IMG/VR virus record: IMGVR_UViG_3300032309_000997 | Location: 1 to 39,347 of that record | Length of the DNA stretch: 39,347 nt | Source of the DNA: a virus | Strand: one strand, 5' to 3' | Shown here: one piece after another, positions 1-39,347 of the stretch | Position numbering within the stretch: position 1 is the first letter of the stretch | Layout of the letters: each line of letters starts with the position of its first letter | Program-made: the position numbers and the translations under genes | Notes under the pieces: generated by a model | Databases searched by the model: none | The model's input: only the letters and a program-made list of their open reading frames with translations | Told to the model about the DNA's origin: nothing

Positions 1-123
1 ATGAAGTTGAGGACAATGTAGGCTGGAGTGTCGGTTGGGTTGCTTGAAGACGCTGCTCCTTGCGGGTTAACCTTAACACCAGTAGAAACAGAAGTCATAT
101 TCTGACTGTACTGAATAGTTCCC
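1..123. repeat. Direct terminal repeat, left copy (matches 39225-39347)
   Basis: These 123 bases are identical to the last 123 bases of the window. The repeat falls inside the 3' part of the collar fibre gene and that gene reads through the junction without a break. This is what a circular or circularly permuted genome gives when an assembler leaves an overlap. A real short terminal repeat of a linear phage would look the same. The non-redundant map is 39,224 bp. Confidence 0.95.
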
Positions 124-611
124 GGATTGCCCATTCGCCCATAACCACCGTCAGCAGGATCAGAAGTAGGGCACACGGCACCAAAGTGCGTATGCGTGGG
201 ATCGTAAATGGTGTGCTGATGCTTAGGCGAACGATTAGCAAGCGCCGAACCATCATTCTCGCCAATAGCATCAACATCAGCATTAGTGCCAAGACCAACA
301 GGCATACGACCCTGAAGGTCAGGAAGATAAAAATTTCCCCCCGTATCCGTACCAAACTTGTTTGGCCCAATAATTGCATACAACGCACTATACGTTGACT
401 GTGATACTTGGCTTCCGTTACATACTAGCCAGTTGGACGGAGCAGTTGCGGCAACGTAGGGAATAATTGTTCCAACAGGAACAACACTATTTAGAATAGT
501 ATTTAGACGCGACTCGTGATCCTGAATATCAGCACTAATGATGTTGTACGAAGAGGCGGCAAATGTGTCGCCAGCATTAACAGTGCTAGGAGTCGGGGTC
601 GTGTACGTCAC
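1..611 (-). CDS. Tail collar-domain fibre protein (N-terminal 203 codons; continues at 39224-39212)
   Basis: Joined across the map origin the gene runs from a GTG at 611 down to 1 and then 39224-39212, giving 207 residues. The start reads M-T-Y-T-T-P-T-P and the first third carries a short predicted coiled stretch. It is followed by a phage tail collar domain: a P-x-G-x-I-I-P-Y segment, N-W-L-V-C-N-G-S, a T-Y-S-A-L-Y segment and the L-P-D-L-Q-G-R-M-P-V-G core. It closes with a His-containing S-P-K-H-Q-H-T segment and the sequence L-N-F-I-I-K-Y. Such proteins form short tail fibres or spikes that touch the host surface. The start has no Shine-Dalgarno site; a TACACT hexamer sits 6 bases before it. 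The preceding gene stops 12 bases upstream and the stop overlaps the next gene as TAATG. Confidence 0.85.
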   Translation of the reverse strand, partial: MTYTTPTPSTVNAGDTFAASSYNIISADIQDHESRLNTILNSVVPVGTIIPYVAATAPSNWLVCNGSQVSQSTYSALYAIIGPNKFGTDTGGNFYLPDLQGRMPVGLGTNADVDAIGENDGSALANRSPKHQHTIYDPTHTHFGAVCPTSDPADGGYGRMGNPGTIQYSQNMTSVSTGVKVNPQGAASSSNPTDTPAYIVLNF

Positions 612-623
612 GCGGTAAGTGTA
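612..623 (-). promoter_or_regulatory. Putative leaderless -10 element before the collar fibre gene
   Basis: On the minus strand TACACT is followed by exactly 6 bases and then the GTG at 611. There is no Shine-Dalgarno site. It belongs to the late-gene series TANNNT-N6-RTG. Confidence 0.45.
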
Positions 624-926
624 TCAGTACAACGCGATGACACTAGCAGCGTCAGTACCAGTAACGCGAACCCGAGTAACCCGAAGGGGGGTTACGACGC
701 CTGTGCGTACAGGAATCGTTACGGCAGCGGTGTCTTCCGAAAGAATAACACTAACCATTGCGTGCTGAAGGGTCGCGTGGTCAACCATGATTGCGCGAGT
801 CGTTTCGACAAGATCCGTCGTGTTGTTTGGCGTGACGGCAATGGCGCGAGTGTAAGACGGAAGAGCAGCGTCTCGACTCTGAAAATTATTAGTAGGCACC
901 AGCGCCACCACCCATCTACATACCAT
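624..926 (-). CDS. Spike-base-like small virion protein
   Basis: The 100-residue product has a central part of the form R-A-I-A-V-T-P-N-N-T-T-D-L followed by hydrophobic repeats (S-V-I-L-S-E-D-T-A-A-V-T-I and T-P-L-R-V-T-R-V) and ends in A-S-V-I-A-L-Y. This layout, including the terminal I-V-A-L-Y-like sequence, is what I recall from small 'spike base' proteins of phages and gene transfer agents, normally about 90-100 residues. The assignment is from memory. The start is uncertain: ATG at 926 overlaps the upstream gene by 11 bases, and GTG codons at 911 and 908 are alternatives. It lies next to the fibre gene, which fits a role at the fibre attachment point. Confidence 0.65.
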   Translation of the reverse strand: MVCRWVVALVPTNNFQSRDAALPSYTRAIAVTPNNTTDLVETTRAIMVDHATLQHAMVSVILSEDTAAVTIPVRTGVVTPLRVTRVRVTGTDAASVIALY

Positions 927-1254
927 CCATAGGCGCAGTCGTGTTCGTATCCGCACCACTCATCATCGGCGTCAAAGGCGCAGATACGGCAGCCTCGCCA
1001 GCGGGATTCGGCGTCGGAAGCGAAGCGATAAGCATCATGATCTGCTTTTGCATCTCTTCCTGCATCATTGCCATCTGACGCTGATGATCGGCCATCTGAA
1101 GCGTCTGGGCCTGCGCCAACTGTGCCATACCCGGCATAGCAGCAACAGCCGGAGGCACAGCAGCGCCAGTCGGGGCCGGAGGAGTCATAGGAGCGCCCAT
1201 CGGGGGCGGAGGAATCATCGGGCCAGCGCCCATCATGCTCGGATCAACAGCCAT
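916..1254 (-). CDS. Met/Pro-rich small virion-region protein
   Basis: This 112-residue protein of unknown function is built from P-P-P-M-G-A-P-M-type runs at the N-terminus (about residues 10-45). A Q/M-rich amphipathic helix follows (about 45-80) and then a low-complexity A/P/T tail. Such Pro/Met-rich proteins are common among small late proteins of podoviruses, next to portal and scaffold genes. The C-terminal half of the portal in this genome has a similar P-G-P-x-P composition. The start at 1254 has no Shine-Dalgarno site but a TACACT hexamer 6 bases upstream. Confidence 0.7.
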   Translation of the reverse strand: MAVDPSMMGAGPMIPPPPMGAPMTPPAPTGAAVPPAVAAMPGMAQLAQAQTLQMADHQRQMAMMQEEMQKQIMMLIASLPTPNPAGEAAVSAPLTPMMSGADTNTTAPMDGM

Positions 1255-1266
1255 GTAATTAGTGTA
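1255..1266 (-). promoter_or_regulatory. Putative leaderless -10 element before the Met/Pro-rich gene
   Basis: TACACT, then AATTAC, then the ATG at 1254. The spacing is identical to that at 1737 and 611. The hexamer is shared by these three genes while the N6 differs, which argues against recent duplication of the whole leader. Confidence 0.45.
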
Positions 1267-1270
1267 GCAC

Positions 1271-1552
1271 CTACTCCTGCTCGGAGTCTGGTGCCTCCTC
1301 GGCGTCCTTGCTCTTCATATACATCGCAAGAGCCTCACCAATAAGCATCTGATACTCAGCACACTTAGGACAATGCTCCGAACCGTATTCTGCCTTGTCT
1401 TCCATCATGTCTTCCTTACCCATTTCTTCTTCAGGCTTCTGATACGACATGGCGTCATCCATTGCCTCGTTACGCGACATAGGCTTCATGCGCATCAACG
1501 CAATACTAATTTTAGGATCGTTCTTCTTTTTAAGTTTATCTAGCGGAGCCAT
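1271..1552 (-). CDS. Acidic Met-rich hypothetical protein with one CxxC
   Basis: A 93-residue protein of unknown function. It is rich in Met, Lys, Asp and Glu and carries a single C-P-K-C motif near residue 60. It is predicted to be mostly helical. Its ATG lies in a TAATG context 7 bases after the TAA of the preceding 61-residue gene. It belongs to a run of five small late genes between terL and the spike-base gene. Its place in the virion region suggests a minor structural or assembly role, but nothing in the sequence proves it. Confidence 0.65.
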   Translation of the reverse strand: MAPLDKLKKKNDPKISIALMRMKPMSRNEAMDDAMSYQKPEEEMGKEDMMEDKAEYGSEHCPKCAEYQMLIGEALAMYMKSKDAEEAPDSEQE

Positions 1553-1737
1553 TAGCGCTTAACGGACTTCTTCTTTGCAACAAGGCCCTTAGCAAGATTA
1601 CGAAACTTACCCTTGCTCGGCATCGGACCCTGCTCAGCCATCGAATCCATCATGCTCTGCTTGGTCATATCACCCGCAACGTTCGTGTGCATAAACGGAC
1701 GGCTTCGATCATTGGGATCATATTCAAACGCTGGCAT
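1552..1737 (-). CDS. Small basic-tailed hypothetical late protein
   Basis: The 61-residue product has a polar Met-rich first half and a strongly basic C-terminus (about residues 43-61, ending K-K-K-S-V-K-R). The basic tail would suit nucleic-acid or capsid-interior binding, which is an inference. There is no Shine-Dalgarno site before the ATG at 1737. A TACACT hexamer ends 7 bases before the A of the start codon. Confidence 0.65.
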   Translation of the reverse strand: MPAFEYDPNDRSRPFMHTNVAGDMTKQSMMDSMAEQGPMPSKGKFRNLAKGLVAKKKSVKR

Positions 1738-1749
1738 GATAAAAGTGTA
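1738..1749 (-). promoter_or_regulatory. Putative leaderless -10 element before the 61-residue gene
   Basis: TACACT, then TTTATC, then ATG. It has the same hexamer and the same 6-base spacing as the elements at 1255-1266 and 612-623. Confidence 0.45.
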
Positions 1750-1751
1750 AC

Positions 1752-1907
1752 CTACTTACCGGACTTTGCGCGACCAGCCGCAGCACGACGCTGAAACTCT
1801 GCCGCGCCTAGTTTCTTACGACCAATATAAGCAGCCAACGCTTTAGGATCACGCGAACCTTTCGCGCTCAACGACTTCACAAGTTTGTCGTACTTCGACA
1901 TAACCAT
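1752..1907 (-). CDS. Small basic protein with the AKGxRDPxALAAxIxRxK motif (copy 2)
   Basis: This short gene encodes 51 residues from ATG 1907 (49 from the in-frame ATG at 1901). The product contains S-A-K-G-S-R-D-P-K-A-L-A-A-Y-I-G-R-K-K and a G-R-A-K-containing basic tail. The same motif occurs in the 55-residue product of 2416-2249, so the two are paralogues separated by one 107-residue gene. The composition suggests a small DNA- or capsid-associated protein; the function is unknown. A TATAGT hexamer lies 7 bases before the ATG at 1907, which favours that start. Confidence 0.75.
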   Translation of the reverse strand: MVMSKYDKLVKSLSAKGSRDPKALAAYIGRKKLGAAEFQRRAAAGRAKSGK

Positions 1908-1920
1908 ACGCAGAACTATA
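1908..1920 (-). promoter_or_regulatory. Putative leaderless -10 element before the 51-residue gene
   Basis: TATAGT, 7 bases, then ATG at 1907. There is no Shine-Dalgarno-like sequence in the gap. It is one of the two members of the series with N7 instead of N6. Confidence 0.4.
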
Positions 1921-1922
1921 CT

Positions 1923-2246
1923 CTACTTACCAGACTCTCGAAGTTTACTCGCAAGACGCGCACTCCACGACGCGCCAGTATCGCCACCCCACGCTTGCCA
2001 CGCCACATACCCCGGCGTTTCTTTACCAGCCGCACCCCAATTAGGTTTGCGATCAACAGCGTGCCTGCTAAAAAACGAGTGCATACGCATCACATGATCA
2101 CGAGTAAGCGGCGCACCAGCAGCAATCTTGCGTGCCCGGTCAGCGGTCGCAGGCTCAAAACCATCACCAGCCTTGCCCTTAGATACGAGTTCTAGCCCGC
2201 GCCGCGCGGCACTGCGAGCGCCACTAGGCGGAACAAAACCAGCCAC
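1923..2246 (-). CDS. Hypothetical phage protein, helical with a C-terminal G-Y-V-A-W-Q-A-W-G-G-D segment
   Basis: This 107-residue protein starts with V-P-P-S-G-A-R-S-A-A-R-R-G-L-E-L and ends with a G-Y-V-A-W-Q-A-W-G-G-D-T-G segment followed by a short helix. I recognise this arrangement (helical N-terminus, F-x-x-R-H in the middle, A-W-x-x-W-G-G-D near the end) as a recurrent small phage and metagenomic family without an assigned function. GTG at 2246 is the start, with an A-A-G-G-A Shine-Dalgarno site 6 bases upstream. It sits between the two paralogous small basic genes. Confidence 0.75.
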   Translation of the reverse strand: MAGFVPPSGARSAARRGLELVSKGKAGDGFEPATADRARKIAAGAPLTRDHVMRMHSFFSRHAVDRKPNWGAAGKETPGYVAWQAWGGDTGASWSARLASKLRESGK

Positions 2247-2248
2247 AA

Positions 2249-2416
2249 TCAGTCCTTGCGGCCCTCAGACTGAATCTTCGCCCACTTCTTAGCGCCATAC
2301 TTACGACGCTCAATCCACGCAGCAAGCGCATTCGGATCACGAGTGCCCTTAGCCGCCAACTTACCAGCCAACTTTTTAAAGTCGCCTTTTTTGTAATCAG
2401 TACCTTTAACTGGCAT
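2249..2416 (-). CDS. Small basic protein with the AKGxRDPxALAAxIxRxK motif (copy 1)
   Basis: The 55-residue product contains A-A-K-G-T-R-D-P-N-A-L-A-A-W-I-E-R-R-K-Y-G-A, the same motif as the gene at 1907-1752. An in-frame ATG at 2431 would add five residues. I prefer 2416 because TATGAT lies exactly 6 bases before it. The function is unknown and the protein is strongly basic. Confidence 0.75.
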   Translation of the reverse strand: MPVKGTDYKKGDFKKLAGKLAAKGTRDPNALAAWIERRKYGAKKWAKIQSEGRKD

Positions 2417-2428
2417 ACGAGAATCATA
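2417..2428 (-). promoter_or_regulatory. Putative leaderless -10 element before the 55-residue gene
   Basis: TATGAT (5 of 6 matches to TATAAT), TCTCGT, then ATG at 2416. The element overlaps the alternative ATG at 2431, so if it is used as a promoter the upstream ATG cannot be the start. Confidence 0.45.
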
Positions 2429-2445
2429 CATGCTACGGTGCCGTG

Positions 2446-2497
2446 GCGGCTAGGAGAAACCAACCCTCACCCGCTCACTCGCGGATCTCCTAGCCGC
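2446..2497. other. Long perfect inverted repeat (12-bp stem with a nested 4-bp hairpin)
   Basis: Positions 2446-2457 (GCGGCTAGGAGA) are perfectly complementary to 2486-2497. Inside the 28-base loop CCGC at 2471-2474 can pair with GCGG at 2481-2484. The element lies in the gap between the genes at 2908-2531 and 2416-2249. No T-run follows the stem on either strand, so it is not a classical intrinsic terminator. It could be an RNA processing site, a factor-binding operator or an mRNA-stabilising structure. Confidence 0.6.
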
Positions 2498-2530
2498 GTC
2501 CAACCACAATTTGCGCAAAATTATTGTTTA

Positions 2531-2908
2531 TTAAATCTTGGTGGAACGCTTAAGAAAATCGCTAAAGGAACGGTCAGGGTTTTTTAGGAACTCTTCAGTT
2601 CCGCCCTTTGTAGAGCCGGGAAGATACTTTCTTCCTTGTGCGTCAATAGACCATGCGCGAGGAGATGGCCTACTGGGTGATCCAGAATTAATTACACTTG
2701 CGGCTTTAATTGCTTCACTTTTTTTAATCATGTTTCGAATTAACGCACCATAAATATGGCCTTCATTTGTTGGATCAAACCGGCCTTGTCCTTTTGCAAC
2801 TGTTTCCAGTACGGAAGATTTTTGTTTTCTTTGTGGCGCTTCCGCTTTTCTCATCATGCGGTTTCCGCCCTCTAATTCTAATTTTTGTTTTCCGGGCGCG
2901 TCATCCAT
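2531..2908 (-). CDS. Basic hypothetical protein following terL
   Basis: This 125-residue protein is Lys/Arg-rich with a C-terminal K-Y-L-P-G-S-T-K-G-G-T-E-E-F and F-S-D-F-L-K-R-S. It has no motif I can name. The ATG at 2908 is preceded by a consensus TATAAT with a 6-base gap. A longer reading frame starting at 3043 would overlap the 3' end of terL heavily and is unlikely. Its position directly after terL is typical of small head-assembly genes. Confidence 0.7.
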   Translation of the reverse strand: MDDAPGKQKLELEGGNRMMRKAEAPQRKQKSSVLETVAKGQGRFDPTNEGHIYGALIRNMIKKSEAIKAASVINSGSPSRPSPRAWSIDAQGRKYLPGSTKGGTEEFLKNPDRSFSDFLKRSTKI

Positions 2909-2920
2909 ATAAAAATTATA
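2909..2920 (-). promoter_or_regulatory. Putative leaderless -10 element (consensus TATAAT) after terL
   Basis: TATAAT, TTTTAT, then ATG at 2908. GG precedes the TATAAT. It is the best match of the series to the bacterial -10 consensus. It lies immediately after the terL stop codon. Confidence 0.55.
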
Positions 2921-2921
2921 C

Positions 2922-4505
2922 CTAATGCTTGCCCACAATAAAGCGCGGCGCACGTTTCTGCATCGACGCCTCAACCTTAGGCTTAGGCTTTTCCACAAGA
3001 CGAATTGGAGACTGCGCCTCCTGCTGCCACACAGCCTGCGCACCAGCCATAGCCATCACAAGATCATCATGACAACCCTCATCAGCCTCTGGACGCGGCT
3101 CCTTACCATTACGATCACGAAACACAAACGTCCGGACCTCATCAATAAGCAACTCACTCTTGATTCGGTGCGGCTCGTCACGAATAGCAGCCTGCAAAGC
3201 AGCAAGCATCATCGGACGAGTAGCGCTAGTCGTGTTCCAACCAAGCGTATTGTCCATACGAGTCTTTACACCAATCGGATTATTCGGACGCCAAATACGC
3301 GGATACCCCATAACGTTCTTTAACTGGGTAAGAACAGCAGCACCCGGCCCGTTTCGCTCAACAGCAAGGATCGCATCGTTATACAAGCGGCCAAGACGCG
3401 CAAGATCATCAGCAAACTCGTCAACATCCGCCCGATACCGCACTTCGGCGACCTGTACGCCATTATCTAGGCGTAGAACTTGTGCTACAGAGTAATCCGA
3501 CCCGGAACCCGTGCCAATACGGGACTCTCGGCGCTCATACTCGTCAAAACTGACTGATCCGGCCACGTCAGCAAAGATTAGGTAGCGCACGCCCGCTTTT
3601 GGTGTTTCCCACATGCGCATTCCACCACGAGACTCCTCATAAAATTCAATTCTGCCGCCCGGAACGGGCATTCCCCGCACAAAACCACGCTTTTTAAACG
3701 GCTCTGCTGAAAGATTATCCAAAAAATTAAAAAATTGGCGACCAGTAGTCTCACAAAACTCGCCAAGAACACGAATCTTGTACGCCGCAGAGTCCTCACC
3801 CCACTGTTGCTTGGCGTCTTGTACCCATTCTTCGGTAATAAGGGCGCGTTTTGCTTCTTTCGACACGCGCTCACCAGTAAAACAGGGCGCGTCAAAGGCG
3901 CTCATGTGTACTGGGTACCATCCAGAGTCTTTTTGGAACGCTTTGTAGAACGTTCCGGTAGGTCGTGTCGGGTTTCCAATCAACAAGACTCGTGCTTCTT
4001 CTGCGGTAAGGAAACCTTCCGACGCCTCGTAGATAGCCTCGTCCACACCACTGGCCTCGTCAACGACGAGCATCATGCGGGGAGCGTGGTGGCCCTGAAA
4101 CCGCTCTGGCTTGTCCGTCGAAAGGCCCATAGCGAACCAGTCCGAACGGACTTCTAGCGAGGATTTGAAGATCTTGCCAAACGCTTTCTCGCCGCCCGGA
4201 ATCTTCGAATGCCTGACGGCGATCTCGCGCCACAACAATTGTTCAACCTGACTCCACGTAGGAGCAGTAGTAATAACACGACACGGACCTTCCGTCATAA
4301 AGTCAAGCACCGCCGTAGCCGCTGTTGCCGTTTTACCAACACCGTGACAAGAGCGAACAGCGACACGCTTATGCTTACGCAACGCATTAAGAATCTCACG
4401 CTGTTTACTCCACGGCTCAAACCCAAACAGATTCTTAGCCTTCCACACCGGGTCAGCCATCTTCGCACGAATCTCTAACGCAGCACGATCAACTTCACTA
4501 CTCAC
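2922..4505 (-). CDS. terL: Terminase large subunit (packaging ATPase-nuclease)
   Basis: The 527-residue protein powers DNA packaging through the portal and cuts the concatemer. The Walker A motif C-H-G-V-G-K-T is at about residues 53-59 and the Walker B M-M-L-V-V-D-E at 144-150. A P-E-R-F-Q-G-H-H segment lies just before Walker B. The C-terminal RNase H-like nuclease has candidate acidic residues D313 (F-A-D-V-A-G), E383 (V-E-R-N-G) and D480/D481 (C-H-D-D-L). The length is normal for the family. The GTG at 4505 lies only four bases after the 3' end of a tRNA gene and has no Shine-Dalgarno site; ATG at residue 16 is an alternative start. Confidence 0.95.
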   Translation of the reverse strand: MSSEVDRAALEIRAKMADPVWKAKNLFGFEPWSKQREILNALRKHKRVAVRSCHGVGKTATAATAVLDFMTEGPCRVITTAPTWSQVEQLLWREIAVRHSKIPGGEKAFGKIFKSSLEVRSDWFAMGLSTDKPERFQGHHAPRMMLVVDEASGVDEAIYEASEGFLTAEEARVLLIGNPTRPTGTFYKAFQKDSGWYPVHMSAFDAPCFTGERVSKEAKRALITEEWVQDAKQQWGEDSAAYKIRVLGEFCETTGRQFFNFLDNLSAEPFKKRGFVRGMPVPGGRIEFYEESRGGMRMWETPKAGVRYLIFADVAGSVSFDEYERRESRIGTGSGSDYSVAQVLRLDNGVQVAEVRYRADVDEFADDLARLGRLYNDAILAVERNGPGAAVLTQLKNVMGYPRIWRPNNPIGVKTRMDNTLGWNTTSATRPMMLAALQAAIRDEPHRIKSELLIDEVRTFVFRDRNGKEPRPEADEGCHDDLVMAMAGAQAVWQQEAQSPIRLVEKPKPKVEASMQKRAPRFIVGKH

Positions 4506-4509
4506 TTAG

Positions 4510-4591
4510 TGCCCCCAGAGAGACTCGAACTCTCACGCCTCGCGGCAACGGATTTTGAATCCGTCATGTCTACCAATTCCATCACAGGGGC
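4510..4591 (-). tRNA. tRNA-Leu, anticodon CAA
   Basis: The minus strand folds as an 82-nt class II tRNA. The acceptor stem is GCCCCTG/TGGGGGC (two wobbles at the inner end) with discriminator A. The anticodon stem is ACGGA/TCCGT with loop TTCAAAA, anticodon at 4557-4555. The variable arm is long and the T arm is GAGAG-TTCGAGT-CTCTC. CCA is not encoded. It reads UUG codons, which are abundant in the late genes. It lies between terS (stop 4605) and terL (start 4505). Confidence 0.93.
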
Positions 4592-4604
4592 AAAACTAGT
4601 CAAA

Positions 4605-5144
4605 CTAGGCTGCATCATCCGGCTCAACAACGACCTCGCCCTCAACCTCAAGCGCAGCACGCGCCTCCTCAGCCGGAATCTGCGCCAACTGCATCAACGA
4701 AAGAGTCTGCGGCCCAACCTCATGCTCCACAACCTCCTGCTTATGAAACCCAAAACTACGCTCCAACTGCCACGCCGCAGGCTTCCAATCACCATTCTCC
4801 GTCGCCTCATTCATAACGCGCAGATTCTTCTTCATATGCTGCTTCCGCGCCTCATAAAACCGATCAGAAAACTCGATATACGACGGCTTCTCACGCAAAC
4901 GACCACCACGCAACGCAGTCACAAACGTATGCTCCGAAACACCAAGCACACGCGCAATAGCAGCCTCAAACGCGCCAAGCGAAGCCATCTCAATCGCCTC
5001 ATCCATCTGCTCCGCCGACAACTCCGAAGGCTTCACCGAATGCTTATACGCAGAAGTAAGAAAAGCCGAATCATCCAACCCGAACTTCTCCACACCCAAT
5101 TCTCTATCCTCACGCTGCATCTTCAAATCAGCACGCTTAGTCAC
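4605..5144 (-). CDS. terS: Terminase small subunit (DNA-recognition subunit)
   Basis: This 179-residue protein lies directly upstream of terL, separated only by the tRNA gene. An N-terminal helical region holds a helix-turn-helix-like stretch (A-S-L-G-A-F-E-A-A-I-A-R-V-L-G-V-S-E, about residues 55-72). The middle is helical and would suit oligomerisation. The C-terminal tail is acidic (ending V-V-V-E-P-D-D-A-A), as expected for contact with the large subunit. The GTG start overlaps the stop of the preceding small ORF as TAGTG, with a GGAG site upstream. The assignment rests mainly on position, size and the HTH. Confidence 0.8.
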   Translation of the reverse strand: MTKRADLKMQREDRELGVEKFGLDDSAFLTSAYKHSVKPSELSAEQMDEAIEMASLGAFEAAIARVLGVSEHTFVTALRGGRLREKPSYIEFSDRFYEARKQHMKKNLRVMNEATENGDWKPAAWQLERSFGFHKQEVVEHEVGPQTLSLMQLAQIPAEEARAALEVEGEVVVEPDDAA

Positions 5145-5305
5145 TAGTAATGCTCCAACCCATCAAGATTCACAACAATGCCAGTCAAAACTCTGAACGA
5201 CACCCACGCATCATACTCGCACGCAGCATGAACCACCAACCTGCCACTACCACCACCAGCGAACCAACAACGAAACACCCACGTAGACCAATCCTCGTAC
5301 TCCAC
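5144..5305 (-). CDS. Small ORF upstream of terS, 53 residues
   Basis: A GTG at 5305 opens a 53-residue frame (M-E-Y-E-D-W-S-T-W-V-F-R...) with a mixed acidic and aromatic composition, ending L-E-H-Y. Its TAG overlaps the terS GTG as TAGTG, as in other coupled genes here. TATTGT lies 7 bases before the GTG in the context GGTANNNT. The function is unknown. Composition and context suggest a real gene, but without homology it stays tentative. Confidence 0.5.
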   Translation of the reverse strand: MEYEDWSTWVFRCWFAGGGSGRLVVHAACEYDAWVSFRVLTGIVVNLDGLEHY

Positions 5306-5318
5306 ACGTGTTACAATA
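5306..5318 (-). promoter_or_regulatory. Putative leaderless -10 element at the head of the terminase unit
   Basis: GG-TATTGT, 7 bases, GTG. It is the first such element after the early-block terminator at 5791-5826 and may drive the small ORF, terS, the tRNA and terL. No clear -35 hexamer is visible. Confidence 0.4.
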
Positions 5319-5790
5319 CCAAGCGATCCGACTCGCTATCGGAGAACTTGCCCGTCAGAGGGGCATCGGCGCAGCAATGCCAACCCTCATCCAAATGGAT
5401 TGCTGCCAGCGACGAACAGACAAGTCGCACCAACCCCACACACCACAACGTGTGTAACCCCAATGAGGGGGGGAAAGGGGGGGAGCAAAAAACCATCAAG
5501 CACGCGCAGCACAGAGCCTTGCTGAACTGAATGAATCAAACATCAACAAACCAACCGAACAACCAGCCGCCATAAAGAAAACATACCCACAAAAAAACAA
5601 GCCCTACGCCTCACCGCTGCGATGAGCGTTGGGGGGGGTTGGGTGGCGCGTGGGTGCGGGTTCGAGACTGGTCGGGTCGGTTTCCGGTTGTCGGGTTCGA
5701 CGCCCCACGCCCTCCGCCCCGCCCCCTCGCGCGAACCAGAATCCCCGCGCGGACGGGTAGGCATTCCGGGTTGGTCTGTGTTCGGGCATG
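5319..5790. other. Non-coding region between the early terminator and the terminase unit
   Basis: I see no convincing gene in these 472 bases. It holds a G7-A3-G7 tract (5467-5483), a G8 run followed by further G-rich sequence (5631-5660), a short ACACAC/GTGTGT inverted repeat (5438-5443 with 5450-5455) and AGCGA/TCGCT (5322-5326 with 5333-5337). It is the only gap longer than 300 bases in the genome. An origin of replication, a packaging site or late-promoter control could all lie here. None is demonstrated by the sequence. Confidence 0.6.
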
Positions 5791-5826
5791 AGAAAGCCCC
5801 CCGGCCTGTCGTAGCGCCGGGGGGCT
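5791..5826 (-). terminator. Intrinsic terminator ending the early block
   Basis: A perfect 11-bp stem AGCCCCCCGGC/GCCGGGGGGCT (5826-5816 with 5805-5795) with a 10-base loop is followed on the minus strand by TTCTC. It starts 22 bases after the stop of the 151-residue gene at 5848. The very GC-rich stem with a short imperfect T tract is typical of actinobacterial phages. Confidence 0.85.
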
Positions 5827-5847
5827 GAGTGTGTCGCGCGGTGTGGG

Positions 5848-6303
5848 CTAGTCGGTGCAGTGTCCGCAGACGACGACGCCTGAGCCGCCGTCACCGCCGC
5901 AGTAGGTGCAGTCGGCGGGATCCTCGGCGGCGGTGGCGTCGCGTTCTTCGATGATGCGCGTGAGGCGCTCGACCTCCTGCATGCTGCGGTTGAGCATGCC
6001 GCTGAGCGCGCGGGCTTCCTCGTGCCATTCGTCGCGCTGGCGCTTGTACGTCTGCGCGTCGGTGTGGTTGGTGTCGGCGGCGGTCTGCCAGTACTCGATG
6101 AGCGTGTCGGCGTTGGTGGCGGGCGTGACGGTTAGAGCGTGGTTCTCGTCGGTGGCGCGGAGGTTGTCGCCGATAAGGAGGGCGACGAGGTTGGCGAGTG
6201 CCTGCGGCTCGCGGCCTTCGGTTTCGGGGTAGTCCGCGTTGAGCAATTCGGTGTCGATGGCGATGTCGACGCTGAGCGTGGCGCGGGTCTGATCTGCGTT
6301 CAT
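5848..6303 (-). CDS. Hypothetical early protein with a C-terminal zinc-ribbon-like CxxC pair
   Basis: The 151-residue protein has an acidic helical body. A coiled-coil-like segment (about residues 85-125, R-Q-R-D-E-W-H-E-E then L-N-R-S-M-Q-E-V-E-R-L) leads into a terminal C-T-Y-C...C-G-H-C pair, which could bind one zinc. The function is unknown. The ATG at 6303 has a strong AAGGAGG site 7 bases upstream. It is the last gene before the main early terminator. Confidence 0.8.
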   Translation of the reverse strand: MNADQTRATLSVDIAIDTELLNADYPETEGREPQALANLVALLIGDNLRATDENHALTVTPATNADTLIEYWQTAADTNHTDAQTYKRQRDEWHEEARALSGMLNRSMQEVERLTRIIEERDATAAEDPADCTYCGGDGGSGVVVCGHCTD

Positions 6304-6383
6304 GGTGTGGCCTCCTTAGCCTGCGGCGTTGTTGCCGTGACTGAATGGTGCCGGACGTTCGCCCGGATTGCAAGCGGACGCGG

Positions 6384-6416
6384 AAAGGCCCGCCCCCTGT
6401 AGTAGCGGGACGGGCC
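6384..6416 (-). terminator. Intrinsic terminator after the 26-residue membrane peptide
   Basis: A 10-bp stem with one wobble (6416-6407 pairing with 6396-6387; GGCCCGTCCC/GGGGCGGGCC) and a 10-base loop is followed by TTT on the minus strand. It lies 14 bases past the stop at 6430. It divides the end of the early block into two units. Confidence 0.75.
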
Positions 6417-6429
6417 AAGTGGTGGCGGC

Positions 6430-6510
6430 TTACTTGGTCTTGATGATGAGGGGGAGGAACAACAACAACACCGGCCACGTGATTGCGAGGGTTACGAGTA
6501 GGTCATGCAC
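6430..6510 (-). CDS. Micropeptide, 26 residues, single membrane helix
   Basis: A GTG at 6510 with a GGAGG site 7 bases upstream opens a 26-residue frame. It begins M-H-D-L-L, is almost entirely hydrophobic (V-L-L-L-F-L-P-L-I-I) and ends in K-T-K. One transmembrane helix would fill it. The strong ribosome site and the terminator directly downstream support a real gene. A similar 24-residue peptide is encoded at 9933-9859. It could be a small antiholin-type or membrane-active early protein; the function is unknown. Confidence 0.65.
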   Translation of the reverse strand: MHDLLVTLAITWPVLLLFLPLIIKTK

Positions 6511-6568
6511 GGGAATGCCTCCGATAGTTGGGTATTCCAGTGTTCGGCGTGGTGCCGTGTTCTCCTGC

Positions 6569-7417
6569 CTAGTAGGATGACTCGACGGATTCGGCGCGGA
6601 GACTGTCAACGGTGCCGCACTGCGGACAGGTGAGGGTGTCCCATTCTGCGGTGTCGTCAAACGTGCCGCCGTCGCGGCCGATGATATCGGAACCGTACAC
6701 GTGGAACCCGTACGCCTCGCCATCGGCGCCATGCTCGGCGCACTGCGGATTCTCGCAGTACACGAACGCCTCTGTCCCGTTCGACAATAGCGCGGACTCC
6801 GCGTACTCCGCGTCCGTTGTGTACGCGTCAAGGTGGAACAGGTACGGCCGAGCGTAACCGCCGCGCACGTCAGCACCGTTGTGCATACTGATACACACCA
6901 TAGGCGCGATGCCGTCGCCGAACCGTGCGCCGTCCGCTTCGAACGTGAAGCCTTGCCACACTTGCCCTAGCAGGTTCTCCCAGTTGTACGTGTTGTAAAT
7001 CTGCGTCGGGTTCGCCCCCGCGTCCTCGCACGCCTCGCGGAAGTAATCCATAACGCCTAGCCAACTTTCGTCCGGGTTCTCCTGCTCAATGGTGCGGAGA
7101 AGGATCGCGGCGGGATGCTCGGCGCTTACGGGCTGCACGCGCTCGGCGAGAAAGTGGAAGGCGCTCAACGTGATCGAGTAGTGCGCCGGGTTCACTTGTG
7201 GGATGCCGCCGCTCGGGCTAGTCCACGTGCTTGCCGGGTAGCCCGTGATCCACGCGGTACGCTCGGCGCACGCCGTCGCGTATCCCTTCGCCCGGTTGCG
7301 TTGCCATGCTCGGCCACTGTATAGGCCGGAGTCCAGCATATGCACGCCGGTATCTTCTGTCAGCATCGCCCACACTGCGCGGCGCGTTGCCTCTGTCTGG
7401 TTCTCAATAGTTGCCAC
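6569..7417 (-). CDS. Widespread early phage protein of unknown function with C-terminal zinc motif
   Basis: This 282-residue protein starts at GTG 7417 (AGGAG site); a 15-residue N-terminal extension to 7462 is unlikely because the promoter lies there. It has M-L-T-E-D-T-G near residue 20, a Y-N-T-Y-N-W-E-N-L-L segment in the middle, H-N-G-A-D-V-R-G-G-Y-A-R-P later, and a C-terminal C-E-N-P-Q-C/C-P-Q-C pair. I recall this series as a recurrent actinophage early protein without an assigned function. It has the best-looking vegetative promoter in the genome. Confidence 0.85.
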   Translation of the reverse strand: MATIENQTEATRRAVWAMLTEDTGVHMLDSGLYSGRAWQRNRAKGYATACAERTAWITGYPASTWTSPSGGIPQVNPAHYSITLSAFHFLAERVQPVSAEHPAAILLRTIEQENPDESWLGVMDYFREACEDAGANPTQIYNTYNWENLLGQVWQGFTFEADGARFGDGIAPMVCISMHNGADVRGGYARPYLFHLDAYTTDAEYAESALLSNGTEAFVYCENPQCAEHGADGEAYGFHVYGSDIIGRDGGTFDDTAEWDTLTCPQCGTVDSLRAESVESSY

Positions 7418-7449
7418 GATATTTCTCCTGTATTCGGATTGGCCAGCGA

Positions 7450-7479
7450 AGCATACGCCCACGCTCCGCCGAATGTCAA
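7450..7479 (-). promoter_or_regulatory. Sigma-70/SigA-type promoter for the 282-residue early gene
   Basis: The minus strand reads TTGACA (7479-7474), an 18-base spacer and TATGCT (7455-7450). The start point expected about 7 bases downstream leaves a leader of about 26 bases with an AGGAG ribosome site before the GTG at 7417. The -35 is a perfect consensus match. It is the clearest vegetative promoter in the window. Confidence 0.75.
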
Positions 7480-7483
7480 GGAC

Positions 7484-7759
7484 TCAGGATCCCACGGGAT
7501 GCCACGCATCACGCGGCAAACCCTCCGCTACATTCCCCGCTAAACACGCGACGACGCGCAGAGTATTCCCCAACCCCCAACGAATGGGACGTTGGTCGCA
7601 AAGGGCTAGAGTTTGCCAACCCGGTTCAGCATCAGCGAGCGCGTGCAGCACGTCCGATTCGCCACGCAACACGAACGGTGGGCAACGCCTCACCCCAACG
7701 ATAACGGGGTGAGGGCTGTAATGGTGATAGTCAATGGGAACGTATAGGCGGCGACTCAT
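7484..7759 (-). CDS. Hypothetical early protein, 91 residues
   Basis: The protein begins M-S-R-R-L-Y-V-P-I-D-Y-H-H-Y-S and has no motif I recognise. Its ATG overlaps the stop of the upstream gene (ATGA) and a GAGG site precedes it. The position in the early operon and coupling to its neighbour support a genuine gene. Confidence 0.65.
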   Translation of the reverse strand: MSRRLYVPIDYHHYSPHPVIVGVRRCPPFVLRGESDVLHALADAEPGWQTLALCDQRPIRWGLGNTLRVVACLAGNVAEGLPRDAWHPVGS

Positions 7760-8025
7760 TTGGACGCCTCACGCGCAATGGCTTCTGCTTCGGCCACGGC
7801 GTCGTCCTCTAGTGCGCGTTCCATCATGCCAATAAGTTCGTCAGCGCAATAGAGTAGGGCTTTGCGTTCGCGCGGCCACATCATGAAGCGTTGCGACTCG
7901 ATCACACTCAGCAGGGTGCGCACGTGGTCGCAGATACCGGGGTGTTTGTGGTTGGCGGGGCAGATCCAATCACAGCGGTTGGTCATGCCGATCACCTCGT
8001 CTTCCCAATCAGTGGCGCTCACGAT
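7756..8025 (-). CDS. Hypothetical early protein with Cys/His-rich centre, 89 residues
   Basis: I place the start at GTG 8025, which follows a GAAGGAG site; the longer frame from 8049 overlaps the previous gene more. The centre has C-x4-C...H-x2-H...C-x2-H residues (about residues 18-35), which could bind a metal. The C-terminal half is helical and Ala/Glu-rich. The function is unknown. Confidence 0.7.
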   Translation of the reverse strand: MVSATDWEDEVIGMTNRCDWICPANHKHPGICDHVRTLLSVIESQRFMMWPRERKALLYCADELIGMMERALEDDAVAEAEAIAREASK

Positions 8026-8192
8026 CCCTGCTCCTTCATTTCGCCACAATCTGTAGCACTAGCCATATCCCTTGCTTCTTCGATAACACCATACGCATAT
8101 TGATAATCCCCCATCGGGAGGATAACGCCCATGTTTTCCAACTCCTGAAAAATGCAATGAACATTATTTAGGTTATCGGCAACGGTATTCAC
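8019..8192 (-). CDS. Hypothetical early protein, 57 residues
   Basis: A GTG at 8192 with an AGGAG site starts an acidic 57-residue frame (M-N-T-V-A-D-N-L-N-N...). It overlaps its upstream neighbour as GTGA and its downstream neighbour by 7 bases. I do not recognise the family. Confidence 0.65.
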   Translation of the reverse strand: MNTVADNLNNVHCIFQELENMGVILPMGDYQYAYGVIEEARDMASATDCGEMKEQGS

Positions 8193-8314
8193 GATTCCTG
8201 CTCCTTGTCGTAGTCGGCGTCGGCCTGCGCCCACGCTGCTTCGTCTTTTGCTTCGCGCTCGTCGCGCTCCTCCTGATCCTTGCCATACCAATCGTTCATG
8301 TCGCGCTCAATCAT
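8189..8314 (-). CDS. Very acidic early protein, 41 residues
   Basis: The frame from ATG 8314 gives M-I-E-R-D-M-N-D-W-Y-G-K and then an almost entirely D/E/A/K-containing helix. The ATG overlaps the upstream stop (ATGA) and the stop overlaps the next start (GTGA), so it is embedded in a coupled chain. The high charge and small size would fit a DNA-mimic or inhibitor-type protein, but this is only a suggestion. Confidence 0.6.
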   Translation of the reverse strand: MIERDMNDWYGKDQEERDEREAKDEAAWAQADADYDKEQES

Positions 8315-8505
8315 GCCCGCACCTCCGCTTTCACGCGATCATGCGCCGCCCTAATCGCGTCAATAACAGCGCTTTCGTTATCGGAGTGATCAAAAATACT
8401 TAGTTCCTCTTTGGTCAAAAACGATACGTCAAGAACGATCAACTTATCCCACGTATCGCATTCTCCATACGATCCGTCTGCCGTGCTGCACCAAATGATG
8501 CTCAT
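8311..8505 (-). CDS. Hypothetical early protein, 64 residues
   Basis: I chose ATG 8505, which follows a GAGGAGG site and overlaps the upstream stop as ATGA; a longer frame to 8553 would run into the upstream gene. The protein begins M-S-I-I-W-C-S-T and ends in a basic Ala-rich helix. The function is unknown. Confidence 0.65.
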   Translation of the reverse strand: MSIIWCSTADGSYGECDTWDKLIVLDVSFLTKEELSIFDHSDNESAVIDAIRAAHDRVKAEVRA

Positions 8506-8708
8506 GCCGCCACCTCCTCGGAACGCCACATCGAAACACGCAACGTCGTCCATCCGTTTCCATACTTGGGATCATCATCGCGGACATTGGCGAGAAACGA
8601 AAGCGCTTCGCCTTCCGTACGAAAAAACTCGTACCCTTGGAGAATGGCATCCGCGCCGCACTCGTCGGAGTTGCATTTGACAACAGTCCATCCGTAATCG
8701 TAACTCAT
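8502..8708 (-). CDS. Hypothetical early protein, 68 residues
   Basis: The frame begins M-S-Y-D-Y-G-W-T-V-V-K and looks like a small alpha/beta protein with an F-R-T-E-G-E-A-L-S-F-L helix. Its ATG lies in a TAATG overlap with the previous stop and a CGGAG site precedes it. The function is unknown. Confidence 0.7.
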   Translation of the reverse strand: MSYDYGWTVVKCNSDECGADAILQGYEFFRTEGEALSFLANVRDDDPKYGNGWTTLRVSMWRSEEVAA

Positions 8709-8953
8709 TAGTTTGTCTCCGTTTCCCGCTCAGAAATCTCACTTGCTACTTGGTACAACGTAAAATCAAACCCGTCAGATGTCGCAAGACCTTCCCACGC
8801 CGACATATCAACTTCCTCATCAAGTACGTCCGCGTCCACTCCCATATCTGCGGCGACATCCTCAATGTCGGCACGCTGCCAAATGACAGCGCCACGATAA
8901 TCAGGATGCTTACGAAGTTCGTCGCAAATATCACCAAAGTAACGTTCGCTCAT
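8708..8953 (-). CDS. Acidic hypothetical early protein, 81 residues
   Basis: I place the start at ATG 8953 (GGAGG site, 8-base gap). The product is very acidic (D-I-E-D-V-A-A-D-M-G-V-D-A-D-V-L-D-E-E) and helical. It heads the run of small overlapping early genes to about 7.5 kb. The function is unknown. Confidence 0.7.
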   Translation of the reverse strand: MSERYFGDICDELRKHPDYRGAVIWQRADIEDVAADMGVDADVLDEEVDMSAWEGLATSDGFDFTLYQVASEISERETETN

Positions 8954-9018
8954 TATTTCGACCTCCCCGGTCAGTTGATTACGCACACACTACGCGCCAC
9001 CGCGCCGACAATCAAGTC

Positions 9019-9441
9019 CTACGCAAGCACCCGCATCTCAGAAACCGGAACCAGAATCATCAACTCCACATCATTCGGCGCATCCGGACGATCAAAGCGT
9101 CCAGCCATAGTGCTTTTTCGAGCGTCTATTTCGGTGATTCGTTTGTACATCACAGTGTCGGTGAAGCGTACGATGAACAGTGGTGTTACGCCCAACCCTA
9201 GTGCTCCTTGCAGGAGGGTGATCCATTTGTGTGCGGATAGGTAGACGGTGGGGTATTGGGTGCTTGGATTGTTGCGTGTTTTGAGTTCGGCGATGAAGAC
9301 GGTACGTCCGTCTTTGATTCCGATGTAGTCCCATGCGTCTAGGTATCCGGTGCGGTGGACGGTGCAGTCCCATCGTGTTTCCATGAGGCTGGCTATTTGG
9401 TTTTCGCTCGTTGTGTCTTGCGAGCGTGTTCGGATGGGCAT
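9019..9441 (-). CDS. PD-(D/E)XK nuclease-fold protein, small
   Basis: This 140-residue protein has the layout of small phage PD-(D/E)XK (Holliday junction resolvase or VRR-NUC-like) nucleases: an N-terminal helix with E14, W-D-Y with D38, and I-A-E-L-K with E52 and K54. A final beta region follows. It probably cuts or processes branched or damaged DNA. It starts in a TAATG overlap with the 41-residue basic gene. The exact subfamily cannot be told from sequence alone. Confidence 0.7.
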   Translation of the reverse strand: MPIRTRSQDTTSENQIASLMETRWDCTVHRTGYLDAWDYIGIKDGRTVFIAELKTRNNPSTQYPTVYLSAHKWITLLQGALGLGVTPLFIVRFTDTVMYKRITEIDARKSTMAGRFDRPDAPNDVELMILVPVSEMRVLA

Positions 9442-9566
9442 TAGTACCAGCGTTGTTTTGGTTGTGCTGCTCGTTTGGCGGCACGCGATTGTTTGGCGAT
9501 TGCTCGGTCTAGTCTGCGCTTCATGCTAGCGGCAGCCTTGTTCTTTCCAATGGCGCTTTTGACCAT
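9441..9566 (-). CDS. Highly basic small protein, 41 residues
   Basis: The frame reads M-V-K-S-A-I-G-K-N-K and then a helix with about a third Lys/Arg, ending Q-R-W-Y. It is linked by ATGA to the upstream gene and by TAATG to the PD-(D/E)XK gene. It could bind nucleic acid. It is tightly packed in the operon, which supports it as a real gene. Confidence 0.65.
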   Translation of the reverse strand: MVKSAIGKNKAAASMKRRLDRAIAKQSRAAKRAAQPKQRWY

Positions 9567-9862
9567 CACTCGCCACCATACATCTTGACGTTGCGTTCGT
9601 AGTACTCGGGCGGATCAGCATCCATGCGACAGCATTCGCAGTATGGCGATGCTTCTGCCTTGTCAAGCGGCGATAGGATTGCCTTGCAAGCGCGACAAGT
9701 GTTGGCGTCCCATACTTCGGCTAGGTGTGGGTGCGAGTCTACGATGCTGCTCATTACTTGGTCTGCTGCTTCGGCGTTGCCGAGTGCGTGCATGACGCTG
9801 CGCCACATCGTGCGGTAGAGCGACGATGTGTGCATGGTGCGGGTTTCCATCAGTGTGTTCAT
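9566..9862 (-). CDS. Hypothetical early protein with two CxxC knuckles
   Basis: This 98-residue protein has a helical N-terminal half and a C-terminal zinc ribbon formed by C-R-A-C and C-E-C-C (about residues 57-80). The ATG at 9862 overlaps the stop of the 24-residue membrane peptide and follows an AGGAAG site. A nucleic-acid-binding or protein-binding adaptor role is likely by analogy only. Confidence 0.75.
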   Translation of the reverse strand: MNTLMETRTMHTSSLYRTMWRSVMHALGNAEAADQVMSSIVDSHPHLAEVWDANTCRACKAILSPLDKAEASPYCECCRMDADPPEYYERNVKMYGGE

Positions 9863-9933
9863 GTTCTTCCTGCCTTAGTTGTGAGGAACAAGATGAGTAA
9901 AGCAAAGATTACGTACGGAATCAAGTCTCGCAT
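9859..9933 (-). CDS. Micropeptide, 24 residues, single membrane helix
   Basis: An ATG at 9933 with an AAAGGAG site encodes M-R-D-L-I-P-Y-V-I-F-A-L-L-I-L-F-L and ends K-A-G-R-T. One transmembrane helix fills most of it. Its TGA overlaps the next ATG as ATGA, so translation is probably coupled. The layout M-(H/R)-D-L-(L/I) plus hydrophobic helix plus short basic tail is shared with the 26-residue peptide at 6510-6430. Confidence 0.65.
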   Translation of the reverse strand: MRDLIPYVIFALLILFLTTKAGRT

Positions 9934-9963
9934 CACATCTCCTTTGTGACAAATGCTACACGA

Positions 9964-10488
9964 TTAGTCCCAGATAATCTCATCGTCATCATCACTAACA
10001 GCAGCAACACCCGTAGTTGGCAAGTCGGGAATAGGTTGGCCCACGTTTTTGATTTCGTCCCACGTAATCGTAATCTGATCCCCCGGAATCGGCTCGCCAT
10101 ACGGATCAAGACGATCAGTGCTAACGCTTCCCTTGTCACGCACCTTAGTCTTAAACTCTGACCAACTGATTGGGTGCATGTCCTTGTTCTCCATGCACTC
10201 CTTAGAACAAAACTCCCAACCCTTCTTATCCTCTAGCCACGCACTGACAGCGCCACGATGAAATGGTTTGCTGCACGCAGTACACCAACCAACACGAACC
10301 TGCGGAGCAGGATCATACTTCTGCTTTAGTGCTGCCCATGCTGGCGTGCCACGCAATCCGTGAATGTCAGCAGCGACACGAGTGCGCAGTGCGCCTACGT
10401 TATTAACTGCCTTGCCTTGTGCGCGGTAACGATCAATGACTTCGCCTAGTTTATCTTCAATGGCATGGTCTAGCCAATGCTCATCCAT
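9964..10488 (-). CDS. Hypothetical zinc-binding early protein, 174 residues
   Basis: From ATG 10488 the product has a helical N-terminal domain (W-L-D-H-A-I-E-D-K-L-G-E-V-I). A zinc-ribbon-like centre follows (C-T-A-C, then C-S-K-E-C, about residues 68-102), and the tail is acidic (D-D-D-D-E-I-I-W-D). It overlaps the RuvC-like gene by 8 bases. A replication-accessory role such as helicase loading is conceivable from context, but no motif shows it. Confidence 0.7.
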   Translation of the reverse strand: MDEHWLDHAIEDKLGEVIDRYRAQGKAVNNVGALRTRVAADIHGLRGTPAWAALKQKYDPAPQVRVGWCTACSKPFHRGAVSAWLEDKKGWEFCSKECMENKDMHPISWSEFKTKVRDKGSVSTDRLDPYGEPIPGDQITITWDEIKNVGQPIPDLPTTGVAAVSDDDDEIIWD

Positions 10489-10951
10489 CTGCTCGTACCA
10501 TCGTAGCCGTGGCAATGGCGATAGCATCAGCAGCGTCCTGATTTTCCGGCGCGTCTACGCCAGCCTCAGCACAAGCAGCAAGCGCCCATTCCATCACGCT
10601 CTCCTTGCCGCCCTGCTTGATACCACAAGCAGACCGCCACTGTGTTGCTACAAGGATTTTCTGATCAGCATCAGGCCACAAATAATCACAAATGCTTTCG
10701 ACCTGACCAAGCGCCATTGCTGCGCGGATGCTGCCCAACTTGTTTGGCCCAACGAACACAGCCTCTAGTCCAATGGTTTTGATGTTGGGGTGTTGTTCCA
10801 TTACGTCTTCTAGCGCATCGCTGCGCAGTCCGGGTGTAACCCATTCCTTGCTGTCGAAGATGATGACTCCGTGGTGTAGCGAGTCGTCAGAGATGACGGC
10901 CCATCCGATGCGGAGTGGGCTTACGTCTAGGCCAAGGTACTTCTCACTCAC
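10481..10951 (-). CDS. RuvC-like Holliday junction resolvase
   Basis: This 156-residue protein has the RuvC RNase H fold signature: G-L-D-V with D9, I-G-L-E with E63, and the terminal A-D-A-I-A-I-A segment with D139 and D142. Spacing and length (about 155-170) fit bacterial RuvC. It resolves four-way junctions made during recombination-dependent replication or before packaging. The start is GTG 10951, overlapping the 98-residue gene upstream. It works in the same pathway as the SSB, the RecT-like protein and the nucleases of the same operon. Confidence 0.85.
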   Translation of the reverse strand: MSEKYLGLDVSPLRIGWAVISDDSLHHGVIIFDSKEWVTPGLRSDALEDVMEQHPNIKTIGLEAVFVGPNKLGSIRAAMALGQVESICDYLWPDADQKILVATQWRSACGIKQGGKESVMEWALAACAEAGVDAPENQDAADAIAIATATMVRADG

Positions 10952-11244
10952 TTAGGATTCCTAATCGGTAGGGTATGACGAGCAGCAGCGTAGATAAGGT
11001 AGTCAAGAAGTTCCTCGCGAATGTTCTTCGCATAATCATCATCACTCCACTTATCCCATGTCGAATCAGAGTTGGCGTGCTGCATCCTGCCAATCTCGTA
11101 CCGCTCTCGACACTCCATCTTCAGCGTGTCCCACGCATTATCAACTTCGCAATACTGTTGATCGTTAAACAACACCATCACTTCTTCGAAGAGGTCTTCT
11201 AATGCGTTGCCTAGTTGCTTTTCAATTCTAATCCACTGAGTCAT
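10948..11244 (-). CDS. MazG-like helical protein (tentative)
   Basis: The 98-residue protein is all-helical with an acidic centre and R-E-E-L-L-D-Y-L-I-Y-A-A-A-R-H near the C-terminus. The E-E-x-x-D arrangement (E77, E78, D81) resembles the metal-binding helix of MazG-type nucleotide pyrophosphohydrolases that phages use to reshape nucleotide pools. The match is short, so the assignment is tentative. Confidence 0.6.
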   Translation of the reverse strand: MTQWIRIEKQLGNALEDLFEEVMVLFNDQQYCEVDNAWDTLKMECRERYEIGRMQHANSDSTWDKWSDDDYAKNIREELLDYLIYAAARHTLPIRNPK

Positions 11245-11363
11245 TTAACTTCTCGCTTTGCTTTGCTGATGTTCTTTTCGGATAGTTTGGTGTTGCACCA
11301 CGAACAAATCTTGCGAGCATTCAACAGGGTTTCTGCTGAACACGTGTCGCACCATACCCTCAC
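11241..11363 (-). CDS. Zinc-ribbon micro-protein, 40 residues
   Basis: A GTG at 11363 opens a frame with two clean knuckles, C-D-T-C and C-S-W-C, 12 residues apart, and then a basic tail (K-A-K-R-E-V-K). It overlaps both neighbours (GTGA upstream and ATGA downstream). The two CxxC pairs can bind one zinc. It is probably a small regulator or accessory protein; no family is recognised. Confidence 0.7.
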   Translation of the reverse strand: MRVWCDTCSAETLLNARKICSWCNTKLSEKNISKAKREVK

Positions 11364-12298
11364 GCGCCAACCTCACAATACTTGATAGGCGCACCATCCG
11401 CATCAGCACTGTGCTGCATTGCGTGGAGAACGCGCATCACATCATGAGACAACCCATAATTATCAATCTTGTATTCGCAGTGAATCACAAACGAATCAAG
11501 GCTTCTTGTGATCATGTCTGGTTCGTGACGAAAGCGAACCTCAACGCTACGCCCTTGGCTACGAACCTCAACAAACTTCTGGTTCTGTTCCCATGCTAGT
11601 TCGATACGCGGGTTTGCGATCTCATCATCGGGAAGTATGCGCAATAGTGCGTACTTCTGAGGGTATGTAGCGTTGTAACTTGCGGACAAGAAAGCAATCT
11701 GATCCCCATTGTTGTCGCAGATTCGTGAGATTACTTTAGTTCCATCAACGTTACAAGAGATATTTATATCCTCTTCATGAAAGATAGTAAACATCGTTGC
11801 TACGTCGTGTGGGAGCAAGTCTAGGATGACCCCTTCCGGCTTGGGTGGCGTGACAACGTGCCTGCTGAGGCTGATGTTGTGAGCCGTGCCTAGCGCCAAG
11901 ATCATTGAGTCAATGAAATACAGTTCGGGTGCCGCTAGTTGCGTGTAATCAATCATCCACGCAACCTTGTTTTCGTTTCGTGCTTTGAAAATATGATCAT
12001 GCTCGGTAAGGCTCATTGCTCCGGGCTTCATGCAGAGAACATCTTTGCCACGATTCATTGCTTCGACGCTTAGCGTGGCGTGGTGCTGTGGCGTGGTGCA
12101 GATAACCACAGCGTCGTGGTCTACGTTGTCGGCAATTGTCGGGTATGACTCGCCAACGGTCATTCCGCTTACGGTTATTAACCGTTCATAATCAGTGTCA
12201 ACAATGCCAACAAGTTCGTAGTCCTTGTGTCGCATGATGCGTTCTCGATACAACGACCCAAAGTATCCATTGCCAACAAGGATAACTTTCACTTCCAT
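11360..12298 (-). CDS. Gfo/Idh/MocA-family NAD(P)-dependent oxidoreductase
   Basis: This 312-residue protein has the Rossmann motif G-N-G-Y-F-G (residues 9-14) with D34 after the second strand. T-P-Q-H-H-A is at 69-74 and M-K-P-G-A at 90-94, the usual place of the E-K-P motif with K91 conserved. The C-terminal half fits the alpha/beta substrate domain. Relatives oxidise or dehydrate sugars and nucleotide sugars (glycan biosynthesis). It overlaps its neighbours on both sides and sits in a recombination operon, where such an enzyme is unexpected. The substrate cannot be predicted from sequence. Confidence 0.85.
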   Translation of the reverse strand: MEVKVILVGNGYFGSLYRERIMRHKDYELVGIVDTDYERLITVSGMTVGESYPTIADNVDHDAVVICTTPQHHATLSVEAMNRGKDVLCMKPGAMSLTEHDHIFKARNENKVAWMIDYTQLAAPELYFIDSMILALGTAHNISLSRHVVTPPKPEGVILDLLPHDVATMFTIFHEEDINISCNVDGTKVISRICDNNGDQIAFLSASYNATYPQKYALLRILPDDEIANPRIELAWEQNQKFVEVRSQGRSVEVRFRHEPDMITRSLDSFVIHCEYKIDNYGLSHDVMRVLHAMQHSADADGAPIKYCEVGA

Positions 12299-12729
12299 GT
12301 CCCTTCGCCACGAAACCCAATCATCGGGCTACATTCCCACGCCGTCCAGCCATAACCCGGATACGTACGCTCGGCCCACTGATACAAGCGCCACGCGGCC
12401 CACAATTGTTCGACCGGCGTAGCCTTAGCCATATTGTCCGGCTGTCCTTTGCGTTTAAAGTCTCGCCAATTCTGAGTAGTCATTCCCATACCACCCCTAA
12501 AACTATAATTATATTCTTGCTTCCAAGCAATGCCGTGCCAGCCACCGCCACCACGAGACGGTTGTTCGCACTTGGCAATAGCAATGAACGTCATGTAGTG
12601 CGGTGGGTAAGGATTGTTCTTGATTGCGCGTGGCGCTGGTCGCGTTTGCGGCATTGCCAACTCTGGCGACAACAATGCAAGCGCCATGCACACTACGCAA
12701 ACAATGACCAGCGCAACGACCGCTTTCAT
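12289..12729 (-). CDS. Rpf/lysozyme-like muralytic protein with N-terminal signal or membrane anchor
   Basis: The 146-residue protein begins with a basic residue and a hydrophobic stretch (A-V-V-A-L-V-I-V-C-V-V-C-M-A-L-A-L-L, residues 3-20), i.e. a signal peptide or anchor. The mature part has the layout of the resuscitation-promoting factor transglycosylase domain: I-A-K-C-E (E about 54), W-H-G-I-A-W, G-G-M-G-M-T-T-Q-N-W, A-A-W-R-L-Y-Q-W, and W-x-A-W-E-C-S near the end. It would cleave the actinobacterial cell wall or remodel it during infection. Its ATG overlaps the SSB stop. Confidence 0.75.
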   Translation of the reverse strand: MKAVVALVIVCVVCMALALLSPELAMPQTRPAPRAIKNNPYPPHYMTFIAIAKCEQPSRGGGGWHGIAWKQEYNYSFRGGMGMTTQNWRDFKRKGQPDNMAKATPVEQLWAAWRLYQWAERTYPGYGWTAWECSPMIGFRGEGTWK

Positions 12730-13103
12730 CAGAAAGGAATGTCGTCGTCCGACGCGGCGGGATTGCTCATCGTCGTCTGCGGCTTCGCATTGTCATTCTT
12801 GCTGCCAAGCATGATCAAATCTCCGCCAACTAGCGAGTACGCAGTGCGCTTGTCGCCATCCTTCTCGTACTGCCGCCACTCAAGACGACTACCGGCAAGA
12901 CAGATTTGAGCGCCCTTAGTTAGATACTGCGCTGCGATCTCGCCGGTCTTGCCGAACAGGGTGGCGTCAATGTATCCCGGCTCGTCCTTCTTGTGGTTCC
13001 ACGCAAGGCGAAGGCGCGTGTACGGGTTCCCGCTTGCTGGGACTTTCTGTTCCGGGTCGGCAGTGAGCCTGCCGATAAGAGTTACCTGACACATGCTGCT
13101 CAT
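12729..13103 (-). CDS. ssb: Single-stranded DNA-binding protein
   Basis: A 124-residue OB-fold SSB starts at ATG 13103 (GGAGG site) with M-C-Q-V-T-L-I-G-R-L, the typical first strand. It shows the usual P-Y-T-R-L-R-L-A and G-S-R-L-E-W segments and ends in the classic acidic tail D-D-D-I-P-F, which binds partner proteins. Its ATG overlaps the stop of the nuclease gene upstream. It protects ssDNA during recombination and replication. Confidence 0.9.
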   Translation of the reverse strand: MSSMCQVTLIGRLTADPEQKVPASGNPYTRLRLAWNHKKDEPGYIDATLFGKTGEIAAQYLTKGAQICLAGSRLEWRQYEKDGDKRTAYSLVGGDLIMLGSKNDNAKPQTTMSNPAASDDDIPF

Positions 13104-13942
13104 TTGTTTCCTCCAATCGTCACTGGAATGACGGTCTGCGCTGCCGCTCCATGCGGACAACGGTTGTAGTAGTCGCAGTATTTTCCACTGCAAACCCAAG
13201 CGTCTTTGTCCAAACCTGTTGGCGCAAAGTTTCCTGTCTGGCACCACCGTTCAAGGTCGCTCATCCATCCAGCGATCCTGTGTAGGACGGTGTTCTTGTT
13301 TGGTGCGGCAACGTGTGTTGCGCCAATCTCAATCTTTCCACCCAAGCGTGCGTGTCTCCAACCAACAGCGGTTACGTCGCCTTCGGCAAGGATGCTGTAG
13401 ATACCTAACTGTGCGTCACGCGCAGCGTCCTGTTCCGTCCACTTCTTACGCGGCGACAGACTGCTCTTCACATCAGACACGCAGATACCATTGTCTGCTG
13501 CTTCAATCAAGTCAATGTATCCAATGAGTTTGGCGTCGGTTTCTTCGAAAGATCTTTCGACATAAACCTGTGTTGCGATAGGCTTCATGCCAATTGTGGA
13601 TGCGGCGTATTCGCGCAATGCAGTCTCGCCTCGTCCAAGGATATCGATAGGCGCTTCGCTCAAGTCGTAATCAATTACGTCACCGTCACGGTTTGTATCG
13701 GCAGGGTTTTCCCACGCTTCAACAAACACTTCGGTTGGGTCGGCAATCTGATTGCCAGCGATACGATTGTCGTGCAGTTGGCGAGTCGCTTCGTCAAATG
13801 CAATGCCAGCCAACAATCCAGCGCCAACAACTCCCTTGATGCCTTCGATGTAGCGATAGTAGAACTTCATGCCGCATCCGGCCCTGCCGAATGCTGTGCT
13901 GAACTTGCTTGCGCTTACTTCTCCGCCGGGAATGCTAGTCAT
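13100..13942 (-). CDS. Cas4/RecB-like PD-(D/E)XK exonuclease with Fe-S cysteines
   Basis: The 280-residue protein carries the RecB-nuclease motifs G-Y-I-D (D144), V-S-D-V-K (D157, K159) and Q-L-G-I-Y (Q178, Y182). C23 together with C251, C256 and C262 (C-x4-C-x5-C) matches the four-cysteine iron-sulphur pattern of Cas4 and AddB-type nucleases. It probably resects dsDNA ends to feed the RecT-like annealing protein two genes upstream. It is not associated with any CRISPR array. It overlaps both neighbours. Confidence 0.85.
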   Translation of the reverse strand: MTSIPGGEVSASKFSTAFGRAGCGMKFYYRYIEGIKGVVGAGLLAGIAFDEATRQLHDNRIAGNQIADPTEVFVEAWENPADTNRDGDVIDYDLSEAPIDILGRGETALREYAASTIGMKPIATQVYVERSFEETDAKLIGYIDLIEAADNGICVSDVKSSLSPRKKWTEQDAARDAQLGIYSILAEGDVTAVGWRHARLGGKIEIGATHVAAPNKNTVLHRIAGWMSDLERWCQTGNFAPTGLDKDAWVCSGKYCDYYNRCPHGAAAQTVIPVTIGGNK

Positions 13943-14591
13943 TCTTGCCTTTCATTAGTTCGCGACTATTGTCTCGCTGTCGTTGCATCGCAGCGTATCT
14001 CTCCCACGTAGCAACGTCAAGAATTGTATCGTCCCACGTTTCCTTCTCGCCACTTGCACCAGTGTTCTTGCCAAGCAAACGAGCAGGACTACCAGCAACT
14101 TTCTGATAAGGGGCAATGTCGTTAATAACGCTAGAGTTCAGTCCGATCATGGCGGACTCGCCAATCACCGTCCACGGATGAGTAACTACACCTTGTCCGA
14201 ATGTGACGCGATCACCTACCGTTGTGTGTCCACCAAAGACCGCGAAACTACCGATGGTGCAGTCCTGCCCGATCCATACGTCATGAGCAATGTGGCATCC
14301 AGCCATGATGAGCGTGTCATAACCGATGACTGTTTCGTCAATAATGCCTTGATGAACTTGTGCTAACTCTCTTACGCAAGCGCCTTTGCTGATGTGAACT
14401 CCCTTGTCTGCGCGGTCTGCGGTAACGGGAGATGGGTATACGCCGTGGTATTGGGGAGGTGCGCCAATTATTGCGCCGTGCCCAACGTATGCGTTCGTCC
14501 CAATGTACGCTGGGCCGATGATGACGGCAGAGTCTTCGATGTGTGCGCCTACGCTGATAGTTACTTTGCCGTACGTGTCGTCAATGATCAT
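13935..14591 (-). CDS. LpxA-like left-handed beta-helix acyltransferase
   Basis: This 218-residue protein is made mostly of hexapeptide repeats (I-G-x-x-A-x-I-G style), giving a left-handed beta helix. It keeps M-A-G-C-H-I-A-H-D, in which H103 corresponds to the catalytic His of LpxA. It also keeps an A-P-P-Q-Y segment like the A-D-P-Q of LpxA and a V-A-G-S-P-A-R-L-L-G end. Members transfer acyl or acetyl groups to UDP-GlcNAc or related sugars. The C-terminal 40 residues are polar and helical. It sits between the RecT-like and Cas4-like genes with overlaps on both sides. Confidence 0.85.
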   Translation of the reverse strand: MIIDDTYGKVTISVGAHIEDSAVIIGPAYIGTNAYVGHGAIIGAPPQYHGVYPSPVTADRADKGVHISKGACVRELAQVHQGIIDETVIGYDTLIMAGCHIAHDVWIGQDCTIGSFAVFGGHTTVGDRVTFGQGVVTHPWTVIGESAMIGLNSSVINDIAPYQKVAGSPARLLGKNTGASGEKETWDDTILDVATWERYAAMQRQRDNSRELMKGKND

Positions 14592-15481
14592 GCTGCCAAC
14601 TCGCGCATCACAATGTCCAACTCAAAGCACCGCACGCCAAGCGTGTCAGCCAACGACTCGTACACCTTGTCCTGAGTCAAGCGCCCCTCGGGAAGATAAC
14701 CGTGCAACTTCAACAACTTGCCAGCCTCAGCCTTATCCTCCTTCGACAATGCTGCAAAGAACGCCTTGGCCGCTTCAATCCAATCATTCGTCGGATCAAT
14801 CACTTCGCCGTCAAGCGTTTCCTCAGCAGCGTCAAGAGTTGCAATGGCTTCAACAACCATCTCCTCCACCTTTTCCTCAACAGGCTTCAGTGTTAGGGTA
14901 GGGGAGGTAGGGAGGGCGGCTTCTGAGGAGGCCACCTGTGAGGGGGAAGAGCCGCCCTCCCTGCCAGTGAAACCGGATTCGTCGCCCAACTCCTCCGGTG
15001 TGTAGATGCTACCACCAATTACCTCTGGCATAAAAGCGTTCACGCCTTCGGTAACTGCCCGAGCGGTACGCATCTGACGCGGATACTTTTGCCACGTGCC
15101 ACGACCACCAAGGCCCATGCGCTTCGCATCATCAGTATCACACTTGCTAGTGCCAATCACTTCACCATTGATTGTCCACTCGATCTCCACGCGCTCTTCG
15201 TCGCGCTGAAGATACTTGAACGAGTATCGGTCAGTGCCGTGCGGCCCAGTGTAGTTGCGCACCATGCCAAGGATGGCCTGATACGAAAGGGTAGGCTTGC
15301 CCTCTACGATATGTACGTCGCTGATGCCGCGCAAGCCTAGTCCTAGTTCGCGTGCGATGCGCAGTTTGACTACGCCAGCGGCAGCGTCGCGAATGTCCTT
15401 GTAGAACCCGGACTGTGCAAGCGCATTGGCAAGACGGATGTCTTCGTCAATGTCGCTACGAACAACAAGATCATTACTCAT
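14588..15481 (-). CDS. RecT/Bet-like single-strand annealing protein (probable)
   Basis: I start this 297-residue protein at ATG 15481 (GGAGG site 5 bases upstream). The N-terminal half (about residues 15-165) has the pattern of a phage family I recall as RecT-like: A-L-A-Q-S-G-F-Y-K-D, A-R-E-L-G-L-G, V-E-G-K-P-T-L-S-Y-Q, E-I-E-W-T-I-N-G, W-Q-K-Y-P-R-Q-M and Y-T-P-E-E-L-G. The C-terminal part (165-297) is acidic and linker-like. With the Cas4-like exonuclease and SSB it would form a recombination module. The subfamily is not certain. Confidence 0.7.
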   Translation of the reverse strand: MSNDLVVRSDIDEDIRLANALAQSGFYKDIRDAAAGVVKLRIARELGLGLRGISDVHIVEGKPTLSYQAILGMVRNYTGPHGTDRYSFKYLQRDEERVEIEWTINGEVIGTSKCDTDDAKRMGLGGRGTWQKYPRQMRTARAVTEGVNAFMPEVIGGSIYTPEELGDESGFTGREGGSSPSQVASSEAALPTSPTLTLKPVEEKVEEMVVEAIATLDAAEETLDGEVIDPTNDWIEAAKAFFAALSKEDKAEAGKLLKLHGYLPEGRLTQDKVYESLADTLGVRCFELDIVMRELAA

Positions 15482-15513
15482 CATGGCCTCCAAGCCTTTG
15501 ATTGGTTCGTACT

Positions 15514-15696
15514 CTACACGCGCTTAGCGCGTTCCGCAAGTCGCTCTTGTTCGCCCTCGCGGATTATCACGTACATCTCAAACGAGCGGGCTAGGATGCG
15601 CTCCGCAGTTTCCGGCTCTCCGGCGCGAAGCGCATCCAATGCCCATCGAACATCACGAGCCATGCTCGCTAGTGCTTCATCGGGGCGACCAGTCAC
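15514..15696 (-). CDS. Helical hypothetical protein, 60 residues
   Basis: A GTG at 15696 (AAGGGG site) opens a helical Ala/Arg/Glu-rich frame (M-T-G-R-P-D-E-A-L...). It overlaps the end of the small membrane-protein gene by 20 bases. The stop lies in the loop of a short hairpin (ACGCGC-TTA-GCGCGT, 15518-15532). The function is unknown. Confidence 0.65.
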   Translation of the reverse strand: MTGRPDEALASMARDVRWALDALRAGEPETAERILARSFEMYVIIREGEQERLAERAKRV

Positions 15697-15856
15697 TTGT
15701 CCCCTTCAGATACCCCGCAGCGACACTGAGGATCAGCGTCACCGCCGTCGCTACGTCCGCAGGTACATCCACGCCACACTGCCCCAGCACAAACACAATC
15801 ACTAGGGTCGCCGCAGCAGCCAAACCACTCGCCTTGACTTTCGGATTCAGATTCAT
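15677..15856 (-). CDS. Holin-like two-helix membrane protein, 59 residues
   Basis: The ATG at 15856 follows a GAGGAGG site and encodes M-N-L-N-P-K-V-K-A-S-G-L-A-A-A-A-T, then a hydrophobic helix (about 10-28), a polar turn G-V-D-V-P-A-D and a second hydrophobic helix (about 36-54). The M-N-x-N-P-K-V-K-A start and V-D-V-P-A turn are familiar from small phage membrane proteins annotated as holins. It overlaps a Cys-rich alternative frame (15878-15693) that I consider spurious. It may act with one of the wall hydrolases. Confidence 0.75.
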   Translation of the reverse strand: MNLNPKVKASGLAAAATLVIVFVLGQCGVDVPADVATAVTLILSVAAGYLKGTSDWSPR

Positions 15857-15874
15857 TCTTCACCTCCTCTAGCA

Positions 15875-16768
15875 TCATAGGATCACTCGGTACTGAACGC
15901 CAGCACGAGAAGACAAATTATTCTTCTTCTCGGCGGAACGCTCATGCCGCGAAAAACTCATTTCAATCACGGGCGGACCAATCATGTTCTGCGTCTTACG
16001 ACGAAAGCCCTTACGCGCTTCCCACGTATCATGATTCTCTTGTCCGCCCTTAGTGTCAACGCGACCTAACTTGTATGTACCACAATGCGCTACGACTCGT
16101 TCCCAGTCTCGGACTTGCGTAGGCATGATGCGAAGGCTAGGGAATATGTGCGCAACCCTATCGTGCGAGTGTCCCCGCAAAACAAGATCAGCATCAGATT
16201 CGCCAAGGTGTTTCTCAAGGGTGTTGATCTTTGCGCCAGCAGTTCTGCCGCCTTGCCAACCGTGGTGAAGGTCAAAGACCGTAACATGCTCGCCTCCTAC
16301 TGCTTTGCTTGCAGAGTTCTTCCACGACACACGCAAGAACCCGCCATAACCAAGATACTCAACGCCCAACTGGGCCGCAATCTCACTACCAATCTCACGA
16401 TCAAAACGACTACGGATCGTGTACTCGTGATTACCACTGAGCCAGCACCAGATCTGCTTGCGAATAGGCGCAAAGATTTCTAATGCGTGCGCAACAGTCT
16501 CAGTAGGGATACCGCCCTCGGCGTGCATCGCATCCACGTATCGCTCAGGCCACATTCCTGCCTGAAAACGCTTGTCTCGCCAGTCAATCAGGTCGCCTAC
16601 GTCGCCAAGAAAAACAACGCGAGCATTCTTGTCCTGTTTGATCATCTCAACGTGTTCGCGGAGAGTCTCTTCGTCAACGTCGGCAGCGCCAAGATGAGTG
16701 TCACTGATAGGCCAGATACGGTATGTCTCGCCTGCGCTAAATGTTTCGGTGATTCGGGCTACACGCAT
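15875..16768 (-). CDS. Calcineurin-like metallophosphoesterase
   Basis: The 297-residue protein shows the full metal-site signature: D-T-H (D23, H25), G-D-V-G-D (D56), G-N-H-E (N113, H114), a His at about 168-169 (L-H-H-G) and G-H-S-H (199-202). Such enzymes cleave phosphodiesters or phosphomonoesters with two metals. In phages they are found among DNA-metabolism genes, sometimes resembling SbcD/Mre11 nucleases, but no SbcC partner is seen here. The start has an optimal AAGGAGG site. It heads the recombination operon. Confidence 0.88.
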   Translation of the reverse strand: MRVARITETFSAGETYRIWPISDTHLGAADVDEETLREHVEMIKQDKNARVVFLGDVGDLIDWRDKRFQAGMWPERYVDAMHAEGGIPTETVAHALEIFAPIRKQIWCWLSGNHEYTIRSRFDREIGSEIAAQLGVEYLGYGGFLRVSWKNSASKAVGGEHVTVFDLHHGWQGGRTAGAKINTLEKHLGESDADLVLRGHSHDRVAHIFPSLRIMPTQVRDWERVVAHCGTYKLGRVDTKGGQENHDTWEARKGFRRKTQNMIGPPVIEMSFSRHERSAEKKNNLSSRAGVQYRVIL

Positions 16769-16798
16769 ATTTCCTCCTTAAGGGAAATTAGGCGGAAA

Positions 16799-17536
16799 CT
16801 ATCGGACGACTCGGACGAAAGCGATCACATCATCAATGTGACGCTGACGCACCATCACTTCGCCACCATCAGAGTCAGCACCAATACCAGTATTGCCCTC
16901 CAACGCAATAAACGAAATGCCGCCATGCGGAGGAGTAGCAACAATGCCAACATGATTGGCTACGCCATCCTTGTTCCACGAATAAAGAACAACGTCGCCA
17001 GTGCGAGCATCATCCTCCTGCACAATCGTCATGCCCTTACCAAGACGAGCATCGGTAAGGATGTAAGGACAATACGCATAACGAGTGCCCTTAGCGAACG
17101 TCTTGCTGCCAGCCTTAACCATGCAGTACGTGACAAACATTGCGCACCACGGTCCAACAATTCCATACCACTCAGAAAACAAGACCCTGTTTGAACCGGC
17201 AGGATTCTCCTTCACACCAACGTACTCGCGGCCAACCTTCAACGCCGCCTCACCAAGACTCGTCTTCTTCTTACGCTGGCTCTGACGAATACGCATTGCC
17301 GGAGTCGGCTTCTTCTTGCCCGTCAAGAATGCTTCGAGATCATTGCCATACGACGGCTTCACATTTTTCGCCGCATAACCCAGCGCGTACTTTGCATCGC
17401 TGCAAGCACGACCAGTGATCTCGCCGAACACGCCATCAATCTTGCCAACAAAGTATCCCTTGTTTGTCAGGATACGCTGGGCGCGATCAACAGCAGGGCC
17501 GCGAGTGAGCGGCGTAGTTAGGGTAAGGGTACGCAT
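16799..17536 (-). CDS. Endolysin: peptidoglycan-binding domain plus CHAP amidase/peptidase
   Basis: The 245-residue protein has a PG-binding-1 domain (about residues 10-70; V-D-R-A-Q-R-I-L-T-N-K-G-Y, I-D-G-V-F-G-E-I-T) followed by a basic linker (73-92). A CHAP domain follows with catalytic C131 (G-P-W-C-A-M-F), H195 (N-H-V-G-I-V) and L-E-G-N-T (E213, N215). It has no signal peptide, so it would need a holin. It starts with an AAGGAGG site. The holin-like gene at 17829-17593 lies just upstream. Confidence 0.88.
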   Translation of the reverse strand: MRTLTLTTPLTRGPAVDRAQRILTNKGYFVGKIDGVFGEITGRACSDAKYALGYAAKNVKPSYGNDLEAFLTGKKKPTPAMRIRQSQRKKKTSLGEAALKVGREYVGVKENPAGSNRVLFSEWYGIVGPWCAMFVTYCMVKAGSKTFAKGTRYAYCPYILTDARLGKGMTIVQEDDARTGDVVLYSWNKDGVANHVGIVATPPHGGISFIALEGNTGIGADSDGGEVMVRQRHIDDVIAFVRVVR

Positions 17537-17572
17537 GGTGCCTCCTTGTTGCTTACGCCACTAGAATACCAC

Positions 17573-17580
17573 GCGAACCA
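17573..17580 (-). promoter_or_regulatory. Possible -10 element (GGTATTCT) before the endolysin
   Basis: GGTATTCT on the minus strand has the GGTANNNT form seen at late starts. Here it would give a leader of about 30 bases containing the AAGGAGG site. No good -35 is visible. Confidence 0.3.
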
Positions 17581-17592
17581 GAGAAGTCCTAC

Positions 17593-17829
17593 TTAGATCG
17601 CGGCTTGGACAAACCAAACCACAGTAGCCAGAAGCGCACCGCTAAGGACAGTTGTTGCCACCACAGTCTGCATACGTTTCGCACGCTGCTCTCCATCATA
17701 CTTAGCGTTCTCCATCTCAAGGCTAGTGACGCGACCATTCGTCCGTTTCACCTCAGAATGAATCTGATCCAACATGTCTTGCATATGTTGAAGCCTAAGC
17801 AGAATAATTTGAACCGAATCTTCGCTCAT
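17593..17829 (-). CDS. Holin/XhlA-like protein: coiled coil plus C-terminal membrane helix
   Basis: The 78-residue protein has an amphipathic heptad-like N-terminal segment (about residues 8-45; L-R-L-Q-H-M-Q-D-M-L-D-Q-I), a charged stretch and one hydrophobic C-terminal helix (about 55-76). This matches haemolysin XhlA-like phage proteins that support lysis. The ATG overlaps the stop of the NlpC/P60 gene. It lies between two wall hydrolases, so it is probably part of the lysis cassette. Confidence 0.75.
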   Translation of the reverse strand: MSEDSVQIILLRLQHMQDMLDQIHSEVKRTNGRVTSLEMENAKYDGEQRAKRMQTVVATTVLSGALLATVVWFVQAAI

Positions 17830-18458
17830 CCAAACCGCCGTACTCCCACTAGATCACTACGATCCGATAGGTTACTGATCTTAACAACATCACCCGTTTG
17901 GGGAGCCTGCAAGAACTTGCCATTCCCAATAAAGATTCCAACATGCCCCGGACCATTAGCGCCCGGATGAAAAAACACGAGATCGCCCGGCTTCATCGCG
18001 TTTACTGGAACTGGAGTTCCAGCGCGGAACTGTTCATAAGACACTCTTGGGACATCAACGCCGAACTTTGCAAACGCATACTTGACAAGGCCCGAACAAT
18101 CAAAGCCAACAGTGTTCGCGCCCTGAGCAATGCCACGAGTAGGGCCAGACTCGCTACCACCACCCCACGAGTATGGAACGCCACGCATCTGAAGCGCAGC
18201 ACGAACAACAGCCTGACCAATCTTCGACGTAGGAGGGATCGGAATATCATTCGAATAACCAAACGCCTGCCCCTTTGCAGGCGTAACGCCACCCGTCGAT
18301 GCACTCATTTGCTTTACCTGTTGTGGCGTAAGCGTAGGCTGATCAACCTCAACAGGAACATCAATACCCGGCACCGTAATCTTCGCCTGCTTCGCCAACG
18401 TCTTGATGTTCTGACGAATCACATAGTCTTGTGTGCTTGACAGGTTAGGAACGTTCAT
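17826..18458 (-). CDS. NlpC/P60 cysteine peptidase (virion-associated lysin or endolysin)
   Basis: From ATG 18458 the protein has 210 residues. A 75-residue N-terminal linker is followed by an NlpC/P60 domain with V-P-Y-S-W-G-G, the catalytic F-D-C-S-G (C121) and G-H-V-G-I-F (H172). Q184 stands at the place of the third polar residue, where His is more common. It cuts the stem peptide of peptidoglycan. The absence of a signal and its place right after the 2060-residue internal protein suggest a virion-borne entry enzyme as well as a lysin. An extension to TTG 18512 would read through C-runs. Confidence 0.88.
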   Translation of the reverse strand: MNVPNLSSTQDYVIRQNIKTLAKQAKITVPGIDVPVEVDQPTLTPQQVKQMSASTGGVTPAKGQAFGYSNDIPIPPTSKIGQAVVRAALQMRGVPYSWGGGSESGPTRGIAQGANTVGFDCSGLVKYAFAKFGVDVPRVSYEQFRAGTPVPVNAMKPGDLVFFHPGANGPGHVGIFIGNGKFLQAPQTGDVVKISNLSDRSDLVGVRRFG

Positions 18459-18599
18459 GTAGCGTAGGGGGGGGTTTGGGGGGGGACCAAGACAAATATG
18501 CTTGCGAAACAATTTGCCTGATGATGAAGTTTACAAATCACATCAACAAGCCCACAAACAAGAATAGCCTTCGGCAGTAGGTTATACCTACAAATAGTA
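18459..18599. other. Intergenic stretch with paired G8 runs and a GGTATAAC motif
   Basis: On the plus strand G8-TTT-G8 lies at 18467-18485, directly before the NlpC/P60 start. GGTATAAC (18588-18581, minus strand) resembles the late -10 series and could start an mRNA with a leader of about 115 bases. A 15-base inverted repeat (18577-18591) surrounds it. A 28-residue frame from a GTG ends in an ATGA overlap with the ATG at 18458 but runs through the C8 tracts, so I do not call it a gene. Confidence 0.4.
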
Positions 18600-21500
18600 T
18601 TAGCCGCCAACAATGGTTTTTCTTCCAGTGAAACCAGATGGCGCAACAGGCGCAGCAGGAACATTAGGCGCAACAGGAGTAGCAGCCGGAGCGGGTACCG
18701 GAACACTCGGTTGAACCTGAAAACCAGAAACGCTCTGTTCATACGTCGCATTATTCGCAGCAGTACGAAGAATGTTATTCATCTCCTTCGTAAACCTAGA
18801 CTTCGAATTATTCGCCATAGCAGCAAACTGCGACTTCTCTACATCACCATGACCAATAACCCACGCCGGAGAACCACCCATCACAAACCGCATCGTCAAA
18901 GCAATCGCATTCTCAGGCGACAAATCCTGAGTCAACTGGTAAATATCACGACCCGGCACATCACCAACAGCAACCTGCGGCGTCACATTCAACGGCAACA
19001 CACCCTCAGCGCCACGCAAATACTTAGGACTCGGCGACAACAACAAATTACCACTAGAAACCTGACCACTAGAAGTCACCGCAATACTTGACAATGGCAA
19101 CATCCCCTGAAGCGTATTCACGTAATACACACCAGCATCACGCGAATACGCATCAATCGAATTACCCGCTTGATTCTTCACCTCACTAATAGCCGTCGGC
19201 CCACCAACCTGCTTAGCCGTACCCGTCAAAAGACTGTACCCAACCTCAAACAAATTACGAAACAACGGATTCAACATACCCGCCGTTGCATTAATCACCT
19301 GCTCGTCATAACCACTAGACCCACCAGCAAACGACGCAGGCGTACTAAACGGCGCAAGCGAACCAGCGTGCCACGCAAGAATATAATCCTGCTGAATATT
19401 CGTTTCAGGATGCTCCTGCATAAAAATCGGAACAACATCTTGCATCCACGACGGATACACACCATGCCGCGCCAAATACTCATTACCAATCTCACCCAAA
19501 CGCTGCAAAAACAAACGACGCAACGGATACTTCAACGGCATCGTCACAAACGTCAAGCGAAGAATATGCCGATACCACTGCTGAAACGGCACCGCAATGC
19601 GAAGAAGCGTGTTCGCCTTACCACCAGCATGAAGATCACCAAGCCACTGATACGAAAAATCAGTAAACTCATCCGCCAACGCACGCAACCCCTCATCCGT
19701 AGCGCGACCAGACGCAAGCATATCCAAATACTCCTGCGCCTTATCACTCAACTGGCGACCAGTCGTCCACGTCTTCACAAACCCATCATCCGCAAGACGA
19801 GAAGCAGCCGGATACGCCTTCGAATACCACACAGCAAGACGCCCAAAATCCTCAGCAATACCATTAAACGTACGCATCGTATTCATCCACCACGCCAACC
19901 CAGCAAACGGATCATCAAACGACAAACCACGCCCCAACCCAACATCAAGCGTCCCACTAGGCAACCGAGAACGAATACCCCTAAACGACATCTCCGTTGT
20001 CAACGACGCACCAAAACCCTGACGCAACGCAGCAGGAGCCGCCACATCACCATACTTCAAATGACGATACGCCAAATAAAACGAACGCGGCCCAGCACCA
20101 GCAAGCGCCGCAAGAATCGCACTACCCACAAGATTCGCCATACCAGTACGAGGAAAAATATTCAACGTAAACGCACGCCACTGCTTCGTCAACTTATCCA
20201 CAGCACCAATAGCACCAGTCGGACGATACGCAATATCAGCCAACTCCTTCGTCACATAATCATGCAAATGACGAGGAATCAGATAATAAGAACCACCCTT
20301 CTCAACCATCGCAGGCGTAGTTTCCTGCGCAAACAAATCAGCAAGCGTCTGCTCACCAGCATCCTCAATATCAACAGTACCCGTCTGCGCCGTCGTCCGA
20401 GAAGGCTTACGACGATCAGCACTAATCGCAACCCAATCACGCGCATCACTAACAACACGATCACCCTCAGACAACCTAATCGTCTTACCCGACTCATCAA
20501 CATACTCAAACGCATGATTCAAAACAGCCGCATCACGCGCATCAACATTATCCACACGAATCGAAATCGCATCAACAAACCGCTGCATATCCTGAACCCA
20601 CGCAGCATTACCATACAAACGCCCAGTGTCAGTAAGAAGACGCATCCAAAGATTCCGCAAATCCTCCTCACCACGCGCATACACAACACCACTATTCTTC
20701 ATTGTACGACTCGGCGGAATCCACGAATCAGCAGACACATCAATCGGCTTACGCAACCGCTCAGCCTGCTTAGAAGCACCAAACGAAGCGCGACGAGTAC
20801 CAACCCACAACACAGGATCAGCGCCCGTCAACTCCGCACGCGCAATCCACTCAGACTCAACCTCATCACGCATCTTCGCAATCTTGAACCGAACAGGAGA
20901 CACGCGATACTGCTTCAACTCAACAGCAATCTGCTCACTAGCAGCATCAAGAACTACCTTGACATTCGCATCATTCACAATCGGACGACCACGCTCAACA
21001 ATACGAGCAGCCTCACGACGATTCAACTCTGCCTGACGCAACGCCGCCTTACGCATCTGACGAACCTCACGAATCGTCGCCACACTCGGAGCAACCTCAC
21101 GAGCAACAACACGAGCCTGCAACTCGTCTAGCCGAGCGCCACGCTCAAACGCCGCACCAACCAACTCCTTAGGCAAACCAGTATCAATTGTCTGAGCAAC
21201 ACTCTTACGCCCAAACCCAACAGGCTCAACAATGCTCCTATCACGACCCTTATACAACTTACGCTTACCAACCATTCGCTCAACACGAGAAACACGAACC
21301 TCAGCATCAACAAGCGCAGCAATATCATCCTTCGTAATTTGCACCCCATCCTCAACCTTACGGCGCAACTCGCCCAAAACACTCAAAAGCGCAGGCCGCT
21401 CAGCCGCAACAACCTCACCATACTTACCCTTACCACTCATCAACGAACGCACATCAGCACCCGTCACAAACTCAAAACGCCTCTCCAACGCACCCAACGC

Positions 21501-24500
21501 CCCAACAAAACCACTCGGAGAACGACGCAACCCACCAGCCTGCTGAACAAGAGAATCAATTTCAGCACGAACCGCATCCAACTGGCGAGCAGCAGCACCA
21601 GCCTGAGCAGCACTCGGAGCAGCATCGCGCTCACCAACAAGACGCGCCTCCAACGCACGCAACTCAGCAGCACGAGCCTCCAACCGCTGCGCATTCTCAA
21701 CAAGCGCACGAGCCTCAGGCTGCTCAATACGACGCGCAACAACAGGAGCCATCTCACCACTACGAATCGCAGCAACAACACCATCCTGCTCACGCATCGC
21801 ACGATCAGCAACACGCAACGCATTAGCCCCACTCAAATCACCACGCTCAACAACAATATTGTCAAGAAGCGCCTGCATCTGAGCCTCAACCTCAGGCAAC
21901 CCAGCACGCCGCGCCTCATTACGCATCTCAACAATCGTCGCACGCAACGCATACACCTTCATCGCATACTGCCGAGCAAACTTACGAACATCACCAAGAC
22001 GACCAGCCTGCCGCGCAGCACTCATCGAATCCAAACGCTTCTGCAACTCGCCAAACAACGCCTGCCGCTTCTCATCCAACTTCTCCAACTGAGTAACCGG
22101 AGCATTCTTCTCAGCAGCAAACGCCCTAGCCTCAGCAACACGACCAGACTTCAACTCCGCAGCAGTCGCATCAATATGATCACGCATCGAAACAAGATCA
22201 CGAACATACCGCTGCTGCCGCATATCCGAAACAAACTTCACAACACGACTATCAGCAGGCATCTCAATCGTCGCAACATCACGCTCATCCCACAAATTAC
22301 GACGAGTAACCGCAACACGACCATCAGGCAACAATTCAACACTCGTCACACGAGCAGGAACCTTCTCACCACCCAAACCAATATTGATGTAATCACCCTC
22401 ACGCAACCCGCCCCACGTAACCGGACCACCACCCTTAGTACGACGCACAACACGCAACGACTCTGGCGAATCCATCCCCTTCAACGCATCAATAACCGAA
22501 GCCATCAACATATCCGAATCACGACCAAACGGACGCGCCACATTACGCGCATTCTCAATAATCACAGGATCAAGATCAACACTCGCCAACTTCTCATAAT
22601 GATCCGCATACGCACCAAACAACGCCTTACTACGCGGAGACACAGCCTCATCAGCAGACGCACGCCAAAACGCAGCCACATCACCCAACGAATAATCAGC
22701 ACCATCAGGAGTCTTAGGCGCACGCAACAACTCAACAGCCAACCGCTCACGCTGCCACCAACTCAACCCCTTAGCAGCCTCACGCAACGAATCAGTCGCA
22801 TTCGTCACAACAGCATCACGACGAGTAGCCATACCATGCAACCCACGCTTCGCCGACTTATTCACAACACGAGTCGCCAAACCCTCAAGCGTTTCATTAC
22901 CAGAGCGCAAACCACGCTCAACAAGCCGCGCCTTCGACCACAAAAACGCATTACCCCACAAATTCTTATTTGTCACACCAACCGGCAACGAAAGCGTTTC
23001 AGGAGTAGACGCCTCAAACTCTCCACCAAGCGTCTTCTTCGTCACCGTACCAACCGTAGCCTTCACACTACGATCAGTCTCAGCCAACCGACCCAACCCA
23101 GCAAGCGCTTGACCAACACGCCCACTCTCAGCACTAGGCGCATACACAAAACGATTAAACGCCAACTGTGGAAGCGCCTCACCCGTACCACCAACCGTAC
23201 GAGCAACAGCACCAGCACCACGACCACTCACACCAACCGCAGCACTACCAATCAGAATCGCATCCAACGGACGCTCCTGAACAAACGACGAAACAGCAGC
23301 CTCAACACCACGCCGCTCAATATCATCAGCCAAATACGTATACGGAGCAACAAACTGCTCACCCAACTCAACAACCTTGCCAAGATCACCAGACTTAGCA
23401 GCACCAACAAGCGTCGAACCAACAGCCACCAAACCAGCAGGCATCGAAGCCAACTGCGCCGTCTGCCGACGCAACCCAGCACCAACCTCACTTGTCGCAT
23501 CAGTCATACGAGTAAACGCGCGACGAGCCAACTCCGCATCCGTATAATCCCGCGGAATCGCAATATCCCAACCATTCCTCCGAGCCTGATCCAACAACAA
23601 CTTACGCTGCCACTTCTCCAACGGACCAAGAGCAGAACTCTCCTGCACCATCTGAATATCCGAAGCAGACGCCTGAGACTTAGCAGTATCAAGAAACGAC
23701 TGCATTGCAACCGCATCCTCTTTAGTCTTCTGACGCGCAATCAACTGGTCATACGTCAACTTACTACCAGCACTAGCCTTAGGCGCTAACCCAGCAGTAT
23801 CAGAAAAGAAACTCGCAATCGTATTATCCGGCGTCGAATAATACTTCGCACCAACACCAGACAAAAATGGCGACAACCAAGCAGGAACATCACCAACCTT
23901 CCCGCCAGCATCCTCAATCTTCTTACGTTTCTCCGGCGACATATCAGTCGTAAACTGAAGATTTGGCAAAGCACCAATCTGCCGAGCAAGCGTTGTCTCC
24001 TTTACACCCGGAGCGGGACGCCCAAGAGGAAAACGCTCAGCCTGAGCAGCAGGCGTAACAGCCTTCATCGAAGCGCCCTTAAAACCAACCGTCGGAAGAC
24101 GCGACTGACCAGCACTAGGACGCGCACCCTCAACAGGACTAGCCAACCACTCGCCAGCCTTCTTCAACACACCAACTTCAGCCTCTACACCACTAGCCTT
24201 ATACGCAACCGGAGCAACACGCTTAACAGCCTCAAACTCAGCACGCAACGCAGGAGTCGTACCAGTAACCTCCAACGCCTTATCCACAACCGGAGCAACA
24301 ACCTCATTTGCCTTACCAATACCCTCAATAAGACCCTTACCAGCACCACCAAACAACACCGGAGAAACAAGTTTCCCAACCTCAAGACCACCACGAACAC
24401 CACGATCAAGAGCATCAAGCGCATCCGCAGCACTCGCATACGCAGGACGCTTCTTAGCATTCAAATCAACAGCACGACCACGCGAAGACGTAGGAGTGCG

Positions 24501-24782
24501 CAACAAACCAGACTCAGAAAGAGCCTGCCGCACATCAACATCACCCTCAATATCACGACCCGTACGCGCCGTATACAAATCCTTCAAAGCCTGATGCTCA
24601 GCAGCACCAGCCGGAGAAGCAAGAAAATCTGGCGTCAACCCCGCACCATAACGAGGAGACAAACCAACATCACCAGCCGGAGCCTTAGGCTTCACACCCT
24701 TCGGCTTCGCGGCAACCGGCTTCACACCACCAGTCTCAACACCAAGAACTCGTCTACCAGTAAGAGTCGGCTTACGCGCCAT
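18600..24782 (-). CDS. Giant internal virion (DNA-ejection) protein, 2060 residues
   Basis: This is the largest gene, one-sixth of the genome. The N-terminus is basic and Pro/Gly-rich (first 30 residues). Long Arg/Ala/Glu helical stretches follow, with many A-A-R-Q-L-type heptads between about 900 and 1250. A hydrophobic region is near residues 1535-1565 (I-F-P-R-T-G-M-A-N-L-V-G-S-A-I-L), and an F-Q-Q-W-Y-R-H-I-L-R-L-T-F region is near 1740. The end is Pro/Ala-rich. Its place after the other internal proteins equals T7 gene 16, which is much shorter (about 1318). I see no lysozyme motif. The start has TAGACT 6 bases upstream and no Shine-Dalgarno site. Confidence 0.75.
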   Translation of the reverse strand: MARKPTLTGRRVLGVETGGVKPVAAKPKGVKPKAPAGDVGLSPRYGAGLTPDFLASPAGAAEHQALKDLYTARTGRDIEGDVDVRQALSESGLLRTPTSSRGRAVDLNAKKRPAYASAADALDALDRGVRGGLEVGKLVSPVLFGGAGKGLIEGIGKANEVVAPVVDKALEVTGTTPALRAEFEAVKRVAPVAYKASGVEAEVGVLKKAGEWLASPVEGARPSAGQSRLPTVGFKGASMKAVTPAAQAERFPLGRPAPGVKETTLARQIGALPNLQFTTDMSPEKRKKIEDAGGKVGDVPAWLSPFLSGVGAKYYSTPDNTIASFFSDTAGLAPKASAGSKLTYDQLIARQKTKEDAVAMQSFLDTAKSQASASDIQMVQESSALGPLEKWQRKLLLDQARRNGWDIAIPRDYTDAELARRAFTRMTDATSEVGAGLRRQTAQLASMPAGLVAVGSTLVGAAKSGDLGKVVELGEQFVAPYTYLADDIERRGVEAAVSSFVQERPLDAILIGSAAVGVSGRGAGAVARTVGGTGEALPQLAFNRFVYAPSAESGRVGQALAGLGRLAETDRSVKATVGTVTKKTLGGEFEASTPETLSLPVGVTNKNLWGNAFLWSKARLVERGLRSGNETLEGLATRVVNKSAKRGLHGMATRRDAVVTNATDSLREAAKGLSWWQRERLAVELLRAPKTPDGADYSLGDVAAFWRASADEAVSPRSKALFGAYADHYEKLASVDLDPVIIENARNVARPFGRDSDMLMASVIDALKGMDSPESLRVVRRTKGGGPVTWGGLREGDYINIGLGGEKVPARVTSVELLPDGRVAVTRRNLWDERDVATIEMPADSRVVKFVSDMRQQRYVRDLVSMRDHIDATAAELKSGRVAEARAFAAEKNAPVTQLEKLDEKRQALFGELQKRLDSMSAARQAGRLGDVRKFARQYAMKVYALRATIVEMRNEARRAGLPEVEAQMQALLDNIVVERGDLSGANALRVADRAMREQDGVVAAIRSGEMAPVVARRIEQPEARALVENAQRLEARAAELRALEARLVGERDAAPSAAQAGAAARQLDAVRAEIDSLVQQAGGLRRSPSGFVGALGALERRFEFVTGADVRSLMSGKGKYGEVVAAERPALLSVLGELRRKVEDGVQITKDDIAALVDAEVRVSRVERMVGKRKLYKGRDRSIVEPVGFGRKSVAQTIDTGLPKELVGAAFERGARLDELQARVVAREVAPSVATIREVRQMRKAALRQAELNRREAARIVERGRPIVNDANVKVVLDAASEQIAVELKQYRVSPVRFKIAKMRDEVESEWIARAELTGADPVLWVGTRRASFGASKQAERLRKPIDVSADSWIPPSRTMKNSGVVYARGEEDLRNLWMRLLTDTGRLYGNAAWVQDMQRFVDAISIRVDNVDARDAAVLNHAFEYVDESGKTIRLSEGDRVVSDARDWVAISADRRKPSRTTAQTGTVDIEDAGEQTLADLFAQETTPAMVEKGGSYYLIPRHLHDYVTKELADIAYRPTGAIGAVDKLTKQWRAFTLNIFPRTGMANLVGSAILAALAGAGPRSFYLAYRHLKYGDVAAPAALRQGFGASLTTEMSFRGIRSRLPSGTLDVGLGRGLSFDDPFAGLAWWMNTMRTFNGIAEDFGRLAVWYSKAYPAASRLADDGFVKTWTTGRQLSDKAQEYLDMLASGRATDEGLRALADEFTDFSYQWLGDLHAGGKANTLLRIAVPFQQWYRHILRLTFVTMPLKYPLRRLFLQRLGEIGNEYLARHGVYPSWMQDVVPIFMQEHPETNIQQDYILAWHAGSLAPFSTPASFAGGSSGYDEQVINATAGMLNPLFRNLFEVGYSLLTGTAKQVGGPTAISEVKNQAGNSIDAYSRDAGVYYVNTLQGMLPLSSIAVTSSGQVSSGNLLLSPSPKYLRGAEGVLPLNVTPQVAVGDVPGRDIYQLTQDLSPENAIALTMRFVMGGSPAWVIGHGDVEKSQFAAMANNSKSRFTKEMNNILRTAANNATYEQSVSGFQVQPSVPVPAPAATPVAPNVPAAPVAPSGFTGRKTIVGG

Positions 24783-24794
24783 GCGTACAGTCTA
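24783..24794 (-). promoter_or_regulatory. Putative leaderless -10 element before the 2060-residue gene
   Basis: TAGACT, GTACGC, then ATG at 24782; GG precedes the hexamer, whose TAG is also the stop codon of the upstream gene. It has the same hexamer as the element at 26100-26111. Confidence 0.45.
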
Positions 24795-26099
24795 CCCGGT
24801 CAGGTTAGCGATATCAGGCACATTCTTCAACAACCAATTCTGCGCCTTCTGCAACGACCAACGACCCTGACTCGCACGAACAACCTGACGACCAACACGA
24901 TCAAGAATCTGACCACGAGTCGGAGCAACATCAACCGTCTGCGCACCCATATCAACCGGCGTACCAATCACCTTCGCACTACCAAGAGTCGCCAACGCAG
25001 CCTCAGGCGTAGCACCATAAATCTCCTGCGACTTCGTAGCACCCAACGCATCAGAAATCATCACCGAATACTTCTTCAACCCAGTCGCCTTCTTATACGG
25101 AGCAACAAGACCAGCCGGATCATCAAGAATTGTCTGCAACGCCTCATTCAACGTCTTCTTACTCGCAGCACCATACTTCTGAGCATTAGCCGTAACCTGA
25201 TTCGCCAACTTCTGCAACGCAATCGTATTCCGCTGCTGACCCAAAGCCAACTGACCCTGCTTATACCCAATATCAGCAGCAAGCGTCTTCTCCTTAAAAC
25301 CAAGAAGCGCAGCATTCTGCTCAAGCGTCTGCTGAGCAGTAGCCTTCTGATACTCCTGATCCTGAATCTGACGCAAATACTTGGCCGTATCACCACTAAT
25401 ACGATTAGCACGCTCAACAAGCGCCTTTGTAAGATTCGAACCAGCCTGAGCCTGCAACCCCAAACCAATGGCACCAGCAGCAGGAACAAGACCAGCCGTC
25501 TGCGCCGTAAGATTCGCCATATTTGCAATAGCCATTGGATTAGCAGCAGCCACAGGAGCAGTATTCGGATTAGCGCCAGCCGCAGCCGCAGCAGAAGTGC
25601 CAGCACTCTGAGCCTGATTAGCAATATCGCTATACAAACGTTGCATACCAGCAATACCAGCAACATTCTGCGCATTCACAGCACCAAGACGAGAAGTAAG
25701 CGCATCCGTCAACCCACCAAGGCCAGCAACCTGCTGAGCGCCCTGTGCACGAAGATACGATTCACTCGGAGCGCCAACATTTGCAAGATCCTCTGCTTGC
25801 TTTCGAATATCGGCAGGAGACAAGAACGGCGTCATAAGCGGGTTGTACTGATTTGCCTTCGCCTCAGCAGCCGCCGCAGCATCCGCCTTTCGCTTATCAG
25901 CAGCCTTCTTACGAGCCGCATCACGACGCTTTTTATCAGCAGCAGCCTTCTCAGCAGCAGTAGGACCACTAGGAGCAGAAGTAGTAGACGGCGTAGATGG
26001 CTGCTGCGGCTTAGGCTTATATTCCGGCGTATACAACGTACTAGTAGCAGTATCTAGAAACGCCGCATTCGAACCGGGAGTAGCAACAAACTGAGGCAT
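24792..26099 (-). CDS. Ala/Gln-rich internal virion protein, 435 residues
   Basis: The N-terminal third contains a Pro/Ser/Ala linker and a K-K-R-R-D-A-A-R-K-K-A-A-D-K-R helix (about residues 55-85). The remainder is Ala/Gln/Asn-rich helix (A-N-L-T-A-Q-T-A-G-L, G-L-Q-A-Q-A-G), ending in a compact domain. Similar composition and position are found in T7-like ejection proteins gp14 and gp15. No enzymatic motif is visible. It lies between another Ala/Gln-rich gene and the giant protein. Confidence 0.7.
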   Translation of the reverse strand: MPQFVATPGSNAAFLDTATSTLYTPEYKPKPQQPSTPSTTSAPSGPTAAEKAAADKKRRDAARKKAADKRKADAAAAAEAKANQYNPLMTPFLSPADIRKQAEDLANVGAPSESYLRAQGAQQVAGLGGLTDALTSRLGAVNAQNVAGIAGMQRLYSDIANQAQSAGTSAAAAAGANPNTAPVAAANPMAIANMANLTAQTAGLVPAAGAIGLGLQAQAGSNLTKALVERANRISGDTAKYLRQIQDQEYQKATAQQTLEQNAALLGFKEKTLAADIGYKQGQLALGQQRNTIALQKLANQVTANAQKYGAASKKTLNEALQTILDDPAGLVAPYKKATGLKKYSVMISDALGATKSQEIYGATPEAALATLGSAKVIGTPVDMGAQTVDVAPTRGQILDRVGRQVVRASQGRWSLQKAQNWLLKNVPDIANLTG

Positions 26100-26111
26100 A
26101 AGTCTAGTCTA
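26100..26111 (-). promoter_or_regulatory. Putative leaderless -10 element before the 435-residue gene
   Basis: GG-TAGACT, AGACTT, then ATG at 26099. There is no Shine-Dalgarno site. Confidence 0.45.
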
Positions 26112-26116
26112 CCAGC

Positions 26117-27214
26117 CTAGTACTTCTTATTGCCCTTATACCGACCAGTAATTAGCGAATTAATATACGCCTTCTGCCGAGAAGTCAACTTATACGCAGA
26201 ATTATTCAACAAAGCACGAAGACCCTGACGAATCGCAGCATCATTCGTATTACGAGGAAGCGTCACATTACGAATAACATCCATAAAGGCACCCTCAGGC
26301 CCACCACTAAGCGCCCCACTTTCCGGAGTGCTAGTCAAGTTATACCCCAAATACGAAGGCTGAGAAGTAGTCTCCGAACCAGCAGACGTAGCAACAGGAA
26401 CCTCAACCGTAGACGTAATAGGAGCAGCAAGTCCCTCAGCCTGCGGAACAAGACCCTGATAAATCTGATTATAAAGCGCAGCCCACTTACCAAGATTCGT
26501 CGTATACTCGCCCTGCGCCTTACTCGTCAAAGCAGCATTAAGATTCTGAGCACTCTCAGCCTCAGCAAGCGCACCCTGAGCACGCATACCACTACGACGA
26601 ACACCAGCAAGCGCAGCATTCTGACCAATAGTCTGCTGAGTATTTGCACTAGTTGCAGCGGCACTACCAAGAGCGCCTTGCAAATAACCAGCCTGACCAG
26701 CCCGCAACGGCGTATAATCAAGCACAAGATTACTAATGTCACTAATTACATTGCCAGCCGCATCCTTGTAAACAGGATTACCCTTCGCATCAAACCCTGA
26801 CTGGCGAATAGTTCCCTTACCAGCAACATCGTTCGGAAGTCGAAACAATGGTTGACCCTTATCCGAACCCTCAGTAACACGATTAAGGACAACGCCATAC
26901 GCAGAACCAATCTGACTCTGCTCAGCACCAAGAACAGGAGTAGCAGCATTCGTCGCAACACCAGCACCCATCTGCGAATTCCACCACTCAGGAGTCGGCG
27001 GAGTACTTGTCGTAACAGTTTGCGTAGTCGTAACAGGAGGTGTCTGAATTGTTGTACCAGCAGCAGCAGCGCCAGCCGAAGGCTTAGGCGGCTTAATCTT
27101 CTTAGGAGGCTTAAAGCCAGCAGCAACAGCCTTAGGCGATCCCGGCCTAACGCCCTCCATACCCTTAGGCGTACCAGTCTTATTCGGATTAGGAATCTTG
27201 ATAGCAGTAGCCAC
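26117..27214 (-). CDS. Ala/Gly/Thr-rich internal virion protein, 365 residues
   Basis: The protein has a basic N-terminus (N-P-N-K-T-G-T-P-K-G-M), a low-complexity Ala/Thr/Pro segment (about 45-75) and an Ala/Gln-rich helical centre (A-A-A-T-S-A-N-T-Q-Q-T-I, A-L-A-E-A-E-S-A-Q-N). The basic tail ends G-R-Y-K-G-N-K-K-Y. It belongs with its two neighbours to the ejection-protein row. It starts at GTG 27214 in a TAGTG overlap with the previous stop, so it is probably coupled. Confidence 0.65.
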   Translation of the reverse strand: MATAIKIPNPNKTGTPKGMEGVRPGSPKAVAAGFKPPKKIKPPKPSAGAAAAGTTIQTPPVTTTQTVTTSTPPTPEWWNSQMGAGVATNAATPVLGAEQSQIGSAYGVVLNRVTEGSDKGQPLFRLPNDVAGKGTIRQSGFDAKGNPVYKDAAGNVISDISNLVLDYTPLRAGQAGYLQGALGSAAATSANTQQTIGQNAALAGVRRSGMRAQGALAEAESAQNLNAALTSKAQGEYTTNLGKWAALYNQIYQGLVPQAEGLAAPITSTVEVPVATSAGSETTSQPSYLGYNLTSTPESGALSGGPEGAFMDVIRNVTLPRNTNDAAIRQGLRALLNNSAYKLTSRQKAYINSLITGRYKGNKKY

Positions 27215-27474
27215 TAGCGGCCACCCATCATCTTCGCTTTAGTCTCCACGCCACCAAGAAGATTACCCTTCATACCACTAGCAACATCAGTCGGATTCGT
27301 CACAGCACCCATAACCGCAGCAGGATTCTGCGACATAATCTTCTGCTGATTCTTCTCCATCAACTTCTTCAACGAATCAACAAGCACAGTCTTAGGATCA
27401 ATAGCACTAGGAAGTCCGGCTGGCGCGGTCGGCTTATAGTTGACGCGCTGGGGTGCGTAAAGGGTGGATGCCAC
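27214..27474 (-). CDS. Small virion-region protein, 86 residues
   Basis: The 86-residue product has a Pro-rich N-terminus (A-P-Q-R-V-N-Y-K-P-T-A-P-A-G), an amphipathic Lys/Gln helix (about 30-50) and a Gly/Met-rich end. The function is unknown; the neighbours suggest a small internal or tail protein. The start is GTG 27474 with TATACT 6 bases upstream. Confidence 0.65.
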   Translation of the reverse strand: MASTLYAPQRVNYKPTAPAGLPSAIDPKTVLVDSLKKLMEKNQQKIMSQNPAAVMGAVTNPTDVASGMKGNLLGGVETKAKMMGGR

Positions 27475-27486
27475 GGTTAGAGTATA
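27475..27486 (-). promoter_or_regulatory. Putative leaderless -10 element before the 86-residue gene
   Basis: GG-TATACT, CTAACC, then GTG at 27474. TATACT is 5 of 6 to the -10 consensus. It lies in the 21-base gap after the collar fibre gene. Confidence 0.5.
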
Positions 27487-27495
27487 CCTATAGGG

Positions 27496-28497
27496 TTACG
27501 TCTTAATGATGTAATTAGTAATAAGTGTTGGCGGCATGTTCTGACTGTTACCAGAACCAGCGGCGCTTGTACCGTTAACGCCACCCCAAGTAGCAACACC
27601 ATTTGAACCCTGAACACCAGAGTTCCCCAAACCAAAACTAACATTATTAACATCAACACCATGATTGTGTGATTGAAGGCGTTGATCGCCGCCAACAATT
27701 CCAAGCGTAGTACCAACAATTCCCGAAGTAGACGTAACGCGACTAGCAGCAGTCCCACCCATATCGTCCTTACCAAACAACGCTCGACCACGAAGATCAG
27801 GAACAAGAAACGTTGTTGTATTATTAGCCCCCGTAAACTTGTAAGGACTAATCACAACACTTGTTGTGGTTGTAAGCGTGGCAGCGGCACTAATCACCAC
27901 CGTTGTCGCATTAGTCACACTATTAATTACAGCGCCAGTAGGAATACCATTCCCAGCAATACCCCAACCAACATGAGTAGCCGTACTCATCCCACTCAAA
28001 CCACTAACAGTAGTCGTACTATTTAAAACCGCCGAAACAAACGTTGTATTAATCGCAGCAAAAAGCGCAGCATACGTTGACCGGCTAACGTCCTGCCCAT
28101 AACACAACAACCAGCCCGACGGAGCATTAATACCCGTATACGCTTGAACTACGCCCGGAGGAGAAGTGTTGACAGGGGTCGCCCAATACGTGCCATTCCA
28201 AAAAAAGACACTCTGCGTATCAACTTCCCAAATCATTTGACCAACCACGGGATCAGCCGGACGACGAGTAGACAAACACGACACAGCACCAATAGTCAAC
28301 TGCTTAGCCAATGCGGGAACATTTGCGTTCATAACCGCCTGAGCCAAAGGCCCAGTATCACCCAATCCAAACCTGACCTGCTCAACCTGCGCATGAGTAA
28401 GCGGCTCCTGCCGATCAAGCGGAATGATACGAGAATCCGGCGGCTTAGGCATAGCCGGAACACTCGGCATCTCCGGAGGGTTATTCGCCCCAGCCAC
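27496..28497 (-). CDS. Tail collar-domain fibre protein with an inserted segment, 333 residues
   Basis: The N-terminal part (1-75) is Pro-rich then helical and may dock to the tail. A short module (about 79-106; G-Q-M-I-W-E-V-D-T...F-F-W-N-G) follows. A collar domain then starts (P-S-G-W-L-L-C-Y-G-Q, T-Y-A-A-L-F) and continues after an insertion of about 65 Ser/Thr/Val-rich residues with L-V-P-D-L-R-G-R-A-L-F-G, S-H-N-H-G and a Y-I-I-K-T end. It resembles the 207-residue fibre. The start is GTG 28497, in a TAGTG overlap, with TAGAAT 6 bases upstream. Confidence 0.85.
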   Translation of the reverse strand: MAGANNPPEMPSVPAMPKPPDSRIIPLDRQEPLTHAQVEQVRFGLGDTGPLAQAVMNANVPALAKQLTIGAVSCLSTRRPADPVVGQMIWEVDTQSVFFWNGTYWATPVNTSPPGVVQAYTGINAPSGWLLCYGQDVSRSTYAALFAAINTTFVSAVLNSTTTVSGLSGMSTATHVGWGIAGNGIPTGAVINSVTNATTVVISAAATLTTTTSVVISPYKFTGANNTTTFLVPDLRGRALFGKDDMGGTAASRVTSTSGIVGTTLGIVGGDQRLQSHNHGVDVNNVSFGLGNSGVQGSNGVATWGGVNGTSAAGSGNSQNMPPTLITNYIIKT

Positions 28498-30581
28498 TAA
28501 ACAATTCTACCGGGACGCAACTGATTAAACCCATTTGTAATCTCATACAACGAAAACGTTGGAGGATAATCCGAAGTTGTAATCGTATACGTCACAGCCT
28601 GCGACAAAACCTGACTATCAAAACGCACAACATTAGAACGCGAAGACTTCGAAACAGCACTTTCATACCCAATGCTTGCAACATTCCCATCAGCAGCAAG
28701 ACCCTTAGTTGCTGAAACAGAAAACGAACCAACACCAATTCCGGGCCAAATTTCCGCCGATGGGTATGTAGTTGAAGAAGGATAAACAGTTACGCCGCCA
28801 AGCATTGTGTAAGTAAACAATCCGTGACGATAACGCCGTTTTTGCGCAGGATCACCCTCGGCATACGCACGAGTAATAATCGTAGAGTTAATGCCAGTTC
28901 CGTCAACATCGTACGAATAATCATCGGGAACAACAACACGATCAAGGCGAATCACACGATCATAACTACTTGTTGTAGTTGTCGTCCCGTACTTTGTCGC
29001 GTACACACGATTACTTGTTTGGTCAGGATCAGTCGCACTAGCACCAATCTGCAACTGGCCTTGTGGGATACGAGTCCAACCAAACTGATTACGAAGATCA
29101 CACAAAAACCCGCCAACAGCAGTGCTGATGTAGTAATGCGAATCATTAATATTTGCCGAACCAAAAACTCCTGTACCAGCCGAACCGCCACTAAACCCAT
29201 CAACACCATCAAACAAAGACTTATCAAACGTAAAAGACGATGGACTACCCGTCGAATCGCCCCACAAAGTTGCAATCTTCTTTGTCATCGTATTCACAAG
29301 AGTTGCGCCATCAGTCAAATACACGCCATCCTGCGCAGCAAACATCACACCAGCAGTAGTACGCTGAACACTGCCAGCACTAATACACCCAACCTGCTGA
29401 GAAAAACCACGAATATTTGCCGTAATACCACCACGACTCAACGAAACATTCGCAATACTTCCAGCCTGCGTAAGCAAATAACCACTCAGCATCACGCAAC
29501 CGCGAGTTCCAAGAACCATCATGTTGCCCGAACCAACAGGAACAAGAGCAATAATCCGCTCAATATCTTCAACATCAATATAGTTCAACTGGGGAAACCC
29601 CATACGAGTTGCCTGAACAAGACCATCAACACTACCCGTTGTATTCGCCGACCCGGCAGAACCCGGAGTTGCGCTATACCACGAAGGAGTTGTCGCATCA
29701 GCAGCCTCGCGAACACTCCACATAATCCGGTTAGGATGCCGCGTAGACTTCCCAGTATTCGCATCAACTAGACGCACATCTCCAATAACAATGCGAGAAT
29801 CACCGCCAGACACAAACGTTCCAACACAACCAGCACTAGCAACATACTGACCATCGCTCTTACCGCCAACCATTGGCAAGATTGGATAATACGCAGCACT
29901 GGTATACGTCACCGGAACAGCGGTTGTGCCATAAATGGGCGCAGGATCAACAGTGATAATGCCAGCGTTAACATTAACGATTCGACCCGTATATTCATTT
30001 GTTCCACCATTAGACAAATGAACATAACCACCAACACTCATATTCCCTGCTGGAGTCGCGCCAACATTAAATTCTGGATTACCAGACGTAGATGTAATCG
30101 AAAGACCAGAAGCAGAATATTGGGCTTCTGTTTTCAGAGAAAAATTAACTCCCCCACACCACGCAAATGGCGAATAGCCAGAAGCAGAAGCAACTGGATA
30201 TACTGCGGAATCACCATAAGTCGTTGGCGTACTAATTGATTCAGCAACAATGCTTGTAGTAAAAGGCGTAATAGTTGAAAGAGAAGAAGAATATGGAAGC
30301 GAAGCAGTCTGAAGCACGGAACCATTAACTGCGGCTGGATACAAAAACTTATTAGCATCAACATTTGCGCTACGCTGAGCCGCAATTTGCGTAGGAGCCA
30401 TACTTGTCGTATTTGATAGAACACGAGTAGAACCACTACGCTTAGCAAGCGAACCACTATTTGTAATTACAATATTTAGAGCGTCATAAACAGCCCCATC
30501 AGGAATAAGGTGACGCGGAACATCTCGCACCATCCCAGTAAAAAAGTTGGAATGGCTCGCGTACTGAACAGTACCAGCCAT
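28497..30581 (-). CDS. Tail nozzle/tubular-B-like protein, 694 residues
   Basis: This beta-rich protein follows the tail adaptor, which is the place of T7 gp12 (tail nozzle). It begins with A-S-H-S-N-F-F-T-G-M-V-R-D-V-P and P-D-G-A-V-Y-D-A-L-N, a typical opening for such proteins. The body is Gly/Ser/Thr-rich beta-propeller-like sequence (Y-V-A-S-A-G-C-V-G-T-F-V, G-R-I-V-N-V-N-A-G-I) and it ends in a short strand. The length is near that of T7 gp12 (794). I infer the role from position and composition. Confidence 0.75.
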   Translation of the reverse strand: MAGTVQYASHSNFFTGMVRDVPRHLIPDGAVYDALNIVITNSGSLAKRSGSTRVLSNTTSMAPTQIAAQRSANVDANKFLYPAAVNGSVLQTASLPYSSSLSTITPFTTSIVAESISTPTTYGDSAVYPVASASGYSPFAWCGGVNFSLKTEAQYSASGLSITSTSGNPEFNVGATPAGNMSVGGYVHLSNGGTNEYTGRIVNVNAGIITVDPAPIYGTTAVPVTYTSAAYYPILPMVGGKSDGQYVASAGCVGTFVSGGDSRIVIGDVRLVDANTGKSTRHPNRIMWSVREAADATTPSWYSATPGSAGSANTTGSVDGLVQATRMGFPQLNYIDVEDIERIIALVPVGSGNMMVLGTRGCVMLSGYLLTQAGSIANVSLSRGGITANIRGFSQQVGCISAGSVQRTTAGVMFAAQDGVYLTDGATLVNTMTKKIATLWGDSTGSPSSFTFDKSLFDGVDGFSGGSAGTGVFGSANINDSHYYISTAVGGFLCDLRNQFGWTRIPQGQLQIGASATDPDQTSNRVYATKYGTTTTTSSYDRVIRLDRVVVPDDYSYDVDGTGINSTIITRAYAEGDPAQKRRYRHGLFTYTMLGGVTVYPSSTTYPSAEIWPGIGVGSFSVSATKGLAADGNVASIGYESAVSKSSRSNVVRFDSQVLSQAVTYTITTSDYPPTFSLYEITNGFNQLRPGRIV
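28498..28509 (-). promoter_or_regulatory. Putative leaderless -10 element before the 333-residue fibre gene
   Basis: GG-TAGAAT, TGTTTA, then GTG. The hexamer lies inside the last codons of the upstream gene, so coding constraint also acts on it. Confidence 0.4.
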
Positions 30582-30584
30582 ACG

Positions 30585-31286
30585 CTAACTCTGCCGCTGC
30601 GTAAAGGAGTAATACGTCGAATTATCGTGGAACGGACGACGAGGATTACGCAAGTAACCCGTCTGAATAGCCTTCGCCGTACGACCCTGACGACGAGTAA
30701 GCCACTTCTGGAAACGATCCATTCCAGCCTGAAACTTTGCGTCAAGAGCATTACTAAGGTTCTGATCCTCACCAACCGCATCGGCAAGACGAGCAGCAGC
30801 GCCAATTGCAATCAGCCAGTGCCACTGCGACGGAATATCATCGGGAGTCTGACTATCCGTCGTAAGGTCCGTCGAAGTCTGAGCATAATAAATCTTCAAC
30901 GTGTCACCACTCTGCTGCGGAACAGGCCACAACCGAATCGTGTCCAACCCCATAAAAGCGTACTTACGAACAGCGCCAATAGGATTTGTCGCATTCAACG
31001 CAAGAAGTTCATCAGGACTAGACGGCTCAAGAATGTACGAATACGTCGAACCAAGCCCAAGATACTCAAGATACTGAAGCGCACCAAAATCAGAAATCGA
31101 CCAATCGGACGAAATATCGTACACAGACTGACTCTCAACCAACGGCTTGCTGACCATCGTAACCTTCAACTGCGCATTGACAACAATGTCATCAATCGTA
31201 TCGTTAACGTGATACCCAGCCTCAGTATCATCATCATTCAACGCAAGGTTCTGCGCTCGCGTTTTCAACTGAGCAAACGTAGCCAC
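30585..31286 (-). CDS. Head-tail adaptor / tail tubular A-like protein, 233 residues
   Basis: The protein is helical at both ends with a beta centre. It begins A-T-F-A-Q-L-K-T-R-A-Q-N-L-A-L-N-D and has L-L-A-L-N-A-T-N-P, W-P-V-P-Q-Q-S-G, L-K-I-Y-Y-A-Q and W-H-W-L-I-A-I-G-A-A-A-R-L-A segments. These are the usual landmarks of gp11/gp4-type adaptors that join the portal to the tail. GTG at 31286 overlaps the previous stop (TAGTG). Confidence 0.8.
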   Translation of the reverse strand: MATFAQLKTRAQNLALNDDDTEAGYHVNDTIDDIVVNAQLKVTMVSKPLVESQSVYDISSDWSISDFGALQYLEYLGLGSTYSYILEPSSPDELLALNATNPIGAVRKYAFMGLDTIRLWPVPQQSGDTLKIYYAQTSTDLTTDSQTPDDIPSQWHWLIAIGAAARLADAVGEDQNLSNALDAKFQAGMDRFQKWLTRRQGRTAKAIQTGYLRNPRRPFHDNSTYYSFTQRQS

Positions 31287-31669
31287 TACTCGTCCATACC
31301 CTTCGGACGAAAAGGATCAACGCCACGGTGCATAACGCTGTGCATATCAACCGTAACCTCAGAAGCACACGTCGGGCACAAGCCCTGCGTCACCATCTTA
31401 AGAACCTCATCGCGATTACGCATCGGTTCCCACTCATTAGCGATAGGCCGAAACGAGCGCACATTCTCAATACACGGACGCGCCGGGAACACACTCAAAC
31501 ACACACCACACGCAAGACCCTGAGCCAAACGATCAGCATCTTCCTGCTGATACTTTCCCTTCAAATACCACATAATGCTGCGCTGAGGCTCGCCACTTGT
31601 CAAGTCATACGTTTCCTCAGCGTGTGCATCAATCGGCCTACGCCACGGTTCTACTCCGACAACAGTCAT
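31286..31669 (-). CDS. Zinc-ribbon protein in the head-tail module, 127 residues
   Basis: The protein has C-G-V-C and C-P-T-C knuckles about 43 residues apart (near residues 54-57 and 97-100) and a helical polar remainder. It overlaps the glycosyltransferase stop and the adaptor start, so it is made with them. A zinc-stabilised minor head protein or a partner of the glycosyltransferase is possible. No family is recognised. Confidence 0.7.
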   Translation of the reverse strand: MTVVGVEPWRRPIDAHAEETYDLTSGEPQRSIMWYLKGKYQQEDADRLAQGLACGVCLSVFPARPCIENVRSFRPIANEWEPMRNRDEVLKMVTQGLCPTCASEVTVDMHSVMHRGVDPFRPKGMDE

Positions 31670-33231
31670 CCTAGTGCCTTAGTATACCTGTTCCGCAACG
31701 ACTCATTACCAACAAAACGATCCCGTTTCACATGAAACATACTACGACGAATCATACGCTTCCGTTCGCGCTCATCATTCAACAAGTCTCCAACCGCCCC
31801 AGCGAACCCCTCAGGACCATCAACGCGAATAATCGAATCGTTCGGAACGCGCTTATACGCCTCACTATTGCTGGCAATAAGAGCAGCACCACTCATTGTA
31901 AACTCAAGCCATTTCAAATCACTCTTGCAACGGGTAACATCATTATCAACTACTGGCGCTAAACCAATACTCCACTTAGACAACACGCGCCTATACGCCG
32001 CCACGCTTGGCGTAAAGCCAAAATGCGTATACGCAAAATCCCACTCAGGATCAAGCCCAACAACATGAACCTCAGCGCCGACCATACTCGCATACCGCAT
32101 CGCGTCCTCAACAAGATGCAAATCATCAAGATGATTCGTACTTAAAACACACCCAACAATCTGTTTACGCGAAGAAGGCTTAGGCCAATCAAACGGATCA
32201 ACCGTGTTCTCACACAACACCACATTCGGATTAACTTCTCCGTACACATCAACCAATGCTGGAGTAGCGCAAATAACATAGTCGGCCTCTTCCACCATCC
32301 GCTTATGCGACTCTTGACGCTCTCCCCACATCTCACCATTCTTCCGATGATACCGACCAACAACTTCCTGCAAATCATCAGACAAATAATTATCATCAAC
32401 ATCAATCACACGCTTCTTGCCCAACTTAGCACCAAGATCCCACAACTCTTGCGCATCACTATTCGGATACTGGTAAACCCACGCATTAGCCTGATGCTCA
32501 TCCTGAGTATCAAAAGAAATACGAACAGCCGAATCCGTAGTACGCGCAGCCAACTCGCACCGAACATACCCAGTACCATCCATCCGCCACTCATAAAACA
32601 CAGCAGGAACAGACTCGCGCTTCTCATACGGCGCAAGATCAGCCCACGTCATCTCCATCTTCGCAGCCTCACGCACCGTCGAACGATGCAACCCGTCAAG
32701 ACGCTGCCGATACCCATACCGCGCAAGAGGAGCAGGAGCAAGACGATAACCCGCCTTCGCAACACGGTACATCAAATCCCAATCCTCAATCACCGTATCC
32801 GTCCAACCACCAACACTTTTCAACACCTTGGTTTTAATTAAGAACACGCCACACACATTCTTATCCTGAATGCGCTTAAGCGACCACGGCTCAACAATCA
32901 TCCTAAAGCGCTGCGCACCAAACCCAAGCATCCACGGATACGCACCATCATAATCAACCGCTGCTTCCCACAAACGCCACAACGTCTTCGAATCAACCAC
33001 ATCATCAGAACCCATCACAAACGTGTACTTTGTCGTGATCGTATCCAACGCAGCATTTAACGCTAAAGCCATCTCATGCTTACCAGCATTCTTCGCAATA
33101 ACCACACGCACGCCACGCGGCAACGACCGCAAAGTCTCGCGCAGAAGATCCTCATTCTCACCATGCCACGGAATAAGGACCGTCACATGCCGCCTAACAG
33201 CCGCCTCATACGCGGCAATGTTGTGATGCAT
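31666..33231 (-). CDS. Two-domain glycosyltransferase (GT-A then GT-B like)
   Basis: The 521-residue protein has an N-terminal GT2-like domain: V-T-V-L-I-P-W-H (16-23), the D-x-D-type G-S-D-D (74-77) and I-E-D-W-D-L (148-153). From about residue 245 it continues as a GT4-like GT-B domain (V-I-D-V-D-D, I-C-A-T-P-A-L, L-C-E-N-T-V-D, W-S-I-G-L-A-P-V, and G-A-A-L-I-A-S-N). The motifs look intact. It overlaps the upstream (TAATG) and downstream genes and sits between the capsid and tail-adaptor genes, so it is expressed with virion genes. Its target could be a virion protein or host glycan. Confidence 0.88.
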   Translation of the reverse strand: MHHNIAAYEAAVRRHVTVLIPWHGENEDLLRETLRSLPRGVRVVIAKNAGKHEMALALNAALDTITTKYTFVMGSDDVVDSKTLWRLWEAAVDYDGAYPWMLGFGAQRFRMIVEPWSLKRIQDKNVCGVFLIKTKVLKSVGGWTDTVIEDWDLMYRVAKAGYRLAPAPLARYGYRQRLDGLHRSTVREAAKMEMTWADLAPYEKRESVPAVFYEWRMDGTGYVRCELAARTTDSAVRISFDTQDEHQANAWVYQYPNSDAQELWDLGAKLGKKRVIDVDDNYLSDDLQEVVGRYHRKNGEMWGERQESHKRMVEEADYVICATPALVDVYGEVNPNVVLCENTVDPFDWPKPSSRKQIVGCVLSTNHLDDLHLVEDAMRYASMVGAEVHVVGLDPEWDFAYTHFGFTPSVAAYRRVLSKWSIGLAPVVDNDVTRCKSDLKWLEFTMSGAALIASNSEAYKRVPNDSIIRVDGPEGFAGAVGDLLNDERERKRMIRRSMFHVKRDRFVGNESLRNRYTKALG

Positions 33232-33875
33232 TACGCAGGAATCTCGCGCTGAAGCAAAGCGTTCTCAACAACTTCCGCAGCCAACTCAACCTTCAAAGCC
33301 TCAATAGCCTTAGGGATCTCATAACGCGGACGCTCACGCTGCAACTCGTACGCAATCACATAATCCGGATCATAACCACCATCACGAATCATGTCGCAAA
33401 TAAGAGCAGCAGTAGGCTTGCCCTTCTTGCCCTGCATGTTCTCATACGTCGGCCACGGAGGATCAAGTTTCTTACCACTTACCTGAATGTAATGATTGCC
33501 AATACCAGCATCATTCAACAAACGTTCTTCCGCGTACTTCCGATCTTCTTCGTTACCAATAGTCTCCGTGTCATACACGCTAAACATAAGATCAGGATTC
33601 CAACCATCATGCGCAATACCATTTACCACGCCAACAACAGTTGTCGGCGTAGCGCCATACGCAGTAATCGAACCATCATCACGACGACCAAAGCCAAGCC
33701 AATGCTGCTTAGCCATCTCAGCCTCCTCAGGACGCACCATGCCATGCTGAAAATCACAACTAATGGCAGCCTGCATCTGCTGAGGAATCATGACGCCGCC
33801 GGGTCCAATAACCATCTGAACGGAATCGGGACGAGCAATAAACGTGTAATTAGAGTGGCGACTTACAAAACGCAT
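33231..33875 (-). CDS. Hypothetical head-region protein after the capsid gene, 214 residues
   Basis: The protein begins M-R-F-V-S-R-H-S-N-Y, a beta-rich opening, and later has I-S-C-D-F-Q-H-G and a helical, Glu-rich C-terminus (I-E-A-L-K-V-E-L-A-A-E-V-V-E). I do not recognise an enzyme. Its position between capsid and adaptor fits a head-completion or decoration protein. A CGGAG site lies 7 bases before the ATG and the capsid terminator lies 25-71 bases upstream. Confidence 0.7.
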   Translation of the reverse strand: MRFVSRHSNYTFIARPDSVQMVIGPGGVMIPQQMQAAISCDFQHGMVRPEEAEMAKQHWLGFGRRDDGSITAYGATPTTVVGVVNGIAHDGWNPDLMFSVYDTETIGNEEDRKYAEERLLNDAGIGNHYIQVSGKKLDPPWPTYENMQGKKGKPTAALICDMIRDGGYDPDYVIAYELQRERPRYEIPKAIEALKVELAAEVVENALLQREIPA

Positions 33876-33899
33876 TTGGTTTCTCCGGGTCGGTAGGAG

Positions 33900-33946
33900 G
33901 GAAAATTGGACTGGGAGGGAGCCACCCGAAAGCGACTCCCTCCCAG
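33900..33946 (-). terminator. Intrinsic terminator after the major capsid gene
   Basis: A perfect 11-bp stem CTGGGAGGGAG/CTCCCTCCCAG (33946-33936 with 33921-33911), extendable inward with wobbles, is followed on the minus strand by TCCAATTTTCC. It starts 11 bases after the capsid stop. It would set a high capsid-to-downstream transcript ratio. Confidence 0.82.
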
Positions 33947-33956
33947 ATTGGTTGGC

Positions 33957-35114
33957 TTAGTAGCCCGTGATGCCCGAGATGATAGCGTGCTTCTTCTCAA
34001 GGCCGATCTCCAACGACCACTCGGTCAGATACTCCTGCTTGACCGAATCCTCGTCGTTAGCCTGACGATCAGGCTTCAGCACCGTGTCGCGGAGCGGACG
34101 CATCGTCACGTCCTCCATGTCCACGACAACACCGATGCCGCCGTACTGGTTGCCCGTGGACTGGAAATCGTACCAGTCACGCTTAACCATGATCTGCACC
34201 GTTGCGCCCGAAGCGCTCTGGTACTTCGAGAGCGACACACCGTACGTGTCGATGCTCGGTGCCGGGGGAGCCAACTTGCTCTGCGGGAACGAAGACAGAG
34301 CCGACGCCACCAGCGGCGAGCAGAACATAACCTTGTTCTGCGAACCATAACGGAACGCCTTGCGAAGGAACGTTTCGAAAACGCTCTCCGTCAGCGTGCC
34401 AACACCAGAAGTCACGTTCGACGTAACGTACTGGTACAGACCACCACAGTAGCCAATCGGTGCGCCACCAGAAGTGTTGAGATCGCGCACGCCCCAGAAC
34501 ATCGTGTTCTCCAACTGGCGCTTATGCTCAATCAACTTCTTCTTAGCCTCGTTAGCAGGCTCCGGACCGCCATACAACTTCGAAGCGACCAGCGTGTTCG
34601 TAAAGCCGAACGGATCACGCTGAATCTGAGCGTAGTTGTAGTTGGCAACCTTCTTCGTCTGCACGAGCGTGCCAAGGGTTGCACCCTCAGCAGCCGCGTT
34701 ACCGATCTTAACGAGGTCAATGCCGCTCGCAGCCGAGAGAGCAGTGACGCCGCCAAGAGCACGGGTGACGTAGATGGTGTTAGCCGAAACAGCCGAGACA
34801 CTAGCGTTCTCGCCCGTCGTAGCAAAACGCACAACGTCGCCTGCGCGGAAGTACGTGCCAGTGCCAGTCGCAACCGCAATGGCAGTGTCAGCCGATGCAG
34901 CCGACGCGCTAAGCGTCGTAAGGCGCGGCATCAACTCGTCCGACAACCACTCAACTTTCTGCGAGTAAGCAGCGCGAGAAGCGGTCTTCTGAAGCATCGT
35001 CGTCAGGGGAGCCTCATCAGGCTCCAACTGCGCGATAGTGGGGGACATATCAACGACACGCTGATTGGACAGAATATCCGCGTCGTCAACGACCCCAGAG
35101 AGGATAGTAGGCAT
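33957..35114 (-). CDS. Major capsid protein (HK97-fold, SU10/DUF5309-like)
   Basis: The 385-residue protein begins P-T-I-L-S-G-V-V-D-D-A-D-I and has T-I-A-Q-L-E-P-D-E-A-P-L-T-T-M-L at about 26-41. A Ser/Ala/Thr-rich region follows (about 68-140), then an I-Q-R-D-P-F-G-F-T segment, a long helix K-K-K-L-I-E-H-K-R-Q-L-E-N-T-M-F-W-G, and an end rich in beta strands. These features fit the HK97-fold capsid family with DUF5309-like helix. The gene is bracketed by the scaffold gene and a strong terminator. Confidence 0.88.
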   Translation of the reverse strand: MPTILSGVVDDADILSNQRVVDMSPTIAQLEPDEAPLTTMLQKTASRAAYSQKVEWLSDELMPRLTTLSASAASADTAIAVATGTGTYFRAGDVVRFATTGENASVSAVSANTIYVTRALGGVTALSAASGIDLVKIGNAAAEGATLGTLVQTKKVANYNYAQIQRDPFGFTNTLVASKLYGGPEPANEAKKKLIEHKRQLENTMFWGVRDLNTSGGAPIGYCGGLYQYVTSNVTSGVGTLTESVFETFLRKAFRYGSQNKVMFCSPLVASALSSFPQSKLAPPAPSIDTYGVSLSKYQSASGATVQIMVKRDWYDFQSTGNQYGGIGVVVDMEDVTMRPLRDTVLKPDRQANDEDSVKQEYLTEWSLEIGLEKKHAIISGITGY

Positions 35115-35196
35115 AACCTAATCTTCTTTCTAGATAAGAGTGTTTACGGGTTTCTGCGGTTGTCCAACGGTCGGGTTGGGCCACACATGGTCGGAA

Positions 35197-36087
35197 CTAC
35201 GCATTTAGAATAGCATTATTGATACGGGAAACATAATCCTCGTTTCCAACATCAACAACGCCCTGACGCGACTGCGTAAAAGCACTAGGCTGCTCAACCT
35301 GCTGAGACTGCTGAAACGGCTGCTCTCGCATACGAACAATCGCGTACAGACTCTTGACGCCTTCCTGAATCTTGTCCGGCGTATCCATTCCCTGAGGGAA
35401 GAAAGCAAGATGCAACTGATCAACAGGAATATGATCAATATACTCCTGAATCTTCTCACTGTAATCAGAAAGATCAGGAATCTGCGACTCTAGCGCATCA
35501 AGGCTAGACTCAAAAAGGCTCTGCGTTTGCTGATCCCGAAGCGGCGTAATCTGCTCACGAAGCGCAGCCAACTCCTGCTCATACTGCTCGCGCACCTGAT
35601 TAGTCTGCTGATTAACATACCAAGAATTAGCCTCAGCAGGCTTAGTCTCAAACCAATGCTCCCAAAGACTATTTACAGTCTCCTGCGGAACACGACCATT
35701 ATTTGCAATAGCCCACTGAGCAGCAGCACCCGGATCACGCTCAGCCCAACCAACCAACTCTTCCTCGTTCTGAGGCTCACCATTAAACGTCATGCCCCAC
35801 GGCTGAGCAGGCTCCTCATAATCGTCCTCCTGAAGAAGCGCCTCAAGATCAGCAAGACGCTGCCGATCCTGCGTAAACTGAGACTCAAGATTCTTATACG
35901 CCTCAGCAAGATCATCAGGCGACTTAAACTTGCCAAGCAACAAGTCTTCCTGCGACGGCGCTTCCTCTACAACATCAGCACCAGACTCAACAGGAGCAGC
36001 CTGCTCTGGAATCGGGGGAACGCCACCATGCAGAATGGCATCCGCAATAGGATCGCGCTCGTCAGTAGTCTCTTCAAACTCGCTCAT
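35197..36087 (-). CDS. Capsid scaffolding protein
   Basis: The 296-residue protein is acidic and largely helical, with a Glu-rich N-terminus (E-E-T-T-D-E-R-D), G-K-F-K-S-P-D-D-L-A-E-A-Y-K-N-L-E and coiled-coil segments (Q-V-R-E-Q-Y-E-Q-E-L-A-A-L-R-E-Q). The G-K-(F/Y)-(K/R)-S-P-(D/E)-E-L motif is common in podovirus scaffolds. It lies between portal and capsid, the expected place. An optimal GGAGG site precedes the ATG. Confidence 0.88.
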   Translation of the reverse strand: MSEFEETTDERDPIADAILHGGVPPIPEQAAPVESGADVVEEAPSQEDLLLGKFKSPDDLAEAYKNLESQFTQDRQRLADLEALLQEDDYEEPAQPWGMTFNGEPQNEEELVGWAERDPGAAAQWAIANNGRVPQETVNSLWEHWFETKPAEANSWYVNQQTNQVREQYEQELAALREQITPLRDQQTQSLFESSLDALESQIPDLSDYSEKIQEYIDHIPVDQLHLAFFPQGMDTPDKIQEGVKSLYAIVRMREQPFQQSQQVEQPSAFTQSRQGVVDVGNEDYVSRINNAILNA

Positions 36088-36120
36088 CTTGTCCTCCGGT
36101 CGGATAGTCGGTAGTCGGAA

Positions 36121-37827
36121 TTACTGTTGTGGTTGGCCGGAACCGGCCCCGAGCGCAGCAAGGATTTCCGGCGGAATGCTCGGCGCTCCGGGCGCTGCGC
36201 CCATTGGGGTTGTCGGTTCCGGCTGTGACGGACCCGGCCCTCCGACCAAAGGCGGGTTCTGCACTTGCTCGGCGCTACCAAGATATTCCTTCGGGTCTTC
36301 ATCAAACGCCTGAATCACATCTTCTGCGACCCGACGCATATTCGGAGTAACGCCACTCTGAGTAAGAAGCATATAATTCTGACCAAACCAATTAGCAAAC
36401 GCAAGCGCCTCAGCACGGCGCTCCTGCCGCATAAGCGACTCGTTCGCATCTTCAACACGAAAATCGTACTGGCCTTGGATATCGGTAGGCGTAACAACAC
36501 GCCAATCGTTTTCAGCCTCACGATCAATACGGATGGCGACCGGCCCCGGAAGCAACTGCTGATTCAGAGCAACCTGCTGCTCACCGGCTCGGCGCATCGC
36601 ATACATAATCTGCTGCTTCATCCGAATGATGCGCTTTGCAGCCATGTTGCTAATGACCGAAATGCCGGTCGCCGTTGTCTGATCAATCTGCGTATTAGAC
36701 GCGCCCGACAAGTAACCAACAGCGCCAGTAATGTTCTGCAAATCACCCTTAAGCATCTCCTCAGCCTGCACCGACGGCTGAAGAATGCTGATATTCGGCT
36801 GAAAGGCTTGCACCTGATCAGGGCGCAACGGAATAACAGCGCCCGGAAACAAACGAATGTCCTGCTGCTCCGTGTTTGGATCAACAAACATGGCAGCGTT
36901 AGCCATAAACTTAGAGTTATCAATGCGCTGATTCTGAAGTTCCCACAACGCAATCTGCAAATCACTAATGATCTCAACCATGCTCTTGCCACGAAACGAA
37001 AACGGCGTTGGCATGATATTGGCTACAACAAACGGAAACTCTCCATGCCAAAACGGGCTAACACAATCACGAATGATCGTATTCCGGTTAGCGACAACGG
37101 TAAGGCGCATTGTGTTTCCATCGCGCCACCACCACTCAACAACTTCAACACGATTACGTCGCTCCTTATCATCAGGAGCCATCGTGCTTGTCATCTCAAC
37201 AATCTTGTCCAAATTCTCGTACACACCAGAAGCCTCAAGACTACGCTTTGACTCGTAAGTACGAAAAAACACATACTCAGCATCATCAAGGCTGGTAGCG
37301 TTGGAGTCCCACAAAAAGTGATTAGCGTCTACATTTACAAATCCGGGCTGCTGCCGATACGGCACTGTTTCAAACGGCTTACGCATCCCTAGCGGATCCG
37401 GCTTGTAATTCGGCGTAGGAACCTTACGCCACTCCTCAAGCCACGGAATCTTCGCAATACTAATTCCGCGAATAAGCGACTGCTTTACAAACAAAGCGTA
37501 TTTCTCACCAAAATTATCCTTGTAACGCTGTTGCTTCAAAATATGCGTAAGCAGGTCTGCGCCCTCTTCGTGCTGCGGCTGAGCGGCAATTACGCGCACA
37601 TCAGGATCATCATCAACAATGTTGGATTCAATAATGTCAATGATCTGGAGCGCGTATGGCGGGTGCAGGTCACTCTGCCATTCACTGTTAGATGGTTTGA
37701 TGATTGCGTTGTAACCATCATCACACTTTTTGTAGAACTCGCGATTCTGCCTATGCTTTTGGTCGGACTGTCCCCAGCACTTTTGGAATCGGTCTAGAAG
37801 TTTCTTGGAGTCGGAGGATTCAATCAC
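36121..37827 (-). CDS. Portal protein (head-tail connector)
   Basis: This 568-residue protein forms the dodecameric ring through which DNA enters and leaves the head. It starts with a helical N-terminus. It contains I-I-D-I-I-E-S-N-I-V-D-D-D-P-D-V (about 71-86), G-F-V-N-V-D-A-N-H-F-L-W-D and W-E-L-Q-N-Q-R-I-D-N, typical for podovirus-type portals. The last 60 residues are a Pro/Gly-rich tail. GTG at 37827 overlaps the previous stop. It is followed by the scaffold gene. Confidence 0.9.
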   Translation of the reverse strand: MIESSDSKKLLDRFQKCWGQSDQKHRQNREFYKKCDDGYNAIIKPSNSEWQSDLHPPYALQIIDIIESNIVDDDPDVRVIAAQPQHEEGADLLTHILKQQRYKDNFGEKYALFVKQSLIRGISIAKIPWLEEWRKVPTPNYKPDPLGMRKPFETVPYRQQPGFVNVDANHFLWDSNATSLDDAEYVFFRTYESKRSLEASGVYENLDKIVEMTSTMAPDDKERRNRVEVVEWWWRDGNTMRLTVVANRNTIIRDCVSPFWHGEFPFVVANIMPTPFSFRGKSMVEIISDLQIALWELQNQRIDNSKFMANAAMFVDPNTEQQDIRLFPGAVIPLRPDQVQAFQPNISILQPSVQAEEMLKGDLQNITGAVGYLSGASNTQIDQTTATGISVISNMAAKRIIRMKQQIMYAMRRAGEQQVALNQQLLPGPVAIRIDREAENDWRVVTPTDIQGQYDFRVEDANESLMRQERRAEALAFANWFGQNYMLLTQSGVTPNMRRVAEDVIQAFDEDPKEYLGSAEQVQNPPLVGGPGPSQPEPTTPMGAAPGAPSIPPEILAALGAGSGQPQQ

Positions 37828-39212
37828 AGTTCGGCAGACCAGCCAAGATACGCCGTAGTTGTAGAGTTATTGGCACCCTGAGCGCCCTGACCGGCAACAA
37901 GAGTGGCGCCCGTAGTAAATGTAGTAGTTGCCGTATTCACAGTGGCATTCAAAAAAGTTGGAACACTTGTGCAGGCAGTAGTTGTTGCCAAGTTGGAAAC
38001 ACCATAATTCGCCGCCGTTCCACTCTGTTCAATAGCCGTAGGCGCAGACCTAAGCGTAACGGGGAACTGCGTATTGATAAGGGCAGTGGATGTAGTGCTA
38101 ATAAATCCGTTTCCAAAACGCTGAGTACCAGACGCATACGGACCCAAACGATAGTAGTACCGCTGGCAACGGCCAAGTTCCTCGCCAAAATTGCGAACCT
38201 CGAAATCAGACGGAGCAGACGCAGGCTCAACCTGCACACCAGTAATATCAAAATAATCAGCAGCGCCAGCCGTGCCAACTGGCGTAAACACAAACCGCAC
38301 ACCTAACTGCGTAATCGTGGTTGCGAGTACCGCGCTAGTTGTAATTGCAAACCGCTTCCACGAAGTTGTCAACACATTATTTGTAGTCGTATTCACCGTG
38401 TTTGACGTAAAGTTGCCAACCGTGTTGTCCGTGCCGGTACCCGTAACAATGTCCGACACAAGAAACGACGAAGCAGCCGAATAGTTAGCGCCAGCACGCG
38501 CCCAAAAACTTAGAGTCACATACTTACCACGAAACTGCTGAATATTCTGCGACTCAAAACTTGTCTGCACCGTATACGCAGTCGTGAGCGTCAGCGTATT
38601 CGCACGCTGCACACGAGTGTAATAGTTAAAACCAACAGGATCAGTAGACGTAATTGCCTGTCGAGTAAACGCCGCAGTGCTAGTCGTAGCCTGAAGGAAC
38701 TGCCAACGATCAGCACCATAATTTGCGCCCGTCGTACTCGTCGCACTCGTCGGATTGAACGACGTTCCGCGCTGCCAAACGTCAAAACCGCCATTGACCA
38801 CCACATTGCGACGATAATCGTGATCAGCAAGCATCCAACGCTGAGTACCATCAGCATCAGTCGTGTACTTCAACAACTCGTCAGTATCAGTCTGATAATA
38901 AAGTTGTCCAACAAACGGAGTCGCGGGTCGAGCGGCAAGAGTCCCAATCAGAACATTGCCAATACCTTGCCAAGCGTTACCACCCGTAGCGTTCGTCCAT
39001 ACAAACAACTCGTTAAGCGTAGAATCCCAAACTAGTTGCCCAAGAGTTGCCGTTGCCGCAAGCGTCGTACGCTGCGCAGTAGTAAGCGTTTGAATCTGAT
39101 CGTTAGCAGCCTTAATGCCAAGGTCCATTGTGTTCATAACCGCAGCCGTCATTGGCGTAGTAATGTCGGGGTAGTCTATGAATCCTGCGGCGTATGGGCG
39201 AGTGTAAGGCAT
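37824..39212 (-). CDS. Tail fibre/appendage protein with adhesin-like C-terminus, 462 residues
   Basis: The N-terminal part carries helices (1-55) followed by two short modules (about 58-83 with G-Q-L-V-W-D-S-T-L-N-E-L-F-V-W, and 95-126 with G-Q-L-Y-Y-Q-T-D-T-D-E-L). From N-V-V-V-N-G-G-F-D-V-W-Q-R-G-T-S (about 136) onward it has the layout of a carbohydrate-binding jelly-roll fibre. It ends in a Thr-rich beta region. It probably binds the host surface. It starts in a TAATG overlap with the collar fibre gene. Confidence 0.82.
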   Translation of the reverse strand: MPYTRPYAAGFIDYPDITTPMTAAVMNTMDLGIKAANDQIQTLTTAQRTTLAATATLGQLVWDSTLNELFVWTNATGGNAWQGIGNVLIGTLAARPATPFVGQLYYQTDTDELLKYTTDADGTQRWMLADHDYRRNVVVNGGFDVWQRGTSFNPTSATSTTGANYGADRWQFLQATTSTAAFTRQAITSTDPVGFNYYTRVQRANTLTLTTAYTVQTSFESQNIQQFRGKYVTLSFWARAGANYSAASSFLVSDIVTGTGTDNTVGNFTSNTVNTTTNNVLTTSWKRFAITTSAVLATTITQLGVRFVFTPVGTAGAADYFDITGVQVEPASAPSDFEVRNFGEELGRCQRYYYRLGPYASGTQRFGNGFISTTSTALINTQFPVTLRSAPTAIEQSGTAANYGVSNLATTTACTSVPTFLNATVNTATTTFTTGATLVAGQGAQGANNSTTTAYLGWSAEL

Positions 39213-39347
39213 TAGTACTTAATTATGAAGTTGAGGACAATGTAGGCTGGAGTGTCGGTTGGGTTGCTTGAAGACGCTGCTCCTTGCGGGTTAACCTTAA
39301 CACCAGTAGAAACAGAAGTCATATTCTGACTGTACTGAATAGTTCCC
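39212..39347 (-). CDS. Tail collar-domain fibre protein, C-terminal part (partial copy through terminal repeat)
   Basis: This is the 3' end of the collar fibre gene. Positions 39212-39224 are unique and complete the gene that starts at 611, and 39225-39347 duplicate positions 1-123. The protein ends L-N-F-I-I-K-Y and its TAA overlaps the ATG of the next gene as TAATG, which suggests translational coupling. Confidence 0.85.
   Translation of the reverse strand, partial: GTIQYSQNMTSVSTGVKVNPQGAASSSNPTDTPAYIVLNFIIKY
39225..39347. repeat. Direct terminal repeat, right copy (matches 1-123)
   Basis: This is the second copy of the terminal overlap. It ends at the same base triplet found at positions 121-123. 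It carries a duplicate of the C-terminal coding part of the collar fibre gene. Confidence 0.95.

Follow-up and report, generated by a model that had tools for sequence, protein, structure and literature searches.

In the reading that we favor with modest confidence, two enzymes encoded by an uncultured phage tailor nucleotide sugars for a glycan of the phage's own, which is most likely on the virion. The phage particles would probably carry an unusual sugar that is made in part by the phage itself.

Two intact genes in a recombination operon

We analyzed a contig of 39,347 nt (IMGVR_UViG_3300032309_000997), which we refer to as the window. Because it has an exact 123-bp terminal repeat, we consider it to be a complete genome. 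By DNA comparison, we found no direct relative among the named phages. The operon of interest, in order of transcription, contains:

14588-15493 (-): RecT-like annealing protein (phrog_561, 1.2e-15), on the upstream side of the acetyltransferase insertion point
13935-14591 (-): LpxA-like acetyltransferase, left-handed beta-helix, 218 aa (Pfam Hexapep, E=2.4e-20)
13100-13942 (-): Cas4-like PD-(D/E)XK nuclease (PDDEXK_1, 4.7e-15), on the downstream side of the insertion point
12729-13160 (-): SSB, single-strand DNA binding protein (PF00436, 3.9e-18; phrog_44)
12289-12729 (-): 146-aa protein without a Pfam match, with a hydrophobic N-terminus
11360-12298 (-): Gfo/Idh/MocA oxidoreductase (gfo), 312 aa (Pfam GFO_IDH_MocA, PF01408, E=3.3e-16)
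10948-11244 (-): 98-aa protein, between gfo and the RuvC-like gene
10481-10951 (-): RuvC-like Holliday junction resolvase (phrog_159, 3.2e-10), at the end of the operon stretch considered

The gfo and acetyltransferase ORFs are both intact and lie on the minus strand within this recT-cas4-ssb-ruvC operon. The first-pass annotation had assigned the two genes to these families, in agreement with Pfam, and had described them as interleaved with the recombination genes in overlapping frames. Indeed, the recT and acetyltransferase frames overlap by 4 bp (ATGA), the acetyltransferase and cas4 frames by 8 bp, and the 146-aa gene and gfo by 10 bp, with the start codon of gfo inside the end of the 146-aa gene. 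The 146-aa gene separates gfo from SSB, so these two are not in direct contact. By eye, the 146-aa protein is reminiscent of Rpf-like cell-wall enzymes, which is a possible assignment.

Neither ORF is due to chance, because their homologs have dN/dS of mostly 0.08-0.4 and the predicted structures are well folded (mean pLDDT of 83 and 93 for the two proteins). In pairs that involve the window, synonymous sites are saturated or nearly so, and we therefore rely on closer, unsaturated pairs (e.g., L018/L020 and L077/L079), for which dN/dS is 0.08-0.3. Purifying selection and the existence of relatives also rule out decaying ORFs.

Likely activities of the two proteins

Judging from its sequence and predicted fold, the acyltransferase is a left-handed beta-helix N- or O-acetyltransferase of sugars that is LpxA-like but is not LpxA. 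Its best match in the PDB, whether by phmmer, profile, or Foldseek, is 8e62 (Pcryo_0615), which by its entry title is an N-acetyltransferase for a 2,3-diacetamido sugar. The next distinct entry from Foldseek is LpxA from Leptospira (3hsq), and the fold Z is 24.5 versus 8e62 and about 25 versus LpxA. Like Pcryo_0615, WbpD, and WlbB, the phage protein is a left-handed beta-helix, and it has a PA(R/K) motif close to its C-terminus. The bacterial enzymes work in a pathway with a Gfo dehydrogenase, and the phage likewise encodes a Gfo protein. Unlike them, the phage protein is longer, with the PQYHGVYPSPVTADRADKG loop and a C-terminal helix. It is about 33% identical to Pcryo_0615 over the structural alignment.

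The phage protein shares with LpxA the coil architecture and the catalytic motif HIAHD. As the first-pass annotation had stated, the catalytic histidine is kept at residue 103, which aligns with His125 of E. coli LpxA; H80, H100, H103, and H138 are invariant across all aligned relatives. Nevertheless, it is barely credible, and the least probable of the alternatives that we considered, that the phage has a genuine LpxA of its own which feeds the host's lipid A synthesis. Among the NCBIfam models, lpxA scores best (E=1.7e-34), but its 119 bits are below the equivalog threshold of 231 bits. The protein has 218 amino acids instead of 262 for E. coli LpxA and lacks the full C-terminal helical domain, in place of which the model has one terminal helix (residues 193-217). 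Where E. coli LpxA has QGNHATPFG, the phage protein has AGSPAR, and AGxPAR is a motif found in acetyl-CoA-dependent sugar acetyltransferases. Also, some substrate residues are not conserved: the equivalent of His144 of LpxA is Phe in most of the relatives and Tyr in some. Since the acyltransferase is not LpxA, the host's capacity to make lipid A, which the first-pass annotation had raised, is irrelevant.

The other protein looks like an NAD-dependent sugar oxidoreductase that is similar to GnnA and WlbA. It scores 60 bits against Pfam's GFO_IDH_MocA (the cutoff is 24), and its structure model (pLDDT 92.6) has an N-terminal Rossmann domain and a C-terminal alpha/beta domain, with fold matches over the whole length (Z up to 33). 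The top profile match in the PDB is GnnA, a UDP-GlcNAc 3-dehydrogenase (7bvj, 1.9e-21). The phage Gfo resembles GnnA and WlbA/WbpB in its whole-length fold, its similar length, and the presence of the catalytic lysine and the HD motif; K91, D160, and H164 are invariant in the aligned relatives. In contrast, it is just 17-18% identical to those enzymes, the glutamate of the EKP motif (Glu90) is Met in the window's protein and Ala in its relatives, and it has a DYT motif further on. Its score of 48 bits against the NCBIfam model for UDP-GlcNAc 3-dehydrogenase (NF040723) is below the family cutoff of 450 bits. Fold comparison is uninformative about the substrate: Z is 32.7 versus GnnA and 32.1 versus WlbA with UDP-GlcNAcA, and many Gfo enzymes tie, whether or not they are 3-dehydrogenases.

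With GnnA and 8e62 as the best profile matches, the first-pass annotation's suggestion that these proteins act on nucleotide sugars, and are comparable to WlbA and WlbB, seems apt. The active-site residues of both proteins are kept in alignments, except for the EKP glutamate.

Distribution of the genes among phages

In the window's lineage, gfo is found at the same place in all eight contigs. The acetyltransferase is present in two of the eight, at one exact recT|cas4 junction, and the other six have gfo, at its usual position, without the acetyltransferase. We searched the gfo-only phages for a replacement acetyltransferase with Hexapep and GNAT models and did not find any. The acetyltransferase is accessory, a single gene that was lost or gained while gfo was fixed in the lineage.

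The acetyltransferase is also found in another phage group. There, at 58 loci from IMG/VR (11 clusters at 90% identity), it is preceded by an oxidoreductase, which is a Gfo protein in 36 cases and an SDR in 16; it is cut off in the other 6. The gene order is major capsid protein (MCP)-GT4-GT2-(Gfo or SDR)-acetyltransferase-GT2-connector, and all 58 loci fit this order as far as the contig ends allow. In many of the Gfo-type cassettes (e.g., L018), gfo directly adjoins the acetyltransferase with a 4-bp overlap. The slot between capsid and connector appears to hold modifying enzymes in general, because the order in Pontimonas phage phiPsal1, a named relative, is MCP-GT4-methyltransferase-GT2-neck, and the MCP and adaptor genes of Microcystis phage Mae-JY09 flank a GT4 and an epimerase. 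Because these 58 loci place the acetyltransferase among glycosyltransferases, in a cassette between capsid and connector, the virion, which was among the targets that the first-pass annotation suggested, is the favored one.

The first-pass annotation also proposed a check of whether the two genes co-occur in related phages. The acetyltransferase does have an oxidoreductase partner at the 58 loci (Gfo at 36 of them), but strict pairing fails in both directions, and the six gfo-only relatives and the SDR-paired loci rule out a strict two-gene pathway. As for either gene occurring alone in unrelated places, which that annotation counted against its own proposal, this holds only in part: gfo does occur without the acetyltransferase, but its position is then the same every time.

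The window also encodes a glycosyltransferase near its capsid gene:

31666-33231 (-): two-domain glycosyltransferase, with a GT2-like N-terminus and a GT4-like C-terminus (Pfam and PHROG), in the structural module
33957-35114 (-): SU10-type major capsid protein (PF17236, 1.2e-46)

All six of the full-length or nearly full-length genomes from the lineage carry both gfo and this glycosyltransferase near the capsid gene. The glycosyltransferase is 63-84% conserved among the lineage's contigs (91% for one further short fragment) and is also found in G022. It is the likely user of the tailored sugar, and the SU10-type capsid protein is a candidate acceptor of the glycan. In the window, gfo and the acetyltransferase are in the recombination operon, away from the glycosyltransferase, and the link to the virion is through co-occurrence only.

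Among the named phages, the glycosyltransferase has no relative at the protein level, and gfo and the acetyltransferase have weak matches only, to unrelated or host-like records. A viral structure library contained no close match to the acetyltransferase. In a scan of 84,980 species for cellular homologs, the sole match was at the end of a MAG contig (L073). This sequence codes for a fragment from the same family of phages and was probably binned incorrectly, so the scan did not identify a cellular source.

Proposed role and alternatives

We propose that Gfo would act on an NDP-sugar and oxidize (or reduce) one of the ring hydroxyls. The likeliest site is C3 of UDP-GlcNAc or UDP-GlcNAcA, which is where GnnA and WlbA/WbpB act. 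The beta-helix protein would then use acetyl-CoA to acetylate the sugar, at either an amino or a hydroxyl group. The model for this optional step is the WbpD-type enzymes (and, by its title, Pcryo_0615), which act at the 3-amino group. Finally, the glycosyltransferase at 31666-33231 would attach the sugar, probably to a virion protein. The bacterial precedent is WbpB-WbpE-WbpD (PMC10622841). Unlike in that pathway, a DegT/DnrJ aminotransferase was absent from all 12 phage records that we searched, so neither a complete GnnA/GnnB pathway nor a complete WbpB-E-D pathway is encoded by the phages. If the product is a 3-acetamido sugar, then the host must supply the intervening amination.

More specifically, we speculate, with low confidence, that at least two unrelated groups of uncultured phages rely on a host aminotransferase for the step that lies between their own 3-dehydrogenase and 3-N-acetyltransferase, and in this way make a dedicated nucleotide sugar of the 2,3-diacetamido type. 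The sugar would be attached to the capsid, and the acetyl step would have been switched off by repeated loss of a single gene.

An alternative to a relay, if on the unlikely side, is that the two genes are independent. Gfo might perform its own modification (such as epimerization or ketoreduction, as in KijD10) while the acetyltransferase acts on a different sugar, with a common operon because both serve glycans. This would fit the six lineage members with gfo alone and the SDR partners at 16 of 58 loci, but not the directly adjacent, overlapping genes in many Gfo-type cassettes, nor the fact that both of the acetyltransferase-bearing phage groups have the same clade of Gfo (xKPG/DYT). Independence is compatible with a virion target: it competes with the relay, not with glycan tailoring.

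It is rather doubtful that the enzymes instead alter the host's surface polysaccharide early in infection, via the host's glycosyltransferases, leading to superinfection exclusion or a changed receptor, with the phage's glycosyltransferase being unrelated. Both of the window's genes are in a presumably early operon, not beside the glycosyltransferase; the possible cell-wall protein adjoins gfo; and capsule-changing O-acetyltransferases encoded by Acinetobacter prophages have been described (PMC6586298). However, the acetyltransferase of the other phage group is always inside the capsid-connector cassette, and every (nearly) full-length genome of the window's lineage has kept the glycosyltransferase near the capsid gene.

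The first-pass annotation listed DNA as a less likely target, and we consider it very improbable that the pair modifies a sugar on a hypermodified base so that phage DNA escapes host nucleases. Both genes do lie among DNA-processing genes, and in two relatives (L075 and L077) this operon includes a gene that, by eye, is likely to encode a cytosine DNA methyltransferase. But proteins of the thymidylate synthase/dCMP hydroxymethylase family are absent from all five genomes checked and from the window's scanned proteins, which argues against DNA hypermodification, and other phages have the pair in their structural module.

Our preferred reading, sugar tailoring for the virion, has a precedent in the mycobacteriophages Che8, Corndog, and Myrna (Freeman et al. 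2023, as cited in PMC12363180 and PMC11256854). As those sources describe it, a few mycobacteriophages have so far been shown to have glycosylated virions, and this is ascribed to phage-encoded glycosyltransferases that decorate virion proteins, as we predict here. Unlike in those phages, as described, sugar-making or tailoring enzymes travel with the glycosyltransferases here, in uncultured phages. Also, UDP-GlcNAc 3-dehydrogenase (gnnA) and WbpE have been described as active auxiliary genes in viruses from lake sediment (PMC12783922). As far as that source goes, they were treated singly; the pairing with an acetyltransferase and the capsid cassette are described here.

Our results point to phage groups that also carry the enzymes for making or trimming the sugar; in one of these groups, the genes are immediately next to the capsid gene. 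The results also correct the tempting annotation of a viral LpxA acting in lipid A synthesis. The tailoring modules are interchangeable (Gfo, SDR, epimerase, or methyltransferase). If our reading is correct, then virion glycans would be chemically diverse and would evolve by single-gene swaps, with consequences for the survival of the particles, their adhesion to cells, and their recognition.

The recombination operon and its lineage

The window's 39,347-bp record (IMGVR_UViG_3300032309_000997) carries an exact 123-bp terminal repeat, and it is a complete phage genome. SU10-type models match its capsid, portal, and adaptor proteins. All of the genes treated here lie on the minus strand:

4509-4591, minus strand: tRNA-Leu (CAA); the gene for the large terminase subunit comes immediately downstream
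9019-9441, minus strand: Phage PDDEXK_14 endonuclease family protein (4.2e-22)
11360-12298, minus strand: gfo, Gfo-type oxidoreductase, 312 aa
12289-12729, minus strand: 146-aa protein with a hydrophobic N-terminus and a CEQP...GGMGMT pattern
13935-14591, minus strand: LpxA-like acyltransferase, 218 aa
18600-24782, minus strand: 2060-aa protein without a Pfam match; its counterpart in the related contig G001 is 1763 aa and ~31% identical, over part of the length only
31666-33231, minus strand: two-domain glycosyltransferase (GT2-like and GT4-like), 521 aa, within the structural module, close to the capsid gene

The recombination operon is transcribed in the order recT-like, acyltransferase, cas4-like, ssb, 146-aa protein, gfo, 98-aa protein, ruvC-like. 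The acyltransferase reading frame shares 4 bases (ATGA) with recT and 8 with cas4; gfo shares 10 with the gene for the 146-aa protein. By eye, the pattern in the 146-aa protein resembles actinobacterial Rpf enzymes, which may point to an actinobacterial host; neither this protein nor its relatives' versions have a match in Pfam. Two relatives have a further accessory gene in this operon, inserted between ruvC and the 98-aa gene (L075:4320-5714 and L077:7335-8369); judged by eye, it probably encodes a cytosine DNA methyltransferase. The window does not have it.

Scans with gfo, cas4, recT, and the window's glycosyltransferase identified seven contigs with a related recombination operon (G001, G009, G010, G011, G012, G013, and G022). 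All seven have gfo at the same place (41–65% identity to the window), and only G013 has the acetyltransferase (61% identity), at the same recT/cas4 boundary. In G001, G009, and G011, an ATGA overlap joins recT straight to cas4, and these contigs thus differ from the window here by exactly one gene. Exact terminal repeats are present in G009 (99 bp) and G013 (123 bp), so truncation does not explain the gene's absence from G009. No replacement acetyltransferase, either hexapeptide or GNAT-family, was found in the relatives that lack the gene. The acetyltransferases of the window and G013 are sisters in a phylogenetic tree (support 100/100), and gfo identity gives each of these phages a nearer relative that lacks it (G001 and G012). 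This distribution is explained if an ancestral gene was lost repeatedly or, less likely, if the gene was gained twice at the same site.

The two-domain glycosyltransferase is in every full-length or nearly full-length genome of the lineage (the window, G001, G009, G010, G013, and G022), with 63–84% conservation. In the window, and wherever its neighbors were mapped in other contigs, it sits within the structural module. Among named phages, it had no match.

Families and functional residues

The gfo product matches PF01408 (60 bits; cut-off 24), and its AlphaFold2 model has two confident domains (pLDDT 92.6). For a profile of 15 phage homologs, the best sequence in PDB is 7bvj (1.9e-21), which is titled as GnnA, a UDP-GlcNAc 3-dehydrogenase. 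VIA-align scores the model at Z 32.7 against GnnA and Z 32.1 against the WlbA structure with UDP-GlcNAcA, but many other Gfo enzymes tie with these, so the substrate cannot be read from the fold alone.

As well as purifying selection, we observed invariant residues: Lys91, Asp160, and His164 among the Gfo relatives, and H80, H100, H103, and H138 among 16 phage homologs of the acyltransferase. The equivalent of LpxA's His144 varies. In Gfo, the glutamate of the family's usual EKP motif is replaced by Met in the window and by Ala in further relatives; a DYT motif lies downstream of it. This xKPG + DYT signature is also found in Gfo genes that adjoin the acetyltransferase in another phage group (one reads KPC), and it was not found in 16 other viral Gfo proteins from the same scan. 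In a tree with long branches and viral sequences only, the signature group is separate from nine of these 16 (support 96/92). Viral Gfo genes with a normal EKP and no DYT are at L099, L101, L105, L106, L108, L110, L112, L117, L123, L124, and L127, as well as L100 and L126; L100, L110, and L126 are in very large contigs (246–309 kb).

The top NCBIfam model for the acyltransferase is lpxA, at 119 bits versus a cut-off of 231. The predicted structure has beta-helix coils and a single terminal helix, whereas LpxA has a full C-terminal helical domain. Also, the window's protein has AGSPAR where E. coli LpxA has QGNHATPFG, and PAR or PAK at this position is a mark of acetyl-CoA-dependent hexapeptide acetyltransferases. 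The closest structure by phmmer, profile (2.1e-30), and Foldseek (6.4e-10) is 8e62, Pcryo_0615 from Psychrobacter cryohalolentis, titled as an N-acetyltransferase needed for making a 2,3-diacetamido sugar. By VIA-align, LpxA, LpxD, and 8e62 are within one Z unit. The next distinct Foldseek entry is Leptospira LpxA (3hsq), whose title concerns sugar-nucleotide selectivity; this enzyme prefers the UDP-3-amino sugar made by the GnnA/GnnB pair. One contig placed in a Gammaproteobacteria MAG encodes, at its end (L073:1-182), a fragment of the phage acetyltransferase family; this contig is probably mis-binned or chimeric.

A capsid cassette in other phages

An IMG/VR scan for the acyltransferase returned 58 loci, of which 55 had sufficient length for comparison and fall into 11 clusters at 90% identity. 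By Pfam annotation, and within the limits set by contig ends, all 58 share a single gene order: major capsid protein, GT4, GT2, oxidoreductase, acetyltransferase, (an extra 219-aa gene), GT2, head-tail connector. The oxidoreductase is Gfo at 36 loci and SDR (Polysacc_synt_2) at 16, and the contig is cut off at 6. The oxidoreductase and acetyltransferase genes commonly overlap by 4 bases (e.g., L018). Pontimonas phage phiPsal1, whose host belongs to the Microbacteriaceae, has GT4, a methyltransferase, and GT2 between the capsid and neck proteins, and Microcystis phage Mae-JY09 has GT4 and an epimerase between the capsid protein and the head-tail adaptor. Because the enzymes vary in this way, the slot seems to be a site of exchangeable modifying enzymes, mostly sugar-active.

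Proposed role of the pair

In bacteria, the Gfo enzyme WbpB/WlbA oxidizes C3 of UDP-GlcNAcA, the PLP enzyme WbpE aminates the product, and WbpD acetylates the amine (PMC10622841). The window's Gfo and acyltransferase are counterparts of the first and last enzymes. DegT-type aminotransferases were found in none of 12 phage records (control genomes were positive), so the amine would come from a host enzyme, or else the acceptor is a hydroxyl.

Most likely, the two proteins tailor nucleotide sugars for a glycan built with the phage's own glycosyltransferase; the virion is the probable place for this glycan, as mycobacteriophages Che8, Corndog, and Myrna suggest by analogy. The protein families, conserved residues, selection, gene contexts, and distribution among relatives are observed, and the substrate, the amination by the host, and the virion as target are inferred from them. 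One main alternative is that they modify a host-surface glycan, which the early-operon position of both genes would suit. The other is that the two enzymes act independently; gfo occurs without the acetyltransferase in six of seven relatives. DNA modification is unlikely: none of five genomes gave a protein of the thymidylate synthase/dCMP hydroxymethylase family.

Viral gnnA and wbpE have been reported to be auxiliary genes that are active (PMC12783922), and phage glycosyltransferases are already known to glycosylate virions. Our limited search of the open-licence literature found no report of capsid glycosyltransferase cassettes that include a module of an LpxA-like acetyltransferase with a Gfo or SDR enzyme.
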